From the NCBI RefSeq assembly GCF_036894955.1, contig NZ_CP145905.1:2870501-2934500 (forward strand): DNA of 64,000 nucleotides, read 5' to 3'. The position numbers and the translations under genes are program-made. This stretch comes from Paenibacillus sp. KS-LC4. GTDB lineage: Bacteria; Bacillota; Bacilli; Paenibacillales; Paenibacillaceae. This document shows, one piece after another, positions 1 to 64,000 of this stretch; the stretch's first letter is position 1, and every line of letters starts with the position of its first letter. The notes beneath the pieces were generated by a model that was not told the origin of the DNA, did not search any database, and saw nothing but the letters and a program-made list of their open reading frames with translations.

Positions 1-44
1 GGCGCGAGCTTGAATATTTGACATTAATGGTGGTGAGAAAATGA
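1..44 (+). CDS. 3' end of an upstream gene, probably cobalamin operon (partial)
   Basis: The frame beginning at base 3 reads RELEYLTLMVVRK and stops with TGA at 42-44. That stop overlaps the ATG of the next gene in an ATGA arrangement. The same 4-base stop/start overlap occurs between the next two cob genes, so this is likely the tail of another corrin gene translated in series. Thirteen residues are too few to name the product. Confidence 0.5.
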   Translation, partial: RELEYLTLMVVRK

Positions 45-820
45 TCGTACATATTATAGGCGCGGGTCCCGGTGATCCGGATCTCATTACGGTAAAAGGG
101 CTAAAGCTGCTGCAAGCGGCCGATGTTGTCATGTATACCGATTCACTCGTTAACGAAGAGCTGATTGCGAAAGCGAAGCCCGAAGCCGAGGTGCTGAAAA
201 GCGCAGGCATGGACTTGGATGAAATGGTTGGCATCATTGTAGACCGCGTGAAGCAGGGAAAAAGCGTAGCCCGCATCCATACGGGCGATCCCGCGATGTA
301 TGGGGCTATTTTGGAGCAGATGGTGCTGCTTAAGCGTGAAGGCATCCATTGTGAAATCGTGCCGGGCGTGAGCTCCGTATTTGCTGCCGCTGCCGCGGTT
401 GGCGCTGAGCTGACGATACCTGACCTGACCCAAACGGTCATTTTGACGCGGGCCGAAGGACGGACGCCTGTCCCCGAGCTGGAGAAGCTGAAGGATTTGG
501 CGGCGCATCGCTGTACAATCGCGTTGTTCCTCAGTGCTACGCTGACGCGCAAAGTCGTACAGGAGTTTAAAGATGCCGGCTGGGAGGACGAGACGCCGAT
601 TGCCGTCGTTCGCCGGGCGAGCTGGCCGGATCAGCTCATTATTCGCACAACGCTTGCGGGGCTTGACAATGCGATGCGTGAGCATGGCATTCGCGCGCAT
701 GCGATGATTTTGGCAGGCTGGGCGCTTGACCCAGAGCTGCACAATAAAGATGCGCACCGTTCAAAGCTGTATGACAAAACGTTCACGCACCGCTTCCGCA
801 GAGGAGTGAAGCCGGAATGA
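41..820 (+). CDS. cbiF: Cobalt-precorrin-4 C11-methyltransferase CbiF/CobM
   Basis: A 259-residue SAM-dependent methyltransferase of the tetrapyrrole methylase family that methylates C-11 of cobalt-precorrin-4 in the cytoplasm during B12 ring synthesis. The N-terminus carries the family glycine loop GAGPGDPDLIT (residues 7-17). GDPAMYGA (about 82-89) and PGVSS (about 107-111) form the rest of the SAM/substrate cleft. Length matches the family. The start follows GGTGGTGAG closely. It overlaps the upstream frame by ATGA and the next gene cbiG by 4 bases, so the genes are translationally coupled. Pairing with cbiG, a gene of the oxygen-independent route, favours CbiF over the aerobic CobM. Confidence 0.93.
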   Translation: MIVHIIGAGPGDPDLITVKGLKLLQAADVVMYTDSLVNEELIAKAKPEAEVLKSAGMDLDEMVGIIVDRVKQGKSVARIHTGDPAMYGAILEQMVLLKREGIHCEIVPGVSSVFAAAAAVGAELTIPDLTQTVILTRAEGRTPVPELEKLKDLAAHRCTIALFLSATLTRKVVQEFKDAGWEDETPIAVVRRASWPDQLIIRTTLAGLDNAMREHGIRAHAMILAGWALDPELHNKDAHRSKLYDKTFTHRFRRGVKPE

Positions 821-1950
821 GCGTAATCATTCAGCTGGAAGAAGGCGTAATTCCGGATATTAGCCAAAAACACGAATATGCCGTAGTTGCGATTACAAAG
901 CATGGCGTGCAGACTGGCAGACGGCTGCTGGAAAATATGGGCGCCGTCGATTTGTATTACATGGGCAAATTTGAAGCAGGAGATGAAGAAAGTCGCGGGA
1001 TTCAGCTGTTTAACGGCTCGGTGCGCATGCTGTTTCCTGCTTTGTTTCCGAAATATAAAGGAATCATCTGTATTATATCGCTTGGCGCCGTTGTGCGAAT
1101 GATTGCTCCATTGCTGCAAGACAAGAAGAAGGACCCTGGCATCGTCGTTATTGACGATAAGGGGGAGCATGTCATTAGCGTGCTGTCCGGCCATCTCGGA
1201 GGAGCGAATGAGCTGACGCGTGAGACGGCGGCGGCAATTGGCGCGCGCCCAGTATTGACGACGGCATCGGATGTACAGCGCACGCTGCCTGTCGATTTGT
1301 TCGGGCGTCGCTTTGGCTGGGAGTGGGAAAGCGATGCAAAGCTGACGCCTGTCAGCGCCGCTGTCGTCAATGAGGAGCCTGTTGCAATTGTGCAGGAGTC
1401 GGGCGAGCGGAACTGGTGGATGCATGACACACCAATGCCTCCTAACCTGGTCGTATATGACTCGATTGCCGCAGCAGAGGCTGCCGCGCCTAACGCGGCG
1501 CTCATAGTCACACACCGCCTGCTGGAGGAGGAGGAGCAGAAGCTGCTGGATAATGGCGTGCTTTACCGTCCGAAGGTGCTGGCGCTTGGTATTGGCTGCA
1601 ATCGGGGGACGTCTGCGGAGGAAATCGAAGCGGTTATTGCTTCTTCCTTAGAAGGTATTCGTGCTTCGATCCGCAGTGTCAAGGCAATCTGCACCATTGA
1701 TCTTAAGAAGGATGAAGAGGGACTGCTTGCGGTATGCGCCAAGCATGGCTGGCCGCTGGTAACGTATACGCCTGCCGAACTGAACGAAGAGGAAATTAGC
1801 GAGCCTTCTGAAACGGTATTTAAATTTACTGGAGCATACGGAGTAAGCGAGCCTGCGGCAAAGCGTTATACGAAAAGCAATGAGCTGCTGCTGGGCAAGC
1901 AAAAATCCGGCAATGTCACGATTTCAATTGGACTTATTCCATACTCATAG
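817..1950 (+). CDS. cbiG: Cobalt-precorrin-5A hydrolase CbiG
   Basis: A 377-residue protein of the CbiG family, which opens the delta-lactone of cobalt-precorrin-5A and releases acetaldehyde during ring contraction in anaerobic B12 synthesis. Visible family motifs are SLGAVVRMIAPLL (about residues 88-100), SGHLGGANELT (about 123-133) and, at the start of the C-terminal domain, GIGCNRGTS (about 258-266). N-terminal, central and C-terminal domains all appear present. Its ATG overlaps the cbiF stop (ATGA), indicating coupled translation. It is followed by an intergenic repeat element and not directly by cbiA, so the operon may be interrupted or attenuated here. Confidence 0.93.
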   Translation: MSVIIQLEEGVIPDISQKHEYAVVAITKHGVQTGRRLLENMGAVDLYYMGKFEAGDEESRGIQLFNGSVRMLFPALFPKYKGIICIISLGAVVRMIAPLLQDKKKDPGIVVIDDKGEHVISVLSGHLGGANELTRETAAAIGARPVLTTASDVQRTLPVDLFGRRFGWEWESDAKLTPVSAAVVNEEPVAIVQESGERNWWMHDTPMPPNLVVYDSIAAAEAAAPNAALIVTHRLLEEEEQKLLDNGVLYRPKVLALGIGCNRGTSAEEIEAVIASSLEGIRASIRSVKAICTIDLKKDEEGLLAVCAKHGWPLVTYTPAELNEEEISEPSETVFKFTGAYGVSEPAAKRYTKSNELLLGKQKSGNVTISIGLIPYS

Positions 1951-1973
1951 GCTCGTGCAGCATTGCTTTTTTC

Positions 1974-2081
1974 AAAATATAGGAAGTATATGATTGCTCG
2001 ATCCTTTCTCTATATTTCTCGAATGAAACGCGCTGTGCCGCTATAGGATGGCGACAGCCGTTTCACCTTGTCGCAAGTTTT
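1974..2081 (+). repeat. Dispersed intergenic repeat, copy A
   Basis: First of four related elements of about 105-111 bp (others at 3532, 18484 and 23845). It opens AAAATATAGGAAG, has the inverted partner ATCCTTTCTCTATATTT at about 2001-2017, the shared core GAATGAAACGCGCTG at 2021-2035, then a GC-rich hairpin region and a final T-run. The nested second hairpin is degenerate in this copy. It lies between cbiG and cbiA, ending 22 bases before the cbiA ATG. A long in-frame TTG-started extension of cbiA would run through it and is unlikely to be real. Confidence 0.75.
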
Positions 2082-2103
2082 TAATGAAAGGAATTCACCT
2101 GTT

Positions 2104-3504
2104 ATGACGATAGCAACGCAGAAAAGAATCATCATTGCCGGAACGGGCAGCGGAGTGGGCAAAACGACGACAACCGTCGGGCTGATGGCTGCTTTAGCGC
2201 GCAGAGGTTTCGCGGTACAAGGCTTTAAGAGCGGGCCGGACTACATTGATCCGACCTATCATACGGCGGCGACAGGGCGGCAGTCACGTAATTTGGACAG
2301 CTGGATGTGTCCTCCTGCCACGGTGAAGGAAATTTATTCGCGTGCTTCAAGCACGGCGGATATTTCAATCATTGAAGGTGTCATGGGGCTGTATGATGGC
2401 AAAAATCCGCTTTCGAACGAAGGCAGTACCGCTGAGCTTGCGGTGCTGCTGGATTGCCCCGTGCTGCTGGTCGTCAACTGCCAAAGCATGGCTCGCAGTG
2501 CAGCGGCTATTGTGAAGGGCTTTCAGGCGCTGGATGAGAAGGTGCGTATCGTCGGCGTCATAGTGAACAAGGTGGGCAGCGACAGCCATTATGAGATTGT
2601 GAAGGCCGCTATTGAGCAGGAATGCGGCATTCCGGTTGTTGGTCATTTCAAGCGCAGCAGCGAGCTGCATATACCCGAGCGTCACTTGGGCCTCGTGCCT
2701 TCCATTGAACGCGGCGAGCTGTCGCCTTTGTTTGACCAGCTGGCTGCGATGTGCGAAGCGACTGTTGATCTTGAACGCGTGCTTGCGTTGGCAGAAGCGC
2801 CAGTCATATCTGAAGCAGCAGCGACCTCCTTATTCGCGAGAAGAGCGTCAGAGGGCAGCGTGCGAATGGCGGTTGCCAAGGACGCGGCGTTTCATTTTTA
2901 TTATCCAGATAATCTTGAGCTGCTGGAGGCATGTGGAGCCGAGCTTATTTACTTCTCGCCGCTTGCAGGGGAAGCTGTGCCGAAGGATGTATCAGGCTTG
3001 TATATTGGCGGCGGCTTTCCGGAAGAATTTGCCGAGCAGTTGGCGCAGCAGCAGCACGTTCACCAGTCGGTGCGGGATGCGATTGCTGGCGGCATGCCGA
3101 CGCTTGCTGAATGTGGCGGTTATATGTATTTAACGGAGCAGCTTACGAATACGAGAGGCAATAGCTATGCGATGGCTGGCGTGTTGCCGGGAAGTGTGGT
3201 CATGCAGGGCAAGCTTGCAGCGTTAGGTTATCGGGAGGCAAAGGGTCTAGGCGCTAATTTTCTGCTGCCTGAGGGCGATCAGGCTCGCGGACATGAATTT
3301 CATTATTCTGTCTATGTGCCAAGCACCGATAGCGAAACACCGGAGCCTGCCTACGAGACTAAGGGCAGACGCGGCGTGAAGCAGGAAGGGGCGCAGCTCG
3401 CGCAGCTGGTTGCAGGCTATACGCACTTCCATTTTGCCTCAAATCCGGGGATGGCTGAGCGCTGGATTGCTGCATGCCAGGCCTATTCTGCTCGTAAAGC
3501 ATAA
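2104..3504 (+). CDS. cbiA: Cobyrinate a,c-diamide synthase CbiA/CobB
   Basis: A 466-residue ATP- and glutamine-dependent amidotransferase that amidates the a and c carboxylates of (co)cobyrinate. The N-terminal dethiobiotin-synthetase-like half has the P-loop GTGSGVGKTTTT near its start, then GPDYIDP and GVMGLYDG. The C-terminal class-I glutaminase half has GGGFPEEFAEQL, the nucleophile cysteine in AECGGYMYL, and the catalytic histidine region YTHFHFASNPG. The ATG at 2104 is preceded by GAAAGGA and begins just before the P-loop. A TTG at 2068 would add 12 residues encoded by repeat copy A and is rejected. It follows cbiG, completing the visible part of the B12 operon. Confidence 0.92.
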   Translation: MTIATQKRIIIAGTGSGVGKTTTTVGLMAALARRGFAVQGFKSGPDYIDPTYHTAATGRQSRNLDSWMCPPATVKEIYSRASSTADISIIEGVMGLYDGKNPLSNEGSTAELAVLLDCPVLLVVNCQSMARSAAAIVKGFQALDEKVRIVGVIVNKVGSDSHYEIVKAAIEQECGIPVVGHFKRSSELHIPERHLGLVPSIERGELSPLFDQLAAMCEATVDLERVLALAEAPVISEAAATSLFARRASEGSVRMAVAKDAAFHFYYPDNLELLEACGAELIYFSPLAGEAVPKDVSGLYIGGGFPEEFAEQLAQQQHVHQSVRDAIAGGMPTLAECGGYMYLTEQLTNTRGNSYAMAGVLPGSVVMQGKLAALGYREAKGLGANFLLPEGDQARGHEFHYSVYVPSTDSETPEPAYETKGRRGVKQEGAQLAQLVAGYTHFHFASNPGMAERWIAACQAYSARKA

Positions 3505-3531
3505 CTTGCGTTGAAGCGCTTACGCTTAATG

Positions 3532-3637
3532 AAAATATAGGAAAGGATATGATAGTTCCATCCATTCTCTATATTTCTAAGGCAAAGCTCTTCAACGCCA
3601 TGGAGGGACGACGAAATCGTTTTTGCTTGGCCATTTT
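3532..3637 (+). repeat. Dispersed intergenic repeat, copy B (diverged)
   Basis: This copy has a well kept first half, with AAAATATAGGAAAGGATATGAT at 3532-3553 (22 bases, split here as AAAATATAGG plus AAAGGATATGAT) and its partner CCATTCTCTATATTTCT further on, forming a long hairpin. The second half has drifted but still ends in TTGGCCATTTT like the TTGGCGGTTTT of the other copies. It lies between cbiA and the small gene at 3728. Confidence 0.6.
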
Positions 3638-3727
3638 AAACATTTCGTAACTTTTATATGTAGGGTTTCCGCTATCATAGTAACAGATGAGTAACCTAAA
3701 CATATAACCGGGGGATGTCCAATTACT

Positions 3728-3976
3728 ATGACGGATTTTCAATATAAAATAAATCGTTTAAGACAATGCGAGTCTACTTGCTATACGATATGTCTAAAGC
3801 TATTGCAGAACGAGCAGCAGGCGGCGAAAGCGGCGGAATGGCTGCTCAAACGCTTGTTTGCAGACGAGCAGTTTTGGCAAATCTCCGAGGCTGCACGGGA
3901 TCGGTATATTTTTCGAATCGCAAGCAGTGCTTATTTAAATCAGACACAGATGCGCTCCTTTATGAAAACTTCATAG
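3728..3976 (+). CDS. Small sigma-70 region-2-like protein
   Basis: An 82-residue hypothetical protein. The segment CYTICLKLLQNEQQAAKAA followed by EWLLKRLF (about residues 18-45) has the spacing of the sigma-70 region 2 helix (LxxLxxxxxxAxxxxxxxFxxxF). There is no region 4, so it cannot be a complete ECF factor. It could be a truncated sigma remnant or a small regulator built on region 2. The start is preceded by CCGGGGGATG about 10 bases upstream. It sits alone between repeat copy B and an MFS gene that starts 39 bases after its stop, so the two may be co-transcribed. The function is not known. Confidence 0.6.
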   Translation: MTDFQYKINRLRQCESTCYTICLKLLQNEQQAAKAAEWLLKRLFADEQFWQISEAARDRYIFRIASSAYLNQTQMRSFMKTS

Positions 3977-4015
3977 GGGGCGTGTTTGTTGTTAAGGGAA
4001 GAAAGCAGGGTGACT

Positions 4016-5425
4016 ATGATGAATACGAGCAATACACGCAGCATTACGATTGCACTGTTCGTAGCGACCTTTCTGGCAGCGATCGAAGGGACGATCGTCA
4101 GTACGGCTATGCCGAGCATCACGCGAGAGCTGCAAGGAACCCAGCAGTATAGCTGGATTATTTCGATTTATTTGCTTGCTACGGTCGTCACAACACCGAT
4201 TTATGGCAAGCTGTCAGATTTATTTGGCCGCAAAAATATGTTTATGATTGGGGCAGCGATTTTTTTGTGCGGCTCGATGCTCTCCGGCCTTGCGCAAACG
4301 ATGACGCAGCTTATTGTTTTTCGCGCGATACAAGGGCTGGGGGCTGGTGCGCTTACAACGATTCCTTATACGATAATCGGTGATTTATACGCTTATGAGC
4401 AGCGGGCGAAAGTTCAGGGCTGGATGTCGAGCATTTGGGGAATAGCTGGTATATCGGGTCCTTTGCTTGGCGGGCTGTTAGTCGATTATGTCTCTTGGCG
4501 GGCGATATTTTATATGAATTTGCCCTTTGGCATAATCGCGATGTTTCTGCTTGGCTCTACTTTGAAGGAGGCTTATGAGAAGCGGAAGCGCTCGATTGAT
4601 TATGGCGGAATTGGCACGTTCGCCGTAGGCATGTTCTGTTTTCTCTATGCCTTGACCCTGCTGCGTTCAGAGACGGGCGAGCAGGGAGCCAGCTATATGG
4701 AAATCGGACTGCTTTTTGCGGTTGCTGCAGTGCTGCTGGCACTGTTCTTCTATATTGAGAAGCGTGTGCAGGAGCCGCTGATCCCGCTCGTATTGTTCAA
4801 AAATCGCACCATTAGCATGGTGAATTTGCTCAGCTTTTTGCTATGCGTCGTCAATGTCGTTATTATTTTTTATTTGCCGCTCTGGCTTCAGGGGGTATAT
4901 GGAAAAAGCGCCACCTATTCGGGTTTGGCGATGATTCCGCTCTCGGTCAGCTGGCCGCTCGGCTCGATTTTGGCAGGCACATGGATATCGCGAATGGGGC
5001 TGAGAAATATAACGCTGCTCAGCGCGCTTTCCCTCGTATTAGGAAGCCTGGGCTTTATGTTCCTGAATGCGGCAACGCCGATTGCCTTGTTTATGCTCTA
5101 TATGTTTTTAACGGGCTTAAGCTTTGGGCTTGCATTAACCAGCTGTACCATATCCGTATCATCCGCTGTCGAACGGCAAATGCGCGGTGCCTCGGTTGCC
5201 ACGAATAACTTTATACGGACGCTTGGCCAGACGATCGGAATCGCTTTATTCGGCCTTCTGCTGCACACAGGGAGCACGAATATCATCGACCCGTTGTTGC
5301 TGGAGGAAAGCTTGCACCGAATTTTTACGATAGTGGTCGTATTGTCGCTTGTTGTTGGTGCTGTATCGCTTGCATTGCCCCGTATTTCCTCGGCAGAGCG
5401 TCAGGAAACGAAGCACGCTTCTTAA
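4016..5425 (+). CDS. MFS multidrug/proton antiporter, DHA2 (EmrB/QacA) type
   Basis: A membrane exporter of about 469 residues driven by the proton gradient. Visible features are the DHA2-type opening IEGTIVSTAMPSI (antiporter motif D1-like), motif A in GKLSDLFGRKNMF, FRAIQGLGAGAL (motif B-like) and ISGPLLGGLLVDY (motif C, typical of antiporters). The number of hydrophobic blocks is consistent with 14 helices. The ATGATG at 4016 is preferred; a TTG at 3986 would add ten charged residues before the first helix. The substrate cannot be read from sequence; drug or metabolite efflux is typical of the family. Confidence 0.88.
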   Translation: MMNTSNTRSITIALFVATFLAAIEGTIVSTAMPSITRELQGTQQYSWIISIYLLATVVTTPIYGKLSDLFGRKNMFMIGAAIFLCGSMLSGLAQTMTQLIVFRAIQGLGAGALTTIPYTIIGDLYAYEQRAKVQGWMSSIWGIAGISGPLLGGLLVDYVSWRAIFYMNLPFGIIAMFLLGSTLKEAYEKRKRSIDYGGIGTFAVGMFCFLYALTLLRSETGEQGASYMEIGLLFAVAAVLLALFFYIEKRVQEPLIPLVLFKNRTISMVNLLSFLLCVVNVVIIFYLPLWLQGVYGKSATYSGLAMIPLSVSWPLGSILAGTWISRMGLRNITLLSALSLVLGSLGFMFLNAATPIALFMLYMFLTGLSFGLALTSCTISVSSAVERQMRGASVATNNFIRTLGQTIGIALFGLLLHTGSTNIIDPLLLEESLHRIFTIVVVLSLVVGAVSLALPRISSAERQETKHAS

Positions 5426-5535
5426 AATATTCGTCATAAATAAGGGGTAGAGTGCAACTTTTCAGATTAATTTGCGTCCAAACTTTTGGCGGATATGTAG
5501 AAAAATCGCAATTTATTTTGGAAAAGGAGATTCAC

Positions 5536-7509
5536 ATGCTTAAAAAAGTCAGCTTATTTGCACTCGTATTCCTTTTTGTCTTTACTTTGGCTGTGCCGAT
5601 TCAGGCGGAAGCAGCGCAAAATGTCCTAGGTCAAGAGCAGCTCGTTCTGCTTCAAAAGTCGAATAAAATGTACCAAAATGGCACGCTGTATACAGCTACA
5701 CAGCCTGTAACTGAACTGAAAGGCACGACCTATGTTTCGGCGCGCTCAATTGCAGAGCGGCTCGGCGGCAAAGTCGTATTTGATAAGGTAGCTAAGGAGT
5801 ATGTGCTGACGACGGAAAAAAACGTACTTCGTTATGCCATTGGGAGCTCCTCCTACAATGTGAACGGAACCGTACAAAAGTTTACTGGAGCACCTTACAA
5901 TTTAAAGGGTACGCTGATGATTCCGCTTCGCACGCTGCTGCAGCCGCAGGGCATCGCGATGAAAGTGAACAAGGCGGAGAAAAAAATAACGCTGACGTGG
6001 ACAGTAAAGATCGCGCCAGTCGCAACTTTTACAGTAAGCCCTAAAGTCATTTATGCGAATGAGACACAAGTGACATATACGAACCAGACGACTAGCAGCA
6101 CCCCTATCATAGACGAGCGCTGGGATGGAAATTTGGCGATGTTTGAACAGCCTGGCACGTATACGGTAACGCATTGGGTTCAAGATTCGGATGGCGTCTG
6201 GAGCGAGCCATACGCAGTGACGCTTGAAGTGCTTCAACCGAACTTGCCGCCAGTCGCGAAGTTTGTCACTAACAAAACGAGCTACATGATGGGCGAGCCG
6301 ATTGAATATACCGACCTCAGCAGCGATGAAGAAAATGCGATTACGAGCACAAGCTGGACGAATAAGCAGCAAGGCTTTTTCGAGCCAGGTCCACAGACGA
6401 TTACCTTGAAGGTAACGGACAAGCATGGGGCGAGCAATGAATTTTCGCTTTCGATTATGATTGAAGATCAAGAGCTTTATTCCAAACAGGACTTTGGCAT
6501 GTTGTTCACGCCTCCTGGAGAGCGCTTCTCGATTAATGGAGCTTCGGTTCTGAATTATGATGTGATTCCGTATTCATTGACAGAGTATGGACAGCAAACG
6601 CTGCTTCGCAGCAACAGCCCAGAGCGAATTGTAAATGAAGGCGTGTATTATACGGACTCGGCTTCTGGCAACGTCCGATTGATGTCACATAACGTAAACA
6701 ACCGCCTAAACAATGTGCGCATGTACATCGTCGCGACGAACGAGACGAATCAGGAAGCGACAGTTCAGACACAGCGCGTCGGTATTGGCGGTCCTGCGCT
6801 GTACGTGTCGGCAACGGGCAAATCTTCTATTAGCAAATATTTGACCTCGCGTATGAATCCAGTCATGAATGATATTACAACGATTCCTGCGGGCGAGAGC
6901 CGTCTTATTTTGAAGCAGCTCAGCGATTTGAAAATTTCGCCGGACCGCGTTTTGACAATGATGGCGGATGTTTCGACCTCCGGCCCAATTAAATTCAGCT
7001 ACGTCATTATTGATGACGGCAAGGATGTGCTGTCCGAGCTGCCGCTGCTGCCGTATCTGGAGCCGGATGGTATTCACATTCGCGGTACATTCGAGAAGGC
7101 GGACCGTACGATTAACCTGACCCAGCCTATAGGCTCAGAGCCAGGTCGTATGATATTTGGCGATAAAGTAGTTGATACACGCCTTACAACGATCGACAAG
7201 CTTACAGGAGCGACGATTTACAACGAAGGAAATTATGGCGTTGTTTACGTCGTGAAGCTGTTCAATGTTCAGCCTAATACGCTCATCGCCTTGAATCCGC
7301 GTGGCGGACATTATGGCGGTGCCTTCCTCGTCAACAACAATGTTGTTCTGACGACGAATAACTCCTTCCTTGCGAACAACGGTGAAGCAGGTGTCCTGTA
7401 CCGTACAGGAAGCACATCAGAAGCTGTAACCATTGTATTCTCGCCAGCATCTGGAAGCAATCTGCCAATCAATTTGCTGTTTATGCCAATGCCAGAGAAG
7501 AAAGGCTAG
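5536..7509 (+). CDS. Secreted protein with copper-amine-oxidase N-domain and PKD-like domains
   Basis: A 657-residue exported protein. Residues 1-28 form a Sec signal peptide (MLKKVSLFALVFLF, then a cleavage region near AEA). About residues 45-155 match the copper amine oxidase N-terminal (stalk) fold common in Paenibacillus surface proteins, with YVSARSIAERLGGKV and MIPLRTLLQPQGI. Two beta-sandwich PKD-like units follow (about 158-235 and 240-315), each ending in YTVTHWVQDSDG or ITLKVTDKHGAS type strands. The C-terminal 340 residues are unassigned. No catalytic amine oxidase domain is present, so it is not an oxidase. AAAAGGAGA precedes the ATG. It is monocistronic, with its own terminator. 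Confidence 0.85.
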   Translation: MLKKVSLFALVFLFVFTLAVPIQAEAAQNVLGQEQLVLLQKSNKMYQNGTLYTATQPVTELKGTTYVSARSIAERLGGKVVFDKVAKEYVLTTEKNVLRYAIGSSSYNVNGTVQKFTGAPYNLKGTLMIPLRTLLQPQGIAMKVNKAEKKITLTWTVKIAPVATFTVSPKVIYANETQVTYTNQTTSSTPIIDERWDGNLAMFEQPGTYTVTHWVQDSDGVWSEPYAVTLEVLQPNLPPVAKFVTNKTSYMMGEPIEYTDLSSDEENAITSTSWTNKQQGFFEPGPQTITLKVTDKHGASNEFSLSIMIEDQELYSKQDFGMLFTPPGERFSINGASVLNYDVIPYSLTEYGQQTLLRSNSPERIVNEGVYYTDSASGNVRLMSHNVNNRLNNVRMYIVATNETNQEATVQTQRVGIGGPALYVSATGKSSISKYLTSRMNPVMNDITTIPAGESRLILKQLSDLKISPDRVLTMMADVSTSGPIKFSYVIIDDGKDVLSELPLLPYLEPDGIHIRGTFEKADRTINLTQPIGSEPGRMIFGDKVVDTRLTTIDKLTGATIYNEGNYGVVYVVKLFNVQPNTLIALNPRGGHYGGAFLVNNNVVLTTNNSFLANNGEAGVLYRTGSTSEAVTIVFSPASGSNLPINLLFMPMPEKKG

Positions 7510-7533
7510 CAAATACAGCAAGCAAATTAAAGC

Positions 7534-7580
7534 AAAAGCATCCTTCTGTTCACAACTGTGAACAGAAGGATGCTTTTTTT
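7534..7580 (+). terminator. Rho-independent terminator
   Basis: A near-perfect inverted repeat (AAAAGCATCCTTCTGTTCACA and its complement around a 2-base centre) ends in a run of seven or eight T, 24 bases after the stop of the secreted protein gene. Confidence 0.92.
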
Positions 7581-7984
7581 ATCGCTTTTTATCGAGATAG
7601 GGAATTTCCGAACATTAGGCAGTGATCCATCAGCGGATACAAAGTTTTTGTTATGGCATGTGAATGATTTATGATAGCTCGTCATTGTAGCTCAGTTAAT
7701 AGAGTAGACATAAAGAGTCGAGAGAATAATGAGGAGCAAAAGTACGTATGTTTGCACTCTGTTTTATTATTGGCATTCAAAGTTCGTACTGTAGTTTAAG
7801 GATTCAGGGTGGGAACGAATTGTGCTCAAAAAGGCGAACGATAGCGAGTGTTTTTCGATGGATTGTAAGGAGAAAATCAAACGAGCGAGTTCAGTTCATG
7901 TCTTCTTTTTCTTTGAAAGCGGTATATTTAGCGTGTTTTAGGCATTTGCCCACGACAACATGTTAAGTTTAATTACATATACTA
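7581..7984. other. Intergenic region without a supported gene
   Basis: About 400 bases with no convincing gene. A 72-codon frame at 7748-7966 has no clear ribosome binding site and an unnatural composition. TAGCTCAGTTAATAGAG at about 7687-7703 resembles a tRNA D-arm, but no anticodon stem or T-loop follows. Confidence 0.5.
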
Positions 7985-8013
7985 TTGAAAAATCAGGTTA
8001 CGTGCTTTATTAT
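7985..8013 (+). promoter_or_regulatory. Sigma-A promoter of the purine catabolic block
   Basis: TTGAAA (7985-7990), a 17-base spacer, TATTAT (8008-8013). The predicted start of transcription is near 8020, about 33 bases before the first ATG of the deaminase/puc block. No recognised PucR box was seen next to it. Confidence 0.65.
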
Positions 8014-8052
8014 GTTATAAAACATGACGCAAAATTGAAAGAGGGCAATGGT

Positions 8053-9378
8053 ATGACGACTATACTTATTCGCAACGCAACGATTATGACGATGAATGAA
8101 CGTGGCGATATTGTAACGGGAGATTTGCTCATTCGCGGCAAGCGTATTGCTCAAATTGGCGGGGAGATATCAGCTGATGGGGTGGAGCGAATCATTGAGG
8201 CTGATGGCAAAGTCATACTTCCCGGCTTCGTACAGACCCATATCCATTTATGCCAAACGTTATTTCGCGGTCGGGCAGATGATTTGGCTTTAATCGAGTG
8301 GCTGCGCGAGCGGATTTGGCCGCTAGAGGCGGCTCACAGCCCAGATTCGGTTTATTATTCCGCAATGCTCGGCATAGGTGAGCTGATCCGCAGCGGGACA
8401 ACAACGATTTTGGATATGGAAACGGTGCATCATACCGAGTCGGCATTCCAGGCGATATTAGAGAGCGGCATTCGTGCCATTTCCGGCAAGGTGATGATGG
8501 ACCACGGCACGGAAGTGCCGCTGGCGCTTCAGGAAAATACGCAGCAATCGTTGCAGCAAAGCGTGGATTTGCTTGAAAAATGGAATGGCGCAGGCGACGG
8601 CCGGATCCAATATGCTTTTTGTCCAAGGTTCGTTGTGTCTTGTACAGAGGAGCTGCTCATTGGAGTACGCGATTTATCTGCGCAATATAAGGTTAAGGTG
8701 CATACCCATGCTTCCGAAAATACCGGAGAGATCGCAATTGTCGAAGCGGAGCGAGGCAAGCGAAACGTCGTTTATTTGGATCATATCGGGCTGGCAAGGC
8801 CGAATTTGATTTTGGCGCACAGCATTTGGCTCGATGAGGAAGAGAAACGGATCATTAAGGAAAGAGGAGTGAAGGTCACCCATTGTCCCGGCTCCAATAT
8901 GAAGCTGGCATCCGGCATTGCGGAAATTCCCGAGCTGCTGCGCGAAGGTATTGATATTGGCATAGGAGCGGATGGAGCGGCATGCAACAACAATTTGGAT
9001 ATGTATCAGGAAATGCGGCTGACCGCCTTTATCCAGAAGGTGAAGCATGGCCCGACGGTCATGGATGCGCGCACCGTGCTGCGGATGGCGACGATGGGCG
9101 GTGCGAAGGTGCTCGGCATGGAGGATGACATTGGTAGCTTAGAGGAAGGCAAGCTGGCAGATTTGCAAATGCTTGATTTGGAGGATTTTCATGTGTATCC
9201 ATCCTATGATGCAGATTGGTTCTCGCGCGTGGTCTATGCGGCAACCCGTGGCGATGTGGATACTGTAATCATTGACGGACAAATCGTCATGGAGAAGCGC
9301 ATAATGAAGACAATTGACAAGCCGCTTGTGCTGCGAGAGGCTGATCGTTCTCTTCGTGGACTGCTGGCAAGGCTGTAG
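8053..9378 (+). CDS. Amidohydrolase-family aminopurine deaminase (TrzA/MtaD/guanine deaminase-like)
   Basis: A 441-residue zinc-dependent amidohydrolase. The metal-binding motif THIHL (residues about 59-63) sits in FVQTHIHLCQTLFRG, followed by HTHASE, AHSIWL, VTHCPGSNMKLASG and the catalytic aspartate motif GADGAACNNNLDM. The HxHxxQxxxRG opening is that of the SAH/MTA/5'-deoxyadenosine deaminase and TrzA group. Heading a xanthine dehydrogenase operon, guanine to xanthine deamination is the most natural role, but 5'-deoxyadenosine or another aminopurine substrate is possible. AAAGAGGG lies 7 bases before the ATG. pucA begins 65 bases downstream. Confidence 0.85.
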   Translation: MTTILIRNATIMTMNERGDIVTGDLLIRGKRIAQIGGEISADGVERIIEADGKVILPGFVQTHIHLCQTLFRGRADDLALIEWLRERIWPLEAAHSPDSVYYSAMLGIGELIRSGTTTILDMETVHHTESAFQAILESGIRAISGKVMMDHGTEVPLALQENTQQSLQQSVDLLEKWNGAGDGRIQYAFCPRFVVSCTEELLIGVRDLSAQYKVKVHTHASENTGEIAIVEAERGKRNVVYLDHIGLARPNLILAHSIWLDEEEKRIIKERGVKVTHCPGSNMKLASGIAEIPELLREGIDIGIGADGAACNNNLDMYQEMRLTAFIQKVKHGPTVMDARTVLRMATMGGAKVLGMEDDIGSLEEGKLADLQMLDLEDFHVYPSYDADWFSRVVYAATRGDVDTVIIDGQIVMEKRIMKTIDKPLVLREADRSLRGLLARL

Positions 9379-9443
9379 CGTATAAGCTGCAAGCCAGAAC
9401 TTCATTTCCTTATAACGTCATATATAAAAGGCGGTGGCTGCTT

Positions 9444-10559
9444 ATGGATATGCACGAAGTGCTAGAGTCAATTGCGACGCTTGAGCAGCCGGCCGCACTC
9501 GCAACGATAATACGGGTAGAGGGCCATGCTTACCGCAAGGAAGGAGCAGCGATGCTGCTAAGGCTGGATGGAACGAGGACGGGGAGTATTAGTCCCGGCT
9601 GTCTGGAGGCCGATTTGCAGGAGCGGGTTAGCCGCGTGTGCAGTGCCGAAGCTTTTGAAATTATCATCTATAATATGCAGCCGGAAGAGGACATCATGTG
9701 GGGCGATACTATCGGCTGCGGCGGCATCATCCATGTGCTGCTGGAGCCTGTAACGGCAGTATTCAGAGAAAAACTGCTGACGGCCAGAAGCAGGCTACGG
9801 GCGGGAACGACCATATTTTTGAATCGAAGCTGGTTGAGTATTGGGGATAGCATCTGCTACAAATTGGAGCCTGCGGCAGCAGCCAGCCTTTCTCGAAATA
9901 GAGGGAAGGGTGGGGCTAATAAGCAAGGAGAGGCTGGGACATTTTCGGTGAAGCTGGAGCCGCGTTCACGAGCCATTGTATTTGGCGCTGGGCCGGATGC
10001 AGAGGCACTTTGCACAATGCTTCCAAGCTGCGGATTTGATGTGATTGCAGCGGATTGGCATATGCAGATTAGCTCTGAAAATCGGATTCACCCCTGTGGC
10101 AGCGTTGTGAGGGTGACGGGTAAGCCTGATGAGCTTGCCTCGAAGCTGCAATTTAATAGAACGGACTATTTCGTCGTATGCAGCCATCAGCTCCACTATG
10201 ATCATCAACTGATTCAGCTGGCACTGGCAGCGCAAGCTATTTATATCGGAGTCATGGGCTCTCGCAAACGAATAAAGCAACTATTTGGTGAAGGGAAGCT
10301 TCCTGAAAATGTTTATGCTCCGATCGGACTTTCGATAGATGCAGATGGAGCATACGAAATTGCGTTAAGTATCGCTTCCGAGCTCGTGCAAGTAAGGGCT
10401 GCGCAGCGTGCGAAGGATAAGGGGGAGACTGGCGATGCAGGTGTCAGGTATTTACTTGGCGGCGGGCCTCAGCAGCCGGATGAAGCAGCCGAAGCTGCGG
10501 CTTCCTTTGTCGCCGGGAGCTATGCTTGGCAGTCAGGCGCTTCATGCGCTATTAAATAG
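9444..10559 (+). CDS. pucA: XdhC-family xanthine dehydrogenase maturation protein PucA
   Basis: A 371-residue protein of the XdhC/CoxI family that binds molybdenum cofactor and helps load it into xanthine dehydrogenase. The N-terminal part has the family cysteine motif GDTIGCGGIIHVLLEP (about residues 89-104). The C-terminal Rossmann-type domain has VFGAGPDAEALCTML (about 181-195) and YIGVMGSRKRI (about 267-277). The gene order pucA-B-C-D-E equals that of Bacillus subtilis. The last 41 or so codons lie inside the start of pucB in another frame. Family members commonly end around AELIAVR, so this tail may be an acquired extension. Confidence 0.87.
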   Translation: MDMHEVLESIATLEQPAALATIIRVEGHAYRKEGAAMLLRLDGTRTGSISPGCLEADLQERVSRVCSAEAFEIIIYNMQPEEDIMWGDTIGCGGIIHVLLEPVTAVFREKLLTARSRLRAGTTIFLNRSWLSIGDSICYKLEPAAAASLSRNRGKGGANKQGEAGTFSVKLEPRSRAIVFGAGPDAEALCTMLPSCGFDVIAADWHMQISSENRIHPCGSVVRVTGKPDELASKLQFNRTDYFVVCSHQLHYDHQLIQLALAAQAIYIGVMGSRKRIKQLFGEGKLPENVYAPIGLSIDADGAYEIALSIASELVQVRAAQRAKDKGETGDAGVRYLLGGGPQQPDEAAEAAASFVAGSYAWQSGASCAIK

Positions 10560-11091
10560 TGCCATCAAAAGCTGGATTGTCGTTCATCGCACTAACGATG
10601 AACTGGAGTGGCTAGACACTCCTGAGCTGGAGCGGGCTTGCACCGCAGCACAGCTGCACAAGCGAGAAATCTCTTTGGCGGCACGGGGAATGTCCTATTC
10701 GCTGAACAGCGGATTTGAGGCGCTGCTTGCTCTACATCCACATACGGATGCCGTCCTTATTGCGTTAGCTGACCAGCCTTTTGTGACGGCATCAATGGCA
10801 GCGCGTTTAATTGAGGCGCTGGAGCAGGATTCTGCGCTTGATTACGCAGCCTTCAGCGACGGAGCGGCGACGATGCCTCCAGCGCTGCTGCGAGCAACGA
10901 TGTTTTCCGCTTTGGAGGAGCTGGAGGGTGATCAAGGAGCAAGACGGGTCTTTGCAACAGGTAAGTATAAGGGGAAAATACTCGATTTAAACGGTGAGCC
11001 TGACTTTGCGCTTCATGATGTAGACGATGAGGAGAGCTTGCTGGCTGCTATTGATTTTTGGAACAGGAGGGAGAGCAATGGCCATGAATGA
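10435..11091 (+). CDS. pucB: Molybdenum cofactor cytidylyltransferase-like protein PucB
   Basis: A 218-residue nucleotidyltransferase of the MobA/MocA type, expected to add CMP to molybdopterin so that the dinucleotide cofactor fits xanthine dehydrogenase. It has the nucleotide-binding loop LAAGLSSRMKQPK (about residues 7-19) and the metal-binding motif LADQPF. The ATG at 10435 follows AAGGGGGAG and places the loop right at the N-terminus as in the family. This start overlaps the end of pucA by 125 bases. It overlaps pucC by 14 bases. Whether it makes MCD specifically is inferred from context. Confidence 0.85.
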   Translation: MQVSGIYLAAGLSSRMKQPKLRLPLSPGAMLGSQALHALLNSAIKSWIVVHRTNDELEWLDTPELERACTAAQLHKREISLAARGMSYSLNSGFEALLALHPHTDAVLIALADQPFVTASMAARLIEALEQDSALDYAAFSDGAATMPPALLRATMFSALEELEGDQGARRVFATGKYKGKILDLNGEPDFALHDVDDEESLLAAIDFWNRRESNGHE

Positions 11092-11998
11092 ACAAACGAA
11101 GCCGGAGTCTCCCGTCATATGGCAGCCAGGTGATGCTGCGGAAGCCTGTGCGCTCAAGGCGCAGCTTGGCGAGGAGGGCATTTTTGTTGCAGGCGGTACG
11201 CTGCTTCGTACGTGGTGGGAAGCGGGAACTGCCCGTATGCCTGGCCATTTAATTGATATAAGCGGATTAGCTGCCATGCAGCAGTCGATTTCGCTTGTTA
11301 CAAGCAGCAGCCATCGGCAAAATTATCAGATCGGAGCTGCGGCGCTGCTGTCAGAGGTCAGAAATGATTCCTATATAAAGACTCATTATTCGCTGCTTAC
11401 AACCTCGATGAAAAATATCGCTGCCCCATCCATACGGAACCTGGCCACGATAGGAGGCAATGTTCTCTCTCGGGTAGGAGACGTGCTTCCAGCGCTGCTT
11501 GCATATGAGGCGGTGCTCCTCTGGCATGATGGGCAAGGAGAATTTCAAATTTCGCTTGCACAATGGTTATTGGAAGCCCAGGCAACTGCCGCGTGGCAAA
11601 ATCTTCTGCTGCTCGCCATTATATTACCGCCAGTCGATTTAACGGAACAGAAGGGGTACAGCAGAGTGGACGTCTATCACAAGGTAGGCCGCCGCGAAGT
11701 GTTCACGCCGTCGATAGCAACTGTCGCCATAAGCGCTCTTGTAAGCTCCGAGCAGCATATCGCGGATGTACGCTTAGCAGCTGGCGGTGGACAGACGGCG
11801 CCAAAGCGGCTTGAGCATACAGAACGGCTGCTTAAGGACGGCATGCTTGACCGTTCTCTGCTCCATGCTTGTTATGCGTCGGTCATGGAGCATTTTCATC
11901 CATCAGGCGACTTGTTCGCTTCGGAAAGCTATCGTAAGAAGATCGTTGCCAACCTGATTGTGTCGGAGCTGTGGAAAGTGATGCAGCCCAAATCATAA
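11078..11998 (+). CDS. pucC: Xanthine dehydrogenase FAD-binding subunit PucC
   Basis: A 306-residue CO-dehydrogenase-type flavoprotein subunit carrying FAD, which passes electrons from the iron-sulfur subunit to NAD or another acceptor. FAD-binding motifs are VAGGTLLRTWWEAG (about residues 31-44, in place of the usual AGGTDL) and NLATIGGNVLSRVGDVLPALLA (split as NLATIGGNVLS and RVGDVLPALLA). LAAGGGQTAPKRL near the C-terminal domain is also family typical. The ATG at 11078 has CAGGAGGG just upstream and overlaps the pucB stop, indicating coupling. Confidence 0.9.
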   Translation: MAMNEQTKPESPVIWQPGDAAEACALKAQLGEEGIFVAGGTLLRTWWEAGTARMPGHLIDISGLAAMQQSISLVTSSSHRQNYQIGAAALLSEVRNDSYIKTHYSLLTTSMKNIAAPSIRNLATIGGNVLSRVGDVLPALLAYEAVLLWHDGQGEFQISLAQWLLEAQATAAWQNLLLLAIILPPVDLTEQKGYSRVDVYHKVGRREVFTPSIATVAISALVSSEQHIADVRLAAGGGQTAPKRLEHTERLLKDGMLDRSLLHACYASVMEHFHPSGDLFASESYRKKIVANLIVSELWKVMQPKS

Positions 11999-12040
11999 TA
12001 AGCTCGCTAGCTTAGCATTTATAGAGGAGGGGTGATAGCG

Positions 12041-14329
12041 ATGCTGTTGAAACGTGAATCAAGCGGCAAACGGTGGCGAATCAGGCCGGATGGGCTGGAG
12101 AAGGTAACGGGCAGCCTTGCTTATTTGACGGATATGTCGGCAGCGGGCATGCTTTATGGCCGGGTTCTGCGCAGTCCTCATCCTCATGCTCTTATTCTCC
12201 GCATTTGCACGGAGAAGGCTCGGCAGCTTGAAGGCGTTCATGCCGTGCTGACCCATCTCGATGTGCCCGGTTTAAACCGCTATGGCATTGCCCATCAGGA
12301 TCAGCCAGTTTTTTGTGAAAATAAAGTTCGGTATGTCGGCGATGCGGTGGCGGCTGTAGCCGCAGAGACGGCTGAGCTAGCCGAATTGGCTCTTACTCTC
12401 ATTGAGGTTGATTATGAGCTGCTGCCGATCGTTGACGATGCCGAGCGGGCGCTTTTGCAGGATGCGCCGCTGCTTCATCCGCAGGGCAATATTCTTCACC
12501 ACAGCCAATTTCATAGAGGACAGCTAGGCAGCGGGTTCTCCGCCTGTGCCCATATTGTAGAGGATACTTATTTTACGCCGAGGCAAATGCACACCTATAT
12601 GGAAACCGAAGGCGGCTTGTTTGTGCCACAGGAGGATGGGCGGTTGACAGTATATTCGCCTACTCAGCATGGGTTTATGGATCGTCTGCAATTATCGCGA
12701 ATTACCGCGATGAAGCAGGAGCGAATCCGCATCGTCTCAAGCCCCATTGGCGGCTCCTTCGGCGGCAAGGATGAATTGAATGTGCAGCCTTATGGCGCGC
12801 TGCTTGCGCTCAAAACAAATCGCCCCGTCAAGCTGCATCATTCCAGATGGGAGTCGGTTCGAGCGGGGCTCAAACGTCATCCGATGAAAATTTCGATGAA
12901 AACCGGTACAGATGCCAGCGGCCGCCTGCTTGCACATCAAGTGCGAATTATCGCCGATACTGGCGCGTACGCCACGCTGGGGGCGGAGGTGCTTAACTTT
13001 ACCGTTGAGCATGTACTTGGACCATACCGCTACGAGCATGTAGAGGTAGACGGTTATTCCGTTTATACGAACAACGGAATGTCTGGGGAGTTCCGCGGCT
13101 TTGGCGGAAATCAGGCGATTTTTGCACTAGAAGGGCAGCTTGATCGGCTTGCAGAGAAGCTGGGCATGGACCCTTGGGAGCTGCGGCGAATGAATATGCG
13201 CATGCCTGATGATCCGGGGCCGTTCGGTCAGCCGATCGTCGTAACCGAAGGCGCCATGCAGGTGTGGAATGCAGCTGAAGCCAGCGACTTGTGGCAGGAA
13301 AGAGGGGCGCCGAATCGAGAAGAGGAGCGCGAGCCATGGCTTAAAGTAGGTATTGGGTCAGCCTTCACCATGCACGGCGGCGGGCTTGGCGTAGGTATTC
13401 CCGATCCGGCAGGCGGCAGGCTCTCGCTGGCTGCCGATGGTCGAATCGAAGCGATATTCGGCTACGAGGAGTTTGGGCAAGGCTTGCTTGCTACGCTGGA
13501 GCTAATGCTGATTGAGCAATTCGGATTGGCTGCATCCGATATAAGGATGATTATTGGGGATACCGATCTGGTTCCAGACAGCGGCTCTACGACTGCTTCA
13601 AGAGCGACCAGCATGATGTGGAAGACGCTGCAAAATCTGAAGCTGCCGTTTACCTCGCAATTGCTGGAGCGGGCTGCGGAGCTGCTTGGAATATCAGTCG
13701 ATAAGCTCGCAATGGGAGCAGGAGGCATTTATGAAACCGCAGGCAATACCTTGCTGCTGAGCTATAAGGAGCTGGCTGAGGCAGAAGGGGAGCGGATAAG
13801 CTGCTCTACCTCCTTTCTGTTCCCGACATCAGATACCTCGCGAACAGGAGCCCATTTTTTATATACGTATGCTGCGGTTGTTGTAAAGGTTGAGATTAAT
13901 CAACTGACAGGTCGAGTGAGAGTGCTTGACCAATATCATGCGGTAGCGGCAGGTCCTGTCATGAACCCGCAAGGCTTTCTTGGTCAGATTGAGGGCGGCA
14001 GCAGCATGGCGCTTGGATTTACGCTTACGGAGGATGCGCTCATGCAGCAGGGACAATATATGACGAAAAATTTGGATACCTATTTAGTTCCAACGATTGT
14101 GGAGCATCGCGGTGCGGTCACCGTTGAGCCGATTGAGCATTTGCCGCAAGGAGATAGCTACGGCCCGCGCGGCATCGGTGAAGTAGGCTCGGTTACGCTT
14201 GCTCCGGCTATCGCGGCTGCCATTCATCAGGCGGTGGGCATTCGCGTGACGAAGCTGCCGATTGAGCCGGAGCTGCTGCAAAATGATTGTGCTTTTGCTT
14301 TTGCTGAAGAGGCGGTGAGCAAGCGATGA
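12041..14329 (+). CDS. pucD: Xanthine dehydrogenase molybdopterin-binding subunit PucD
   Basis: A catalytic subunit of 762 residues that hydroxylates hypoxanthine and xanthine to urate. Visible family motifs are GSFGGKDE (cofactor-binding glycine loop), the RGFG motif in GEFRGFGGNQA followed by QLDRLAEKLGMDPWELR, and the C-terminal IGEVGSVTLAPAIAAA containing the conserved active-site glutamate. Both aldehyde-oxidase/xanthine-dehydrogenase domains (a/b hammerhead, then molybdopterin-binding) are complete. The ATG at 12041 lies 10 bases after AGGAGG; a GTG at 12032 sits almost on the ribosome binding site and is less likely. The stop overlaps pucE by 4 bases. Confidence 0.92.
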   Translation: MLLKRESSGKRWRIRPDGLEKVTGSLAYLTDMSAAGMLYGRVLRSPHPHALILRICTEKARQLEGVHAVLTHLDVPGLNRYGIAHQDQPVFCENKVRYVGDAVAAVAAETAELAELALTLIEVDYELLPIVDDAERALLQDAPLLHPQGNILHHSQFHRGQLGSGFSACAHIVEDTYFTPRQMHTYMETEGGLFVPQEDGRLTVYSPTQHGFMDRLQLSRITAMKQERIRIVSSPIGGSFGGKDELNVQPYGALLALKTNRPVKLHHSRWESVRAGLKRHPMKISMKTGTDASGRLLAHQVRIIADTGAYATLGAEVLNFTVEHVLGPYRYEHVEVDGYSVYTNNGMSGEFRGFGGNQAIFALEGQLDRLAEKLGMDPWELRRMNMRMPDDPGPFGQPIVVTEGAMQVWNAAEASDLWQERGAPNREEEREPWLKVGIGSAFTMHGGGLGVGIPDPAGGRLSLAADGRIEAIFGYEEFGQGLLATLELMLIEQFGLAASDIRMIIGDTDLVPDSGSTTASRATSMMWKTLQNLKLPFTSQLLERAAELLGISVDKLAMGAGGIYETAGNTLLLSYKELAEAEGERISCSTSFLFPTSDTSRTGAHFLYTYAAVVVKVEINQLTGRVRVLDQYHAVAAGPVMNPQGFLGQIEGGSSMALGFTLTEDALMQQGQYMTKNLDTYLVPTIVEHRGAVTVEPIEHLPQGDSYGPRGIGEVGSVTLAPAIAAAIHQAVGIRVTKLPIEPELLQNDCAFAFAEEAVSKR

Positions 14330-14844
14330 GCAAGCATGAAATGCTGGGAGCTCCGCGAGGCGCAAAGCAGCGGGAGCTGGCCTGCACCATTAATGGCGAG
14401 GATATGAAGCTTGAAGTGAACGGTGCAAAAAGGCTGCTGTCCGTGCTGCGGGATGATTTAGCGCTTACGGGAACGAAGCGTTCCTGTGAAATTGGACGCT
14501 GCGGCGCCTGCATGGTGCTGGTCGATGGCAAGCCGATTAACGCTTGCTTAACGATGGCCTACCAATGTGCGGGCAAGCAAATTACGACAATTGAAGGCAT
14601 TGGTGCGGCTGATGGAGGCATCGAGCCCATACAGCGCGCTTTTCTCGAAGAGGGAGGCTTTCAATGCGGCTATTGCACGCCAGGCATGATTATTTCGGTT
14701 AAGGCTCTGCTGGATCGAAGCCCTGACCCAAGCGAAGAAGAAGTGGAAGAAGCGCTATCAGGCAATATTTGTCGCTGCACCGGCTACGGAGGCATTAAAC
14801 GGGCCGTCCAGCGGGCGATTGAGTGGAGGAGGGAAGCACCGTGA
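14326..14844 (+). CDS. pucE: Xanthine dehydrogenase iron-sulfur subunit PucE
   Basis: A 172-residue two-cluster [2Fe-2S] subunit that takes electrons from the molybdenum centre. The plant-ferredoxin-type cluster is bound by CEIGRCGAC plus a later Cys in INAC. The second cluster is bound by CGYCTPGM and CRCTGYGG in the helical domain. The order of subunits (FAD, Mo, FeS) and all spacings match B. subtilis pucCDE. It starts within the pucD stop (ATGA) and its own stop overlaps the uraD GTG start. The N-terminal extension of about 15 residues is slightly long for the family. Confidence 0.93.
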   Translation: MSKHEMLGAPRGAKQRELACTINGEDMKLEVNGAKRLLSVLRDDLALTGTKRSCEIGRCGACMVLVDGKPINACLTMAYQCAGKQITTIEGIGAADGGIEPIQRAFLEEGGFQCGYCTPGMIISVKALLDRSPDPSEEEVEEALSGNICRCTGYGGIKRAVQRAIEWRREAP

Positions 14845-15335
14845 AATTGGATTTGCTAAATACGATGAGCCGTGAGGCATTTACGAAAGCGCTTGGCGCT
14901 ATTTTTGAACATTCGCCTTGGGTGGCGGAACTGGCATGGGAGAATAAGCCCTTCGGCTCGGTTGAACAGCTGCATGAGAGCATGGTAAATGCGGCATATA
15001 CGGCGGGAGAGGAGCGGGTGCTTGTGCTGATTCGCGAGCATCCCGATCTGGCAACTCGAATCAGCATTGGCGAATATTCCACCAGAGAGCAGCAGGGGGC
15101 AGGACTTAGCCAATTGACGCCTGAGGAGTATGAGCAGTTTGCAGCGATGAACCGCCAGTATACGGAGAAGTTTGGCTTTCCATTTATATTGGCGGTGCGT
15201 GGCAAAAGCAAAGCGGACATCAAGGAAGCGATGGCGTCGCGCATCGACAACAGCCTTCAGGAGGAGCTAGAGGAGGCAAAATGGCAAATTGCCCGTATCA
15301 CTTTTTTGCGCCTTAACGATTTAATAGAGCAGTAG
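14841..15335 (+). CDS. uraD: OHCU decarboxylase (UraD)
   Basis: A 164-residue 2-oxo-4-hydroxy-4-carboxy-5-ureidoimidazoline decarboxylase, the last step from urate to S-allantoin. The catalytic histidine lies in REHPDLA, followed by the family motif STREQQGAGL and the aromatic FGFPFILAVRGK. The GTG at 14841 has GGAGGAGGG seven bases upstream and overlaps the pucE TGA (GTGA). In B. subtilis this activity is the N-terminal half of PucL; here it is a separate gene 51 bases before uricase. Confidence 0.9.
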   Translation: MKLDLLNTMSREAFTKALGAIFEHSPWVAELAWENKPFGSVEQLHESMVNAAYTAGEERVLVLIREHPDLATRISIGEYSTREQQGAGLSQLTPEEYEQFAAMNRQYTEKFGFPFILAVRGKSKADIKEAMASRIDNSLQEELEEAKWQIARITFLRLNDLIEQ

Positions 15336-15386
15336 AACGTACAAGTTTATACCAAAATGGATATAGAACAAAGGGAGAGGGTAATT

Positions 15387-16355
15387 ATGTTGAAGCTTCG
15401 CAGCGGACGTACACTTTATTATGGCAAAGGGGATGTACTGACTTACCGCACCTATGCCGCTCCACTGGCGGTGAAGTCTATTCCAGAATCGGCTTTTACT
15501 GGCGATACGAACGTGATTTTTGCCCATAATATTACATTTGCAGTAAGTGGCGAGACGCTGCTAACCTCTTTCTCCAAAGGAGACAATACGCAGGTCGTAG
15601 CGACGGATTCAATGAAAAATTTTATTTTACGGCAAACGGCCGACTTTGAGGGGAGCACGACAGAAGGGCTGCTGGCGTTCATCAGCAAGCAATTTCTTAG
15701 CCGTTATCCGCATATTGATGCAATTGAGCTGAGTGCAGACCGCATTCCATTCCATACGCTTGAAGTGGCAGATGGCAGTGACGGACTCGTGGATAGCTCG
15801 CTTGTATACCGCCGTTCCCATAATGATCATGCGAGCGCTTCGATGAAGCTCGTCCGTGACGGCGAAGAGGGAGCAGGCGTTATAGTGGAGCATGAGTGCG
15901 CCATTACAGATTTGCAGCTTATTAAAGTTAGCGGCAGCTCTTTCTATGGGTTTGTTCGCGACGAATATACGACACTGCCAGAGAGCTATGATCGGCCATT
16001 ATTTATTTTTCTAAATATATTTTGGACCTATGGAAATATTGAGCTTGCCGTAGAAGCGGGCTCAGGGCAATACGTAGCAGCCGAGCATATTCGGGATATT
16101 ACTCATAATGTGTTTCACGAATATAAAACCCCATCCATTCAATATTTAATTTATCAAGTCGGCTTGCGTATTTTGACCCGCTTTCCGCAATTGGCGGAGG
16201 TGCGGTTTGAATCGAATAACCGGACTTGGGAAACGGTAGTTGACCATACGGAGGACGATGCAGCTGCTGTCTACACAGAACCGCGCCCGCCATTTGGCTT
16301 CCAAGGCTTTACGCTTACCCGCGAGGATTTGGCAAATGAGGAAGCATCCTCATGA
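15387..16355 (+). CDS. pucL: Urate oxidase (uricase) PucL
   Basis: A cofactor-free oxidase of 322 residues that converts urate to 5-hydroxyisourate. It has the tandem T-fold layout. YYGKGDVLTYR holds the N-terminal catalytic lysine, VVATDSMKNFI the Thr-Asp pair, ITDLQLIKVSGSSFYGF a substrate-binding stretch, and later THNVFHEYKTPSIQYLIY the second-half motif. The ATG at 15387 follows AAGGGAGAGG. An ATG at 15357 is weaker. It ends in an ATGA overlap with pucM. Confidence 0.92.
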   Translation: MLKLRSGRTLYYGKGDVLTYRTYAAPLAVKSIPESAFTGDTNVIFAHNITFAVSGETLLTSFSKGDNTQVVATDSMKNFILRQTADFEGSTTEGLLAFISKQFLSRYPHIDAIELSADRIPFHTLEVADGSDGLVDSSLVYRRSHNDHASASMKLVRDGEEGAGVIVEHECAITDLQLIKVSGSSFYGFVRDEYTTLPESYDRPLFIFLNIFWTYGNIELAVEAGSGQYVAAEHIRDITHNVFHEYKTPSIQYLIYQVGLRILTRFPQLAEVRFESNNRTWETVVDHTEDDAAAVYTEPRPPFGFQGFTLTREDLANEEASS

Positions 16356-16723
16356 GCGGCAAAATAACGACGCATGTGCTCGACATTTCCACGGGAAAGG
16401 CAGCCGCAGGGATGGAGCTGGAGCTGTGGCAGCTGTGTGAGGAAACGGGGGAACGGAGGCTGCTTCAAACGGCTGCGACGAATGGAGACGGACGACTGGA
16501 TGCTCCTCTGCTTGCTGGCGAGGATATGAAGCCGGGTGTTTATGAGCTTGTGTTTGATGCAGGCAGCTTTTTGTCACGCGATCGTGGCATGGCGCAGCTA
16601 TCGTCGATTGAATTTATTTTTCAGCACATACCGATTCGGTTTCGCGTTAACGATGCGCAGGCGCATTATCATATTCCGCTGCTTGTTGCGCCGGGCGGCT
16701 ACAGCACTTATCGCGGTACTTAG
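16352..16723 (+). CDS. pucM: 5-hydroxyisourate hydrolase (transthyretin-like) PucM
   Basis: A 123-residue transthyretin-related enzyme that hydrolyses 5-hydroxyisourate to OHCU. It has the N-terminal THVLD motif (residues about 7-11), the arginine-bearing IPIRFRV, the histidine in AHYHIPLLVAPGGYSTY and a C-terminal YRGT where the family usually has YRGS. Translation is coupled to uricase by ATGA. Uricase, PucM and UraD together give a complete urate to S-allantoin route. Confidence 0.92.
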   Translation: MSGKITTHVLDISTGKAAAGMELELWQLCEETGERRLLQTAATNGDGRLDAPLLAGEDMKPGVYELVFDAGSFLSRDRGMAQLSSIEFIFQHIPIRFRVNDAQAHYHIPLLVAPGGYSTYRGT

Positions 16724-16834
16724 CAGCTGCGACGAAATAGAAATGAGCGGCACTTTCACTTTATGTCGCCGTAGTTCCTTAGAGCAGTGAGGTAAACAGA
16801 TAGGCGTGACTGATGGGGAAAAGGGTGGATAGGG

Positions 16835-18229
16835 ATGGCTTCCTACTATGATTGCATCGTTATGAATGGTTTTGTTGTTTTGATGGGTGAAGTGAAAAAG
16901 CTGGATATAGGCATTCGCGATGGCCGCATTGCTGCCTTGGAGCCGTCACTCGCAGGTGCCGCGGCCGGCTCCCGAATGGATGCGGAGGGACAGTATGTGC
17001 TGCCCGGCATGGTTGATATTCATGTACATTTTAATGAACCGAATTTGGGGCATTGGGAAGGGTTTGCGAGTGGGTCAGCTTCACTTGCTGCCGGAGGAGC
17101 GACCTGTTACGTAGATATGCCGCTCAATGGCAATCCGCCGACTGTAACGACGGAGGCGCTTGCGCTGAAAGCAGGTCAGGCAGAGGGCAGCTCGGCTGTT
17201 GATTATACATTTTGGGGCGGACTCGTCCCAGGAAAGCTGGAGGAGCTTGCTCCTATGTTCGAAGCGGGCATCGTCGGCTTTAAAGCGTTTATGTCCAATC
17301 CCGGCGGCGAAGGAGAAGGGCGTTTTCGCGAGGTGGATGACTGGACTCTGTATGAAGGAATGAAAAAAATCGCCGAGCTCGGCGGCTTTGTCGCTCTGCA
17401 TGCCGAGAGCAACGCCATAACTTCTCAGCTCGCTGATGCCGCCCTCGCAGCCGGACGCTTGGATGCTGAGGCATTCGCAGCCTCGCGGCCGATAATTGCC
17501 GAGCTGGAGGCGGTAAATAAGGCGCTGCTGTTCGCGGAGCAGACGGGCTGCCAAGTGCATTTTGTTCATATAAGCAGCTATGACGCGGTGGAGCTGATTG
17601 ATCGCGCGAAGCAGCGCGGCTTGCCGGTGACAGTGGAAACGTGCCCGCATTATTTGCTCCTTACGCAGAAGGACATGGCGGCGCTTGGAGCGGTTGCCAA
17701 ATGCGCGCCTCCTCTGCGCGGGGAGGAGCAGCGTGAGGGGCTTTGGCGAATGATTAGCGAAGGTAAGCTGGATGTTATCGCTTCAGACCATTCGCCATGT
17801 CCGACCTCGATGAAGGTGGATGCTGCAAAAACGTTTTTCGAGGCATGGGGAGGTATATCGGGCGCGCAAAGCAGCATGGAGCTGGTGCTTGGTGAAGGGT
17901 GGATCAAGCGCGGACTGCCGCTGCCATTGCTAAGCTCTCTGCTATCAGCAGGACCCGCTCAGCGTTTCGGGCTTTATCCGCGCAAGGGAGCTATTGCAGT
18001 CGGCTCGGATGCCGACCTGGCTATTGTTGACCCTAATGCGGCTTATAAGCTGCTGGAGGAAAATTTATTTTATAAGCACAAGCATAGCCCTTATGTAGGG
18101 AAGGAAATGGCCTGCCGAGTCGTGGCAACACTCGTTCGAGGAACCGTTGTTTATTCGGCAAACGACGGCTTGGTACAGCCTGCATCAGGCAAGCCGCTAC
18201 TAGGGCTGGGCAGCAGCGTTATACAGTAA
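16835..18229 (+). CDS. pucH: Allantoinase PucH/AllB
   Basis: A 464-residue cyclic amidohydrolase that opens allantoin to allantoate. Metal ligands are visible in VDIHVHFNEP (HxH, residues about 59-68), GFKAFMSNPGG (the position of the carbamylated lysine), CQVHFVHIS, VETCPHYLLLT and ASDHSPC (catalytic Asp). The NEP/WEGF and MPLNGNPPTV signatures distinguish allantoinase from dihydroorotase and hydantoinase. GGTGGATAGGG precedes the ATG. It starts 111 bases after pucM and ends the puc block. No allantoate amidohydrolase is in the window. Confidence 0.92.
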   Translation: MASYYDCIVMNGFVVLMGEVKKLDIGIRDGRIAALEPSLAGAAAGSRMDAEGQYVLPGMVDIHVHFNEPNLGHWEGFASGSASLAAGGATCYVDMPLNGNPPTVTTEALALKAGQAEGSSAVDYTFWGGLVPGKLEELAPMFEAGIVGFKAFMSNPGGEGEGRFREVDDWTLYEGMKKIAELGGFVALHAESNAITSQLADAALAAGRLDAEAFAASRPIIAELEAVNKALLFAEQTGCQVHFVHISSYDAVELIDRAKQRGLPVTVETCPHYLLLTQKDMAALGAVAKCAPPLRGEEQREGLWRMISEGKLDVIASDHSPCPTSMKVDAAKTFFEAWGGISGAQSSMELVLGEGWIKRGLPLPLLSSLLSAGPAQRFGLYPRKGAIAVGSDADLAIVDPNAAYKLLEENLFYKHKHSPYVGKEMACRVVATLVRGTVVYSANDGLVQPASGKPLLGLGSSVIQ

Positions 18230-18298
18230 CGGGAAGATAGGAGGGCGATATTGTCAGCTTTCCTCCTTGCACGATTACCACGCCCGTCCCTGTTAAGG

Positions 18299-18353
18299 TT
18301 GACCCGCACGTGCTTCGTGCGTTATCTTATCCTATACTGGGTCAATTTGACCC
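18299..18353 (+). promoter_or_regulatory. Candidate promoter with palindromic operator
   Basis: TTGACC (18299-18304), 17 bases, TTATCT (18322-18327) resembles a sigma-A promoter; TATACT at 18333-18338 is an alternative -10. Directly after it lies a perfect palindrome GGGTCAA-T-TTGACCC (18339-18353). Another TTGACCC half-site is at 18299-18305, overlapping the -35. A small GCACG/CGTGC hairpin lies between. It is a plausible operator controlling transcription toward add; the binding protein is unknown. Confidence 0.45.
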
Positions 18354-18483
18354 CAAGTTTACGGCGTTTATGTAAGATGCGATGAAATTGCTAATGGCAA
18401 GGCTTGCAGACAGCTCTAGCTGAGTATGATTCGTACGATCGTTAAACTTATGCTATTTGATACCGCCGACCGGGTTTTTCCTG

Positions 18484-18594
18484 GAAATATGGGAATGTAT
18501 ATAATTTCTCCATACCTTCTCTATACTTCTCGGAATGAAACGCCGCGCGCCGCCAGAGGACGGCGGCAGCCGTTTAACCTGGTTTGGCGGTTTG
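18484..18594 (+). repeat. Dispersed intergenic repeat, copy C (best nested hairpin)
   Basis: Here the second half is perfectly nested: CCGCCA (18550-18555) pairs with TGGCGG (18585-18590), and inside it GACGGC (18559-18564) pairs with GCCGTT (18569-18574). TTT follows. The first half pairs less well in this copy. GGAATGAAACGC is shared with copies A and D. The element ends 44 bases before the add ATG. Confidence 0.75.
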
Positions 18595-18637
18595 CTATAG
18601 CTTTGGCTAGTATTTTAAATTTAAAGAGGTGTTTACG

Positions 18638-19690
18638 ATGAAAGATGTAGTGGTACGGGAACAATTAAAAAAACTGCCCAAAATTGATTTGCACTTGCAT
18701 TTGGATGGCAGCGTGTTGCCTAACACGCTGCGTGAGCTGGCAATGGAGCAGGGTAAGGAGCTGCCCGTTGATGCAGGCAGCGAGCTTACCCCATGGATGC
18801 TTGCAGATGAGAACTGCAATAGCTTAAAAGAATATTTGAGCAAATTTCATTTTGTCGAGCCCTATTTGCAAACGCCAGAGGCGCTGGAACGTGTAGCTTA
18901 TGAAGTGGTTGAGCAATCGGCGGAACAAGGCTGCCGTTACATCGAGGTGCGATTTGCGCCGCTGCTGCATACTAAAGGAGGTTTGTCGCTGGAGGAGACG
19001 ATGCGTCACACCATTCATGGCTTGAGGCGTGGAGAACGGGATTTCGGCGTTAAAGCGAGGGGAATCGCCATCTGCCTGCGCCATGATGCTTATGAGAGCA
19101 ATGAACAGGTCATATTAGCTGCGGCCAAGCTGCATGGCGATGGAATCGCAGCGGTAGATTTGGCTGGTGATGAAGCATCCTTCCCGCCGGAGCTTCATCG
19201 TTCCTTATTTAATCTCGCAGCTAGCAAGGGGCTGCCGATTACTATTCACGCCGGGGAAGCAGGCGGCGCGAAAAATGTGCAGGAAGCCATTGAGAGTCTT
19301 GGCGCCTCGCGCATCGGCCATGGCGTGCGAATTACGGAAAATCCTGCTATTATGGACATGGTGCGCCGTACAGGCACGCCGCTGGAGCTATGCCCGCTGA
19401 GCAATATACAGACAAAGGCGGTTAGCGGCTGGGACGCATATCCGATTAAAGCTTTTCTGGCAGCAGGCATTCGGGCGACCATTAATACGGATAATCTGAC
19501 GGTATCGGGTACGACGATTGGTTTGGAATATGAGCTGTTGATGCAAAAATGCGGCGTGACGCTGGAGGAAATCGGCACGCTGATTTTGAACAGCGCCCAT
19601 GCGGCCTTTTTGGAGCAGGATGAGAAACGGCAGCTGATTGCCGACATAGAACAGGGGCTTGCGGCTGCGGGAGTAAAGCCTGCCGTATAA
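18638..19690 (+). CDS. add: Adenosine deaminase
   Basis: A 350-residue zinc hydrolase converting (deoxy)adenosine to inosine. Motifs are KIDLHLHLDGS (zinc HxH, residues about 14-24), ITIHAGEAGG (catalytic Glu/His), ASRIGHGVRI, ELCPLSNIQT and INTDNLTVSGTT (zinc/catalytic Asp-Asp region). It is complete and of normal length. AAAGAGGT lies 7 bases before the ATG at 18638; a GTG at 18629 is part of that ribosome binding region. It feeds the purine degradation block from nucleosides. Confidence 0.94.
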   Translation: MKDVVVREQLKKLPKIDLHLHLDGSVLPNTLRELAMEQGKELPVDAGSELTPWMLADENCNSLKEYLSKFHFVEPYLQTPEALERVAYEVVEQSAEQGCRYIEVRFAPLLHTKGGLSLEETMRHTIHGLRRGERDFGVKARGIAICLRHDAYESNEQVILAAAKLHGDGIAAVDLAGDEASFPPELHRSLFNLAASKGLPITIHAGEAGGAKNVQEAIESLGASRIGHGVRITENPAIMDMVRRTGTPLELCPLSNIQTKAVSGWDAYPIKAFLAAGIRATINTDNLTVSGTTIGLEYELLMQKCGVTLEEIGTLILNSAHAAFLEQDEKRQLIADIEQGLAAAGVKPAV

Positions 19691-19729
19691 GGACGGTCTC
19701 TGATTCGGAAGCAATGGAGGAAACGACGT

Positions 19730-19792
19730 ATGCGAACCATTTTAACCGTAATTGGGGATTATGATTATCGTACAATTAAGTTGGATATATAA
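19730..19792 (+). CDS. Candidate 20-residue microprotein
   Basis: ATG at 19730 follows ATGGAGGAAACGACGT, a good Shine-Dalgarno at 7-8 bases. It encodes MRTILTVIGDYDYRTIKLDI and stops 8 bases before the terminator that also ends add. No homologue is recalled. The good ribosome binding site and position within the add transcript are the only support. Confidence 0.35.
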   Translation: MRTILTVIGDYDYRTIKLDI

Positions 19793-19799
19793 ATGCTTG

Positions 19800-19841
19800 A
19801 AAAGCGCAGTTCCTGCAAATGATAGAGGAACTGCGCTTTTG
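19800..19841 (+). terminator. Rho-independent terminator after add
   Basis: AAAAGCGCAGTTCCT and its exact complement AGGAACTGCGCTTTT flank a 10-11-base loop, ending in TTTTG. Symmetrical A and T flanks mean it could work in either direction. Confidence 0.85.
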
Positions 19842-19891
19842 TCTGCTATAATAAGATCATAAGCATTACGATTAGAGGGTGGTGGGTTCAA

Positions 19892-20257
19892 ATGGATAAA
19901 GTGATAGATGAGCAATGTGACGACACTTGTATAGGGACGAAGCCGGAGGGTGCAGATTTGCTTACCGCAAAGGTTGAGGAGCAGACGGCAATCGATTTGG
20001 CTGAAATGTTCAAGGCGCTAGGCGACCCGACGCGGGTTAAAATGATTTATGCGCTGCTTTCGCAAGAGCTGTGCGTGCATGATTTATGCGTCGTGCTGGA
20101 TATGGCACAATCGGCTATTTCGCATCAATTGCGTTATTTGCGCAATGTGCGCATCGTAAAGCGGCGCAAAGTCGGGAAAACCGTCTATTATTCGCTTGAC
20201 GATGACCATGTAAAGGAAATTTTCATCCAGACACTACAGCATTTGCATCATAGCTAA
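19892..20257 (+). CDS. ArsR/SmtB-family metal-responsive repressor
   Basis: A 121-residue winged-helix repressor. The helix-turn-helix lies at about VHDLCVVLDMAQSAISHQLRYLR. (The preceding ELC and following HDL correspond to the ELCVCDL signature of CadC/SmtB, here with His in place of the second Cys.) Cys9 and Cys13 near the N-terminus could complete an alpha3N-type site. DDDHVKEIFIQTLQHLHH at the C-terminus has the Asp-x-His...His-x-x-His spacing of an alpha5 zinc/cobalt site. Metal selectivity cannot be decided. The following gene is an acetyltransferase and not a metal pump; copA, 730 bases on, has its own CsoR-type operator. Confidence 0.85.
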   Translation: MDKVIDEQCDDTCIGTKPEGADLLTAKVEEQTAIDLAEMFKALGDPTRVKMIYALLSQELCVHDLCVVLDMAQSAISHQLRYLRNVRIVKRRKVGKTVYYSLDDDHVKEIFIQTLQHLHHS

Positions 20258-20289
20258 GTGCTGCGTCCAGATAAGGAGAGGAACTAGAC

Positions 20290-20799
20290 GTGACAGAAAT
20301 TCCGCCAAAAATTATACAGGCTAGCAAGGAACATATTGCGGACGCTGTCGCCTTTGCAGCGCTAGTACGTAAAGAGGTCATGCCAATGTTTGCGGCAAAT
20401 GGTTTGTCGCCAGATCTCGTGAATTTCTCGGAGCATTATTTGCATCAAGCGGGAGCTGGTTTTTTTCTGGCCCTTTCAGAGCAGGGAGAAATACAAGGGT
20501 GCATCGGTGTGAGGCCCTATGATAACCGGATTGAAACGGCGATGTATGAAGCGGACCGGCCAGCGGCCGAGATCGTAAAATGTTATGTAGCTGCAAGCAG
20601 CCGCAGAAGCGGTGTAGGCTCGCAGCTTACAGATGTGGCCAAGCAATTTATCGCTCAGGAGGGCTACAGCGTAGCGTATTTGCACACGCATCGTTTTCTA
20701 AACGGGGCAGTCGATTTTTGGCAGCGTCAGGGCTTTGCCATAACGGCCGAAGATCAGGATGAATGGCAGACGGTGCATATGGAGGCGAGCGTTACATAA
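20290..20799 (+). CDS. GNAT-family N-acetyltransferase
   Basis: A 169-residue acetyl-CoA-dependent acetyltransferase. The acetyl-CoA loop motif A reads CYVAASSRRSGVGSQL (the usual R/Q-x-x-G-x-G/A), with LHTHRFLNGAVDFWQRQGF as motif B. The substrate is unknown. It starts at GTG 20290 after AAGGAGAGG. It begins 32 bases after the ArsR gene and probably shares its transcript, ending at the terminator at 20854. Confidence 0.82.
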   Translation: MTEIPPKIIQASKEHIADAVAFAALVRKEVMPMFAANGLSPDLVNFSEHYLHQAGAGFFLALSEQGEIQGCIGVRPYDNRIETAMYEADRPAAEIVKCYVAASSRRSGVGSQLTDVAKQFIAQEGYSVAYLHTHRFLNGAVDFWQRQGFAITAEDQDEWQTVHMEASVT

Positions 20800-20853
20800 T
20801 CATAATCGTACTTATACGTACTATAAACTTTAAATTGCAGCTTATAACCAGAT

Positions 20854-20888
20854 CGATTCAGGCGCGTAGCGCTTGGGTCGTTTTTTTT
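20854..20888 (+). terminator. Rho-independent terminator
   Basis: CGATTCAGGCGC pairs with GCGCTTGGGTCG (including G-T pairs) around a 3-base loop, followed by eight T. Confidence 0.85.
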
Positions 20889-20908
20889 GACATAGATGGG
20901 GTCAACCC

Positions 20909-20969
20909 TTGACATACCCCCATAGGGTATTATATGATAAACGCAACAATAGATACCCCCATAGGGTAT
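20909..20969 (+). promoter_or_regulatory. copA promoter with two CsoR-type operators
   Basis: TTGACA (20909-20914), an 18-base spacer and TATGAT (20933-20938). An identical 17-base palindromic sequence ATACCCCCATAGGGTAT occurs twice, at 20914-20930 in the spacer and at 20953-20969 downstream of the start. This matches the known CsoR operator type (TACCCCC-N-GGGTA) of copper efflux genes in Firmicutes. Repression relieved by Cu(I) is the expected behaviour. No csoR or copZ gene is in the window. Confidence 0.88.
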
Positions 20970-20987
20970 AAGAAGGTGGCGAACGGG

Positions 20988-23210
20988 ATGGAAAACAGGC
21001 AAACAACGCTGGAAATTTCGGGTATGACTTGTGCGGCATGCGCCAATCGCATAGAGAAAGGCTTAAATAAGCTGGAGGGTGTATCGCAAGCGACAGTCAA
21101 CTTTACAATGGAGACGAGCCATGTTGAATATCGAGCAGATACGATTGATTTGGCTGCGGTCATTAAGCGGATCGAGCAGCTTGGATTTACAGCTGAGGAG
21201 AAGGTAGAGGAGAAGCAAGGAACGGACCGCCGGCGTGACGATATTCGCAAGCAGCAGCTGAAGTTCATCCTATCAGCCATATTGTCGCTGCCGCTTTTGT
21301 GGGCGATGGTTGCGCATTTTTCATTCACGTCGTTTATATGGGTGCCAGATTTATTGCTTAATCCGTGGTTTCAACTGGCGCTGGCAACCCCTGTGCAATT
21401 TATAATCGGCTGGCCCTTCTATAAAGGGGCATTTAATGCTTTGCGCAGTGGGGGCGCGAATATGGATGTCTTGGTGGCGCTTGGAACTTCGGCAGCTTAT
21501 TTTTACAGCTTGTATTTAACATTGAAGCCTGAAGAGCATGCTGGAATGGCAAACATGCCCGTTATGCAGGAGCTGTATTATGAGACAAGCGCCTTGCTCA
21601 TTACGTTGATTTTACTTGGAAAATGGTTCGAAGCACTCGCTAAAGGCCGCTCGTCGGAAGCGATTCGCTCGCTCATCGGTCTCCAAGCGAAAACAGCACT
21701 CGTTGTGCGCGACGGCTCCGAAATGAGCCTCCCGGTCGAGCAGGTAATGATTGGCGATCAGCTTATTGTGAAGCCGGGCGGCAAAATTCCGGTCGATGGC
21801 GTTGTGCTGGACGGCAGCTCGGCGATCGACGAATCGATGCTGACGGGAGAAAGTCTTCCTGTTGACAAGCAATCAGGTGATCAGGTATTCGGGGCGACTA
21901 TAAATAAAAATGGCGTCTTGCGTATTCAGGCTACGAAGGTTGGCAAAAATACGACGCTTGCGCAAATTATTCATATTGTTGAGCAGGCACAGGGCTCGAA
22001 AGCGCCGATTCAGCGAATAGCTGACCGTATTTCTGGTATATTCGTCCCAATTGTTGTCGGTATCGCCGTTGTTACTTTTGCCTTGTGGTTTTTTTGGATC
22101 GAGCCCGGTTTGTTCGCCGAAGCGCTGGAAAAAGCCATCGCGGTGCTCGTTATCGCATGTCCTTGCGCGCTCGGACTTGCTACTCCAACTTCTATAATGG
22201 CTGGATCGGGCCGGGCAGCGGAAGTAGGCGTCTTATTCAAGGGCGGTGAGCATCTCGAATCAACGCATCATATTACAGCGGTGCTGCTTGACAAAACAGG
22301 TACGGTTACGGAAGGCAAACCTTCACTGACCGATGTTGTCATCCAAGGCGATTTGCCGGAGCAGGAGCTGCTTGCCCTTGTTGGAGGAGCTGAGAACAGG
22401 TCAGAGCATCCGCTCGCGGAAGCTATTGTTGCTGCAATTAAAGCGCGGAACATTGCGCTTCCCGAAGCAGCTGAATTTACTGCCATTCCAGGCTTTGGCA
22501 TTCGGGCAACAGTGGCAGGGCGCGATATTGTTGTCGGAACACGCGCTTTAATGGAGCGTTTCGCTGTTGCACACAACGGTGAAGCGACAATGGCTGAGCT
22601 GGAGGCGGCCGGAAAAACAGTTATGCTGACAGCTGTTGATGGTCAATATACCGGCATGATTGCAGTCGCGGATACGATTAAACCTTCATCCAAGGGAGCA
22701 ATTGACCGTCTTAAGCATATTGGTCAACATGTTATGATGATTACAGGAGATAATCCGCGAACGGCAGCGGCTATTGCCAGTGAAGCGGGGATAGAGCATG
22801 TCATTGCAGGCGTGCTGCCGGAAGACAAAGCGGATGAGGTCAAGAAGCTGCAAGCGTTGGGCATGAAGGTAGCGATGGTCGGAGATGGCATTAATGATGC
22901 TCCGGCACTCGCGGCAGCGGACATTGGCATGGCGATGGGCACAGGAACGGATGTCGCGATGGAGACGGCAGATGTTACCCTTATGCGCGGCGATTTAAAC
23001 AGTATTGTCGATGCCATAACGATGAGCAAAAAAACGATGAGCAACATTAAGCAAAACCTGTTCTGGGCACTAGCCTACAATGTTATCGGTATTCCTATAG
23101 CAGCAGCGGGCCTGCTAGCGCCTTGGCTGGCAGGGGCGGCGATGGCGCTGAGCTCCGTATCGGTGGTACTCAATGCGCTGCGCTTGCAGCGGATGAAAAT
23201 TAAAGCCTGA
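20988..23210 (+). CDS. copA: Copper-exporting P1B-type ATPase CopA
   Basis: A membrane Cu(I) efflux ATPase of 740 residues. It has one N-terminal heavy-metal domain (GMTCAAC at residues 12-18), the transmembrane CPC site in [13 protein letters not shown], the actuator TGES, the phosphorylation site DKTGTVTEG, the SEHPLAEA nucleotide-binding HP motif, and [16 protein letters not shown]. The last helices carry [12 protein letters not shown] and [15 protein letters not shown], the Cu-selective signature. Many Bacillus CopA proteins have two heavy-metal domains; this has one. The ATG at 20988 follows AAGGTGG; an upstream in-frame ATG lies within the operator region. Confidence 0.95.
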
Positions 23211-23296
23211 TGCTAATGGCAGGGTTGCCCGTCCGCCTCTAAATCGGGTATTCTAAAAGGGTACTTCATTTCGTTTCTAGGAGAGGACAGCATCCA

Positions 23297-23719
23297 ATGA
23301 ATAAAAATGCAAAAATTGGCGGCGGCGGCCTTCATCACATCGCGCTGCGCGCATTTGACTTTGAAGCAACGGTGAAGTTTTATACAGAAGGACTCGGCTT
23401 TACGCCAAGACATAGCTGGGGTGAAGGCGATGGCCGCGTTATTATGCTTGATAGCGGTGATGGCAACTATCTTGAAGTATTCGCTGGCGGCAAGGCGCCG
23501 GTGGAAGGCGAAGGCTCCTATTTCCATTTAGCATACCGCTCCGAAAATATAGAGCTTGCCGTTCAGTCAGCAGTAGCTGCTGGCGCGGTAGTAACGGTCG
23601 AACCAAAGGATGCTGTGCTGGGCGACAATCCGCCAACCCCAGTGAAAATCGCCTTCGTAAAAGGCCTGAACGGAGAGATTATTGAGTTTTTCCAAAGCAC
23701 AGGCGACAATCAGCTGTAA
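23297..23719 (+). CDS. VOC (glyoxalase/bleomycin resistance) superfamily protein
   Basis: A 140-residue vicinal-oxygen-chelate fold protein. Two beta-alpha-beta-beta-beta units are visible. The first begins LHHIALRAFDFEATVKFY (candidate metal His), has GDGNYLEVFAGG (Glu) and YFHLAYRSENIEL (His), and ends GEIIEFFQ (Glu), so a 2-His-2-Glu type metal site is possible. Reaction and substrate are unknown; glyoxalase I-like or dioxygenase-like are both possible. AGGAGAGGACAGC precedes the ATG. Confidence 0.82.
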   Translation: MNKNAKIGGGGLHHIALRAFDFEATVKFYTEGLGFTPRHSWGEGDGRVIMLDSGDGNYLEVFAGGKAPVEGEGSYFHLAYRSENIELAVQSAVAAGAVVTVEPKDAVLGDNPPTPVKIAFVKGLNGEIIEFFQSTGDNQL

Positions 23720-23768
23720 GCAAACGGCAGGCTATAAGCAAGAATCATCATCTTATGTCAAAAATGCT

Positions 23769-23801
23769 GAAGCAGCCGAAGGCATCGCCTTCGGCTGCTT
23801 C
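23769..23801 (+). terminator. Perfect 15-bp hairpin after the VOC gene
   Basis: GAAGCAGCCGAAGGC, a 3-base loop ATC, then the exact complement. It is followed by GGCTTATGG and not a T-run, so as an intrinsic terminator it would be weak. It is either terminator-like or an RNA-stabilising stem. Confidence 0.5.
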
Positions 23802-23844
23802 GGCTTATGGCCTCCTATTTTATGAAGGCGGGTAGCTATTTTTT

Positions 23845-23954
23845 AAATATAGGCAACGATATGATGTCGCCATCCTTTCTCAACAATTCTCGGACTGAAA
23901 CGCGCTGCGCAGCCAAAAGACGGAATCAGCCGCTTTACCTTGTTGGCGGTTTTA
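23845..23954 (+). repeat. Dispersed intergenic repeat, copy D
   Basis: AAATATAGG (23845-23853), ATATGATG, CCATCCTTTCTC, then CGGACTGAAACGCGCTGC and the terminal TTGGCGGTTTT. CAGCCA pairs imperfectly with TTGGCGG. The inner GACGG/AGCCG stem is partly kept. It ends 17 bases before the ATG of the metallophosphoesterase, so it includes the region just upstream of the ribosome binding site. Confidence 0.75.
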
Positions 23955-23971
23955 GTAGTAAGGGGGCTTGC

Positions 23972-24742
23972 ATGGTCATTGTTATAATAGTTGCGGCGCT
24001 TGTGCTGCTATTATATTTGTTTTTCATATTGCCGACACAGTGGCTTAAGGTGGAGCGTTACCGTTATCCGGCGGGGTTAGGGCTTAAGGTGCTGCAAATT
24101 AGCGATCTGCATGTTGAAAATATTCGTATCAGCCCAAGGCGAATCCAGAAGCTGATTGCCAAAGAGATGCCGGCATACATATTTCTGACTGGAGACTTTA
24201 CCCAGAGGCTGAGTTATTTACCGAAGGTTAGACGGTATGTGAAAGCGATTTGTGCAGGAGGCATTCCGGTTTATGCGGTGTATGGCAATCACGACCATCG
24301 GATAAAGCCTTCCGGAGTGCGCGAGCTGAGGAAGCTGCTGGAACGGGAAGGCGTTATCGTTCTGACTAACGAGAGCATAGATTTAGGTGCCTTTCAGCTG
24401 GTTGGAATAGATGACTGGAGCAGCAAGAAAAGCAAGCCTGGCAAAGCTTTTCACCAAGTTGATTTTTCAAAGCCCATTATCGTGCTCGCACATGACCCCA
24501 ATACGGTGCTGCACATTAAGCATTCCTATGATTATCTCATGTCAGGTCATTTTCATGGCATGCAGTTTCATGTTCCATTTTTGTTTCGGTTTATTAACAA
24601 GGGGAAGCTCGCTGCTTCCGGCTTTTATAAAGGTCAGCATAAATGGAGCAATGGCACCTTCTATATTTCCAAAGGGATTAGCCAGACTGAGCCGAACGCC
24701 CGATTCCTCATTCGCAGTGAAGTAACGGTGCATCAATTGTAG
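23972..24742 (+). CDS. Membrane-anchored metallophosphoesterase (YkuE/YaeI type)
   Basis: A 256-residue calcineurin-like phosphoesterase with one N-terminal membrane segment (MVIVIIVAALVLLLYLFF). The two-metal motifs occur in order: ISDLHVEN (D-x-H), LTGDFTQR (GD), YGNHDH (GNHD), VLAHDPN (H) and MSGHFHGMQ (GHxH). Homologues include UDP-diacylglucosamine pyrophosphatase-like YkuE/YaeI proteins; the true substrate is not readable. The ATG at 23972 with TAAGGGGG upstream is chosen. A longer frame from 23807 would translate repeat copy D. Confidence 0.86.
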   Translation: MVIVIIVAALVLLLYLFFILPTQWLKVERYRYPAGLGLKVLQISDLHVENIRISPRRIQKLIAKEMPAYIFLTGDFTQRLSYLPKVRRYVKAICAGGIPVYAVYGNHDHRIKPSGVRELRKLLEREGVIVLTNESIDLGAFQLVGIDDWSSKKSKPGKAFHQVDFSKPIIVLAHDPNTVLHIKHSYDYLMSGHFHGMQFHVPFLFRFINKGKLAASGFYKGQHKWSNGTFYISKGISQTEPNARFLIRSEVTVHQL

Positions 24743-24772
24743 AATGGCTATAGCAAAGGGGAGATTGAACCA

Positions 24773-25315
24773 ATGATTTATGTAGTTAGGCATGGGCAAA
24801 CCGATTATAACAAGGAACAAAGAATGCAAGGAAGGTCGGGGCTGCCATTAAATGCTCAGGGGATAAAACAAGCGGAGCAGCTAAGAGAGAGACTGCGGGA
24901 CGTCACTTTTCATTTTGTATTTTCCTCTCCGCAAGAAAGAGCTGTGCAAACAGCTGAAATCGCAACCGGCGCTACTGCCATAATTGATGCAAGGCTCGAT
25001 GCTTTCGATTTAGGGGAAGCGGATAAATTAAAAACGAGCGAGGTGAAAATGAAAGGTTTTACTCCTGATCCAAGCGTCTATAAAGGAGTAGAGGGAACGG
25101 ATCAATTTGCTGAACGAATTTTTAGCTTTATGAGTGAGCTTGAGGCGAAAAACGACGGCAAAGAGGTTAATATTTTAATAGCCGGACATGCTTGTACAAC
25201 GGGCTGTATGGGGGCTTACTTCAATGGCATACCGGCAGATAGAAATATTACGAGGTACTCATCGGCTAATGGGGACTACAAGACATATGAGTTCAAATCA
25301 GAGATGGCTGATTAA
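24773..25315 (+). CDS. Histidine phosphatase family protein
   Basis: A 180-residue phosphoglycerate-mutase-like phosphatase. The catalytic RHG motif is in YVVRHGQTDYN (residues 3-13). SSPQERAVQTAEI carries the second arginine and IAGHACTTG the second catalytic His. Length and motifs fit a broad-specificity phosphatase (PhoE/CobC-like). A CobC role is conceivable given the B12 genes at the window start, but they are over 20 kb away. The spacing of 30 bases to the previous gene suggests co-transcription. Confidence 0.85.
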   Translation: MIYVVRHGQTDYNKEQRMQGRSGLPLNAQGIKQAEQLRERLRDVTFHFVFSSPQERAVQTAEIATGATAIIDARLDAFDLGEADKLKTSEVKMKGFTPDPSVYKGVEGTDQFAERIFSFMSELEAKNDGKEVNILIAGHACTTGCMGAYFNGIPADRNITRYSSANGDYKTYEFKSEMAD

Positions 25316-25333
25316 TAAAATAAAAGATACCGC

Positions 25334-25373
25334 AAGCAGCTTATCCTCCTGCTGAGGAAAATGAGCTGCTTTT
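25334..25373 (+). terminator. Rho-independent terminator
   Basis: AAGCAGCT ... CCTC ... GAGG ... GAGCTGCTT forms an interrupted hairpin ending in TTTTCT. It lies 18 bases after the phosphatase stop. Confidence 0.7.
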
Positions 25374-25459
25374 CTATGACAAAAAACGCACCGTACACTC
25401 GCTTTAAGAAGCAGAGTATAGGTGCGTTTCCTTTAGCAGAGGAATGTTATTTCTGTCTA

Positions 25460-25999
25460 TCAGGACTCATATTCCTCTGCGGTCAAGGCGAAAAGAAGGT
25501 GATCCTCCCAAACCCCATTAATTTGCAAATAACGAAGGGCAAGGCCTTCTTGGCGAAAGCCTGCACGCTCCAGAACACGAATGGAAGGCGTGTTTCGAGG
25601 CATCACCCCAGCTTGCAAGCGATGCAGACCGAGCTGCTCGAAAGCATAAGCGGCGACCAAGCGAACGGCCTCCGATACATAACCGTTGCCATGATGAGCG
25701 CGATTGAGAAAATAACCGACATTGGCATTTTGAAACGGGCCTCGTACCACATTGGACAACTCAATTCGGCCAATTAGTTGCTGCCCCAGCATAATACCGA
25801 ATGGATAAGAAGCAGCCTCAGCCTGCTTCTGAATGCCAAGACTAATATGCTCCTGCTGGCCCTCCAAGGTGAAGAAGTTATCGGGGCGAACGGGATCTAC
25901 TGGCTGGAGAAGGGCTTGGTTGCTTAATCTAAGCACCAGCATGGCCTCCGCATCAGCAAGCTCGAGGGGCTTTAAATAAATGCTCTGCTTTATTGTCAT
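25460..25999 (-). CDS. GNAT acetyltransferase, RimJ/RimL-like
   Basis: A 179-residue protein read from the minus strand. It has the RimJ/RimL/SpeG-type pattern: an N-terminal LKPLELADAEAMLVL, a middle NVGYFLNRAHHGNGYVSEAV (acetyl-CoA motif) and PRNTPSIRVLERAGFRQEG (motif B). B. subtilis relatives include YdaF/YjcK-like ribosomal-protein acetyltransferases; the substrate here is unknown. GAAAGGAG lies upstream of the ATG. It is convergent with the phosphatase gene. Confidence 0.85.
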   Translation of the reverse strand: MTIKQSIYLKPLELADAEAMLVLRLSNQALLQPVDPVRPDNFFTLEGQQEHISLGIQKQAEAASYPFGIMLGQQLIGRIELSNVVRGPFQNANVGYFLNRAHHGNGYVSEAVRLVAAYAFEQLGLHRLQAGVMPRNTPSIRVLERAGFRQEGLALRYLQINGVWEDHLLFALTAEEYES

Positions 26000-26022
26000 C
26001 TATCGGTACTCCTTTCTAAATA

Positions 26023-26048
26023 GCCGCACCAGAATTCGATGGTGCGGC
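26023..26048 (-). terminator. Perfect 9-bp hairpin between two minus-strand genes
   Basis: GCCGCACCA and TGGTGCGGC flank an 8-base loop containing GAATTC. Only a weak T stretch follows on the minus strand. It probably separates the DUF457 gene from the GNAT gene. Confidence 0.5.
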
Positions 26049-26071
26049 AAACGGGGGATGGAAGCGAATCA

Positions 26072-26719
26072 CTAAAAAATGCTAAGCTTAAAAGGCTTCT
26101 TGTAAAGCGGATAAAGCCATTTGACACCGCTCGGCGTCAACGTATCTGCGAATAAATGAGATAAGTATCCGATAATGGCCACTCGCATAATGCCTTCAAG
26201 GTGAAGCTGCTGCTCCAGTCCCCAGGCGATTGCACCCCATGCTGCGGCAGCCCATACCGTATGGGTCATACCGCGATGCTTGAGCCACGGCGCCACGGCC
26301 ACGAATGCACCAAGTCCGATAAGCCAGTTCATGCCGAACCAGAAGCCCCCATACACAAAGGCTCCGCCGATAACGCTGACAAGGGCATTGCGGATGAAGC
26401 CGCGCTTCGCGACAAGTCCAAGCAGCACGACGCCGATGGAAGCAACGAGCAGCTTCCAGCCAACAGTGTGATTGACCACATACAAGTAGCTGACAATTGC
26501 AATCATAATAACGCCGCCCCAAATGAGCAAATCATGAATGAGCTTAGACACTTTGCCGAGCTTGCTGCTCAAAATACTGGGGCCATCAAGATCCGCGCTT
26601 AAGGCGGAGATAGCGGCAACGGCTACATAAGCAGCCGCATTCGCAGGGGTGAAGGAATAATAAGCTGCCGCACCGGCTCCAATAGCCATTCCAATCGTAA
26701 GATGTGTCGTGCCTTTCAT
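26072..26719 (-). CDS. DUF457/YdjM-type membrane-bound metal-dependent hydrolase
   Basis: A 215-residue integral membrane protein. It has MKGTTHLTIGMAIG at the N-terminus (conserved TTH), SADLDGPSILSSKLGK (conserved acidic cluster), WLKHRGMTHT (HRGxTH motif) and a final HLFADTLTPSGVKWLYPL (second His and Asp). These place it with the YdjM/YbcI/DUF457 family; the biochemical role is not settled. AGGAGGAACA directly precedes the ATG at 26719, so the longer in-frame start at 26761 is rejected. A TATAAT lies at 26780-26785 on this strand. Confidence 0.85.
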   Translation of the reverse strand: MKGTTHLTIGMAIGAGAAAYYSFTPANAAAYVAVAAISALSADLDGPSILSSKLGKVSKLIHDLLIWGGVIMIAIVSYLYVVNHTVGWKLLVASIGVVLLGLVAKRGFIRNALVSVIGGAFVYGGFWFGMNWLIGLGAFVAVAPWLKHRGMTHTVWAAAAWGAIAWGLEQQLHLEGIMRVAIIGYLSHLFADTLTPSGVKWLYPLYKKPFKLSIF

Positions 26720-26855
26720 TGTTCCTCCTAATGCCTGGCTATTATCCAGCGGTGTATTCAAACGTATGTTCGCTATGTTATTATACTAGAAACAGTCTTG
26801 GGGAACAAGAGTACGCATCATTTCTTTCGCAACTTACAAGTGGGGAGGCAGAAGG

Positions 26856-27449
26856 ATGGAAGAAACGATTATATTTTTTGAGTCGCCTGCCGAATGGCGC
26901 GGCTGGCTGGAGCATAATCATGAACAGGAGACGATGCTTTGGGTCGGTTTTCGTAAAAAAAGCAGCGGAAAGCGATCCATTAGCTGGCCCGAGTCAGTGG
27001 ATGAAGCGCTATGCTTTGGCTGGATTGACGGCATTCGCAAAAGCATAGATGAAGAAAATTACAAAATACGCTTTACGCCGCGGAAAAAAGGAAGTATCTG
27101 GAGCGCTGTTAATATCCAGCGTGTTACGGAGCTAAGTGAAAGCGGACTAATGCAGCCAGCAGGGCTTGCTGCTTATGAACGGCGTAAGGAAGCGAAATCT
27201 TCCGTTTATGCACATGAGCAGAAGGCGGAGCATATTGTGCTGGCACCGGAGGAGGAAGCGGCTTTCAGGGAGCAAGCCGCGGCATGGAGCTATTTTCAGG
27301 AGCAGCGTGCAACCTATCAGAAAACGACCCTGTGGTGGGTAATTAGCGCCAAGAAGGAGGAGACGCGCAGCAAGCGGCTTCGCACCTTGATTGAACACTC
27401 CGCCAGCGGACGAACCTTACAGCAATTTACGCCAATCGTCAAGAAGTGA
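26856..27449 (+). CDS. YdeI/OmpD-associated family protein
   Basis: A 197-residue cytosolic protein. Family motifs are EWRGWLEHNH, LWVGFRKKSSGKRSISWPE, VDEALCFGWIDGI and RFTPRKKGSIWSAVNIQRV; the C-terminal part is helical and charged. YdeI-like proteins have been linked to antimicrobial-peptide resistance in enterics, but the mechanism is not known and no such role can be read here. GTGGGGAGG precedes the ATG. It is divergent from the DUF457 gene. Confidence 0.83.
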   Translation: MEETIIFFESPAEWRGWLEHNHEQETMLWVGFRKKSSGKRSISWPESVDEALCFGWIDGIRKSIDEENYKIRFTPRKKGSIWSAVNIQRVTELSESGLMQPAGLAAYERRKEAKSSVYAHEQKAEHIVLAPEEEAAFREQAAAWSYFQEQRATYQKTTLWWVISAKKEETRSKRLRTLIEHSASGRTLQQFTPIVKK

Positions 27450-27646
27450 CAAGCGTAAACGGCTGTAGCTGCCCTCTGCGGCAAAGCTGCCGTTTCAAGG
27501 GTAAACGATAAGCCTGCTATAAAGGGTAAGCTTATAGATGCTTATCTGTTCTTGAAAAAATAATTTTGTTTCTTTTTTGCAACACTTTCCGCTGCATCTG
27601 CGTTGTATAGTTATAAGCATAGAAACGAGTAAGGGAGCGGTACAAA

Positions 27647-28153
27647 ATGAAAAAAGCAATTCTCAGCGCAGCACTCGCCATCGCTTGTTTATTAACACTA
27701 GGTTTAGCCGTAGATAATGGCAAAGGCAATGCATCCAGCAGCCCGATTAATCAAACGACCGTCTATATGGATCATATAATGAAACAAAATAACGCCTTCG
27801 TCGTTACATATGATGAAATTCAGTGGTACGAAGGAGAGGAGGCGAACGTTCAGTTCCGCCAGCATGAACAAGATGCGGAAATGACGGATGCACCAGATGG
27901 CTACTACATTGTCAATGACGATCCTCAGCTTCACGACCTGCCGATTGCAGCAGATGCTGAAGTATTCATGCAAATTTACAATCGTACGGGCAACGCGGCA
28001 GAAGCAGACATTCAATGGAATGAGCCGATCACTGTTGATAAATTCGTCTCGATTATGAATTCCGATGATCCATTTCAACTGAAAAATTTCCCTTATCACG
28101 TTACGATTAAAGACGGGGAAATTGTGAAAATTGTTCAGCAATATATCCCGTAA
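27647..28153 (+). CDS. Hypothetical secreted protein
   Basis: A 168-residue protein with a signal peptide (MKKAILSAALAIACLLTLGL) and a mature acidic domain of about 140 residues with many aromatic and Asp/Glu residues. No Cys lipobox was seen, nor any domain I recognise. AAGGGAGCGG precedes the ATG. It is monocistronic, with a terminator 78 bases downstream of its stop. Confidence 0.75.
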   Translation: MKKAILSAALAIACLLTLGLAVDNGKGNASSSPINQTTVYMDHIMKQNNAFVVTYDEIQWYEGEEANVQFRQHEQDAEMTDAPDGYYIVNDDPQLHDLPIAADAEVFMQIYNRTGNAAEADIQWNEPITVDKFVSIMNSDDPFQLKNFPYHVTIKDGEIVKIVQQYIP

Positions 28154-28230
28154 ACCAGAGTGTGAATCCGGGGCATTCGAGCCAAGGAACACATAACCCT
28201 AGCTCTGGTCTTGATGAATAGCTGCAAGAG

Positions 28231-28265
28231 AAGCTGTTATGCGATTATGCGTAGCAGCTTTTTAT
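28231..28265 (+). terminator. Rho-independent terminator
   Basis: AAGCTG (28231-28236) and CAGCTT (28255-28260) close a stem-loop containing a directly repeated ATGCG, followed by TTTTATTTT. Confidence 0.65.
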
Positions 28266-28280
28266 TTTGTATTAAAAAAA

Positions 28281-28325
28281 GTTAATTGCAATCAATTGAC
28301 ACAGGAATGAAGGCCGTGGTATCAT
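28281..28325 (+). promoter_or_regulatory. Promoter and overlapping inverted repeat before the nik-type operon
   Basis: TTGACA (28296-28301), 18 bases, TATCAT (28320-28325). The imperfect inverted repeat GTTAATTG-CAAT-CAATTGAC (28281-28300) overlaps the -35 and could be an operator. The predicted start is near 28332. Confidence 0.6.
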
Positions 28326-28352
28326 TCCTGATAGTAAATATTACGAATAGAT

Positions 28353-28376
28353 AACGAGCTAATCGCTCGTTTTTTA
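28353..28376 (+). terminator. Attenuator-like hairpin in the nik leader
   Basis: AACGAGC (28353-28359), loop TAATC, GCTCGTT (28365-28371), then a T-run. It lies about 20 bases after the predicted transcription start and about 75 bases before the first gene of the operon. It therefore either stops read-through from upstream or attenuates the operon. Confidence 0.65.
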
Positions 28377-28388
28377 TTTGAATACTAA

Positions 28389-28403
28389 TCGTAAAGATTA
28401 CAT
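28389..28403 (+). promoter_or_regulatory. Possible Zur/Fur-family box
   Basis: TCGTAAAGATTACAT matches 12 of 14 defined positions of the Bacillus Zur 7-1-7 consensus (TCGTAAT-N-ATTACGA), counted by eye. It lies between the attenuator and the nikA-like gene, downstream of the predicted promoter. This is weak evidence alone. Confidence 0.3.
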
Positions 28404-28449
28404 ATATTTAGCACGAAAGATAGGCCCGAAAGGGAGAGGGAGCTTGGTT

Positions 28450-30051
28450 ATGCTGTTATTGAAGGGGAATAAAACGAATAAAAGATTATTTTTCACCATC
28501 CTGCTGCTCGGTCTGTCTATGGTCATTGCAGGCTGCGGCAAAGCTTCAAATTCATCGTCGGAGACCGGAAATACTGGTCAATCCACTGCTGCTGCGGAAA
28601 ATAAAGCAGGAAAAAAGCTGACGCTTCTCTACCACTTTAAGAGCGCAAGTTTAGACCCGCATAATGATTATATTGTTTTGAAAGCGGGCGTAGTTGAAAC
28701 GCTTGTGCGTATGGATGACAAGCTGGAGCTTCAGCCGTGGCTAGCGTCCGAATGGGAGTCTGTAGATGCGTCTACGTGGCGTTTTATCATTCGCGAAGGC
28801 GTTGCCTTTCATAGTGGTGCCAAGCTTGATGCGGCTGCTGTTAAAGCTTCGCTTGAACGCGGCATAAGCGTGAACAGGGCGCTGGACACCGCACTCAAGA
28901 TCGCTTCTATGAAGGCGGAAGGCCAAGAGCTTACCATTACGACAACGGAGCCGCTGCCAGCTTTTCCATCTGAGCTTGTAAATCCATATAGCGGTATTAT
29001 TGATGTGGCGGCTGAGCAAGCAATGGGTAGCGAAGCGTTTAATCAGGCGCCAGTCGGTACTGGGCCCTTTCAGGTAAAAGGCTTCACGCCGAATATGGAA
29101 ATAAATCTGGCCCGTTATGACAGCTACTGGGATGGTACCGCACAGCTTGAAGAAATTACGTTCAAATTTAATGAAGACGGCAATGTACGGGCACTGGCGC
29201 TTCAGGCGAAGGAGGCCGATCTCGCCTTTCAGCTTCCAGCCGAAATGGTCGACGTCATTAAACAGGATCAAGATTTGAAAATAGAGTCGCTTGCTGGCTT
29301 GCGTGCGCATTTCCTGCTTTACAACCAACAGCAGCCCGCTTTAAAAGACGTATTGGTCAGACAGGCGCTGGACTTGCTCATTGACCGTGAAAGCATGGCG
29401 AAGGATGTCATGCTGGGCCATGCTTCTCCTGCCAATGGTCCATTTAACGCGAATTTGCCTTTCGGCAGCAAGGAAGCCGTTCAGCCGCTTGATACAGTCA
29501 AGGCGAAGCAACTGCTCGAACAAGCTGGCTATGCACAAGGCAGCAGCGGCAAGCTGGAGAAGGATGGAAAGCCGCTGACCCTTGAGCTCGTTACGTATAA
29601 AGGTCGGCCGGAGCTTCCGCTCATTGCCCAGCTCCTGCAATCCGATGCCGCTAAAATTGGCGTAACGTTAACGATAAAGAACGTTGAAAATGTAGATACG
29701 TATTTGCGCGAAAATACCGATTGGGATTTGGCCACTTACAGCAATTTGACAGCTCCGCGCGGGGATGGCGGCTTTTTCCTGAATTCGGCGTTTACAGCTG
29801 GGGGCTCGCTTAATCCGGCTAATATTAGCAGCGACAAACTGAGCGCAATCCTTGCACAGCTGAATGCTACAGGTGACGCGGCGCAGCGTGTAAAGCTTAC
29901 GCAAGCTGCCACTGCGGTAATTAAAGCGCAGGCTCTGCATTCCTACGCGGTCTATCCAAACATAATCGTAGGCATGAATAAGAAGGTGACGGGCTGGACA
30001 CCAGGACCTGAAGAATATTATTTAGTTACAAACAAGATGGATGTGTCTTAA
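28450..30051 (+). CDS. Nickel/metallophore/oligopeptide ABC transporter substrate-binding lipoprotein
   Basis: A 533-residue extracellular solute-binding protein, family 5. The signal ends in a lipobox MVIAGC with Cys29, giving a membrane-anchored lipoprotein, then a Ser/Thr-rich linker. SBP_bac_5 features are DPHNDYI, LVRMDDKLELQPWLASEWE, VGTGPFQVKGF and VRQALDLLIDRESMA. The five-gene layout and length fit NikA or CntA (metal-opine uptake) better than OppA, but no metal ligand can be assigned and no opine synthase lies nearby. GGGAGAGGGAG precedes the ATG at 28450. Confidence 0.85.
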   Translation: MLLLKGNKTNKRLFFTILLLGLSMVIAGCGKASNSSSETGNTGQSTAAAENKAGKKLTLLYHFKSASLDPHNDYIVLKAGVVETLVRMDDKLELQPWLASEWESVDASTWRFIIREGVAFHSGAKLDAAAVKASLERGISVNRALDTALKIASMKAEGQELTITTTEPLPAFPSELVNPYSGIIDVAAEQAMGSEAFNQAPVGTGPFQVKGFTPNMEINLARYDSYWDGTAQLEEITFKFNEDGNVRALALQAKEADLAFQLPAEMVDVIKQDQDLKIESLAGLRAHFLLYNQQQPALKDVLVRQALDLLIDRESMAKDVMLGHASPANGPFNANLPFGSKEAVQPLDTVKAKQLLEQAGYAQGSSGKLEKDGKPLTLELVTYKGRPELPLIAQLLQSDAAKIGVTLTIKNVENVDTYLRENTDWDLATYSNLTAPRGDGGFFLNSAFTAGGSLNPANISSDKLSAILAQLNATGDAAQRVKLTQAATAVIKAQALHSYAVYPNIIVGMNKKVTGWTPGPEEYYLVTNKMDVS

Positions 30052-30052
30052 C

Positions 30053-30997
30053 GTGCTGAAGCTCATAAAAAAACGATTGATTCAACTCGTATTTGTTCTC
30101 TTTATTTTATCCTTAGTTGTTTTTATTCTGATGAAGCTCGCACCCGGCGACCCTGTGCTTACCTTGCTGCATGCTGATGAAATGTCGATTACTCAGGCTG
30201 ATGAAGCTGCGCTTCGGGAGGAGCTTGGCTTCAATCAGCCTGTGCTTGTGCAATACGGAAAATGGATGCTCAGGCTAATCCAGCTTGATCTGGGCACCTC
30301 ATACTTAAAAGGCCGCCCGGTGCTGGATGAGCTGCTTGATAAGCTTCCGGCGACGATTCAGCTGACAGCGAGCGGGCTCGCTGTTATGGTAGCCATTGCG
30401 CTCCCACTTGGTCTCATTGCTTCGCGCTATCCAAACCGTTGGCCGGATCATGTGTCTCGTATACTGGCACTTGTTGGCGCGTCGATTCCGAGCTTTTGGA
30501 TGGGACTGCTGCTCATTTACTTATTTTCCTTAAAGCTAGGCTGGCTGCCGACAAGCGGCAAGGGCAGCTTCGCACATATGATTTTGCCATCCATTACGCT
30601 CGGCTTTGCTATGGCTGCTGTCTATGCAAGGCTGCTTCGCTCCGGGCTGCTGGATAGTCTTTCCCAAGACTATATTAAGGCAGCAAGGGCGCGTGGGCTA
30701 GCTGAACACCGCATTTTAATTGGACATGCACTGCGTGCCGCGCTGCTTCCGGTTATTACAGTGTTCGGCGTTAGCTTTGGCAATTTGCTCGCAGGCTCCG
30801 TTGTCATTGAAACGCTGTTTGCTTGGCCGGGCCTTGGCAGCTTGGCGCTTGAAGCGATTTTTGAACGGGACTATCCGGTTATTCAAGGCTATGTGCTGGC
30901 GACGGGACTATTCGTTGTTGTGGTCAATCTGCTAGTTGATCTCAGCTACAGCTTGCTTGACCCACGGATACGTTTAGGAAAAGGAGCCGCCTCATGA
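30053..30997 (+). CDS. ABC transporter permease, NikB/OppB type
   Basis: An inner-membrane permease of about 314 residues with the DppB/NikB N-terminal LAPGDP motif, six hydrophobic segments and the EAA loop DYIKAARARGLAEHRIL that contacts the ATPases. The start is uncertain: GTG 30053 gives the usual LKLIKKRL opening, while ATG 30041 overlaps the lipoprotein gene by 11 bases. Neither has a strong ribosome binding site, so translation is probably coupled. It overlaps the next permease by ATGA. Confidence 0.88.
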   Translation: MLKLIKKRLIQLVFVLFILSLVVFILMKLAPGDPVLTLLHADEMSITQADEAALREELGFNQPVLVQYGKWMLRLIQLDLGTSYLKGRPVLDELLDKLPATIQLTASGLAVMVAIALPLGLIASRYPNRWPDHVSRILALVGASIPSFWMGLLLIYLFSLKLGWLPTSGKGSFAHMILPSITLGFAMAAVYARLLRSGLLDSLSQDYIKAARARGLAEHRILIGHALRAALLPVITVFGVSFGNLLAGSVVIETLFAWPGLGSLALEAIFERDYPVIQGYVLATGLFVVVVNLLVDLSYSLLDPRIRLGKGAAS

Positions 30998-31863
30998 ATA
31001 GGAAAATATCCTCGGAGCTTTCTCTGCCGCTCAGAAGGACCTATAGGGGGCGGCAAATGCTGTATAACCGTACGATGCTGCTGGGTATGGGCTTGCTTGG
31101 AGTCATCATGCTGCTTGCGCTGTTAGGGCCAATTATTGTTCCTAATGATCCTTTAACGGTGCAAATGGGAGAACGGCTGCTTTCCCCAAGCTGGCAATAC
31201 CCGCTTGGAACGGATCATCTCGGTCGATGCATTTTCACGAGGCTTGTTGTAGGTGCGCAGCTTACGCTAGGCATCTCAGCTATTGTTATTGTTACGGTCA
31301 TCGTGATTGGCGTGCCGCTAGGGCTTATTTCGGGCTATATCGGTGGTCGCCTCGATTCGATGATTATGCGGCTTGTAGACGGCATGGGGGCGCTGCCGGA
31401 ATTTATTTTTGCCATCGCGTTTGCCGGTTTTCTCGGACCCAGCCTGCCTAATTTGATTTTTGCCATTGTGCTGGTGAAATGGATTGGCTACGCCCGGGTT
31501 GTGCGAAGCGTCGCCTTATCTGAGCGCGAGAAGGAATATGTGCTGGCGGCAAAGGTTGCGGGCTGCAGCACTTGGACGATTTTGCACCGCCACTTGCTGC
31601 CTCAAATAATCTCTCCTATTATCGTGCTGGCGGCATTAGATATTGGAAAAATCATTATGATCATCTCGATGCTCTCTTATCTGGGACTTGGCGCACAGCC
31701 GCCAACGCCGGAATGGGGCGCCATGCTTAATGATGGCCGACCTTATTTTCAATCTGCGCCGCAGCTCATGCTTTATCCGGGACTTGCCATTATGGCGATC
31801 ATCATTGCCTGTAATCTGCTCGGTGAAGGGCTGCGCGAAGCGTTGGATGTCCGCAGTCGCTAG
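30994..31863 (+). CDS. ABC transporter permease, NikC/OppC type
   Basis: A second permease of 289 residues. The N-terminal LGTDHLGRCIFTRLVVGAQ is the DppC/NikC signature. The EAA loop is EKEYVLAAKVAGCSTWTIL. Six membrane segments are visible. It forms a heterodimer with the preceding permease. ATGA overlap upstream; the ATPase pair follows after 42 bases. Confidence 0.9.
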   Translation: MNRKISSELSLPLRRTYRGRQMLYNRTMLLGMGLLGVIMLLALLGPIIVPNDPLTVQMGERLLSPSWQYPLGTDHLGRCIFTRLVVGAQLTLGISAIVIVTVIVIGVPLGLISGYIGGRLDSMIMRLVDGMGALPEFIFAIAFAGFLGPSLPNLIFAIVLVKWIGYARVVRSVALSEREKEYVLAAKVAGCSTWTILHRHLLPQIISPIIVLAALDIGKIIMIISMLSYLGLGAQPPTPEWGAMLNDGRPYFQSAPQLMLYPGLAIMAIIIACNLLGEGLREALDVRSR

Positions 31864-31905
31864 TGTCGATTCGGGCTTAGTAAGGGAAAGGAGGCGCATG
31901 ACCTG

Positions 31906-32712
31906 ATGCCGCAAATAATGGAAAAGGAAATGCCTGTGCTGGAGGTTTCGCGGCTGCAAATTTTCACCCGCCTGGGGAAGCAGCAGCGCCCGCTCGTTCA
32001 TGGCGTCAGCTTCGCCATCCCTAAAGGCGAGACACTTGCGCTTGTAGGGGAAAGCGGCAGCGGTAAAAGTATAACCGCAAGTGCGGTGCTTGGCTTAATG
32101 CACAGCTCGCTTGACATTGGCAGCGGTGAAATTCTCTTTCGCGGTGAAAATGTGCTAGCGTGGGCAGATAAGAAGCGGCGAGGCTTGCGTGGACGTGAAA
32201 TCGGATTTATTTTTCAAAATTATCAGGAGAGCTTTACGCCGTTTATTACGGTTGGCAAGCAGATGAATGAAACGCTGCGTTCTCATGATAAGCTGACAAG
32301 GCGTCAGGCAAAGGTGCATGCGCTGGAATGGCTGGAGCAGGTAGGGCTGCCGGCGGAGCGCGTATACAGCAGCTATCCCTTCCAGCTGAGCGGGGGGCAG
32401 CTTCAACGGGCTGCCATTGCGGCGGCGATGATGCTTCAGCCTTCGCTGCTAATAGCGGATGAACCGACGACCGCGCTGGATGTGCTTTCGGGCGAGAGGG
32501 TGCTCGATGTGCTTTCCAGTCTTCAGAAGCGAACGGGCTGCGCAGTGCTGCTCATTTCACATGATCTGCGGCATGTGGTGAAACGAGCTTCAACGATAGC
32601 CGTCATGAAGGACGGACATATTGTTGAGATGGATACGGCAGAGCATATTTTGTATCACTGCCATCACGAGTATACGCAGCAGCTATTGAATGCAAGGCCA
32701 TATATAACATAA
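31906..32712 (+). CDS. ABC transporter ATPase, NikD/OppD type
   Basis: A 268-residue ATP-binding subunit. Walker A GESGSGKS, Q-loop IFQNYQES, signature LSGGQLQR, Walker B LLIADEPTTALD and H-loop LLISHDLRHV are all intact. The long oligopeptide-family C-terminal extension with a cysteine cluster is absent, as is usual for NikD-type subunits. AAAGGAGG lies upstream. Confidence 0.9.
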   Translation: MPQIMEKEMPVLEVSRLQIFTRLGKQQRPLVHGVSFAIPKGETLALVGESGSGKSITASAVLGLMHSSLDIGSGEILFRGENVLAWADKKRRGLRGREIGFIFQNYQESFTPFITVGKQMNETLRSHDKLTRRQAKVHALEWLEQVGLPAERVYSSYPFQLSGGQLQRAAIAAAMMLQPSLLIADEPTTALDVLSGERVLDVLSSLQKRTGCAVLLISHDLRHVVKRASTIAVMKDGHIVEMDTAEHILYHCHHEYTQQLLNARPYIT

Positions 32713-32758
32713 ATGAATGAACGTACGCACGTATGGGAATTGGGGAGGTAAATGGCAG

Positions 32759-33538
32759 GTGCAGCCTTTGTTGCGTGTAGAGCGTTTAAGTAAAACCTTC
32801 ATGAAATCGAAGGAGCAGGTTTATGCGCTGAAGGATATTTCGCTGCAAATTGCGAGGGGTGAATGTCTGGGCGTCGTTGGCGAAAGCGGCAGCGGAAAAA
32901 GTACATTAGGCAAGGTGATTTTGGCACTGGAGCGACCGGATAGCGGTGAAGTATGGCTGGATGATGTTTCATTGCTACAGCTAAAGGGGGCAGCGCTTAG
33001 ACAGCAGCGGCAGCATGTACAGGTCGTATTTCAAGACCCGAACGCCGCGCTTAACAGCAAAATGCCCATTTGGCGTTCGATCATGGAGCCGCTTGATAAT
33101 TTTCCGAAGGTAATGCCGCCATTTCTGACGGGTGATCGCTCAGATAGGCTTGGCTTGGCGGCGCAGCTGTTAGCGCTGGTCGGCCTGCCTATGGAGCATT
33201 TGGCCCGTTATCCGCATGAGCTTAGCGGCGGGCAGCGGCAGCGGGTCGCCATCGCTCGGGGAATCAGCTTGAACCCGAAGCTGCTCGTCTGTGACGAGCC
33301 AACCTCAAGCCTTGACGTATCCGTTCAGGCACAAATTTTGCAGCTGCTCAAAAGCTTGAAGCAAACGCTGGGCATGTCCTACTTGTTTATTTCCCATGAC
33401 ATAGCCTCCGTTCAATATATGAGCGATAGAATGATAGTTATGAAGGATGGAGAAATGATTGATGAGTTTGCAAGCTCCGAGTTGACACATGAGGAGCGGC
33501 ATCCCTACACCAAGCTGCTGGTGGAGGCGGCGAGCTAG
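32759..33538 (+). CDS. ABC transporter ATPase, NikE/OppF type
   Basis: A second ATP-binding subunit of about 259 residues. Walker A GESGSGKST, Q-loop VFQDPNAALN, signature LSGGQRQR, Walker B LLVCDEPTSSLDVSVQ and H-loop FISHDIASV are intact. The GTG at 32759 is preferred because GGGGAGG lies about 10 bases upstream. An ATG at 32717 would add 14 residues without a ribosome binding site and nearly touch the previous stop. It closes the operon, followed by a strong terminator. Confidence 0.88.
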   Translation: MQPLLRVERLSKTFMKSKEQVYALKDISLQIARGECLGVVGESGSGKSTLGKVILALERPDSGEVWLDDVSLLQLKGAALRQQRQHVQVVFQDPNAALNSKMPIWRSIMEPLDNFPKVMPPFLTGDRSDRLGLAAQLLALVGLPMEHLARYPHELSGGQRQRVAIARGISLNPKLLVCDEPTSSLDVSVQAQILQLLKSLKQTLGMSYLFISHDIASVQYMSDRMIVMKDGEMIDEFASSELTHEERHPYTKLLVEAAS

Positions 33539-33557
33539 CCATCAAAATACGAGAAAG

Positions 33558-33633
33558 AAAAAACCTGCCCCTATCTCATGAGGCTGATGGTCATGTCAGG
33601 CCATCATAGCGCATGAGACAGGGGCAGGTTTTT
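33558..33633 (+). terminator. Strong Rho-independent terminator after the ABC operon
   Basis: AAACCTGCCCCT...TCTCATG pairs with CATGAGA...AGGGGCAGGTTT, with an inner GATGGTC/GGCCATC stem. It ends in TTTTT. Long A and T flanks make it symmetrical. Confidence 0.92.
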
Positions 33634-33757
33634 AAATATAGTTGTGCAGATAGGCTTTGTCAGTGTAAGCTTTCATCGTTTACAATGAGGAGGAAGGAAG
33701 CGGATGCCGAGCCTTAAGCATCGCTGCTTCGACACAATGGGTAAGGGGAGACTTGCG

Positions 33758-34717
33758 ATGAGCGACAGAAAACGAATGATACTCGATGTAGATACTGGGG
33801 TCGATGATGCCATCGCGATTTTATACGCGCTGCTTTCTCCTGAAATTAAGGTGGAGGGCATAACGACAGGGTACGGAAACACGACGGTGGAGCAAGCTAC
33901 AGACAATACGCTAAGAGTCGTGCAGCTTGCCAATTGCGGCTATGAGGTGCCGGTTGCAGCAGGGGCGGTAGCTCCTACCGTAAGGCCTTCGCGTGGAACG
34001 GATGCGCATATTCATGGGCATAATGGTATTGGAGATGCCTATCTCCCGCCTTCCTCTCAACAGCCGCTAAAGGAAAATGCGGTAGATTTCATTATTCGCA
34101 AGGCAGCGGAAAATCCGGGCGAGCTTACTCTGGTGACGACGGGAAGATTGACGAATTTGGCGCTTGCGCTGGAAAAATCCCCTGAGCTTGCTGGGCAACT
34201 GAAGCAGGTAGTGACGATGGGCGGCACGCTGTTCGCTCCTGGCAATGTCACGCCAGTTGCAGAAGCTAACATCTATGCCGACCCTGAAGCGGCGGCGGCG
34301 GTTTTTGCATCGAATGTCGCACTCACGATTGTCGGGCTTGATGTGACAGTGCCTACAAGGCTTACGGGAGCTGATTTGGAGAAGCTTGAGCGCTATGCGC
34401 CGGAAAATAAGCAAGCCATTATCCGTTTTTTGAAGGAGTCGCTGGGCGTTTATTTTGAATTTTACCGCAAGGTGAACTATTTCATTGAGGAATGTCCGAT
34501 GCATGATGCGCTTGCCGTTCTAGTCGCGCTTAATCCGTCACTTGTTACAACACAAAAATTTAACGCCGTCGTTGATTGCAGCAGCGGGCTGACAGCGGGT
34601 ATGATTGTTACAGACAGAAGACCACGTCCATCTGTAGGCAGAAGGGTGGAGTTTTGCGTTGAAGTGGATTCGGCCAAAGCGATTCGCCAAATGATGTCGG
34701 TATTCTGGAGCGAATAA
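33758..34717 (+). CDS. Inosine/uridine-preferring nucleoside hydrolase
   Basis: A 319-residue Ca-dependent N-ribohydrolase that splits nucleosides into base and ribose. It has the defining DVDTGVDDAIAILYAL (DTDxGxDD type), VTMGGTLFAPGNVTPVAE, EANIYADPEAA and the catalytic His-Asp in PMHDALAVL. The ATG at 33758 follows AAGGGGAG. An in-frame ATG at 33704 with GAGGAGGAAGG is an alternative that adds 18 residues. The role fits purine salvage or degradation elsewhere in the window, but specificity between purine and pyrimidine nucleosides is open. Confidence 0.9.
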   Translation: MSDRKRMILDVDTGVDDAIAILYALLSPEIKVEGITTGYGNTTVEQATDNTLRVVQLANCGYEVPVAAGAVAPTVRPSRGTDAHIHGHNGIGDAYLPPSSQQPLKENAVDFIIRKAAENPGELTLVTTGRLTNLALALEKSPELAGQLKQVVTMGGTLFAPGNVTPVAEANIYADPEAAAAVFASNVALTIVGLDVTVPTRLTGADLEKLERYAPENKQAIIRFLKESLGVYFEFYRKVNYFIEECPMHDALAVLVALNPSLVTTQKFNAVVDCSSGLTAGMIVTDRRPRPSVGRRVEFCVEVDSAKAIRQMMSVFWSE

Positions 34718-34772
34718 GGCTAGATCATGAAAGATCATTTACATGTACGTAATTAAGGGAGGATTTTGGCAG

Positions 34773-35285
34773 ATGGAGCAGCGTTTTTCGCGGGAATCAA
34801 GATGTTATAAAACAGCAAGGGTGTTTCCAACAGATGTAAATAATCATAATACGCTGTTTGGCGGAAAACTGATGGCTTATATTGATGATATTGCCTCCAT
34901 TGCGGCGACGAAGCATTGCCGCCGATCCGTTGTTACCGCTTCGACGGATTCGGTCGATTTTCTTTATCCCATCCGACCAACGGATTCCGTATGTCTTGAA
35001 GCGTTCGTTACTTGGACGGGCCGTTCCTCCATTGAAGTGTTCGTTAAAGTGGTGAAAGAGGATTTGCTGCGTGGAGAGCGGGAAGTGGCGGCGACGTCCT
35101 TTCTGACATTCGTTGCACTTGATTCGGACAGGCGTCCAGTTGTGGTGCCAGCGGTCGTTCCGGAAACGGAAGAGGAGCTTAAGCTGTTTGAGACAGCAGA
35201 GCAGCGGGCGGAAATGCGCCGTACCCGCCGCGAGCAGAGTAAACGCTTTGCTGAATTTTTGACGGTAAAGCATCCCTGGGACTGA
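34773..35285 (+). CDS. Hotdog-fold acyl-CoA thioesterase (YkhA/YciA type)
   Basis: A 170-residue single hotdog thioesterase. NNHNTLFGGKLMAYIDDIA carries the conserved Asn-x-x-x-Leu-Phe-Gly-Gly and Asp motif. VDFLYPIRPTDSVCLEAFV and RSSIEVFVKV are the following strands. The charged C-terminal tail (RRTRREQSKRF) is typical of YkhA. AGGGAGG precedes the ATG at 34773; the longer frame from 34743 lacks a ribosome binding site. Confidence 0.9.
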   Translation: MEQRFSRESRCYKTARVFPTDVNNHNTLFGGKLMAYIDDIASIAATKHCRRSVVTASTDSVDFLYPIRPTDSVCLEAFVTWTGRSSIEVFVKVVKEDLLRGEREVAATSFLTFVALDSDRRPVVVPAVVPETEEELKLFETAEQRAEMRRTRREQSKRFAEFLTVKHPWD

Positions 35286-35348
35286 GTGGAAATGTTAGCT
35301 GTCCAAGTGGAAAAATCGTGTCTGCGGTTGTTTGAATCGCTGCTGCGA

Positions 35349-35468
35349 TTAAGGCCGCAAGGACAGGACGTACTGAATGCATGTGTATACAAACAAGGCG
35401 AGGCCTGTACATATGCCTAAAACGATATAAACTGCTTTTTTGCCGCTCACATGGACACCAACTTTCAT
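35349..35468 (-). CDS. Candidate small membrane protein (39 residues)
   Basis: On the minus strand, ATG at 35468 opens MKVGVHVSGKKAV followed by a hydrophobic segment YIVLGICTGLALFVYTCI and a short tail ending LRP. AAAGAAAG lies upstream of the start and a TATAAT hexamer is close by on the same strand. An in-frame ATG at 35510 would add 14 mostly hydrophobic residues. It resembles a single-span small membrane protein; no homologue is recalled. It otherwise fills a gene-free stretch of about 320 bases. Confidence 0.4.
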   Translation of the reverse strand: MKVGVHVSGKKAVYIVLGICTGLALFVYTCIQYVLSLRP

Positions 35469-35550
35469 CAATTCTTTCTTTATTATAAAGTAGATGAGAG
35501 CGAAAGTCATGGCGAGGCAGTGGCAGAATGGTTACATATAATCAAAACAG

Positions 35551-35597
35551 ACAGCAGCGCCCCTCCGAGCAGATAAGCCGGAAGGGGCGTTGCTGTT
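35551..35597 (-). terminator. Terminator after clpP
   Basis: ACAGCAGCGCCCCT pairs with AGGGGCGTTGCTGT with an additional CCG/CGG pairing inside. On the minus strand it is followed by CTGTTTTGATT. It lies just after the clpP stop. Confidence 0.75.
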
Positions 35598-35606
35598 TAT
35601 TGCCGT

Positions 35607-36197
35607 TTACGCTTGTAAGGATGTAATGACGCGATCCACGATGCCGTATTGTACCGCCTCCTCTGCGGAGAGGAAATAATCGCGGTCCATGTCCAGCTGA
35701 ATTTTCTCCAGCGGCTGGCCGGTTCGGGCGGAGGCTATCTGATTGAGATGCTCTCGAATGCGAATAATCCGATTGGCAGAAATCGCAATATCGCTTGCTT
35801 GGCCCTGAACGCCGCCATGCGGCTGGTGGATCATTACCTCGCTGTTGGGCAGGGCAAAGCGCTTGCCTTCAGCACCCGCAAGCAGTAGAATAGCGGCGAA
35901 GGATGCCGCAAGCCCCACACATATCGTACTGACATCCGGCTTAATATATTGAATCGTGTCATAGATGGCAAAGCCTGCTGAAGTAGAGCCGCCCGGACTA
36001 TTAATATAAATGCTGATGTCTTTCGCCTTGTCCTCCTCCGCGAGAAACAGCAGCTGGGCAACGATACTGTTTGCGAGCTGGTCGTCAATTGCTGAGCCAA
36101 GAAAGATGATGCGATCCTTCAGCAGCCGTGAATAAATATCATAGGATCTTTCACCGCGTGCGCTTTGCTCCACTACGTAAGGGACATAATTGGTCAT
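35607..36197 (-). CDS. clpP: ATP-dependent Clp protease proteolytic subunit
   Basis: A 196-residue serine protease forming the barrel that works with ClpX/ClpC. Catalytic Ser is in [14 protein letters not shown], His in VMIHQPHGG and Asp in [13 protein letters not shown]. Most ClpPs have Met after the catalytic Ser (ASM), where this one has Phe. The N-terminal [20 protein letters not shown] is normal and short, with no propeptide of note. GGAGGT lies before the ATG. Paenibacillus genomes often carry two clpP genes; the Phe substitution hints this may be the accessory paralogue, but that is inference. Confidence 0.93.
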
Positions 36198-36389
36198 AGG
36201 TTATACCTCCATTTATTCCGTTAGATATTTACTTTCACTGAGTAAACGATTATCGGGGACGAAAAGGATATGCAGCGCCGCAAGCTTTTTTTTGCTCATC
36301 TGCGTATCTTAATAAGGACTCCATTCGTTTATAAAATAAACGATTCCGCCGGACCTTCGTCCGGAATCTGGTTAAGAGGAGCATGTCCC

Positions 36390-37136
36390 ATGCGTTTGAA
36401 AAATAAAATCGCCTTGCCGAACGTATATACTGGGCAGCAGCTTGCAGACTTGCGCAAGTACAGCATCTCGCTGACAGGCTCAAGCTGGGATGCCGAGGAT
36501 TTGGCGCAGGAATCGTGGCTGAAGGCGAGCCTCTATGCGGTTGCCGCCAGCCATCAGAATCCCGAAGCGCTGCTGCGGCGCATTGCCAAAAATAGCTGGA
36601 TCGACCAAGCCCGCAGAAAAGCGGTCTGGCAAAAAATAAGCGGAGAAATGCAGCATTTGCAACAGCAGGAAATCGCAGTCAATAATCAAGAGGCTAGCGA
36701 CCTTGAAATTGTTTTTCATGTGCTGGTGAAGCATATGACAACGGCTCAAAGGGCTGTTTTTATGCTGCGGGATGTATATGGCTGTTCAAGCATTGAAGCT
36801 GCGGAAATTTTGGGGATGACGGAAGGGGCGGTAAAAGCGGCGCTGCACCGTGCCAGGCGAGCGCTTATTGCTGTGCGCCAGCAGCTGCTTCAGGATGGGC
36901 TGCCTCAGCCGCAGGAGGAGCAAATGAAAACCTATGTACGGGCGCTGGCCTCCGCCTATTTGTCAGGCAATATGAAGGCAGTTGCCGATTTAATGCAGCT
37001 TAGCGAAAATGATCCAGAGCTGGCCATCCATATGGCCCAGCATGAGCTGGGGCGCCTTGCGTCACGGCGGCTGACGGCTCCTGAAGAAGCGCGGAATATG
37101 GCGCTGCAATATGCTTTTATACTCGATGCCGCCTAA
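36390..37136 (+). CDS. ECF-like sigma-70 factor with C-terminal extension
   Basis: A 248-residue RNA polymerase sigma factor. Region 2 spans about residues 17-47 (LRKYSISLTGSSWDAEDLAQESW) and region 4 about 114-162 (MTTAQRAVFMLRDVYGCSS, then EAAEILGMTEGAVKAALHRAR). About 75 residues follow region 4. EEQMKTYVRALASAYLSGNMK resembles the first helix of SnoaL-like extensions found in ECF41/ECF56-type factors, but the domain looks shortened. No anti-sigma gene is adjacent. AAGAGGA precedes the ATG at 36390. The upstream region holds a CCGGAC/GTCCGG hairpin at about 36349-36364. Confidence 0.85.
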   Translation: MRLKNKIALPNVYTGQQLADLRKYSISLTGSSWDAEDLAQESWLKASLYAVAASHQNPEALLRRIAKNSWIDQARRKAVWQKISGEMQHLQQQEIAVNNQEASDLEIVFHVLVKHMTTAQRAVFMLRDVYGCSSIEAAEILGMTEGAVKAALHRARRALIAVRQQLLQDGLPQPQEEQMKTYVRALASAYLSGNMKAVADLMQLSENDPELAIHMAQHELGRLASRRLTAPEEARNMALQYAFILDAA

Positions 37137-37188
37137 TAGCTAAATTACGGGCTATAGACTAACGAGCGATTGAAGTCATGCCCCTTCA

Positions 37189-37240
37189 TTGACAGTGATA
37201 GTTGCCTGGATTATAATTGCCTAAGTCAACTATGTGAGTT
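37189..37240 (+). promoter_or_regulatory. Consensus sigma-A promoter with inverted repeat
   Basis: TTGACA (37189-37194), exactly 17 bases, TATAAT (37212-37217): a perfect consensus. AACT-ATGTG-AGTT (37228-37240) sits where transcription starts and may be the operator of a repressor such as a MarR-type protein. A consensus promoter in front of an exporter gene usually implies repression. Confidence 0.8.
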
Positions 37241-37263
37241 ATGCATCAATGAGGGGGAACAGC

Positions 37264-38499
37264 ATGCTGTCTCAAGAACAACGCCCGCGCTTATGGACTA
37301 CTGCATTTATTACACTAACCATTTGCTCTTTTCTAGTTTTCTTTAATTTGCAGCTTTTGCTTTCACCGCTTACGGCTTATACGAAAAGCACATTTATGGC
37401 CAGTGACGTATCGGTCAGCCTCGTGACGAGCGTGTTTGCCGTTTCTGCGATTTTAACGCGTTTTATGACGGCATTTGTGATGAAAAGAATGCCACGATTG
37501 GCCATTTTGTACATCGGCATTGTGCTTGCTGCCCTTTTTACCGCTATGTATATCGCGGCTGAATCCTTAGGCTCCTTGCTCATCATGCGTGTATTTTATG
37601 GCATTGGCTTTGGCATAGCCAGTACGATTATTCCGACGCTCGTATCGCAAATTATTCCCGCTAGGCGCATTGGGGAAGGGATTGGCTATTTTGGCTTGTC
37701 CACCAGCCTTGCGATGTCCATTGGCCCCATGATCGGGCTAAATATTTGGAAGCAATTCGGTTTTGAGGCGTTAACCATCACGGGAACGGCAGCTATTTTG
37801 CTCGTTATCCCGATGCTTCTCGGGTTTCGTCCTCTTCCGCCAGAGCCTCCGCGCCAGAGCCGGGAGGAGCGAAAACGGGCTGCCTCAAGCAAGCCTCCCT
37901 TTAATTTCCAGCTTGTGCTTCCCGCGCTATTAACTGTGCTGCTGTCGATTACATACAGCGGGATATTAAGCTTTATCGCCTTGTATGGTGAGAAAATTGC
38001 GATCAACCAGATCGGCTTGTTTTTCTTGTTTAATGCGGTGACAATCATTAGCGTTCGTCCAATTTCTGGAAAATTGTTTGACAGCAAAGGCCATGCGGCC
38101 GTGCTTATTCCTGGTGCGTTATGTGTTATCGCAAGCTTGACGGTGCTGTCGTTTACGACCTCCATTTCGCTGCTGATCATATCGGCGCTGCTATATGGTC
38201 TAGGATTCGGCGCTGTCCAGCCAACGATTCAAGCTTGGATGCTGCGCAGCTCAAGTCCGGAGCAGCATGGAGCTGTGAATAGCATGTTCTATAACGCAAC
38301 GGATCTTGGTGTTGCGACAGGAGCTATTTTATTAGGTGCCATTGCCTCAGCGACGAGCTATGAAATGATGTATCGCTGCGCTGCTGGCATCATGATTATC
38401 TTTTTACTCGTATATTTGGTTCTTAGCATAACGATGGCTGCAAAACATAAAAAGCGGCGCTGGAGCAGGCCGGGAGCGGTTTCGCAAAAATTTCAATGA
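37264..38499 (+). CDS. MFS transporter, 12-TM
   Basis: A 411-residue major facilitator. The first helix reads FITLTICSFLVFFNLQLLLSPL. SVFAVSAILTRFMTAFVMKRMPR is the motif-A-like loop, and RVFYGIGFGIASTIIPTL is the fourth helix. A basic loop (REERKRAASSK) separates the halves. The short Arg-rich C-terminus is cytoplasmic. It resembles small-molecule/drug exporters of the YttB/YwoG type; the substrate is unknown. GAGGGGG precedes the ATG at 37264, so the frame from 37234 is too long. Confidence 0.88.
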   Translation: MLSQEQRPRLWTTAFITLTICSFLVFFNLQLLLSPLTAYTKSTFMASDVSVSLVTSVFAVSAILTRFMTAFVMKRMPRLAILYIGIVLAALFTAMYIAAESLGSLLIMRVFYGIGFGIASTIIPTLVSQIIPARRIGEGIGYFGLSTSLAMSIGPMIGLNIWKQFGFEALTITGTAAILLVIPMLLGFRPLPPEPPRQSREERKRAASSKPPFNFQLVLPALLTVLLSITYSGILSFIALYGEKIAINQIGLFFLFNAVTIISVRPISGKLFDSKGHAAVLIPGALCVIASLTVLSFTTSISLLIISALLYGLGFGAVQPTIQAWMLRSSSPEQHGAVNSMFYNATDLGVATGAILLGAIASATSYEMMYRCAAGIMIIFLLVYLVLSITMAAKHKKRRWSRPGAVSQKFQ

Positions 38500-38506
38500 G
38501 AAACAA

Positions 38507-38535
38507 TTGACATCAACTTACTTGTCATGTAAGAT
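38507..38535 (+). promoter_or_regulatory. Sigma-A promoter of the riboswitch-EamA unit
   Basis: TTGACA (38507-38512), 17 bases, TAAGAT (38530-38535). The predicted transcript starts near 38542 and carries a leader of about 240 bases before the EamA start codon. Confidence 0.75.
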
Positions 38536-38590
38536 GTAAAATGAATTACGATCTAACATCAGATGACAGCAAGGCATCAAACCATATATT

Positions 38591-38688
38591 ACTTTTCGTA
38601 TAACCTCGTAAGCCGTATTCAGCTGCAGCTGGATATAAGAACAGGTCGGGGGTATCTACAGGAAGCCTTTACTTCCTAACTACGATAA
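38591..38688 (+). ncRNA. Purine-riboswitch-like aptamer with enlarged P2 arm
   Basis: P1: TTTTCGTA (38593-38600) pairs with TACGATAA (38681-38688), 7 of 8. J1/2 reads TAA. P2: CCTCG (38604-38608) pairs with CGGGG (38647-38651). J2/3: TATCTAC (38653-38659) is exactly the UNUCUAC of purine riboswitches. P3: AGGAAG-CCTTTA-CTTCCT (38660-38677). J3/1: AAC, with C at the position that is C in guanine and U in adenine riboswitches. Unusual points: P2 is extended by a further hairpin (TATTCAGC-TGCA-GCTGGATA), and the L2/L3 kissing-loop sequences are not canonical. Ligand identity is therefore open. Confidence 0.6.
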
Positions 38689-38733
38689 CAAGGATCAAGC
38701 TGTATTGGTCGTTGCTATGTGGTTAGGTTTTTT
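38675..38733 (+). terminator. Regulated terminator of the EamA leader
   Basis: CCTAACTACGATAACAA (38675-38691) pairs with TTGCTATGTGGTTAGG (38712-38727), with one bulge and one mismatch, followed by six T. The 5' strand includes the 3' strand of P1, J3/1 and part of P3, so the folded aptamer and the terminator exclude each other. This predicts that ligand binding turns transcription on. Confidence 0.78.
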
Positions 38734-38784
38734 GTGTTGTCTGGGCAAGCTTAGAGAGACAATCAAGGAGGTCTAAGGGTATAA

Positions 38785-39753
38785 ATGAAGTATTTATTAT
38801 CGGTTTTATTCGGTGCGATTAGTTACGGTGTGTTGTCTACAATCGTGGTACTGGCCTATGGTCAAGGCTATCAATTAGGTGAAGTGGTTGGTGCGCAGCT
38901 GCTGACGGGATTTATTTTGGCCTGGATGCTGGCTTTTTATACAAAACAGCGGGAGCAGCGCAAAGCCCGTACGGCTCCAAACGCAGTTTCTTCTGTCACT
39001 CAAGCGGCCGATGCCGCCAAAGCGCTTGCCGCTAAGCTGACGTGGAAAAGCAGAGCGCTGCTCATGCTTGCGGGTATGCCGACAGCAATAACAGGCTTGT
39101 TGTATTATCATTCGCTCCGTTATATTCCAGCCTCGCTGGCGATTATTTTATTGTTTCAGTTCACCTGGATCAGCGTTTTGATTCAAGCATTCAGCAAGCG
39201 TCAACGTCCTAAAGGCGTTATGCTGCTGGCATTGATTGTTTTGTTTGGAGGCACGCTGCTTGCTGCCGGCATTATGGAGGAAGGCGTTGCCCAGTTCAAC
39301 TGGATCGGCATCATTTTCGGCTTATTGTCCGCCGTAAGCTACTCCTTGTTTATTTTGTTCAGCGGCAAAGCGGTGCCAGCTGTACATCCGGCTTTTCGCA
39401 GCGCTTGGATGATTACTGGCGGGTTGCTGCTCGTGTTTATTTTATTCCCGCCGCTGTTTCTATTTAATGGTTTGATTTGGGGACAATTGCTCGTATTCGG
39501 CATCCTGCTAGGGCTGTTCGGCGCTTTTATCCCGCCTGTCCTGTTCGCAATCGGCGTGCCGCATATTGGTGAAGGCATGGCTGGCGTATTAGGCGCTGCT
39601 GAACTTCCTGTAGCTGTCACGATGTCGGCCCTTATATTGAATGAGCATGTGAGCATGCTGCAATGGGTGGGTGTCGTTGTCGTGCTAATGGGCATATTGC
39701 TGCCAGAGCTGAAACGCTTTAAAGGGCGTTCACAGCGGACAATGGCTGCTTAG
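38785..39753 (+). CDS. EamA/DMT-superfamily transporter
   Basis: A 322-residue membrane protein with about ten hydrophobic segments arranged as two EamA repeats. The first repeat includes LYYHSLRYIPASLAIILLFQ, the usual end-of-repeat motif, and the second ends LPVAVTMSALILNEHVSMLQW. An unusual polar insert of about 45 residues (KQREQRKARTAP onwards) follows the second helix. Family members export amino acids, nucleobases or other metabolites. The upstream purine-riboswitch-like ON switch suggests a purine-related or toxic-metabolite export role (inference). CAAGGAGG precedes the ATG. Confidence 0.87.
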   Translation: MKYLLSVLFGAISYGVLSTIVVLAYGQGYQLGEVVGAQLLTGFILAWMLAFYTKQREQRKARTAPNAVSSVTQAADAAKALAAKLTWKSRALLMLAGMPTAITGLLYYHSLRYIPASLAIILLFQFTWISVLIQAFSKRQRPKGVMLLALIVLFGGTLLAAGIMEEGVAQFNWIGIIFGLLSAVSYSLFILFSGKAVPAVHPAFRSAWMITGGLLLVFILFPPLFLFNGLIWGQLLVFGILLGLFGAFIPPVLFAIGVPHIGEGMAGVLGAAELPVAVTMSALILNEHVSMLQWVGVVVVLMGILLPELKRFKGRSQRTMAA

Positions 39754-39878
39754 CTAACGCTTGTTTTTTGTTGAAAAGGAGCAGATTTGCAAAAGGCATA
39801 ATTTCTTTTTCATCAACCATTGAAACATTTAGCTGAATTTTCTGTCTGTAGCTAAAAGGCGGTGCAAGCTTTGAAACA

Positions 39879-39980
39879 ATGGCTGATTTTGTCGCTCCTG
39901 CTATTTTAGGTTCTGCTAAAGGATTAGGGATTTTGATAAAACACTATTTTTCTATAAATGAGCATATTTACTTTAATTGA
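39879..39980 (+). CDS. Candidate 33-residue peptide
   Basis: ATG 39879 encodes MADFVAPAILGSAKGLGILI followed by KHYFSINEHIYFN. The N-terminal 20 residues are hydrophobic and Gly/Ala-rich, as in leaderless bacteriocins or small membrane-active peptides. AGGCGGTG lies 14 bases upstream, rather far. The stop is 9 bases before a strong terminator. Nothing else supports expression. Confidence 0.3.
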   Translation: MADFVAPAILGSAKGLGILIKHYFSINEHIYFN

Positions 39981-39989
39981 AAAATAAGG

Positions 39990-40029
39990 AACAAAAAAGC
40001 CGGGAACGAGGATTCCCGGCTTTTTTGTT
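39990..40029 (+). terminator. Rho-independent terminator before the NRPS gene
   Basis: AACAAAAAAGCCGGGAA and its perfect complement around a 6-base loop. The symmetrical A and T flanks would work in both directions. It insulates the NRPS gene from the EamA transcript. Confidence 0.92.
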
Positions 40030-40398
40030 GTAGTTACTCCAGTAGACACGGTTTGATGAGGGCAGCTTGAGCTAGTTTATCGAGTTTGTGCTACAAGGGA
40101 TAACCTTCTGGAATCGGTAACAGACAATTTATAGTGATTATAAAATAAACCCCTTATTTACATTTTATACTCATTTCATTTTATTTTTACAATTCGACAA
40201 AGAGGGATTTGGATATCGGTGTAGAACAAGGTAATATAATCCAACTATTCGATTTTTTCTCCCAAGATGTGCATTTGAAGTACATTTTTTGTCGGGTACC
40301 TCTGTAGAGTCCGCCACTATTATGTCTGGAGCAATGAGGAAAATTTTTCACAATAAAAGAGATTGAATCATGATATCAAAGGAAAGAAGGATTATTCC
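40030..40398 (+). promoter_or_regulatory. NRPS upstream region
   Basis: About 370 AT-rich bases without a supported gene. TATAAT at 40235-40240 is a possible -10 but has no well-spaced -35 (TTGGAT at 40209 gives 20 bases). AAAGGAAAGAAGG at 40378-40390 is the ribosome binding site for ATG 40399. No recognised operator was found. Confidence 0.45.
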
Positions 40399-43300
40399 AT
40401 GTCAATGAGTAAAACCAAGCTGGAGCTTGAAGATCATGAAGGAGCAGTTTACGTGCTTACGGAAGCACAGCGAAGAATATGGTACATGGAGCTGCTGAAT
40501 CCCCATACCACGGTAGCTACACTGAACAGCTTGCTTACTATCAAGGGGACGATACAAGAGGAATTGATTGTGGAGGTGCTGCAAACTCTTGCATTTCGTC
40601 ATGAAGCTTTGCGTATGCAATTGCTGTATAGGGAGGGGGAGGAGCCTCTCAGCTATGTTGTGCAATATAAGCCATTTGATATTGATGTTGTGGATTTAAG
40701 AGAGAGTGAAGCTGAAGCATGGCGGGAAAACGTCGATTTTCTATCGCGTCAGCCGTTCTCTCTTTTTGATTCGCCGTTATTTAAATTTTCCTTGCTTCGG
40801 ACTGGAGAAAAGGAAGCCAGATTGTTTTTGAGCATTCATCATATTATTGCCGACGGCTATTCGCTCAATTTAATAGGGAATGAAATTATTAACGGCTACA
40901 GAGCCTTGCTTTGTCATGAGGAGCTTCCTAAGGATTTGGCACCAGCTTGTACGGGGCTGCTGCAAAGTGAGGAGCAATATTTGCAATCTTCCCGCTTTCT
41001 AAAGGATAAGGCATTCTGGGACGAAGAGTTCAGCACGCTGCCTCCAATTACTCGTATTGACTCCTCCCAAAGCGCAAGGCAGCTAGCTAGTAGTTCGGCA
41101 AGCTGTGTCTATTATGAAATAGCTGCATCCGAAGGGAATGTCATTCATGCTTTCTGTGAGGAGCAGCAGGTTTCCCCATTTAACTTGTTCGTGGCTGCTC
41201 TTTGTCTTTATTTGTCGCGGATTTGTGGGGAGGAGGAGATTGTGCTCGGAACGATGTATGCCAATCGGACATCGCGGGAGCAGAAAGCGATGGTGGCGAT
41301 GCTGGTCAGCACAACGCCTTTCCGTATGCGGCTGGATGCTTCATGGTCGTTCGCAGATTTCCTGAAACAGGTGAAAAGCAAGCAAAGCGAGTTGATTCGG
41401 CATCAGAAATACCCGTTTAACCGTATTGTACCTGAGCTTCGCAACCAATTTGGTTTTACGGATGCGCTGCTGCCTGTATTTTTCAATTACCATCCGATGG
41501 AGTGGGATGCACTGCCCGCTGACGCACCTTTCCAATATGAGACGAAGCCGCTCGGGAATGAACATCAAGATAACGAATTGACGGTGCACATTCGCGAGCA
41601 TGTAAAAACAGGCGAAATGGCTCTTCAAATCGATTATTTAACAGACCTGTTCGCACGCGAAGATATTGACCTTTTGATTCAACGCTTGCTGCATGTAATT
41701 AGAGAAGCGATAACTGCTCCTATGCAAGCGATAGGACATTTTAATATTCTGCCTCCTTGGGAGCTGCAAGGCGTACTGAACTCGTACAGCTATGGACAGC
41801 GGATTAAGCACCGACAGGAGCTTTTATTGCACGAAATGTTCGAGGCGCATGCTGCAAATACACCAGATCATATCGCTGTTGCGGGATCTGACGGCTCGTC
41901 GCTGACTTACTGTCAATTGAATGAGCGGGCTAATAAGCTGGCGAGAACACTAAGTCAACAAGGCATACGCCAAGGGGAGCCTGTGGCTATTTTGGGAACG
42001 CGATCTCCGCTCATCGTTACCGCTGTTCTTGCTGTATTGAAAGCAGGGGGGGCTTTCGTTCCGCTGGATAATTCGCTGCCTGCTGAACGGCTGGCCTATA
42101 TGCTGTCGGATAGTGAAGCACGTATTCTGCTTACGGCAGATGATGTCATTATGGCTATTCCTGACTACTGCCAAATTATTGATTTGAGACAAGAGGCAAG
42201 CTATGGCGAGGATGGGGCCAATTTGCTGCAGCATTGTGCTGCTGAACAGCTTGCGTATGTTATCTACACGTCTGGAACTACAGGCAGACCGAAGGGGGTT
42301 ATGGTCGATCAATTCAGTTGGGCTGAAACAGCGAGGTCTTGGGGCCATGAATACCAGCTGGAAGCTATGGAGGTAAGGCTCCTGCAATTAGCGAGCTTTT
42401 CTTTTGACGTGTTTGCTGGCGATTTGGCCAGAGCATGGCTCAGTGGAGGGGTGCTTGTTTTATGTTCGGATGAGGCTCGTCTCAGCTTGCCTCGTCTTCA
42501 CGCCTCTATAGTCGAAAACGGCATTACGCTGCTGGAGTCGACGCCAGCATTGCTCGTACCGCTGATGGATTATATATATGAAAATGATTTAAGTACGGGC
42601 CAACTGCAGCTGTTAATTATGGGCTCTGACCGCTTTCCTGCGAAAGACTTTCAGAGGGTGCACGAGCGTTTTGGATCTGCCATGCGCATTCTCAACAGTT
42701 ATGGGGTAACGGAAGCATGTATTGATGCGTCCTATTATGAAGTGGAGACGGGGGGCATTCAGCTTCAGGAAGGAAGTTTGCCAATTGGTCGACCTCTTCC
42801 CCATGTCAATCTTTACGTGCTAGGTCAGGGTGGAACGTTGCAGCCCGTTGGCGTGCCGGGAGAGCTGTGCATTGGCGGAGCCAGCGTAGCTCGGGGTTAC
42901 CTGAACATGCCGGAACTGACGGCCGAGCGTTTTGTACAAGATCCATTTGTTGAAGATGGGCGCATGTATCGCACAGGGGATCAGGCTTGCTGGCTCCCGG
43001 ACGGAAATTTGCAGTTTCTGGGGCGTTTGGACGACCAGCTCAGTATTCGGGGCTACAGGGTCGAGCCGGGCGAGATTGAAGCGCGTCTGCTAGATATTGA
43101 ATCCATCCGCGAGGCGGTTGTTGCGGTCATGCCAGATCGCCAGAGAGAGCTGGTGCTTTGCGCCTACTACACAGCAGAAGCGGAGCTTGAAACGGCTGAA
43201 CTACGAGCATTTTTGTCTTCAATGCTGCCGGACTATATGGTGCCTGTTGCCTTTAAGAAGCTGGAGAAGCTGCCTTTGACAGCAAACGGCAAAGTGGATC

Positions 43301-43600
43301 GCAGAGCGTTGCCTGCTCTGGATGAAATCGTCTCCTCCCAATTATACATACGTCCAGTTACAGATGCACAGCAGCGGATGGCCGCGTTATGGCAGGAGGT
43401 GCTCGGTCAAGAGCGGATTGGGCTGGAAGACAATTTCTTTGATCTTGGAGGCCATTCGCTGAAAGCCATAACGCTGCTGACGCGCATCCATCAGGAATTT
43501 CAAATAGAGCTTGGCTTGCGGGACATTTTTCAGGCTGTATCGCTCAAAGATTTAACCGAGATGGTCAGCACAGCGAGCGAATCTATTTACGAGTCGCTTA
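40399..43600 (+). other. NRPS module 1: Cstarter-A-T, ornithine
   Basis: C domain about 40430-41730 with [12 protein letters not shown] domain about 41820-43310 ([33 protein letters not shown]). T about 43360-43570 ([14 protein letters not shown]). Pocket residues read by alignment to GrsA: D235 V236 G239 E278 I299 G301 S322 I330 D331, identical to the established ornithine code (DVGEIGSID). The starter-type C implies N-acylation of Orn. Confidence 0.85.
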
Positions 43601-46600
43601 TGCCCGCGCCTCTTCAGCCGTATTACCCGCTGTCATCTGCACAGAAAAGGCTATTTATGCTGCACCAATTGGATGCTTCAGGACTAAGCTACAATATGCC
43701 CACTGTCCTGCATTTGGAAGGGCACCTGGACAAGCAGCAGTTGGAGGCGGCATTGGGAGTCCTTATCGCTCGGCACGACGCTTTACGCACTTCGTTTACC
43801 GTTGTAGATGGAGAGCCTGTTCAGCATGTGCATCAGCAGTTGGTCTTCTCCCTTCCTTATGAGGAAGCAGAGGAAAACGAGGCATACGAGCAAATTTCGA
43901 CTTTCATCCGACCGTTTGACCTCGGCATGGCTCCGTTGCTGCGGGCAAAAATAGTACGTGTTGGGGAGCAACGGCACCTGCTCTTTTTTGACATGCATCA
44001 TATTATCTCGGATGGTATTTCCGTACAAATTTTAACCGAAGAGCTAGCTGTATCGTATGCCGGGGGAACGCTTGCGCCGCTACAGCTGCAATATAAGGAC
44101 TATGCTGTATGGCAGCAAGCTTACATGCATACACATGATTACGCCAAGCAGGAAGCCTATTGGTTGAATCAGTTTGCCGGAGACGTGCCTGTGCTTCAGT
44201 TGCCGACTGACGAGCCTCGCCCGGCTGTACGCAGCTTTAGAGGAAACCGAGTGGACGCCGAGCTTCAGGGCGAGCTTGCAGCAGCGGTCCGGGAGTTGGC
44301 TCGCAAAAGCGGTGCCACCGTATATATGGTGCTGCTTGCAGCATACAGTGCGCTGTTGTCGCGAATTAGCGGGCAAGAGGAGATTGTTGTCGGAACGCCT
44401 GTTGCAGGGCGTCAGCACGGGGAGCTGTCAGGGATGTTAGGTATGTTTGTCAACACCTTAGCGCTTCGCATGTACCCGGAAGGCGACAAAACGTTTGCCG
44501 CCTATTTGCGAGAAGTGAAGCAGACGGCATTGTCTGCGTTCGAGCATGGGAATTACCCGTTTGAGGAATTGGCCCAGCGTATGGTGCAGAAGCGTGATCT
44601 AAGTCGCAATCCGCTCTTTGACGCGATGCTCGTTTTGGAGCAAGCGGATCACGAGGCGTTTAAGCTTGCCAATGTCCATGTTACATCACACGCATTGGAT
44701 TATACGGCGGCCAAATTTGACTTGACGCTTACCGTGACGGAGCGGGAGGAAAGCTTCTCGTTAAGCTGGGAGTATGACTCCGCTTTGTTTGGACACCGTA
44801 CGATCACACGCTGGAGCGATTGCTTCCATGAGCTGCTGGTGCAGGCTGCTTGCTCCCAGAACGCGAAGCTGGGTGCATACGATATAGTAACGGCTCAGGA
44901 AAGAGCGCAGCTGTTAGACCAATTTGCCGGGACTAAGAAAAACGATGGCCCAGCAACGTCGGTGCTAACGTTATTTGAGCAGCAAGCTATGCAAACTCCA
45001 GACCAACCGGCGATCATTTGGGAGAAGGAAGAGCTGAGCTACCGGCAACTCAATGAGTGGGCAGAGCAACTCGGCGCTGAGCTGCGGAGGCAGGGAGTAG
45101 GGGCTGACACGATTGTCGCAGTTATGACTCATCGTTCGTTAGAAATGGCGGTAGGCATACTGGCAGCCTTGAAAGCAGAGGGTGCCTACCTTCCGATTGA
45201 TCCTGAATTTCCGATCGACCGCATCCGGTATATGCTGGGGGACAGCCGACCTAAAGTGCTGTTAACGTTCAGAAAGTATGAGCCGCTTGTTGCGGAACAC
45301 CATCAGGGCAGTTCTATTTTATATTTTGAGGATCACCCGCTTCGGCACATCCCAGTGAAGGAAGTGAAACGCTCATTCGCTCCAGAACACTTGGCCTATG
45401 TCATTTACACATCGGGAACTACAGGTAAGTCCAAGGGCGTTATGATAGAACACGGCAGCTTGGCAAACACAATACAGTGGAAAAAACGCCACTATTCGTT
45501 TGGGCCGCATGATAGAGCGTTGATGTTGAATCCTTTTATTTTTGATTCGTTTGTGACTCACTTTTTTGGGCCTATCGTTTCAGGCGCAGCCGTTGTCATT
45601 TTGAATGATCAAGACAGCAAAGATGCTTCAGCCATTCGCGAAGCAATCGTGAACCATCAAATTACCCATTTGCAAAGCCCTCCGAGCTTCTACTCTGCCA
45701 TGCTCGAAAGCATGATGGACAAGGATTGGCGCTCGGTGCGAAGTGCGGTAGTAGCCGGCGAGGCGGTTGGCCTGCCTTTAATTCGTCGACTGAAGGCTAT
45801 GAATCCACATATGCAGTTGATGAATGAATACGGTCCAACCGAAAATACCGTCGTGACGACAGCAGTGGAACTAACAGTAGAGACGGCTGTAACGATTGGG
45901 CGCCCTATACCGAATGCACGGGTTTATATTTTGAATGCACATGGCATGCTGAATCCGCTTGGGGTACCGGGCGAAATTTGCATTGCTGGGGCTGGCCTAG
46001 CCCGAGGGTATATAAATCAAGAGGAATTGACGGCCTCCAAGTTTACGGCGAATCCTTTCGTGCTGGGTGAGCGTATGTACCGAACAGGCGATTGGGGCCG
46101 ATGGCTGCCGGATGGCACATTGGAATATTTGGGACGAATGGATCATCAAGTGAAAATTCGGGGGAACCGGATTGAGCTCGGTGACATTGAGGCGCATCTA
46201 TTAACGCTTCCAGAAATGAATGAGGTAGCCGTCACTTTAATCGAGGAATCAGAGAGCAACGCCAGCTTATGCGCTTATTTTGTAGCGGAGCGGGAATACG
46301 CTGTGAAGGAATTAAGACAGCTGCTTGGCTTGGCATTGCCGTCTTATATGATGCCGTCTTATTTTGTTCAAATACCGCAAATGCCGCTGACTGCCAATGG
46401 CAAATTGGATCGCAGAGCGCTTCCTCTTCCTGACAGCAGCAATCTGACCAAAGACAGCAGCTACTTGGCTCCAAGATCCGAGGCGGAACGAAAGCTGATC
46501 GAAGTGTGGCAGGAGGTGCTGGGCGTAAGTCCGATCGGGGTTCGGGATGATTTCTTTGAACGAGGCGGACATTCGTTAAAGGCCACGTTTGTTGTTGCTC

Positions 46601-49600
46601 GCATGCAAAAAGAGCTTCAGGCCGACGTTACGCTGCGGGATCTGTTCCAATATCCGACCGTTGAGACGATGACAGAAGTGATTGCATCCAGATCAATGAA
46701 AATATTCGATGCTCTGGAGCCAGCGGCACAGATGGACTATTATCCGCTTACGAGCGCGCAAAAAAGGCTATTCGTGCTGCAACAAATGGAAGGAGCAGAG
46801 GTTAGCTACAACATGCCCGCCGTTCTGCGGATGGAAGGCATGCTGGATCCATTACGCTTTGAGTCCTCCTTGCAGCAGCTCATTTTGCGACATGACGCTT
46901 TGCGAACATCCTTTGCATTTATAGACAACGAGCCCGTACAGCAAGTGCATGAGCATGTGCAGATAGCCGCAGCTTACCGGGAAGCGGAACAGCAGCAGCT
47001 TGATGCTGTAATCGCGGAGTTTGTACGTCCGTTCAATCTTGGACAGGCTCCTTTGCTGCGCGTGGAGGTTGTGCGCGTGGAAGCACAGCTGTACTATGTG
47101 CTGCTCGACATGAACCATTTGATTTCCGACGGCGTGTCAATGAGCATTTTTGTAGAAGAATTTACGAAACTATACGCTGGAGAAAAACTGGAACCGCTGC
47201 GGCTGCAGTACAAAGATTATGCCGTATGGCAGCAAAAATACACCCAAAGTGCCGTATATCTGGAGCAAGAGGCGTACTGGCTCCAGCATTTGGGCGGAGA
47301 ACTGCCCGTGCTGCATCTTCCAGCTGATTACACACGTCCGATTTTGCGCAGCTTTGAGGGGGACCGGGTTGACTTCAAGCTAGACAAGGCATTGTCGGAG
47401 GCGGTACAAAAGCTCGCGCTGGATAAAGGGACCACTGTTTACATGGTGCTGCTGGCGGCGTACAGTACATTTCTGTCACGGCTGTCCAACCAGGATGAGA
47501 TCCTGATTGGTTCTCCTGTTGCTGGACGTCCGCATGCAGATTTAACATCCATGATGGGGATGTTTGTTAATATGCTGCCCTTGCGTACATTCCCTTCAGG
47601 AACAAAGGGCTTTGCCCAATTTTTAGAAGAAATCAAGCAAACGACGCTGGATGCTTTAGTGCATGGGGATTATCCTTTGGAGGATTTTATTAATCAGGTT
47701 GTCAAAGAGCGGGATATGAGCCGCAATCCGTTGTTCGATGCCGTATTTGTCCTGCAAAATACCGATTTGTTGCCTATTGAGCTACCCGATTTGAGCGTAG
47801 AATCGTATCTGTTTGCCGAAACATCGGCGAAGTTTGATCTCACGCTTCAGGTTAATGAGCATCAGGACGGCTACGACTGCTCCCTGGAGTTTTCCACAGC
47901 ATTGTTCGCTCGTGAAACGATAGAGCGCTGGTGCCATTATTTCACAGACATGCTTCATCATGTAGTCGCTGAGCCGGATACGCTGCTGGCGGAAGCAAGA
48001 TTGCTTCGTGAGCAAGAGCAGCATGAACAGCTTATGGCCTACAGCGGGCTACCTGTGTCGCCTATGCTGCAAGTGTCTATTACAGATCGTTTTCAAGAAA
48101 TCGTCCATCGTCAGCCTGAACGCCTAGCCGTTGTAATTGGCGAGCGGCAGCTTACGTACGAGGCGCTGCTGTGCCAGTCCTTAGCGATTGCTGGGAAGCT
48201 TATTAGCAACGGGCTGCTGCCGCAAGCGGCTGTTGGCATTTTGGCTGAGCGTTCCATCGAATTTGTTGTTGCGGTCATGGGCGTTTTGCAGGCGGGCGGC
48301 GCTTATGTACCTATGGACCCGGAGGCTCCGGAGGATCGCCATCTGTATATATTGAACGATTGTGGCGCCGATTGCTTGATCGTTGTTGGCGATTTGCACG
48401 TGCCGGAACGGTATGAGGGGGCGGTCATCAGGCTTGATGCTGATATGCTTCTGGAGGAGGCGCTGGGGGACGACGGGAAATCGCATACGCTCCGTCCAAT
48501 TCGCGGCGATGATCCTGCCTATATCATGTATACCTCTGGCACAACAGGCAATCCAAAAGGTGTGCTGGTCACACACGGCAACGTCGTCAATCTGGTGAGG
48601 GGCGGCGGCTATGTGCCGTTTCATAGCGAGCATCGTTTTGCGCAGACCGGCTCGGTCAGCTTTGACGCGGCAACATTTGAAATTTTTGGCGCACTGCTTC
48701 ATGGCGGAGCGCTGTATCCGGTAGAAAAGGACGTACTGCTGAGTGCGCGACGATTAGGACATTTTATTGCAGCAAACGGCATTACGGTCATGTTTTTGAC
48801 AACATCGCTATTTCACCACTTGGCTAATGAGGAAGTGGGAATGTTTACTGGGCTTCAGCATTTGATTATGGGTGGAGAAGTATTGCTGCCGAAGCCTGTT
48901 CACGCTGTTCAGAAGGCTAGCCCGTCCATTACGATATGGAACGGATACGGGCCGACGGAGAACACTACGTTTTCGACTGCTCTCCCTGTCAGTGAGATGA
49001 TTGGGATGACTAGTCTTCCAATCGGACGACCGATTGGTGGAACGACAGCCTACGTGCTGGGTGCTGGCGGTCAAATGCTTCCCGTTGGCGTACCGGGAGA
49101 GCTTCACCTTGGAGGTGCCGGTGTAGCTAAAGGCTATTGGAACCAGCCTGAGCTTACGAAGGAAAAATTCAAACCTGATCCGTTTATCGAAGGTAAAACC
49201 ATGTATGCAACAGGGGATTTGGCTCGCTGGCTGCCTGATGGCAATCTCGCATATATGGGACGAATTGATCAACAGGTTAAAATTAGGGGTTACCGGATTG
49301 AACTGGGCGAAATTGAAGCGCGTCTGCTGCTGCATGCCGATATTCATCAAGCGGCAGTCGTCATTCGGAAAGATACACCTGGAAACGAAATGCTCTGCGC
49401 TTATTATGTTAGCGACGATGCGCTAGATCCCTCGAAATTGAGAGATCAGATGAGCACAGCGCTGCCTTTGTATATGGTTCCCGAGTATTACATCCGGCTT
49501 ACAGAACTGCCGCTTACGAGGAATGGAAAGCTGAATCGCTCGGCATTGCCTGCACCTGCGTACGATACAGCGGCAACTGCGCCATATGTTGCGCCTCGTA

Positions 49601-52600
49601 CAACGACGGAAGCTCAACTAGCAGCAATTTGGGAGGATGTATTGCAGACGTCGCAAGTGGGAGCGCGGGACAACTTTTTTGCACGGGGAGGGCATTCGCT
49701 AAGCGCGATGACGCTGGCATCGCGCATCCATCAAGTAATGAATGTGCGAGTGGAGATTCGTGACATATTCCGTTCTTCAACTCTTGAAGCGCTGGCGCTC
49801 AAAGTAGAGCAGGGAGCGAAAGAGCTGTTTGAGGGCTTGAGGCCTTCTGAACCGCGTGACTACTACCCGCTGTCTTCTGCGCAAAAGCGGATGTATGTGC
49901 TGCACCAGCTTGAAGGTGCGGAAATGAGCTATAACATGCCTGCGGCCCTCGTATTAAATGGACGGGTGGAGTTTGCACGACTGGAACGCGCCTTTAAGGA
50001 GCTTATCGCCCGTCACGAAGTACTGCGGACCCGTTTTGATATGCTTGACGGCGAGCCCGTTCAAAAAATTACCGCAGAGGTTGCTTTCAATTTGTCTTAC
50101 CGGGAAGCTGGAGGCATACCGATTGAAGAAATAATTCGAAGGTTCATGCGTCCTTTCGATTTGAATCTGGCTCCGCTGCTGCGCATTCAGTTGACGAAGC
50201 TGACCGATACGCAGCATCTGCTGCTATTTGATATGCATCACATCATCTCTGACGGGACTTCAATCAGTCTTTTCATCGAGGAGATGACAAGGCTGTATGC
50301 AGGCGAACGATTAGAGCCGTTATCGCTTCATTACAAGGATTACGCGGTATGGCTTGCCGTTAACAAGCAGGCGGAAACGTATGTCGCGCATAAAGCATAT
50401 TGGGTGCAGCAGCTTGGCGGCGAGGTGCCGATTCTTCATTTACCGTCGGATTTTCCCCGCCCAGCTATAAAAAGCTTTGCGGGAAGTCGACTGGATTTTG
50501 TTATAGATGCAAAATTGAGCACCCATTTAAAACAGCTGGCGCAAGACACAGGGACTACTTTATATATGGTATTGCTTGCTGTTTATAACGTGTTCTTAGC
50601 GAGAATCTCAGGTCAAGATGACATTATTGTGGGTACGCCGATTGCTGGTCGTCCTCATGTCGACCTGTCCAATATGATGGGAATGTTCGTAAACACATTA
50701 GCCATTAGATCCATGCCGTCTGTAGACAAAACATTCAGGGATTACTTGGAGGAAATTAAGCAAATTTCATTGGCTGCGTTCGAACATGCGGATTATCCGT
50801 TTGAGGAAATTGTCGATCAAGTCGTTCAACACCGTGATGTAGGCCGGAATCCGGTCTTTGATGCAATGTTCGCGCTGCAAAATATGAAACAATCTGAACT
50901 TCATATGTCAGATGTCGAAATCCTTCCTGTCCCGATGGAAAACCCGACGGCAAAATTCGATTTGTCTTTGTTTGTCAACGAGTCCGCAGATGAGTTGCAT
51001 GGCAGCTTGGAGTATGCGACATCGCTGTTTGAGGCGGGTACCATTGAACGCTGGAAAGAACATTTTATTGCACTGCTTCGTCATACCGTGGCTGAACCGG
51101 ACGTTATGCTCGGCAAGGCGAATTTGCTTAATGAACAAGATTTGATGACTCTGCATCAGTGGATGGACGGGCCTGTGAAGAAGCTCGAAGACACTAGTGT
51201 GCATGAGTTATTCCATAAGCAGGCGGAGAAAACACCGGAAGCCGCTGCGCTCGTATTTGGCGATACCCAGCTTACTTATGGTGAGCTTGATCGTTTGTCG
51301 GATCAAATGGCTGCTGCTCTACGACAAGAGCAGATCGGAGGCGGAAGCATAGTAGGACTATTGGCTCTGCGCTCTCCAAAAATGATAATCGGTTTGCTGG
51401 GCATTTTGAAAACGGGAGCGGCCTTTCTTCCGATTGATCCCTCCTACCCTGAGGAACGAATTTCATTCATGCTGGAAAATTCTAAAGTCTCTTGCTTACT
51501 GATGGATTCGGCTTGCGCCCAAACGCATGATTATCTTGTCCGTCGCAGTAAAACGAGAGTCATTGAACAGCTTCTTGCCTCAATAAGCTCCAGCGATACA
51601 AGTGGGGTTTCGCATGAGGAGCTTCGGATTACGGCGGCGACCGAAAGCAGCCAACTTCTCTACGTCATCTATACGTCGGGTACGACAGGCAATCCGAAAG
51701 GTGTCATGCTTGAACATGGCAACCTCATCAACTTAATTATGCATCAATATGAGCATACTGACATTCCGTTTGACAAGGATGTGTTGCAGTATGCCTCGTA
51801 TAGCTTTGATGTGAGCTATCAAGAGATTTTCTCTACATTGCTTGCCGGAGGAACGCTGCACTTGATCGAGGAGGAGATGCGCCAAAATGCAACTGCGCTT
51901 TTCCGTTATGTGGAGGATCGAGGCATTCAGACCATGCTCCTGCCTTCGTCGTTTGTCAAATTCGTCTGGAACGATCCTACTTATGAATCGGTGTGGCCGA
52001 AGTGCGTGAAGCATTTGATTACAGCGGGAGAGGCGCTCATTGTTGGTCATACTCTACAGCAGTTTTTGCGAGAGCAGGGCGTAACGCTGCACAATCATTA
52101 CGGTCCTTCCGAGACGCATGTGGCTACGACGTATACGATAATGCCGCAAGAGGCGATGGTTGCGCTGCCTCCGATTGGTAGACCGATCAGCAATTCGTCT
52201 GTTTATATTGTCGATTCGCTGGGGCAGCTGCAACCGATCAATGTAGCCGGCGAGCTGTACATTGGGGGAGCTTGTGTCGGTAGAGGCTACCTGCATCAGC
52301 CTGATTTGACAAGTGCGAAGTTTCTGCCCAATCCATGGTCGCCCGGAACCCGGATGTACCGAACGGGGGATAAGGCCCGCTGGTTGGCTGACGGAAGTAT
52401 TGAGTATTTAGGCCGTATGGATCATCAGGTTAAAATTAGGGGATACCGAATCGAACCGGGCGAGATCGAAACCAAGCTGCTGGAGCTGGGCGGGATTCGA
52501 GAGGCTGCTGTAATTGCGCTTCAAGATGAACGCGGCAGCAATGAGCTATGCGCTTATGTGGCAGGTGAGCGTGAATATACATTTGTTGAGCTGCGCGCAG

Positions 52601-55600
52601 CGCTTAGAACGATGTTGCCGGAATATATGATACCAGCCTATTTCGTGCAGCTTGCCGTGCTGCCGGTAACCCGTAACGGAAAAATTGATCTCAGAGCGCT
52701 GCCGAAGCCGACGGAAAATTTGGCGGAAGGCGATTACGTCTCGCCGCGAACGCTTTTAGAAACTAAGCTGGCTTTGCTGTGGCAGGAGGTGCTGGGGCTT
52801 GAGCGCGTCGGCATTCGCGACAACTTCTTCGAGCTTGGCGGCCATTCGCTCCGAGCGATGACGCTTGTATCGCGTCTGCATCAGGTATTGGGAATAGAGG
52901 TTCCCCTGCGGCAGCTATTCCTTTCGCCTACGGTCGAAGGGCTGGCGGCTGTACTAGAAACAGCCGACGAGCGCGAATTTGAAGCGCTGGAGCCCGTGAA
53001 GGCTCAGGAGGCCTATCCGCTGTCCTCCGCGCAAAAGCGCCTGTACATTTTACAGCAGCTAGAGGGAGTGGAGCTTAGCTACAACATGCCAGTTGCGCTG
53101 CGACTGGCAGGAGAGCTGGATCGCGAGCGTCTGGTAAGAACGCTGCAAGCGTTGGTGGCCCGCCACGAATCGCTGCGGACAGAGTTCGTTGTAGTGGACG
53201 GAGAGCCGATGCAGCGTATTGCGGCGTCTGCCGTGTTCTCGGTAACGTACGAGGAAGCGACGGAGGAGGAAGCGCAGGAGCGCGTTCGCACCTTCCTTCG
53301 TCCGTTTGACCTCAGCAAAGCGCCGCTGCTTCGGACGACGGTAGTGCGTGTGGGCGAAGCGAATCATTTACTGCTGCTGGACATGCATCATATTATTTCC
53401 GATGGTACGTCGATGAGTATCTTCATTCAGGAGTTTACGAAGCTGTACGGAGGAGAAGAGCTGAAGCCGCTGCGGTTGCAGTATAAAGATTACGCGGTGT
53501 GGCAGCAAGGCTACCGGGAAAGTGCGTCGTATCGGGAGCTGGAGAGCTACTGGCTGAAGCAGTTCGCCGGGGAGCTGCCGGTGCTGAGCCTGCCGCTGGA
53601 TTATCCGCTTCCGGCAGTGCGTAGCTTCGAGGGAGCGCACGTAGAATTTGAGCTGGACAGCGAGCTGTCAGCAGCGCTGCGGGAGCTGGCCCGGGCAAAT
53701 GGAGTGACGCTGTATATGGTGCTGCTGGCAGCGTACAGTGCGCTGCTGGGTCGATTAAGCGGCCAAGAGGAGCTGATCGTGGGCACGCCGATTGCGGGAC
53801 GTTCGCATGCTGACCTGCAAGGCATGCTGGGGATGTTCGTGAACACGCTGGCGCTGCGACTAAGCCCGTCAGGGGGGAAAACGTTCTCCGCCTACTTGCA
53901 GGAAGTGAAGCAGACGGCGCTAGGGGCCTTCGAACACGGGGACTATCCGTTCGAGGAGCTGGTGGAGCAGGTGGTAAGGCAGCGGGATATGAGCCGCAAT
54001 CCGCTATTTGATGTGATGCTGGTGCTGCAAAACACGGAGCAATCGGAACTGAAGCTAGCGGATCTGCAATGGACACCGTACCCCATAGAAAGCGGGACGG
54101 CGAAATTCGATTTGACGCTGTCGGTAAGCGAAGAGGAGCAGGGGCTGCGTTGCACGCTGGAATACGCGGCGAAGCTGTTTGAGCAGGACACGATCGAGCG
54201 CTGGGTGGGTCATTTTACAGAGCTGCTGCGTCAAGTGACCCGCGAATCACATACCACGCTGGGAAGCATGGACTTGCTGACGGTAAGTCAGCGGGAGCAG
54301 TTGCTGGTGGACTTTAACGCGACGGAGCTGGAGCTTCCAGCGAACGCGACGGTGCATGGGCTGTTTGAGCAGCAGGCAGCGCGAACGCCGGATGATCCGG
54401 CGCTGGTCAGCGGCTTGGCGGTGTGGACATACGGCGAGCTGGAGGGGCAAGCCAACCGCATCGCGGGCTGGCTGCGCGCACATGGGGTGAGCAGCGAAGA
54501 CCGGGTCGGTGTGCTGCTGTCCCGTTCGCCTTGGCTGATCGCGGGCTTGCTGGGGATTATGAAAGCGGGCGCGGCCTATGTGCCGCTGGATCCGGCGCTG
54601 CCAGGCGGCCGCCTCGAAGGGATGGTTCGAGATGCGGGAATCCGCATTCTTTTAAGCGAAGAAGCCCAACGAGAAACGGTGACAGGCTGGGTAGAAACTC
54701 CGCTGCGTCACGTGTTATGTCTGGAGGAGCAGGATGCTGCCGAACAGCAGAAGGCTTCAGATGGGAAGCAGGAGGGGCAGGATACTACTAAACAGCAGAA
54801 GGCCTCAGATGGACAACAGGAGGAGCAGGACGCTGATGCACAGCAAAAGGTTTCAGATGAACAGCAGGAGGAGCCAGTCTCCGATAAACAGCAGGCTTCG
54901 CCGGTGAGGTTCGCCGCAAGGGAAGAACTGAAAGCTTATGCCTCGTCATCACTGAAGGTGGAGAGCCGTACTGAAGGCAGCGCGTATGTCATCTATACCT
55001 CGGGGACGACGGGCACGCCGAAAGGCGTGGTAGTCGAGCATCGGAACGTGGTCAACTTTATAACAGGAATGGTGGAAGCTCTGCCCTTTGCGCCAGCTAC
55101 AACGATGCTGAGCGTGACGACGGTGTCCTTCGACATCTTCGTGACCGAAAGCTGGGTACCGCTGAGCTGCGGGATGCAGGTTCTGCTGGCGAGCGAAGCG
55201 GAGCAGCAGGACCCCGCACAGCTGGCAGCGCTGCTGATGAAGCATCCGGCCGAGATGATGCAGACGACGCCGTCGCGGCTCGTGATGCTGCTGGCGGATG
55301 CGCGGAGTGCAGCGGCGCTGCGTCCGATGCAGGCGCTGCTGATTGGCGGGGAGCCCTTCCCAGCGCCGCTGGAAAGACAATTGCGCAGACAAACGGAGGC
55401 GGAGCTTTACAATATGTACGGCCCGACGGAAACGACGGTCTGGTCGACGTTTGAACCGCTGAGCGAAGCGGGGGAAGGCGGGAAAATAAGCATCGGCCGT
55501 CCGCTGGGGAATACGCAGGTGTATGTGCTGAACGAGGCAATGCAGGTGCAGCCGATTGGAGCGGTGGGCGAGCTGTGCATCGGAGGAGCCGGTGTAGCCC

Positions 55601-58600
55601 GAGGATACTGGGCACGCGAGGAGCTGACGAAGGAGCGGTTTGTGGCGCATCCGATTATCCCAGGCGAGCGGATGTACCGGACCGGTGATTTAGCGAGATG
55701 GCTGCCGGATGGTCGACTGGAGCATATGGGGCGGATGGATCATCAGGTGAAGATACGGGGTTACCGGATCGAGCTGGGTGAGGTGGAAGCGCATCTGCTG
55801 CACATCGAAGGGATAAAAGAAGCGGTGGTGACGGTGAACGCTGGAGAACGGGAGACGGATGCCGCGGAATTGTGGGCGTATGTGACCGTGACGGGCAGCA
55901 GCGAGCTGGGAGTGAAGGAGATGCGAAGCAAGCTGGCCGAGGGACTTCCCTCGTACATGCTGCCTACGCACATCATAGCCCTGCCGGAGATGCCGCTTAC
56001 GCCTAACGGGAAGCTGGATCGCAAGGCGCTACCGAAGCCGGAGGCCGGGGCGCAAAGCGAAGCGGCGTATGTGGCGCCGCGGACACCAGTGGAAGCGGAA
56101 ATTGCGCGGCTGTGGGAGGAGGTGCTGGGGCTTGAGCGCGTCGGCATTCGCGACAACTTCTTTGCGCTTGGCGGCCATTCGCTCCGGGCGATGACGCTCG
56201 TCTCGCGTCTGCATCAGGCATTGGAGACCGAGGTACCATTACGAGACGTATTTCTCTATCCGACTGTTGAAGAGCTGGCAGCGGTGATTCGCGTACGGGA
56301 ACAGAAGGCGTATGCGGCGATTCCTCGTGTGGAAGCGAGAGCCTATTATCCACTATCCTCGGCGCAAAAACGGATGTACCTGTTACAGCAGCTTGAAGAG
56401 GCGGGGAAAAGCTACAATATGCCGGGGATGCTGATGCTGGAAGGCGAGCTGAACCGAGCGCGTTTTGAAGCCGCGTTCCGGGAGCTAATTGCGCGGCATG
56501 AAACGCTGCGTACGGAATTTGAGCTGGTGCAGGGTGAACCGATGCAGCGGGTAAGGGAAGCGGTTGACTTTGAGATCGCCTATGTAGAGGCCAGCAAGGA
56601 GGAGGTCGAAGGCCGTGTGCGCGACTTCGTGCAGCCGTTCGACCTCAGCGAGGCGCCGCTGCTGCGGGTTGAATTAATCGAATGGGCGAAGGAGCGCTAT
56701 GTGCTGCTGCTGGATATGCATCACATCATTTCCGATGGGGCGTCGATGGATATTTTGGTGGAGGAATTCGCCCGTTTATATCGGGAGGAGAAGCTGCCTG
56801 AGCTGCGGATACAATACAAGGATTATGCGGTTTGGCAGCAGTCGGAGGCCAATAAAGCACAAATGAAGGAGCATGAAGCCTACTGGCTGAAAGCCATGGA
56901 TGGAGAATTGCCGGTACTGGAGCTGCCGACAGACGCCGCACGTCCTGCGGTGAGACAGTCCGAAGGCGCTATATTGGACTTCGAGCTCGATTCGCAGCAG
57001 AGGGATGCGCTGCATGAGCTTGCGGCTCAGCATGGAGCAACGCTGTATATGGTGCTGCTCGCAGCGTATACGATTTTGCTGCATAAATACTCTGGGCAAG
57101 AAGACATCATCGTCGGTACGCCGATTGCAAGTAGAACGCATCCGGACATAGAGCCGCTAATTGGAATGTTCGTCAATACCCTTGCGATCCGCACATACCC
57201 GCACGGCAGCCTGCCGTTTTTGAGCTATTTGCAGGAAATGAAGGAAACGGCGCTCGGAGCTTACGAGCATCAGGACTACTTGTTTGAGCATCTGGTAGAA
57301 AATGTGCAAGTTAATCGTGATTTAAGCCGCAATCCAGTGTTTGATACGATGTTTGTCCTGCAAAATACAGAAAACACAGCCATTCGTATAGATGGGCTTG
57401 AGCTAAAGTCCTATCAGAGCGAATACGCGATAGCTAAATTCGACCTTGTTTTGGACGTTCGGGAAGAAAGCGACGGACTATCATGCAGCCTACAGTACGC
57501 AACAGCTTTGTTCAATAGGGAAACGGCACAGCGGATGGCGAAGCATTTTGCTCATTTGGTAGACAGCATTATTGAAGCACCTGAGGCGGAAATTGCCGAT
57601 CTGAGCATGCTGAGCAGTAAGGAGCTGGCACAGATTTTGCACGGTTTCAACGATACAACAGCGGAGTATCAGCGGGAGAAGACGATTCAGCAGCTGTTTG
57701 AGGAGCAGGCGCAGCAAAATCCAAAGGCTGTAGCCGTTCTGTTTGGGCAGGGGCAGCTAACGTATCGGGCGTTGAACGAACGAGCCAATCGCTTGGCACG
57801 AACATTGAGGGCTGCAGGTGTAAAGCCTGATCAATTGGTGGGCATTATGGCCGATCGCTCGCTGGAAATGGTCGTTGGCATGATGGCGGTTTTAAAAGCA
57901 GGGGGCGCATATGTGCCGATTGATCCAGACTATCCGCAGGAACGAATCAGCTATATGCTGGAAGACTGTGGGACGCAGGTGTTATTGGTTCAGGAGCATC
58001 GGCAGCAGCAAGCTGTGTTTAAAGGCACGGTCATTTTGCTGGATCATGAGCAGTCTTATCATGAAGATGGGGCTAATCTGGAATCCGTCAATATGCCGAG
58101 CAATGCGGCCTATGTCATCTACACATCGGGGACGACAGGCAAGCCGAAAGGAACCTTGATTGAGCATAAAAATGTTGTGCGGCTGCTGTTCAACAGCAAA
58201 AACCTGTTTGATTTCGGTCCGTCGGATACGTGGACGCTGTTCCACTCGTTCTGCTTTGACTTCTCGGTATGGGAGATGTACGGGGCTTTGCTGTACGGCG
58301 GAAAATTGATCATCGTGCCGCCATTGGCGGCAAAAAATCCGGCGCACTTTCTGCAATTGCTTGCTGAGCAGCAAGTGACGATTTTGAACCAGACACCAAC
58401 CTACTTCTACCAGCTGCTGCGTGAAGCACTGGCAGAGGAAGCGCCGATGCTCAGCGTTCGCAAGGTTATTTTTGGCGGTGAGGCATTAAGCCCGCAGCTG
58501 TTAAAAAACTGGAGAGCGAAATACCCGGCGACGCAGCTGATCAATATGTACGGCATTACGGAAACGACGGTGCATGTCACGTACAAAGAGATTACCGAGA

Positions 58601-61600
58601 TCGAGATTGAGCAGGCAAAAAGCAATATCGGCCGTCCGATTCCTACGCTAAAAGTATACGTGCTGGATGCAAAGCGCAATTGCGTGCCTGTTGGTGTAAC
58701 TGGGGAACTGTATGTAGCTGGCGAAGGGCTGGCGCGTCTGTATTTGAACCGTCCTGATTTGACAAATGAGAAGTTTGTTGACAATCCTTTTGATGCTGGC
58801 ACAAAAATGTACCGATCCGGTGATTTGGCAAGATGGCTGCCAGATGGCAGCATTGAGTATTTGGGCCGAATCGACCATCAAGTGAAAATTCGCGGGTACC
58901 GTATTGAGCTTGGCGAAATCGAAACGCAGCTGACCAAGGTGGAAGCGGTGCAGGAAGCAATCGTTCTTGCTTGCGAGGATGGAGGCGGGGAGAAGCATCT
59001 TTGCGCGTATTTTGTAGCAGCTCAGCCGTTATCGGTGAACGAGATAAGAAGCTTGCTATCGCAAGAGCTGCCGGGGTACATGATTCCGTCGTACTTTGTG
59101 CAGATGGATCGGATGCCGCTGACTTCGAACGGGAAAATCGACCGCAAAGCGCTGCCAGCGCCTGAAGGCAGATTGCAAACAGGAGAGGAGCTTGTCGCGC
59201 CGCGCACGTCGCAGGAAGCGGCGCTTGCGGAAATTTGGCGGGAAGTGCTCAAGCTGGAGCAGGTTGGTGTAAAGGACAATTTCTTCGAGCTTGGCGGTCA
59301 CTCTTTAAGGGCAGCAACGCTGGTCGGCATGGTGCGTAAAGGGCTGAATGTGGACCTTCCGCTGCGAGATGTGTTTCAATACGCTACCATTGAACAAATG
59401 GCGTTTGCGATTGGTGAGCTGGAGCAAGCTGCTTACAGCTTCATTCCTTCAATTATTGATGAAAACGAATTTTATCCGCTGTCCTCGGCGCAAAAGCGCC
59501 TGTACATTTTACAGCAGCTAGAGGGAGCGGAGCTTAGCTACAACATGCCAGTCGGGCTGCGACTGGCAGGAGAGCTGGATCGCGAGCGTCTGGCAAGAGC
59601 GCTGCAAGCGCTGGTGGCCCGCCACGAATCGCTGCGGACAGAGTTTGTTGTAGTGGACGGAGAGCCGATGCAGCGTATTGCGGCGTCTGCCGCGTTCTCG
59701 GTAACGTACGAGGAAGCGACGGAGGAGGAAGCGCAGGAGCGCGTTCGCACCTTCCTTCGTCCATTTGACCTCAGCGAAGCGCCGCTGCTGCGGACGACGG
59801 TAGTGCGTGTGGGCGAAGCGAATCATTTACTGCTGTTCGATATGCATCATATTATTTCCGACGGTACGTCGATGAGTATTTTTATTCAGGAGTTTACGAA
59901 GCTGTATGGAGGAGAAGAGCTGAAGCCGCTGCGGTTGCAGTATAAAGATTACGCGGTGTGGCAGCAAGGCTACCGGGAAAGTGCGTCGTATCGGGAGCTG
60001 GAGAGCTACTGGCTGAAGCAGTTCGCCGGGGAGCTGCCGGTGCTGAGCCTGCCGCTGGATTATCCGCTTCCGGCAGTGCGCAGCTTCGAGGGAGCGCACG
60101 TAGAATTTGAGCTGGACAGCGAGCTGTCAGCAGCGCTGCGGGAGCTGGCCCGGGCAAATGGAGCAACGCTGTATATGGTGCTACTGGCAGCGTACAGTGC
60201 GCTGCTGGGTCGATTAAGCGGCCAAGAGGAGCTGATCGTGGGCACGCCGATTGCGGGACGTTCACATGCTGACCTGCAGGGCATGCTGGGGATGTTCGTG
60301 AACACACTGGCGCTGCGACTAAGCCCGTCAGGGGAAAAATCATTCTCCGCTTACTTGCAGGAAGTGAAGCAGACGGCGCTAGGGGCCTTCGAACACGGGG
60401 ACTATCCGTTCGAGGAGCTGGTGGAGCAGGTCGTGAAGCAGCGGGATATGAGCCGCAATCCGCTATTTGATGTGATGCTGGTGCTGCAAAACACGGAGCA
60501 GTCGGAGCTGAAGCTAGCGGATCTGCAATGGACACCGTACCCCATAGAAAGCGGGACGGCGAAATTCGATTTGACGCTGTCGGTAAGCGAAGAGGAGCAG
60601 GGGCTGCGTTGCACGCTGGAATACGCGGTGAAGCTGTTTGAGCAGGGCACGATCGAGCGCTGGGTGGGTCATTTTACAGAGCTGCTGCGTCAAGTGACCC
60701 GCGATTCACATGCCACGCTGGGAAGCATGGACTTGCTGACGGCAAGTCAGCGGGAGCAGCTGCTGGTGCATTTTAACGATACAGGGGCAGAAGCGCTGCT
60801 TGAGCGGTCATCGACGCTGCATGCGCTGTTTGAGGAGCAAGCGGCGAAGACGCCGGAGCGTACTGCCGTCGTGTGCGGGGATGAGGCCTTAACCTACCGA
60901 GAGCTGAACGAACGCAGCAGCACGGTGGCGCATCATTTGCAGAAGCGCGGTGTAGCGCCAGCGGATATCGTTGCCATTATGCCTGAGCGATCCGTGGAAA
61001 TGATTATTGGTATTCTTGGTATTTTGAAAACGGGCGCTGCTTATGTGCCGATTGATCCGGATTATCCGGCAGAACGGATTCATTTTATGCTGGAGGATAG
61101 CAGAGCTCGTGTTTGCCTGACGCATCAAGCAAATCTTCATCAAGTTAAACATTCAGCAGTAGAGGTTCTTCTGCTAGATCTGCTAGACGGGTTAGAAAAA
61201 CTAGAGGAGCATTCCGCTGAGCCTTTACCTGTAATCCAACCGACAGATGCAGCTTACATCATTTATACGTCTGGTTCGACCGGCAGGCCGAAAGGCGTTA
61301 TGATCGAACATCGCTCGGTCGTTCATTTGTGCAGATGGCATCAGGCTCATTTTGATATGAGTGCAACAGATCGGACAACTCAATATGCAGGTATTGGTTT
61401 TGATGCAGCAGTGTGGGAAATATTCCCTACCCTTACGATAGGAGCCGCCTTGCATATCGTACCGGAAGATTTGCGTCTGGACCCTGTCGCCTTAAATGCC
61501 TATTTCGAGGAAAAAAGCATAACGATCAGCTTCTTGCCGACACAGGTATGCGAACAATTTATAACGCTGGAAAATCGTTCTTTGCGCGTTTTGCTGACGG

Positions 61601-64000
61601 GCGGGGATCGTTTGAAGAAAATTAGTCATACTCGGTATGCTTTATACAACAACTATGGACCTACAGAAGGTACGGTGCTTGCTACAACGGCCCGAGTGGA
61701 TGCATCCCTTCCTGTCATACCGATTGGGGAGCCCATTTCTAACACCCGAGTGTATGTTCTTACTCAGGAGAATGGTTTGCAGCCTGTTGGTGCTGTTGGT
61801 GAACTATGTATAAGCGGAGTGGGTCTAGCGCGAGGATATTGGGATCGAGCGGATTTGACAGCGGAAGCATTTGTGTCGAACCCGTATGAGCCAGGGGAGC
61901 GGATGTACCGTACGGGAGACATGGTCCGCTGGCAGGCGGATGGCTCCTTGGCCTATGTGGGACGAAGGGATGAGCAGGTGAAAATTCGCGGTTACCGGAT
62001 CGAGCTGAGCGAGATTGAGGCGGTGCTGCTGCGAGGGGAAGGGGTTCGCGAGGTCATCGTGCAGGCGCTGCCGGATGCAGCGGGCAGCCTTCAGCTGTGC
62101 GCCTACGTCGTAGGCAGCGAGCTGGAGATTGTGGGGCTTCGCAGCTTGCTGTCGGCTTCCTTGCCCGCGTATATGGTGCCGGCCTCCTTCGTGCAGATGG
62201 AGAGCCTGCCGCTCACGGCCAACGGCAAGGTGGACCGTCAGGCGCTGCCGATGCCAGAGGCTCAGGCCTCGCACCTTCCGTATGCTCCGCCTCGCACGGC
62301 GACGGAGCACGCGCTGGTGACGGTGTGGCAGCAAGTGCTTGGCGTGCCTGAGGTGAGCATCCATGACCAATTCTTCGATTTGGGCGGCGACTCGATCAAA
62401 GCGATTCAAGTCGCTTCCCGATTGCTGCAGGTCGGGTACAAGCTGGAAATGAAGACGTTATTCCGCTATCCGGTGGTGGCGCAGCTAAGCCTCCATTTGA
62501 CGGCGGTAACGCGCACGGCAGAACAAGGAGAGGTGCACGGGTCGGTGCCGCTGACGCCGATTCAGCGCTGGCTGGTGGAACGTGATCCCGTTGACCTGCA
62601 TCATTTCAATCAGGCGGTCATGCTGTATCAGGAAGAACGGTTTGACCGCGTAGCGCTGAGCGTGGCGATGCAGCACCTTGCCACCCATCATGACGCGCTG
62701 CGGATGACGCTGACGCAGGCCGAGGACGGCAGCTATGTCGCTTGGAACCGAAAGGTGGCGGACGGTGAGCTTTATGGGATGGACGTATTCGATTTCCGGG
62801 GAGAGGCCGGATGGAGAGAGAAGGTCGAAGCGGCTGCCACGAAGCTGCAAGGCAGCCTTTCGTTAGCGACCGGCCCGCTCATGCGGCTGGGCTTGTTCCA
62901 GTGTGAGGATGGGGATCATTTGCTCCTCGTCATTCATCACTGGGTCGTGGACGGGGTATCTTGGCGCATTTTGTTTGAGGATTTTGCGACGGCTTACGAG
63001 CAAGCGCTGCAAGGGGAAGCGATCCGGCTGCCGCAGAAAACGGATGCCTTCCAGACGTGGGCGCAGCAATGGAGCGCTTATGCGGGAAGTCCGGCCATGG
63101 AGGCGCAGCGTGCGTATTGGAAACAGATCGTAGAGAAGGTGGTTCCGCCGCTGCCTAAGGATTACGAAGTAGTCGCTTCAGAAGCCTATGAATCCTATGA
63201 AGCTTTAGGAGCCTCAGAAGCCTCAGAAGCCTCAGAAGCTTTAGGAGCTTCAACACTAGCAACCAGCCAAACGCTGGCTGTGGAGTGGTCGCAAGTGCAG
63301 ACGCAGCAGTTGCTGAAGGAAGCGCACCGAGCCTACGGAACGGAGATCAATGATTTGCTGCTCACGGCGCTGGCGCTGGCGGTTCAGGCGTGGAGCGGTG
63401 TGGGTCGTGTAGGGATCATGCTGGAAGGACATGGCCGGGAAACGATCCTGAAGGATGTGGATGTCAGCCGAACAGTCGGGTGGTTCACGAGCGCGTACCC
63501 GGTAGTGCTGGAGATGAAGCCAGAGATGAGCTTGTCGCAGCAGATCAAGGGCGTGAAGGAAACGCTGCGGGCGATCCCGGACAAAGGGGTCGGCTACGGC
63601 CTGCTGCGGTATGGGTCCGAGCAGGTGGAAGGAGAGGACTGGTCGTGTGACCCCGACATAACCTTCAATTATTTGGGTCAGTTTGATCAGGATTTGGAGC
63701 GCAGCGCACTGCAATTGTCCCCGCTTTCCTCGGGAGAGGCGATCAGCAGTAGAAGGCAACGAGCCGCGGTGCTGGAATGCAATGGGATGATCGCGGGGGG
63801 AACGCTGCGCCTGACCATGAGCTACAGCGCGGCGCAGTACCGTCCAGCGACGATGGAGCTGTTCGCGGAGCAGTTGAAGCAGAGCTTGGAGGCGGTGATC
63901 GCGCATTGTGTGGCTCAGGAGCGGACGGAGCTGACGCCAAGCGATGTGGGGCTGCCGGACATGAAACAGGAAGAGCTGGATGCATTGGTGAAGCGGAGCG
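40399..64000 (+). CDS. Giant lipopeptide-type NRPS, seven modules plus epimerase (runs off the window)
   Basis: One reading frame stays open from ATG 40399 to the window end, 7,867 codons, with all motifs of all modules in the same frame. Order: Cstarter-A-T, then six C-A-T units, then E (incomplete). Phosphopantetheine serines lie at 43456, 46573, 49696, 52846, 56179, 59302 and 62392. The first C domain begins right at the N-terminus with [18 protein letters not shown], the pattern of starter domains that attach a fatty acid (surfactin and fusaricidin synthetases). The predicted chain is acyl-Orn-X-Val-Pro-Gly(?)-Thr-D-Leu. No thioesterase, MbtH, transporter or phosphopantetheinyl transferase gene is in view. 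The missing 3' part must hold the rest of E and perhaps a docking region. Confidence 0.93.
43621..46720 (+). other. NRPS module 2: C-A-T, specificity unassigned
   Basis: C begins [18 protein letters not shown], with DMHHIISDG intact. The A domain (about 44965-46410) has [14 protein letters not shown], with Ser where most have Pro, and [12 protein letters not shown] is [14 protein letters not shown]. Pocket residues read D S T Q V A E V V, which I cannot match to a known code; the T, A, E, V positions are shared with some tyrosine codes. Confidence 0.8.
46738..49845 (+). other. NRPS module 3: C-A-T, valine-like
   Basis: C begins [18 protein letters not shown]. Its HHxxxDG motif reads NHLISDG; the second, catalytic His is kept. 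The A domain (about 48085-49545) gives pocket residues D A F F I G G T F, one change from the valine code DAFWIGGTF. T is [14 protein letters not shown]. Confidence 0.8.
49861..52995 (+). other. NRPS module 4: C-A-T, proline-like
   Basis: C begins [18 protein letters not shown] with [11 protein letters not shown]. The A domain (about 51205-52695) gives D V Q L I A H V A, one change from the proline code DVQLIAHVV. T is [14 protein letters not shown] and shares a DNA tract with the T of module 5. Confidence 0.8.
53014..54317 (+). repeat. 1.3-kb direct repeat, copy 1 (C domain of module 5)
   Basis: Base-for-base alignable with 59473-60776 at a constant offset of 6,459 bases, with only scattered differences by eye. 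It starts at TATCCGCTGTCCTC and ends near GCGGGAGCAG/CTGCTGGTG. Confidence 0.88.
54724..54894 (+). repeat. 48-bp tandem repeat inside the module 5 A domain
   Basis: Three 48-base units (54724-54771, 54772-54819, 54820-54867) plus a partial fourth (54868-54894). Each unit encodes a variant of [16 protein letters not shown]. It adds about 57 Gln/Glu/Asp-rich residues in frame, in the loop before motif A3. Confidence 0.92.
56341..59455 (+). other. NRPS module 6: C-A-T, threonine
   Basis: C begins [18 protein letters not shown] with [11 protein letters not shown]. The A domain (about 57690-59165) has pocket residues D F W N I G M V H, identical to the established threonine code. The side-chain hydroxyl could serve in lactone closure (inference). 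T is [14 protein letters not shown]. Confidence 0.85.
59470..62500 (+). other. NRPS module 7: C-A-T, leucine
   Basis: C (59470-60780) is near-identical to C5. The A domain (about 60820-62255) gives D A W F L G N V L, one change from the leucine code DAWFLGNVV. The core motif reads [13 protein letters not shown] reads [14 protein letters not shown]; the GGDS form, in place of GGHS, is typical of carriers that precede an epimerisation domain. Confidence 0.83.
59473..60776 (+). repeat. 1.3-kb direct repeat, copy 2 (C domain of module 7)
   Basis: Partner of 53014-54317. Sequences diverge sharply on either side, at the start of the C domain and at the C-A linker, so the repeat equals one complete condensation domain. 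Confidence 0.88.
62530..64000 (+). other. NRPS epimerisation domain after module 7 (3' end cut by window)
   Basis: [23 protein letters not shown] is the usual opening (split [10 protein letters not shown] and DLHHFNQ). [10 protein letters not shown] (62935-62964) is the active-site motif in its E form. [21 protein letters not shown] and NYLGQFDQD follow in order. It would give D-Leu. A (GCC TCA GAA)-type microrepeat lies in a loop at 63211-63237. Confidence 0.9.
63211..63237 (+). repeat. 9-bp tandem repeat in the epimerisation domain
   Basis: GCCTCAGAA occurs three times exactly (Ala-Ser-Glu). It is flanked by two copies of a GAAGCTTTAGGAGC-type unit (about 63199-63212 and 63235-63251), giving a short low-complexity loop. 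Confidence 0.85.

Follow-up and report, generated by a model that had tools for sequence, protein, structure and literature searches.

Guanine-I riboswitches (RF00167; xpt/pbuG/purE type) are built on a three-way junction with J1-2 UAA, J2-3 UNUCUAC, C74 and GG/CC kissing loops, and they usually act as OFF switches. New purine specificities have been discovered repeatedly among variants of this scaffold, and the adenine riboswitch of Bacillus subtilis pbuE is an ON switch that controls an efflux gene through terminator overlap. Two further kinds, both from Paenibacillus, are described in the text of Hamal Dhakal et al. 2022 (PMC9295807), namely guanine-II, which is predicted to be ON, keeps U51 and C74, has an extra base before P3 and is linked to phosphoribosyltransferase (PRT) genes, and xanthine-II, an ON switch with U51G, a two-base J2-3 insertion and a J3-1 insertion. 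By that account, insertions into J3-1 and J2-3 went both ways, with guanine-II keeping guanine and xanthine-II not. The orphan riboswitch ykkC subtype 2d controls transporters annotated as EamA (PMC7266159), and thus shares this gene type with the elements described here; its RNA architecture is unrelated to the purine aptamer.

The EamA-linked group reported here has all of the above guanine-I hallmarks, but is predicted to be ON, precedes a putative EamA exporter gene, has a J3-1 one nucleotide longer and an L3 mostly of 6 rather than 7 nt, and usually shows a long and variable L2. It resembles guanine-II in its occurrence in Paenibacillus, predicted ON logic, U51 and C74, and extra base before P3, but differs in its gene and in having four bases in J3-1 in place of the six (CCAGGC) of PRT-linked elements. 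It shares ON logic, Paenibacillus and a J3-1 insertion with xanthine-II, and differs from it in lacking U51G and the two-base J2-3 insertion. The parallel with pbuE lies in the terminator overlap and in the predicted ON control of a putative efflux gene, with C74 and an EamA/DMT protein standing against the U74 and MFS pump of the latter. PRT-linked and U51G elements were matched to guanine-II and xanthine-II by the text description in PMC9295807.

Architecture of the EamA leader

The window is the whole stretch of DNA analysed, 64,000 nt of Paenibacillus sp. KS-LC4. In it, positions 38595-38686 form a purine-class riboswitch aptamer in the leader of an EamA/DMT transporter gene, confirming the original prediction on class, position and controlled gene: the Rfam purine model (RF00167) matches 38576-38702 with 37.7 bits (gathering cut-off 37), the sole Rfam match in the 64 kb, and the protein is recognized by the EamA profile. 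Promoter, purine aptamer, intrinsic terminator, ribosome-binding site and start codon follow one another from 5′ to 3′:

38507-38535, + strand: sigma-A type promoter, TTGACA - 17 - TAAGAT (consensus scan, 10/12 matches)
38595-38600, + strand: P1 5′ strand, UUCGUA, pairing with 38681-38686
38601-38603, + strand: J1-2, UAA, with the U22 equivalent at 38601; invariant in 42 genus leaders
38604-38651, + strand: P2 arm, CCUCG (38604-38608) pairing with CGGGG (38647-38651); compensatory changes U-A/C-G, A-U/G-C and C-G/U-A among orthologs
38616-38635, + strand: extra hairpin within L2, UAUUCAGC-UGCA-GCUGGAUA, predicted in the minimum-energy fold
38643-38645, + strand: L2 kissing motif AGG, its GG pairing with CC of L3; invariant in genus leaders
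38652-38660, + strand: J2-3, GUAUCUACA, with the U51 equivalent at 38657
38661-38676, + strand: P3, GGAAG/CUUCC, with a six-base L3, CCUUUA (38666-38671)
38677-38680, + strand: J3-1, UAAC, with the specificity C (C74 equivalent) at 38680; one nucleotide longer than in guanine-I
38681-38686, + strand: P1 3′ strand
38675-38733, + strand: intrinsic terminator, stem 38675-38727 and T tract 38728-38733; the 5′ arm consists of the 3′ halves of P3 and P1 with J3-1
38766-38771, + strand: ribosome-binding site AGGAGG (from sequence)
38785-38787, + strand: start codon of the EamA gene
38785-39753, + strand: EamA/DMT-family transporter gene, 322 aa (PF00892 EamA, 64.2 bits against a cut-off of 28.2, two stretches)

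The equivalents of U22, U51 and C74 are all present, and these pocket residues are invariant within the genus; J1-2 UAA, a J2-3 of the form G-U-N-U-C-U-A-C-N and the L2 GG/L3 CC pairs are kept there as well, and the J2-3 exceptions are shorter versions in L068, L071, L074 and L075 and GUCACUAC in L066. The guanine-type C that had been predicted at the specificity position is found at 38680, and at the equivalent position in every genus leader, where adenine riboswitches have U74, and the U at 38657 is not replaced by G as in xanthine-II, UCUAC being kept throughout. The kissing loops, which had been called non-canonical, prove to be mostly ordinary because both canonical G-C pairs are kept, invariantly in 39 distinct genus leaders; four relatives (L111, L116, L119, L120) end L2 with CGGA and still have the GG, and most guanine-I elements have an L3 longer by one nucleotide. 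The hairpin that enlarges the P2 arm is real, with one U-G pair replaced by C-G in L007, but does not hold up as a class feature, as it is confined to four close genomes and L2 ranges from 6 to 36 nt among relatives.

Several other features lie around the leader. The promoter spacer (38517-38531) is conserved, and in most EamA promoters of Paenibacillus it forms an imperfect palindrome, TTACYTGNCATGTAA, as if a repressor might also bind there; one subgroup (e.g., L031-L033) has a different spacer. An MFS transporter gene (37234-38499), weakly similar to metallophore exporters, ends 8 bases before the promoter. Downstream, the sequence after 39760 looks free of genes only because closed frames were listed; one open frame of at least 7879 aa fills 40363-63999 and continues past the end of the window. 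Its first 1500 aa are of nonribosomal peptide synthetase type, with condensation, AMP-binding and carrier domains. This giant frame comes next after the EamA gene in the source genome and falls outside the conserved switch-transporter unit.

Conservation across the order, and covariation of the stems

Orthologous EamA leaders, read directly for the aptamer, carry it just upstream of the gene in 30/30 of the best genus orthologs and 12/14 of the next ones, and in G021 (L150) it lies about 770 nt upstream. In total, 43 of the 44 EamA orthologs in the genus have the element, the exception being a second copy in G012 with 54% identity (L077), and six EamA paralogs at 37-48% identity are without it. 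A covariance model (R1) built from 42 orthologous leaders finds it at 74 of the 75 named Paenibacillus and Cohnella EamA loci, where the one miss is a 38% identical homolog. Comparison of the leaders, which the original prediction had proposed as a check, hence shows the element to be conserved. Across the order, R1 scores fall into two groups, at or above 71.8 bits and at or below 64.3 bits, and in each of the nine high-scoring cases retrieved from other families, the gene that follows is an EamA ortholog (59-71% identity); as the order-wide scans drew on sampled genomes, this spread is a lower bound. A TTGAC(A)-17-TA-type promoter is found in 105 of 116 orthologous leaders. The source genome has a close relative in P. 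algorifonticola, whose EamA protein is 95% identical.

The genes neighbouring EamA vary between species, which indicates that the switch and the transporter travel as one unit; no conserved purine gene that could hint at the ligand stands beside EamA among the species compared, and the leaders of ten distant EamA homologs have no Rfam match. RF00167 scores of related elements range from 35 to 54.6 bits, some orthologs falling below the cut-off of 37, and this partial miss may be why the group was not singled out. Among openly readable main texts, we found no paper joining a purine riboswitch with EamA; those with both a riboswitch and EamA deal with other matters only, and the main text of PMC9295807 mentions neither EamA nor transporters. 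The gene association may already be listed in figures, supplements or subscription papers.

The stems show compensatory changes, so that an absence of covariation, which would have counted against the prediction, is not what the leaders display. P1 is nearly invariant, and the changes lie in P2 with rare ones in P3. Across the genus alignment, pairs of P2 co-vary (U-A/C-G, A-U/G-C) and 98.7% of cells pair, a share that falls to 42-56% when the partners are shifted out of register by 1-3 columns. Among the named loci, P2 also shows C-G/U-A and P3 has isolated A-U replacements, with ten pairs changed on both sides as against 3.1 in shuffles (0/500 as high), a count that leans upward because this alignment was fitted to the structure and includes one xanthine-II row. 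Together, these patterns support the P1-P2-P3 three-way junction.

Terminator overlap and predicted ON control

The terminator stem (-23.8 kcal/mol, z -5.15) is mutually exclusive with the aptamer, since its 5′ arm is formed by the 3′ halves of P3 and P1 together with J3-1, and ligand binding should therefore switch the gene ON. This overlap is as originally described and is conserved: where a clear T run is present (63 named loci), an automatic test recovers it in 61, an early T run having misled the test in the other two, and a further 11 loci carry TTTATTT in place of the T5 run after a conserved GUUAGG arm. Unconstrained minimum-energy folds of the growing RNA agree, with the three-way junction present up to 38720 and the terminator at 38727. 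For the full RNA, the terminator is ahead by 7.8 kcal/mol (-44.6 against -36.8 with the aptamer enforced), a gap that ligand and tertiary contacts would have to offset unless the switch acts kinetically. As folding programs ignore the ligand and the kissing loops, such folds are support for ON logic and not proof of it. The earlier contrast between ON switches of the adenine/pbuE kind and guanine OFF switches is incomplete; ON purine riboswitches with C74 are published in Paenibacillus (text of PMC9295807), and hence ON logic alone is not new.

We estimate a probability of roughly 80% that this purine-class riboswitch turns on transcription of an EamA-family exporter gene, with a guanine-like ligand and purine relief as its role. 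When ligand is absent, the nascent RNA would refold into the intrinsic terminator, using J3-1 and the 3′ halves of P3 and P1, and transcription would end ahead of the EamA gene. A guanine-like oxopurine entering the three-way junction would form a Watson-Crick pair with C74 (38680) and contact the U51 and U22 equivalents; P1 and P3 would then be held, the terminator blocked and the transporter made, which would in turn remove the purine or a related compound.

J3-1 length, ligand and transporter function

To compare J3-1 independently of how the basal pair of P3 is drawn, we used the P3-arm asymmetry, i.e., the difference in nucleotide number between the two flanks of L3 (L3 end to C74, less position 54 to L3 start). 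It is 3 in all 127 parsed EamA-linked elements (32 distinct arms), and four more that the script skipped fit the same value by eye, whereas the two-base J3-1 of guanine-I corresponds to 2, the value of pbuG, most purine-biosynthesis and most FAD-oxidoreductase elements; two PRT-linked elements have 5 and one U51G element 4. The EamA-linked J3-1 is UAAC, UUGC or similar, as against CCAGGC in PRT-linked elements. By this sequence measure, one extra J3-1 nucleotide sets the group apart from guanine-I-like elements; it was already visible in the AAC first reported for J3-1, although its distinctiveness had gone unremarked. The value is not exclusive to EamA, since L247 and L248, before FAD oxidoreductase genes, also have 3, and loss of base pair 54-72 was discarded as a diagnostic because purine riboswitches of other kinds in these genera vary at that pair too. 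The source genome has three purine riboswitches, each with a different J3-1 length: the EamA leader, a PRT-linked element (L002; J3-1 CCAGGC, asymmetry 5) and, ahead of the purE region, a guanine-I-like one (L001).

C74 together with U51 and U22 predicts pairing to a guanine-type oxopurine, and our best guess for the ligand is guanine or a close oxopurine. The extra J3-1 base adjoins the ligand-pairing C, so selectivity could differ from guanine. There is an appreciable chance, if well short of even, that the insertion changed specificity and that another purine (hypoxanthine, xanthine, a methylated or oxidised guanine, a nucleoside or a purine-like antimetabolite) is sensed and exported: the extra nucleotide is universal in the group (127/127), guanine riboswitches do not typically control an exporter, and J3-1/J2-3 insertions accompany altered selectivity in xanthine-II and guanine-II (text of PMC9295807), but, like guanine-I and guanine-II, the group retains the equivalents of U22, U51 and C74, and guanine-II is described there as retaining guanine despite larger insertions. 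A somewhat bolder proposal, which we hold only tentatively, is that of a further ligand class on the guanine-riboswitch scaffold, defined by the one-base J3-1 expansion, a non-guanine purine and a dedicated DMT-family exporter throughout Paenibacillales. That the leader is a plain guanine-II member with an unlisted gene is improbable. Paenibacillus, ON logic and the kept U51 and C74 would fit, and the J2-3 GUUUCUACN resembles the single-base J2-3 insertion given for guanine-II in that paper's text; we nonetheless rejected membership on J3-1 length, as PRT-linked elements, assigned by the same text description, have CCAGGC and asymmetry 5 (including L002) against UAAC-type and 3. Decay into a non-functional riboswitch, to which the low Rfam score and unusual L2 of the source clade might point, is highly improbable given that the pocket is intact and that terminator and aptamer are conserved together throughout the order.

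The EamA family, known mainly for exporting amino acids, is large; its members transport many substrates, few of which are known. No solved structure is similar by sequence to the EamA protein as a clue to its substrate. Judging from the gene and its leader, it appears to be a purine-relief pump under a guanine-family riboswitch; induction by purine would fit such a pump, as for pbuE, with both substrate and outward direction putative. We think it unlikely that the protein instead imports, or exports an unrelated compound (e.g., an amino acid) with the purine serving as a metabolic signal only. ON control by guanine of an uptake or salvage gene has been proposed for PRT genes (text of PMC9295807), but uptake genes are usually OFF with their purine and an inducible transporter of the EamA family fits efflux better. 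If the purine-relief reading is true, it would provide a substrate lead for an EamA-family transporter and, in Paenibacillaceae, connect an excess of purine with an efflux pump. Given the record of scaffold variants sensing new purines, a conserved, order-wide EamA-linked variant is directly testable.

Other purine riboswitch-like elements were also seen. A set before FAD-dependent oxidoreductase genes (L195, L196, L199-L201, L206, L247-L249), another unusual gene for the class, often has a J3-1 of GGC or AGC. Others precede amidohydrolase genes (L198, L205, L208, L210, L214), that of L198 scoring as a 5′-deoxyadenosine deaminase; L205 and L210 have a P3-arm asymmetry of 1, and this set may therefore combine several variants. 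Near an EamA locus, an element on the minus strand of L118 (5431-5504), with U51G, a two-base J2-3 insertion and J3-1 CCAGGC, fits the description of xanthine-II in the text of PMC9295807.
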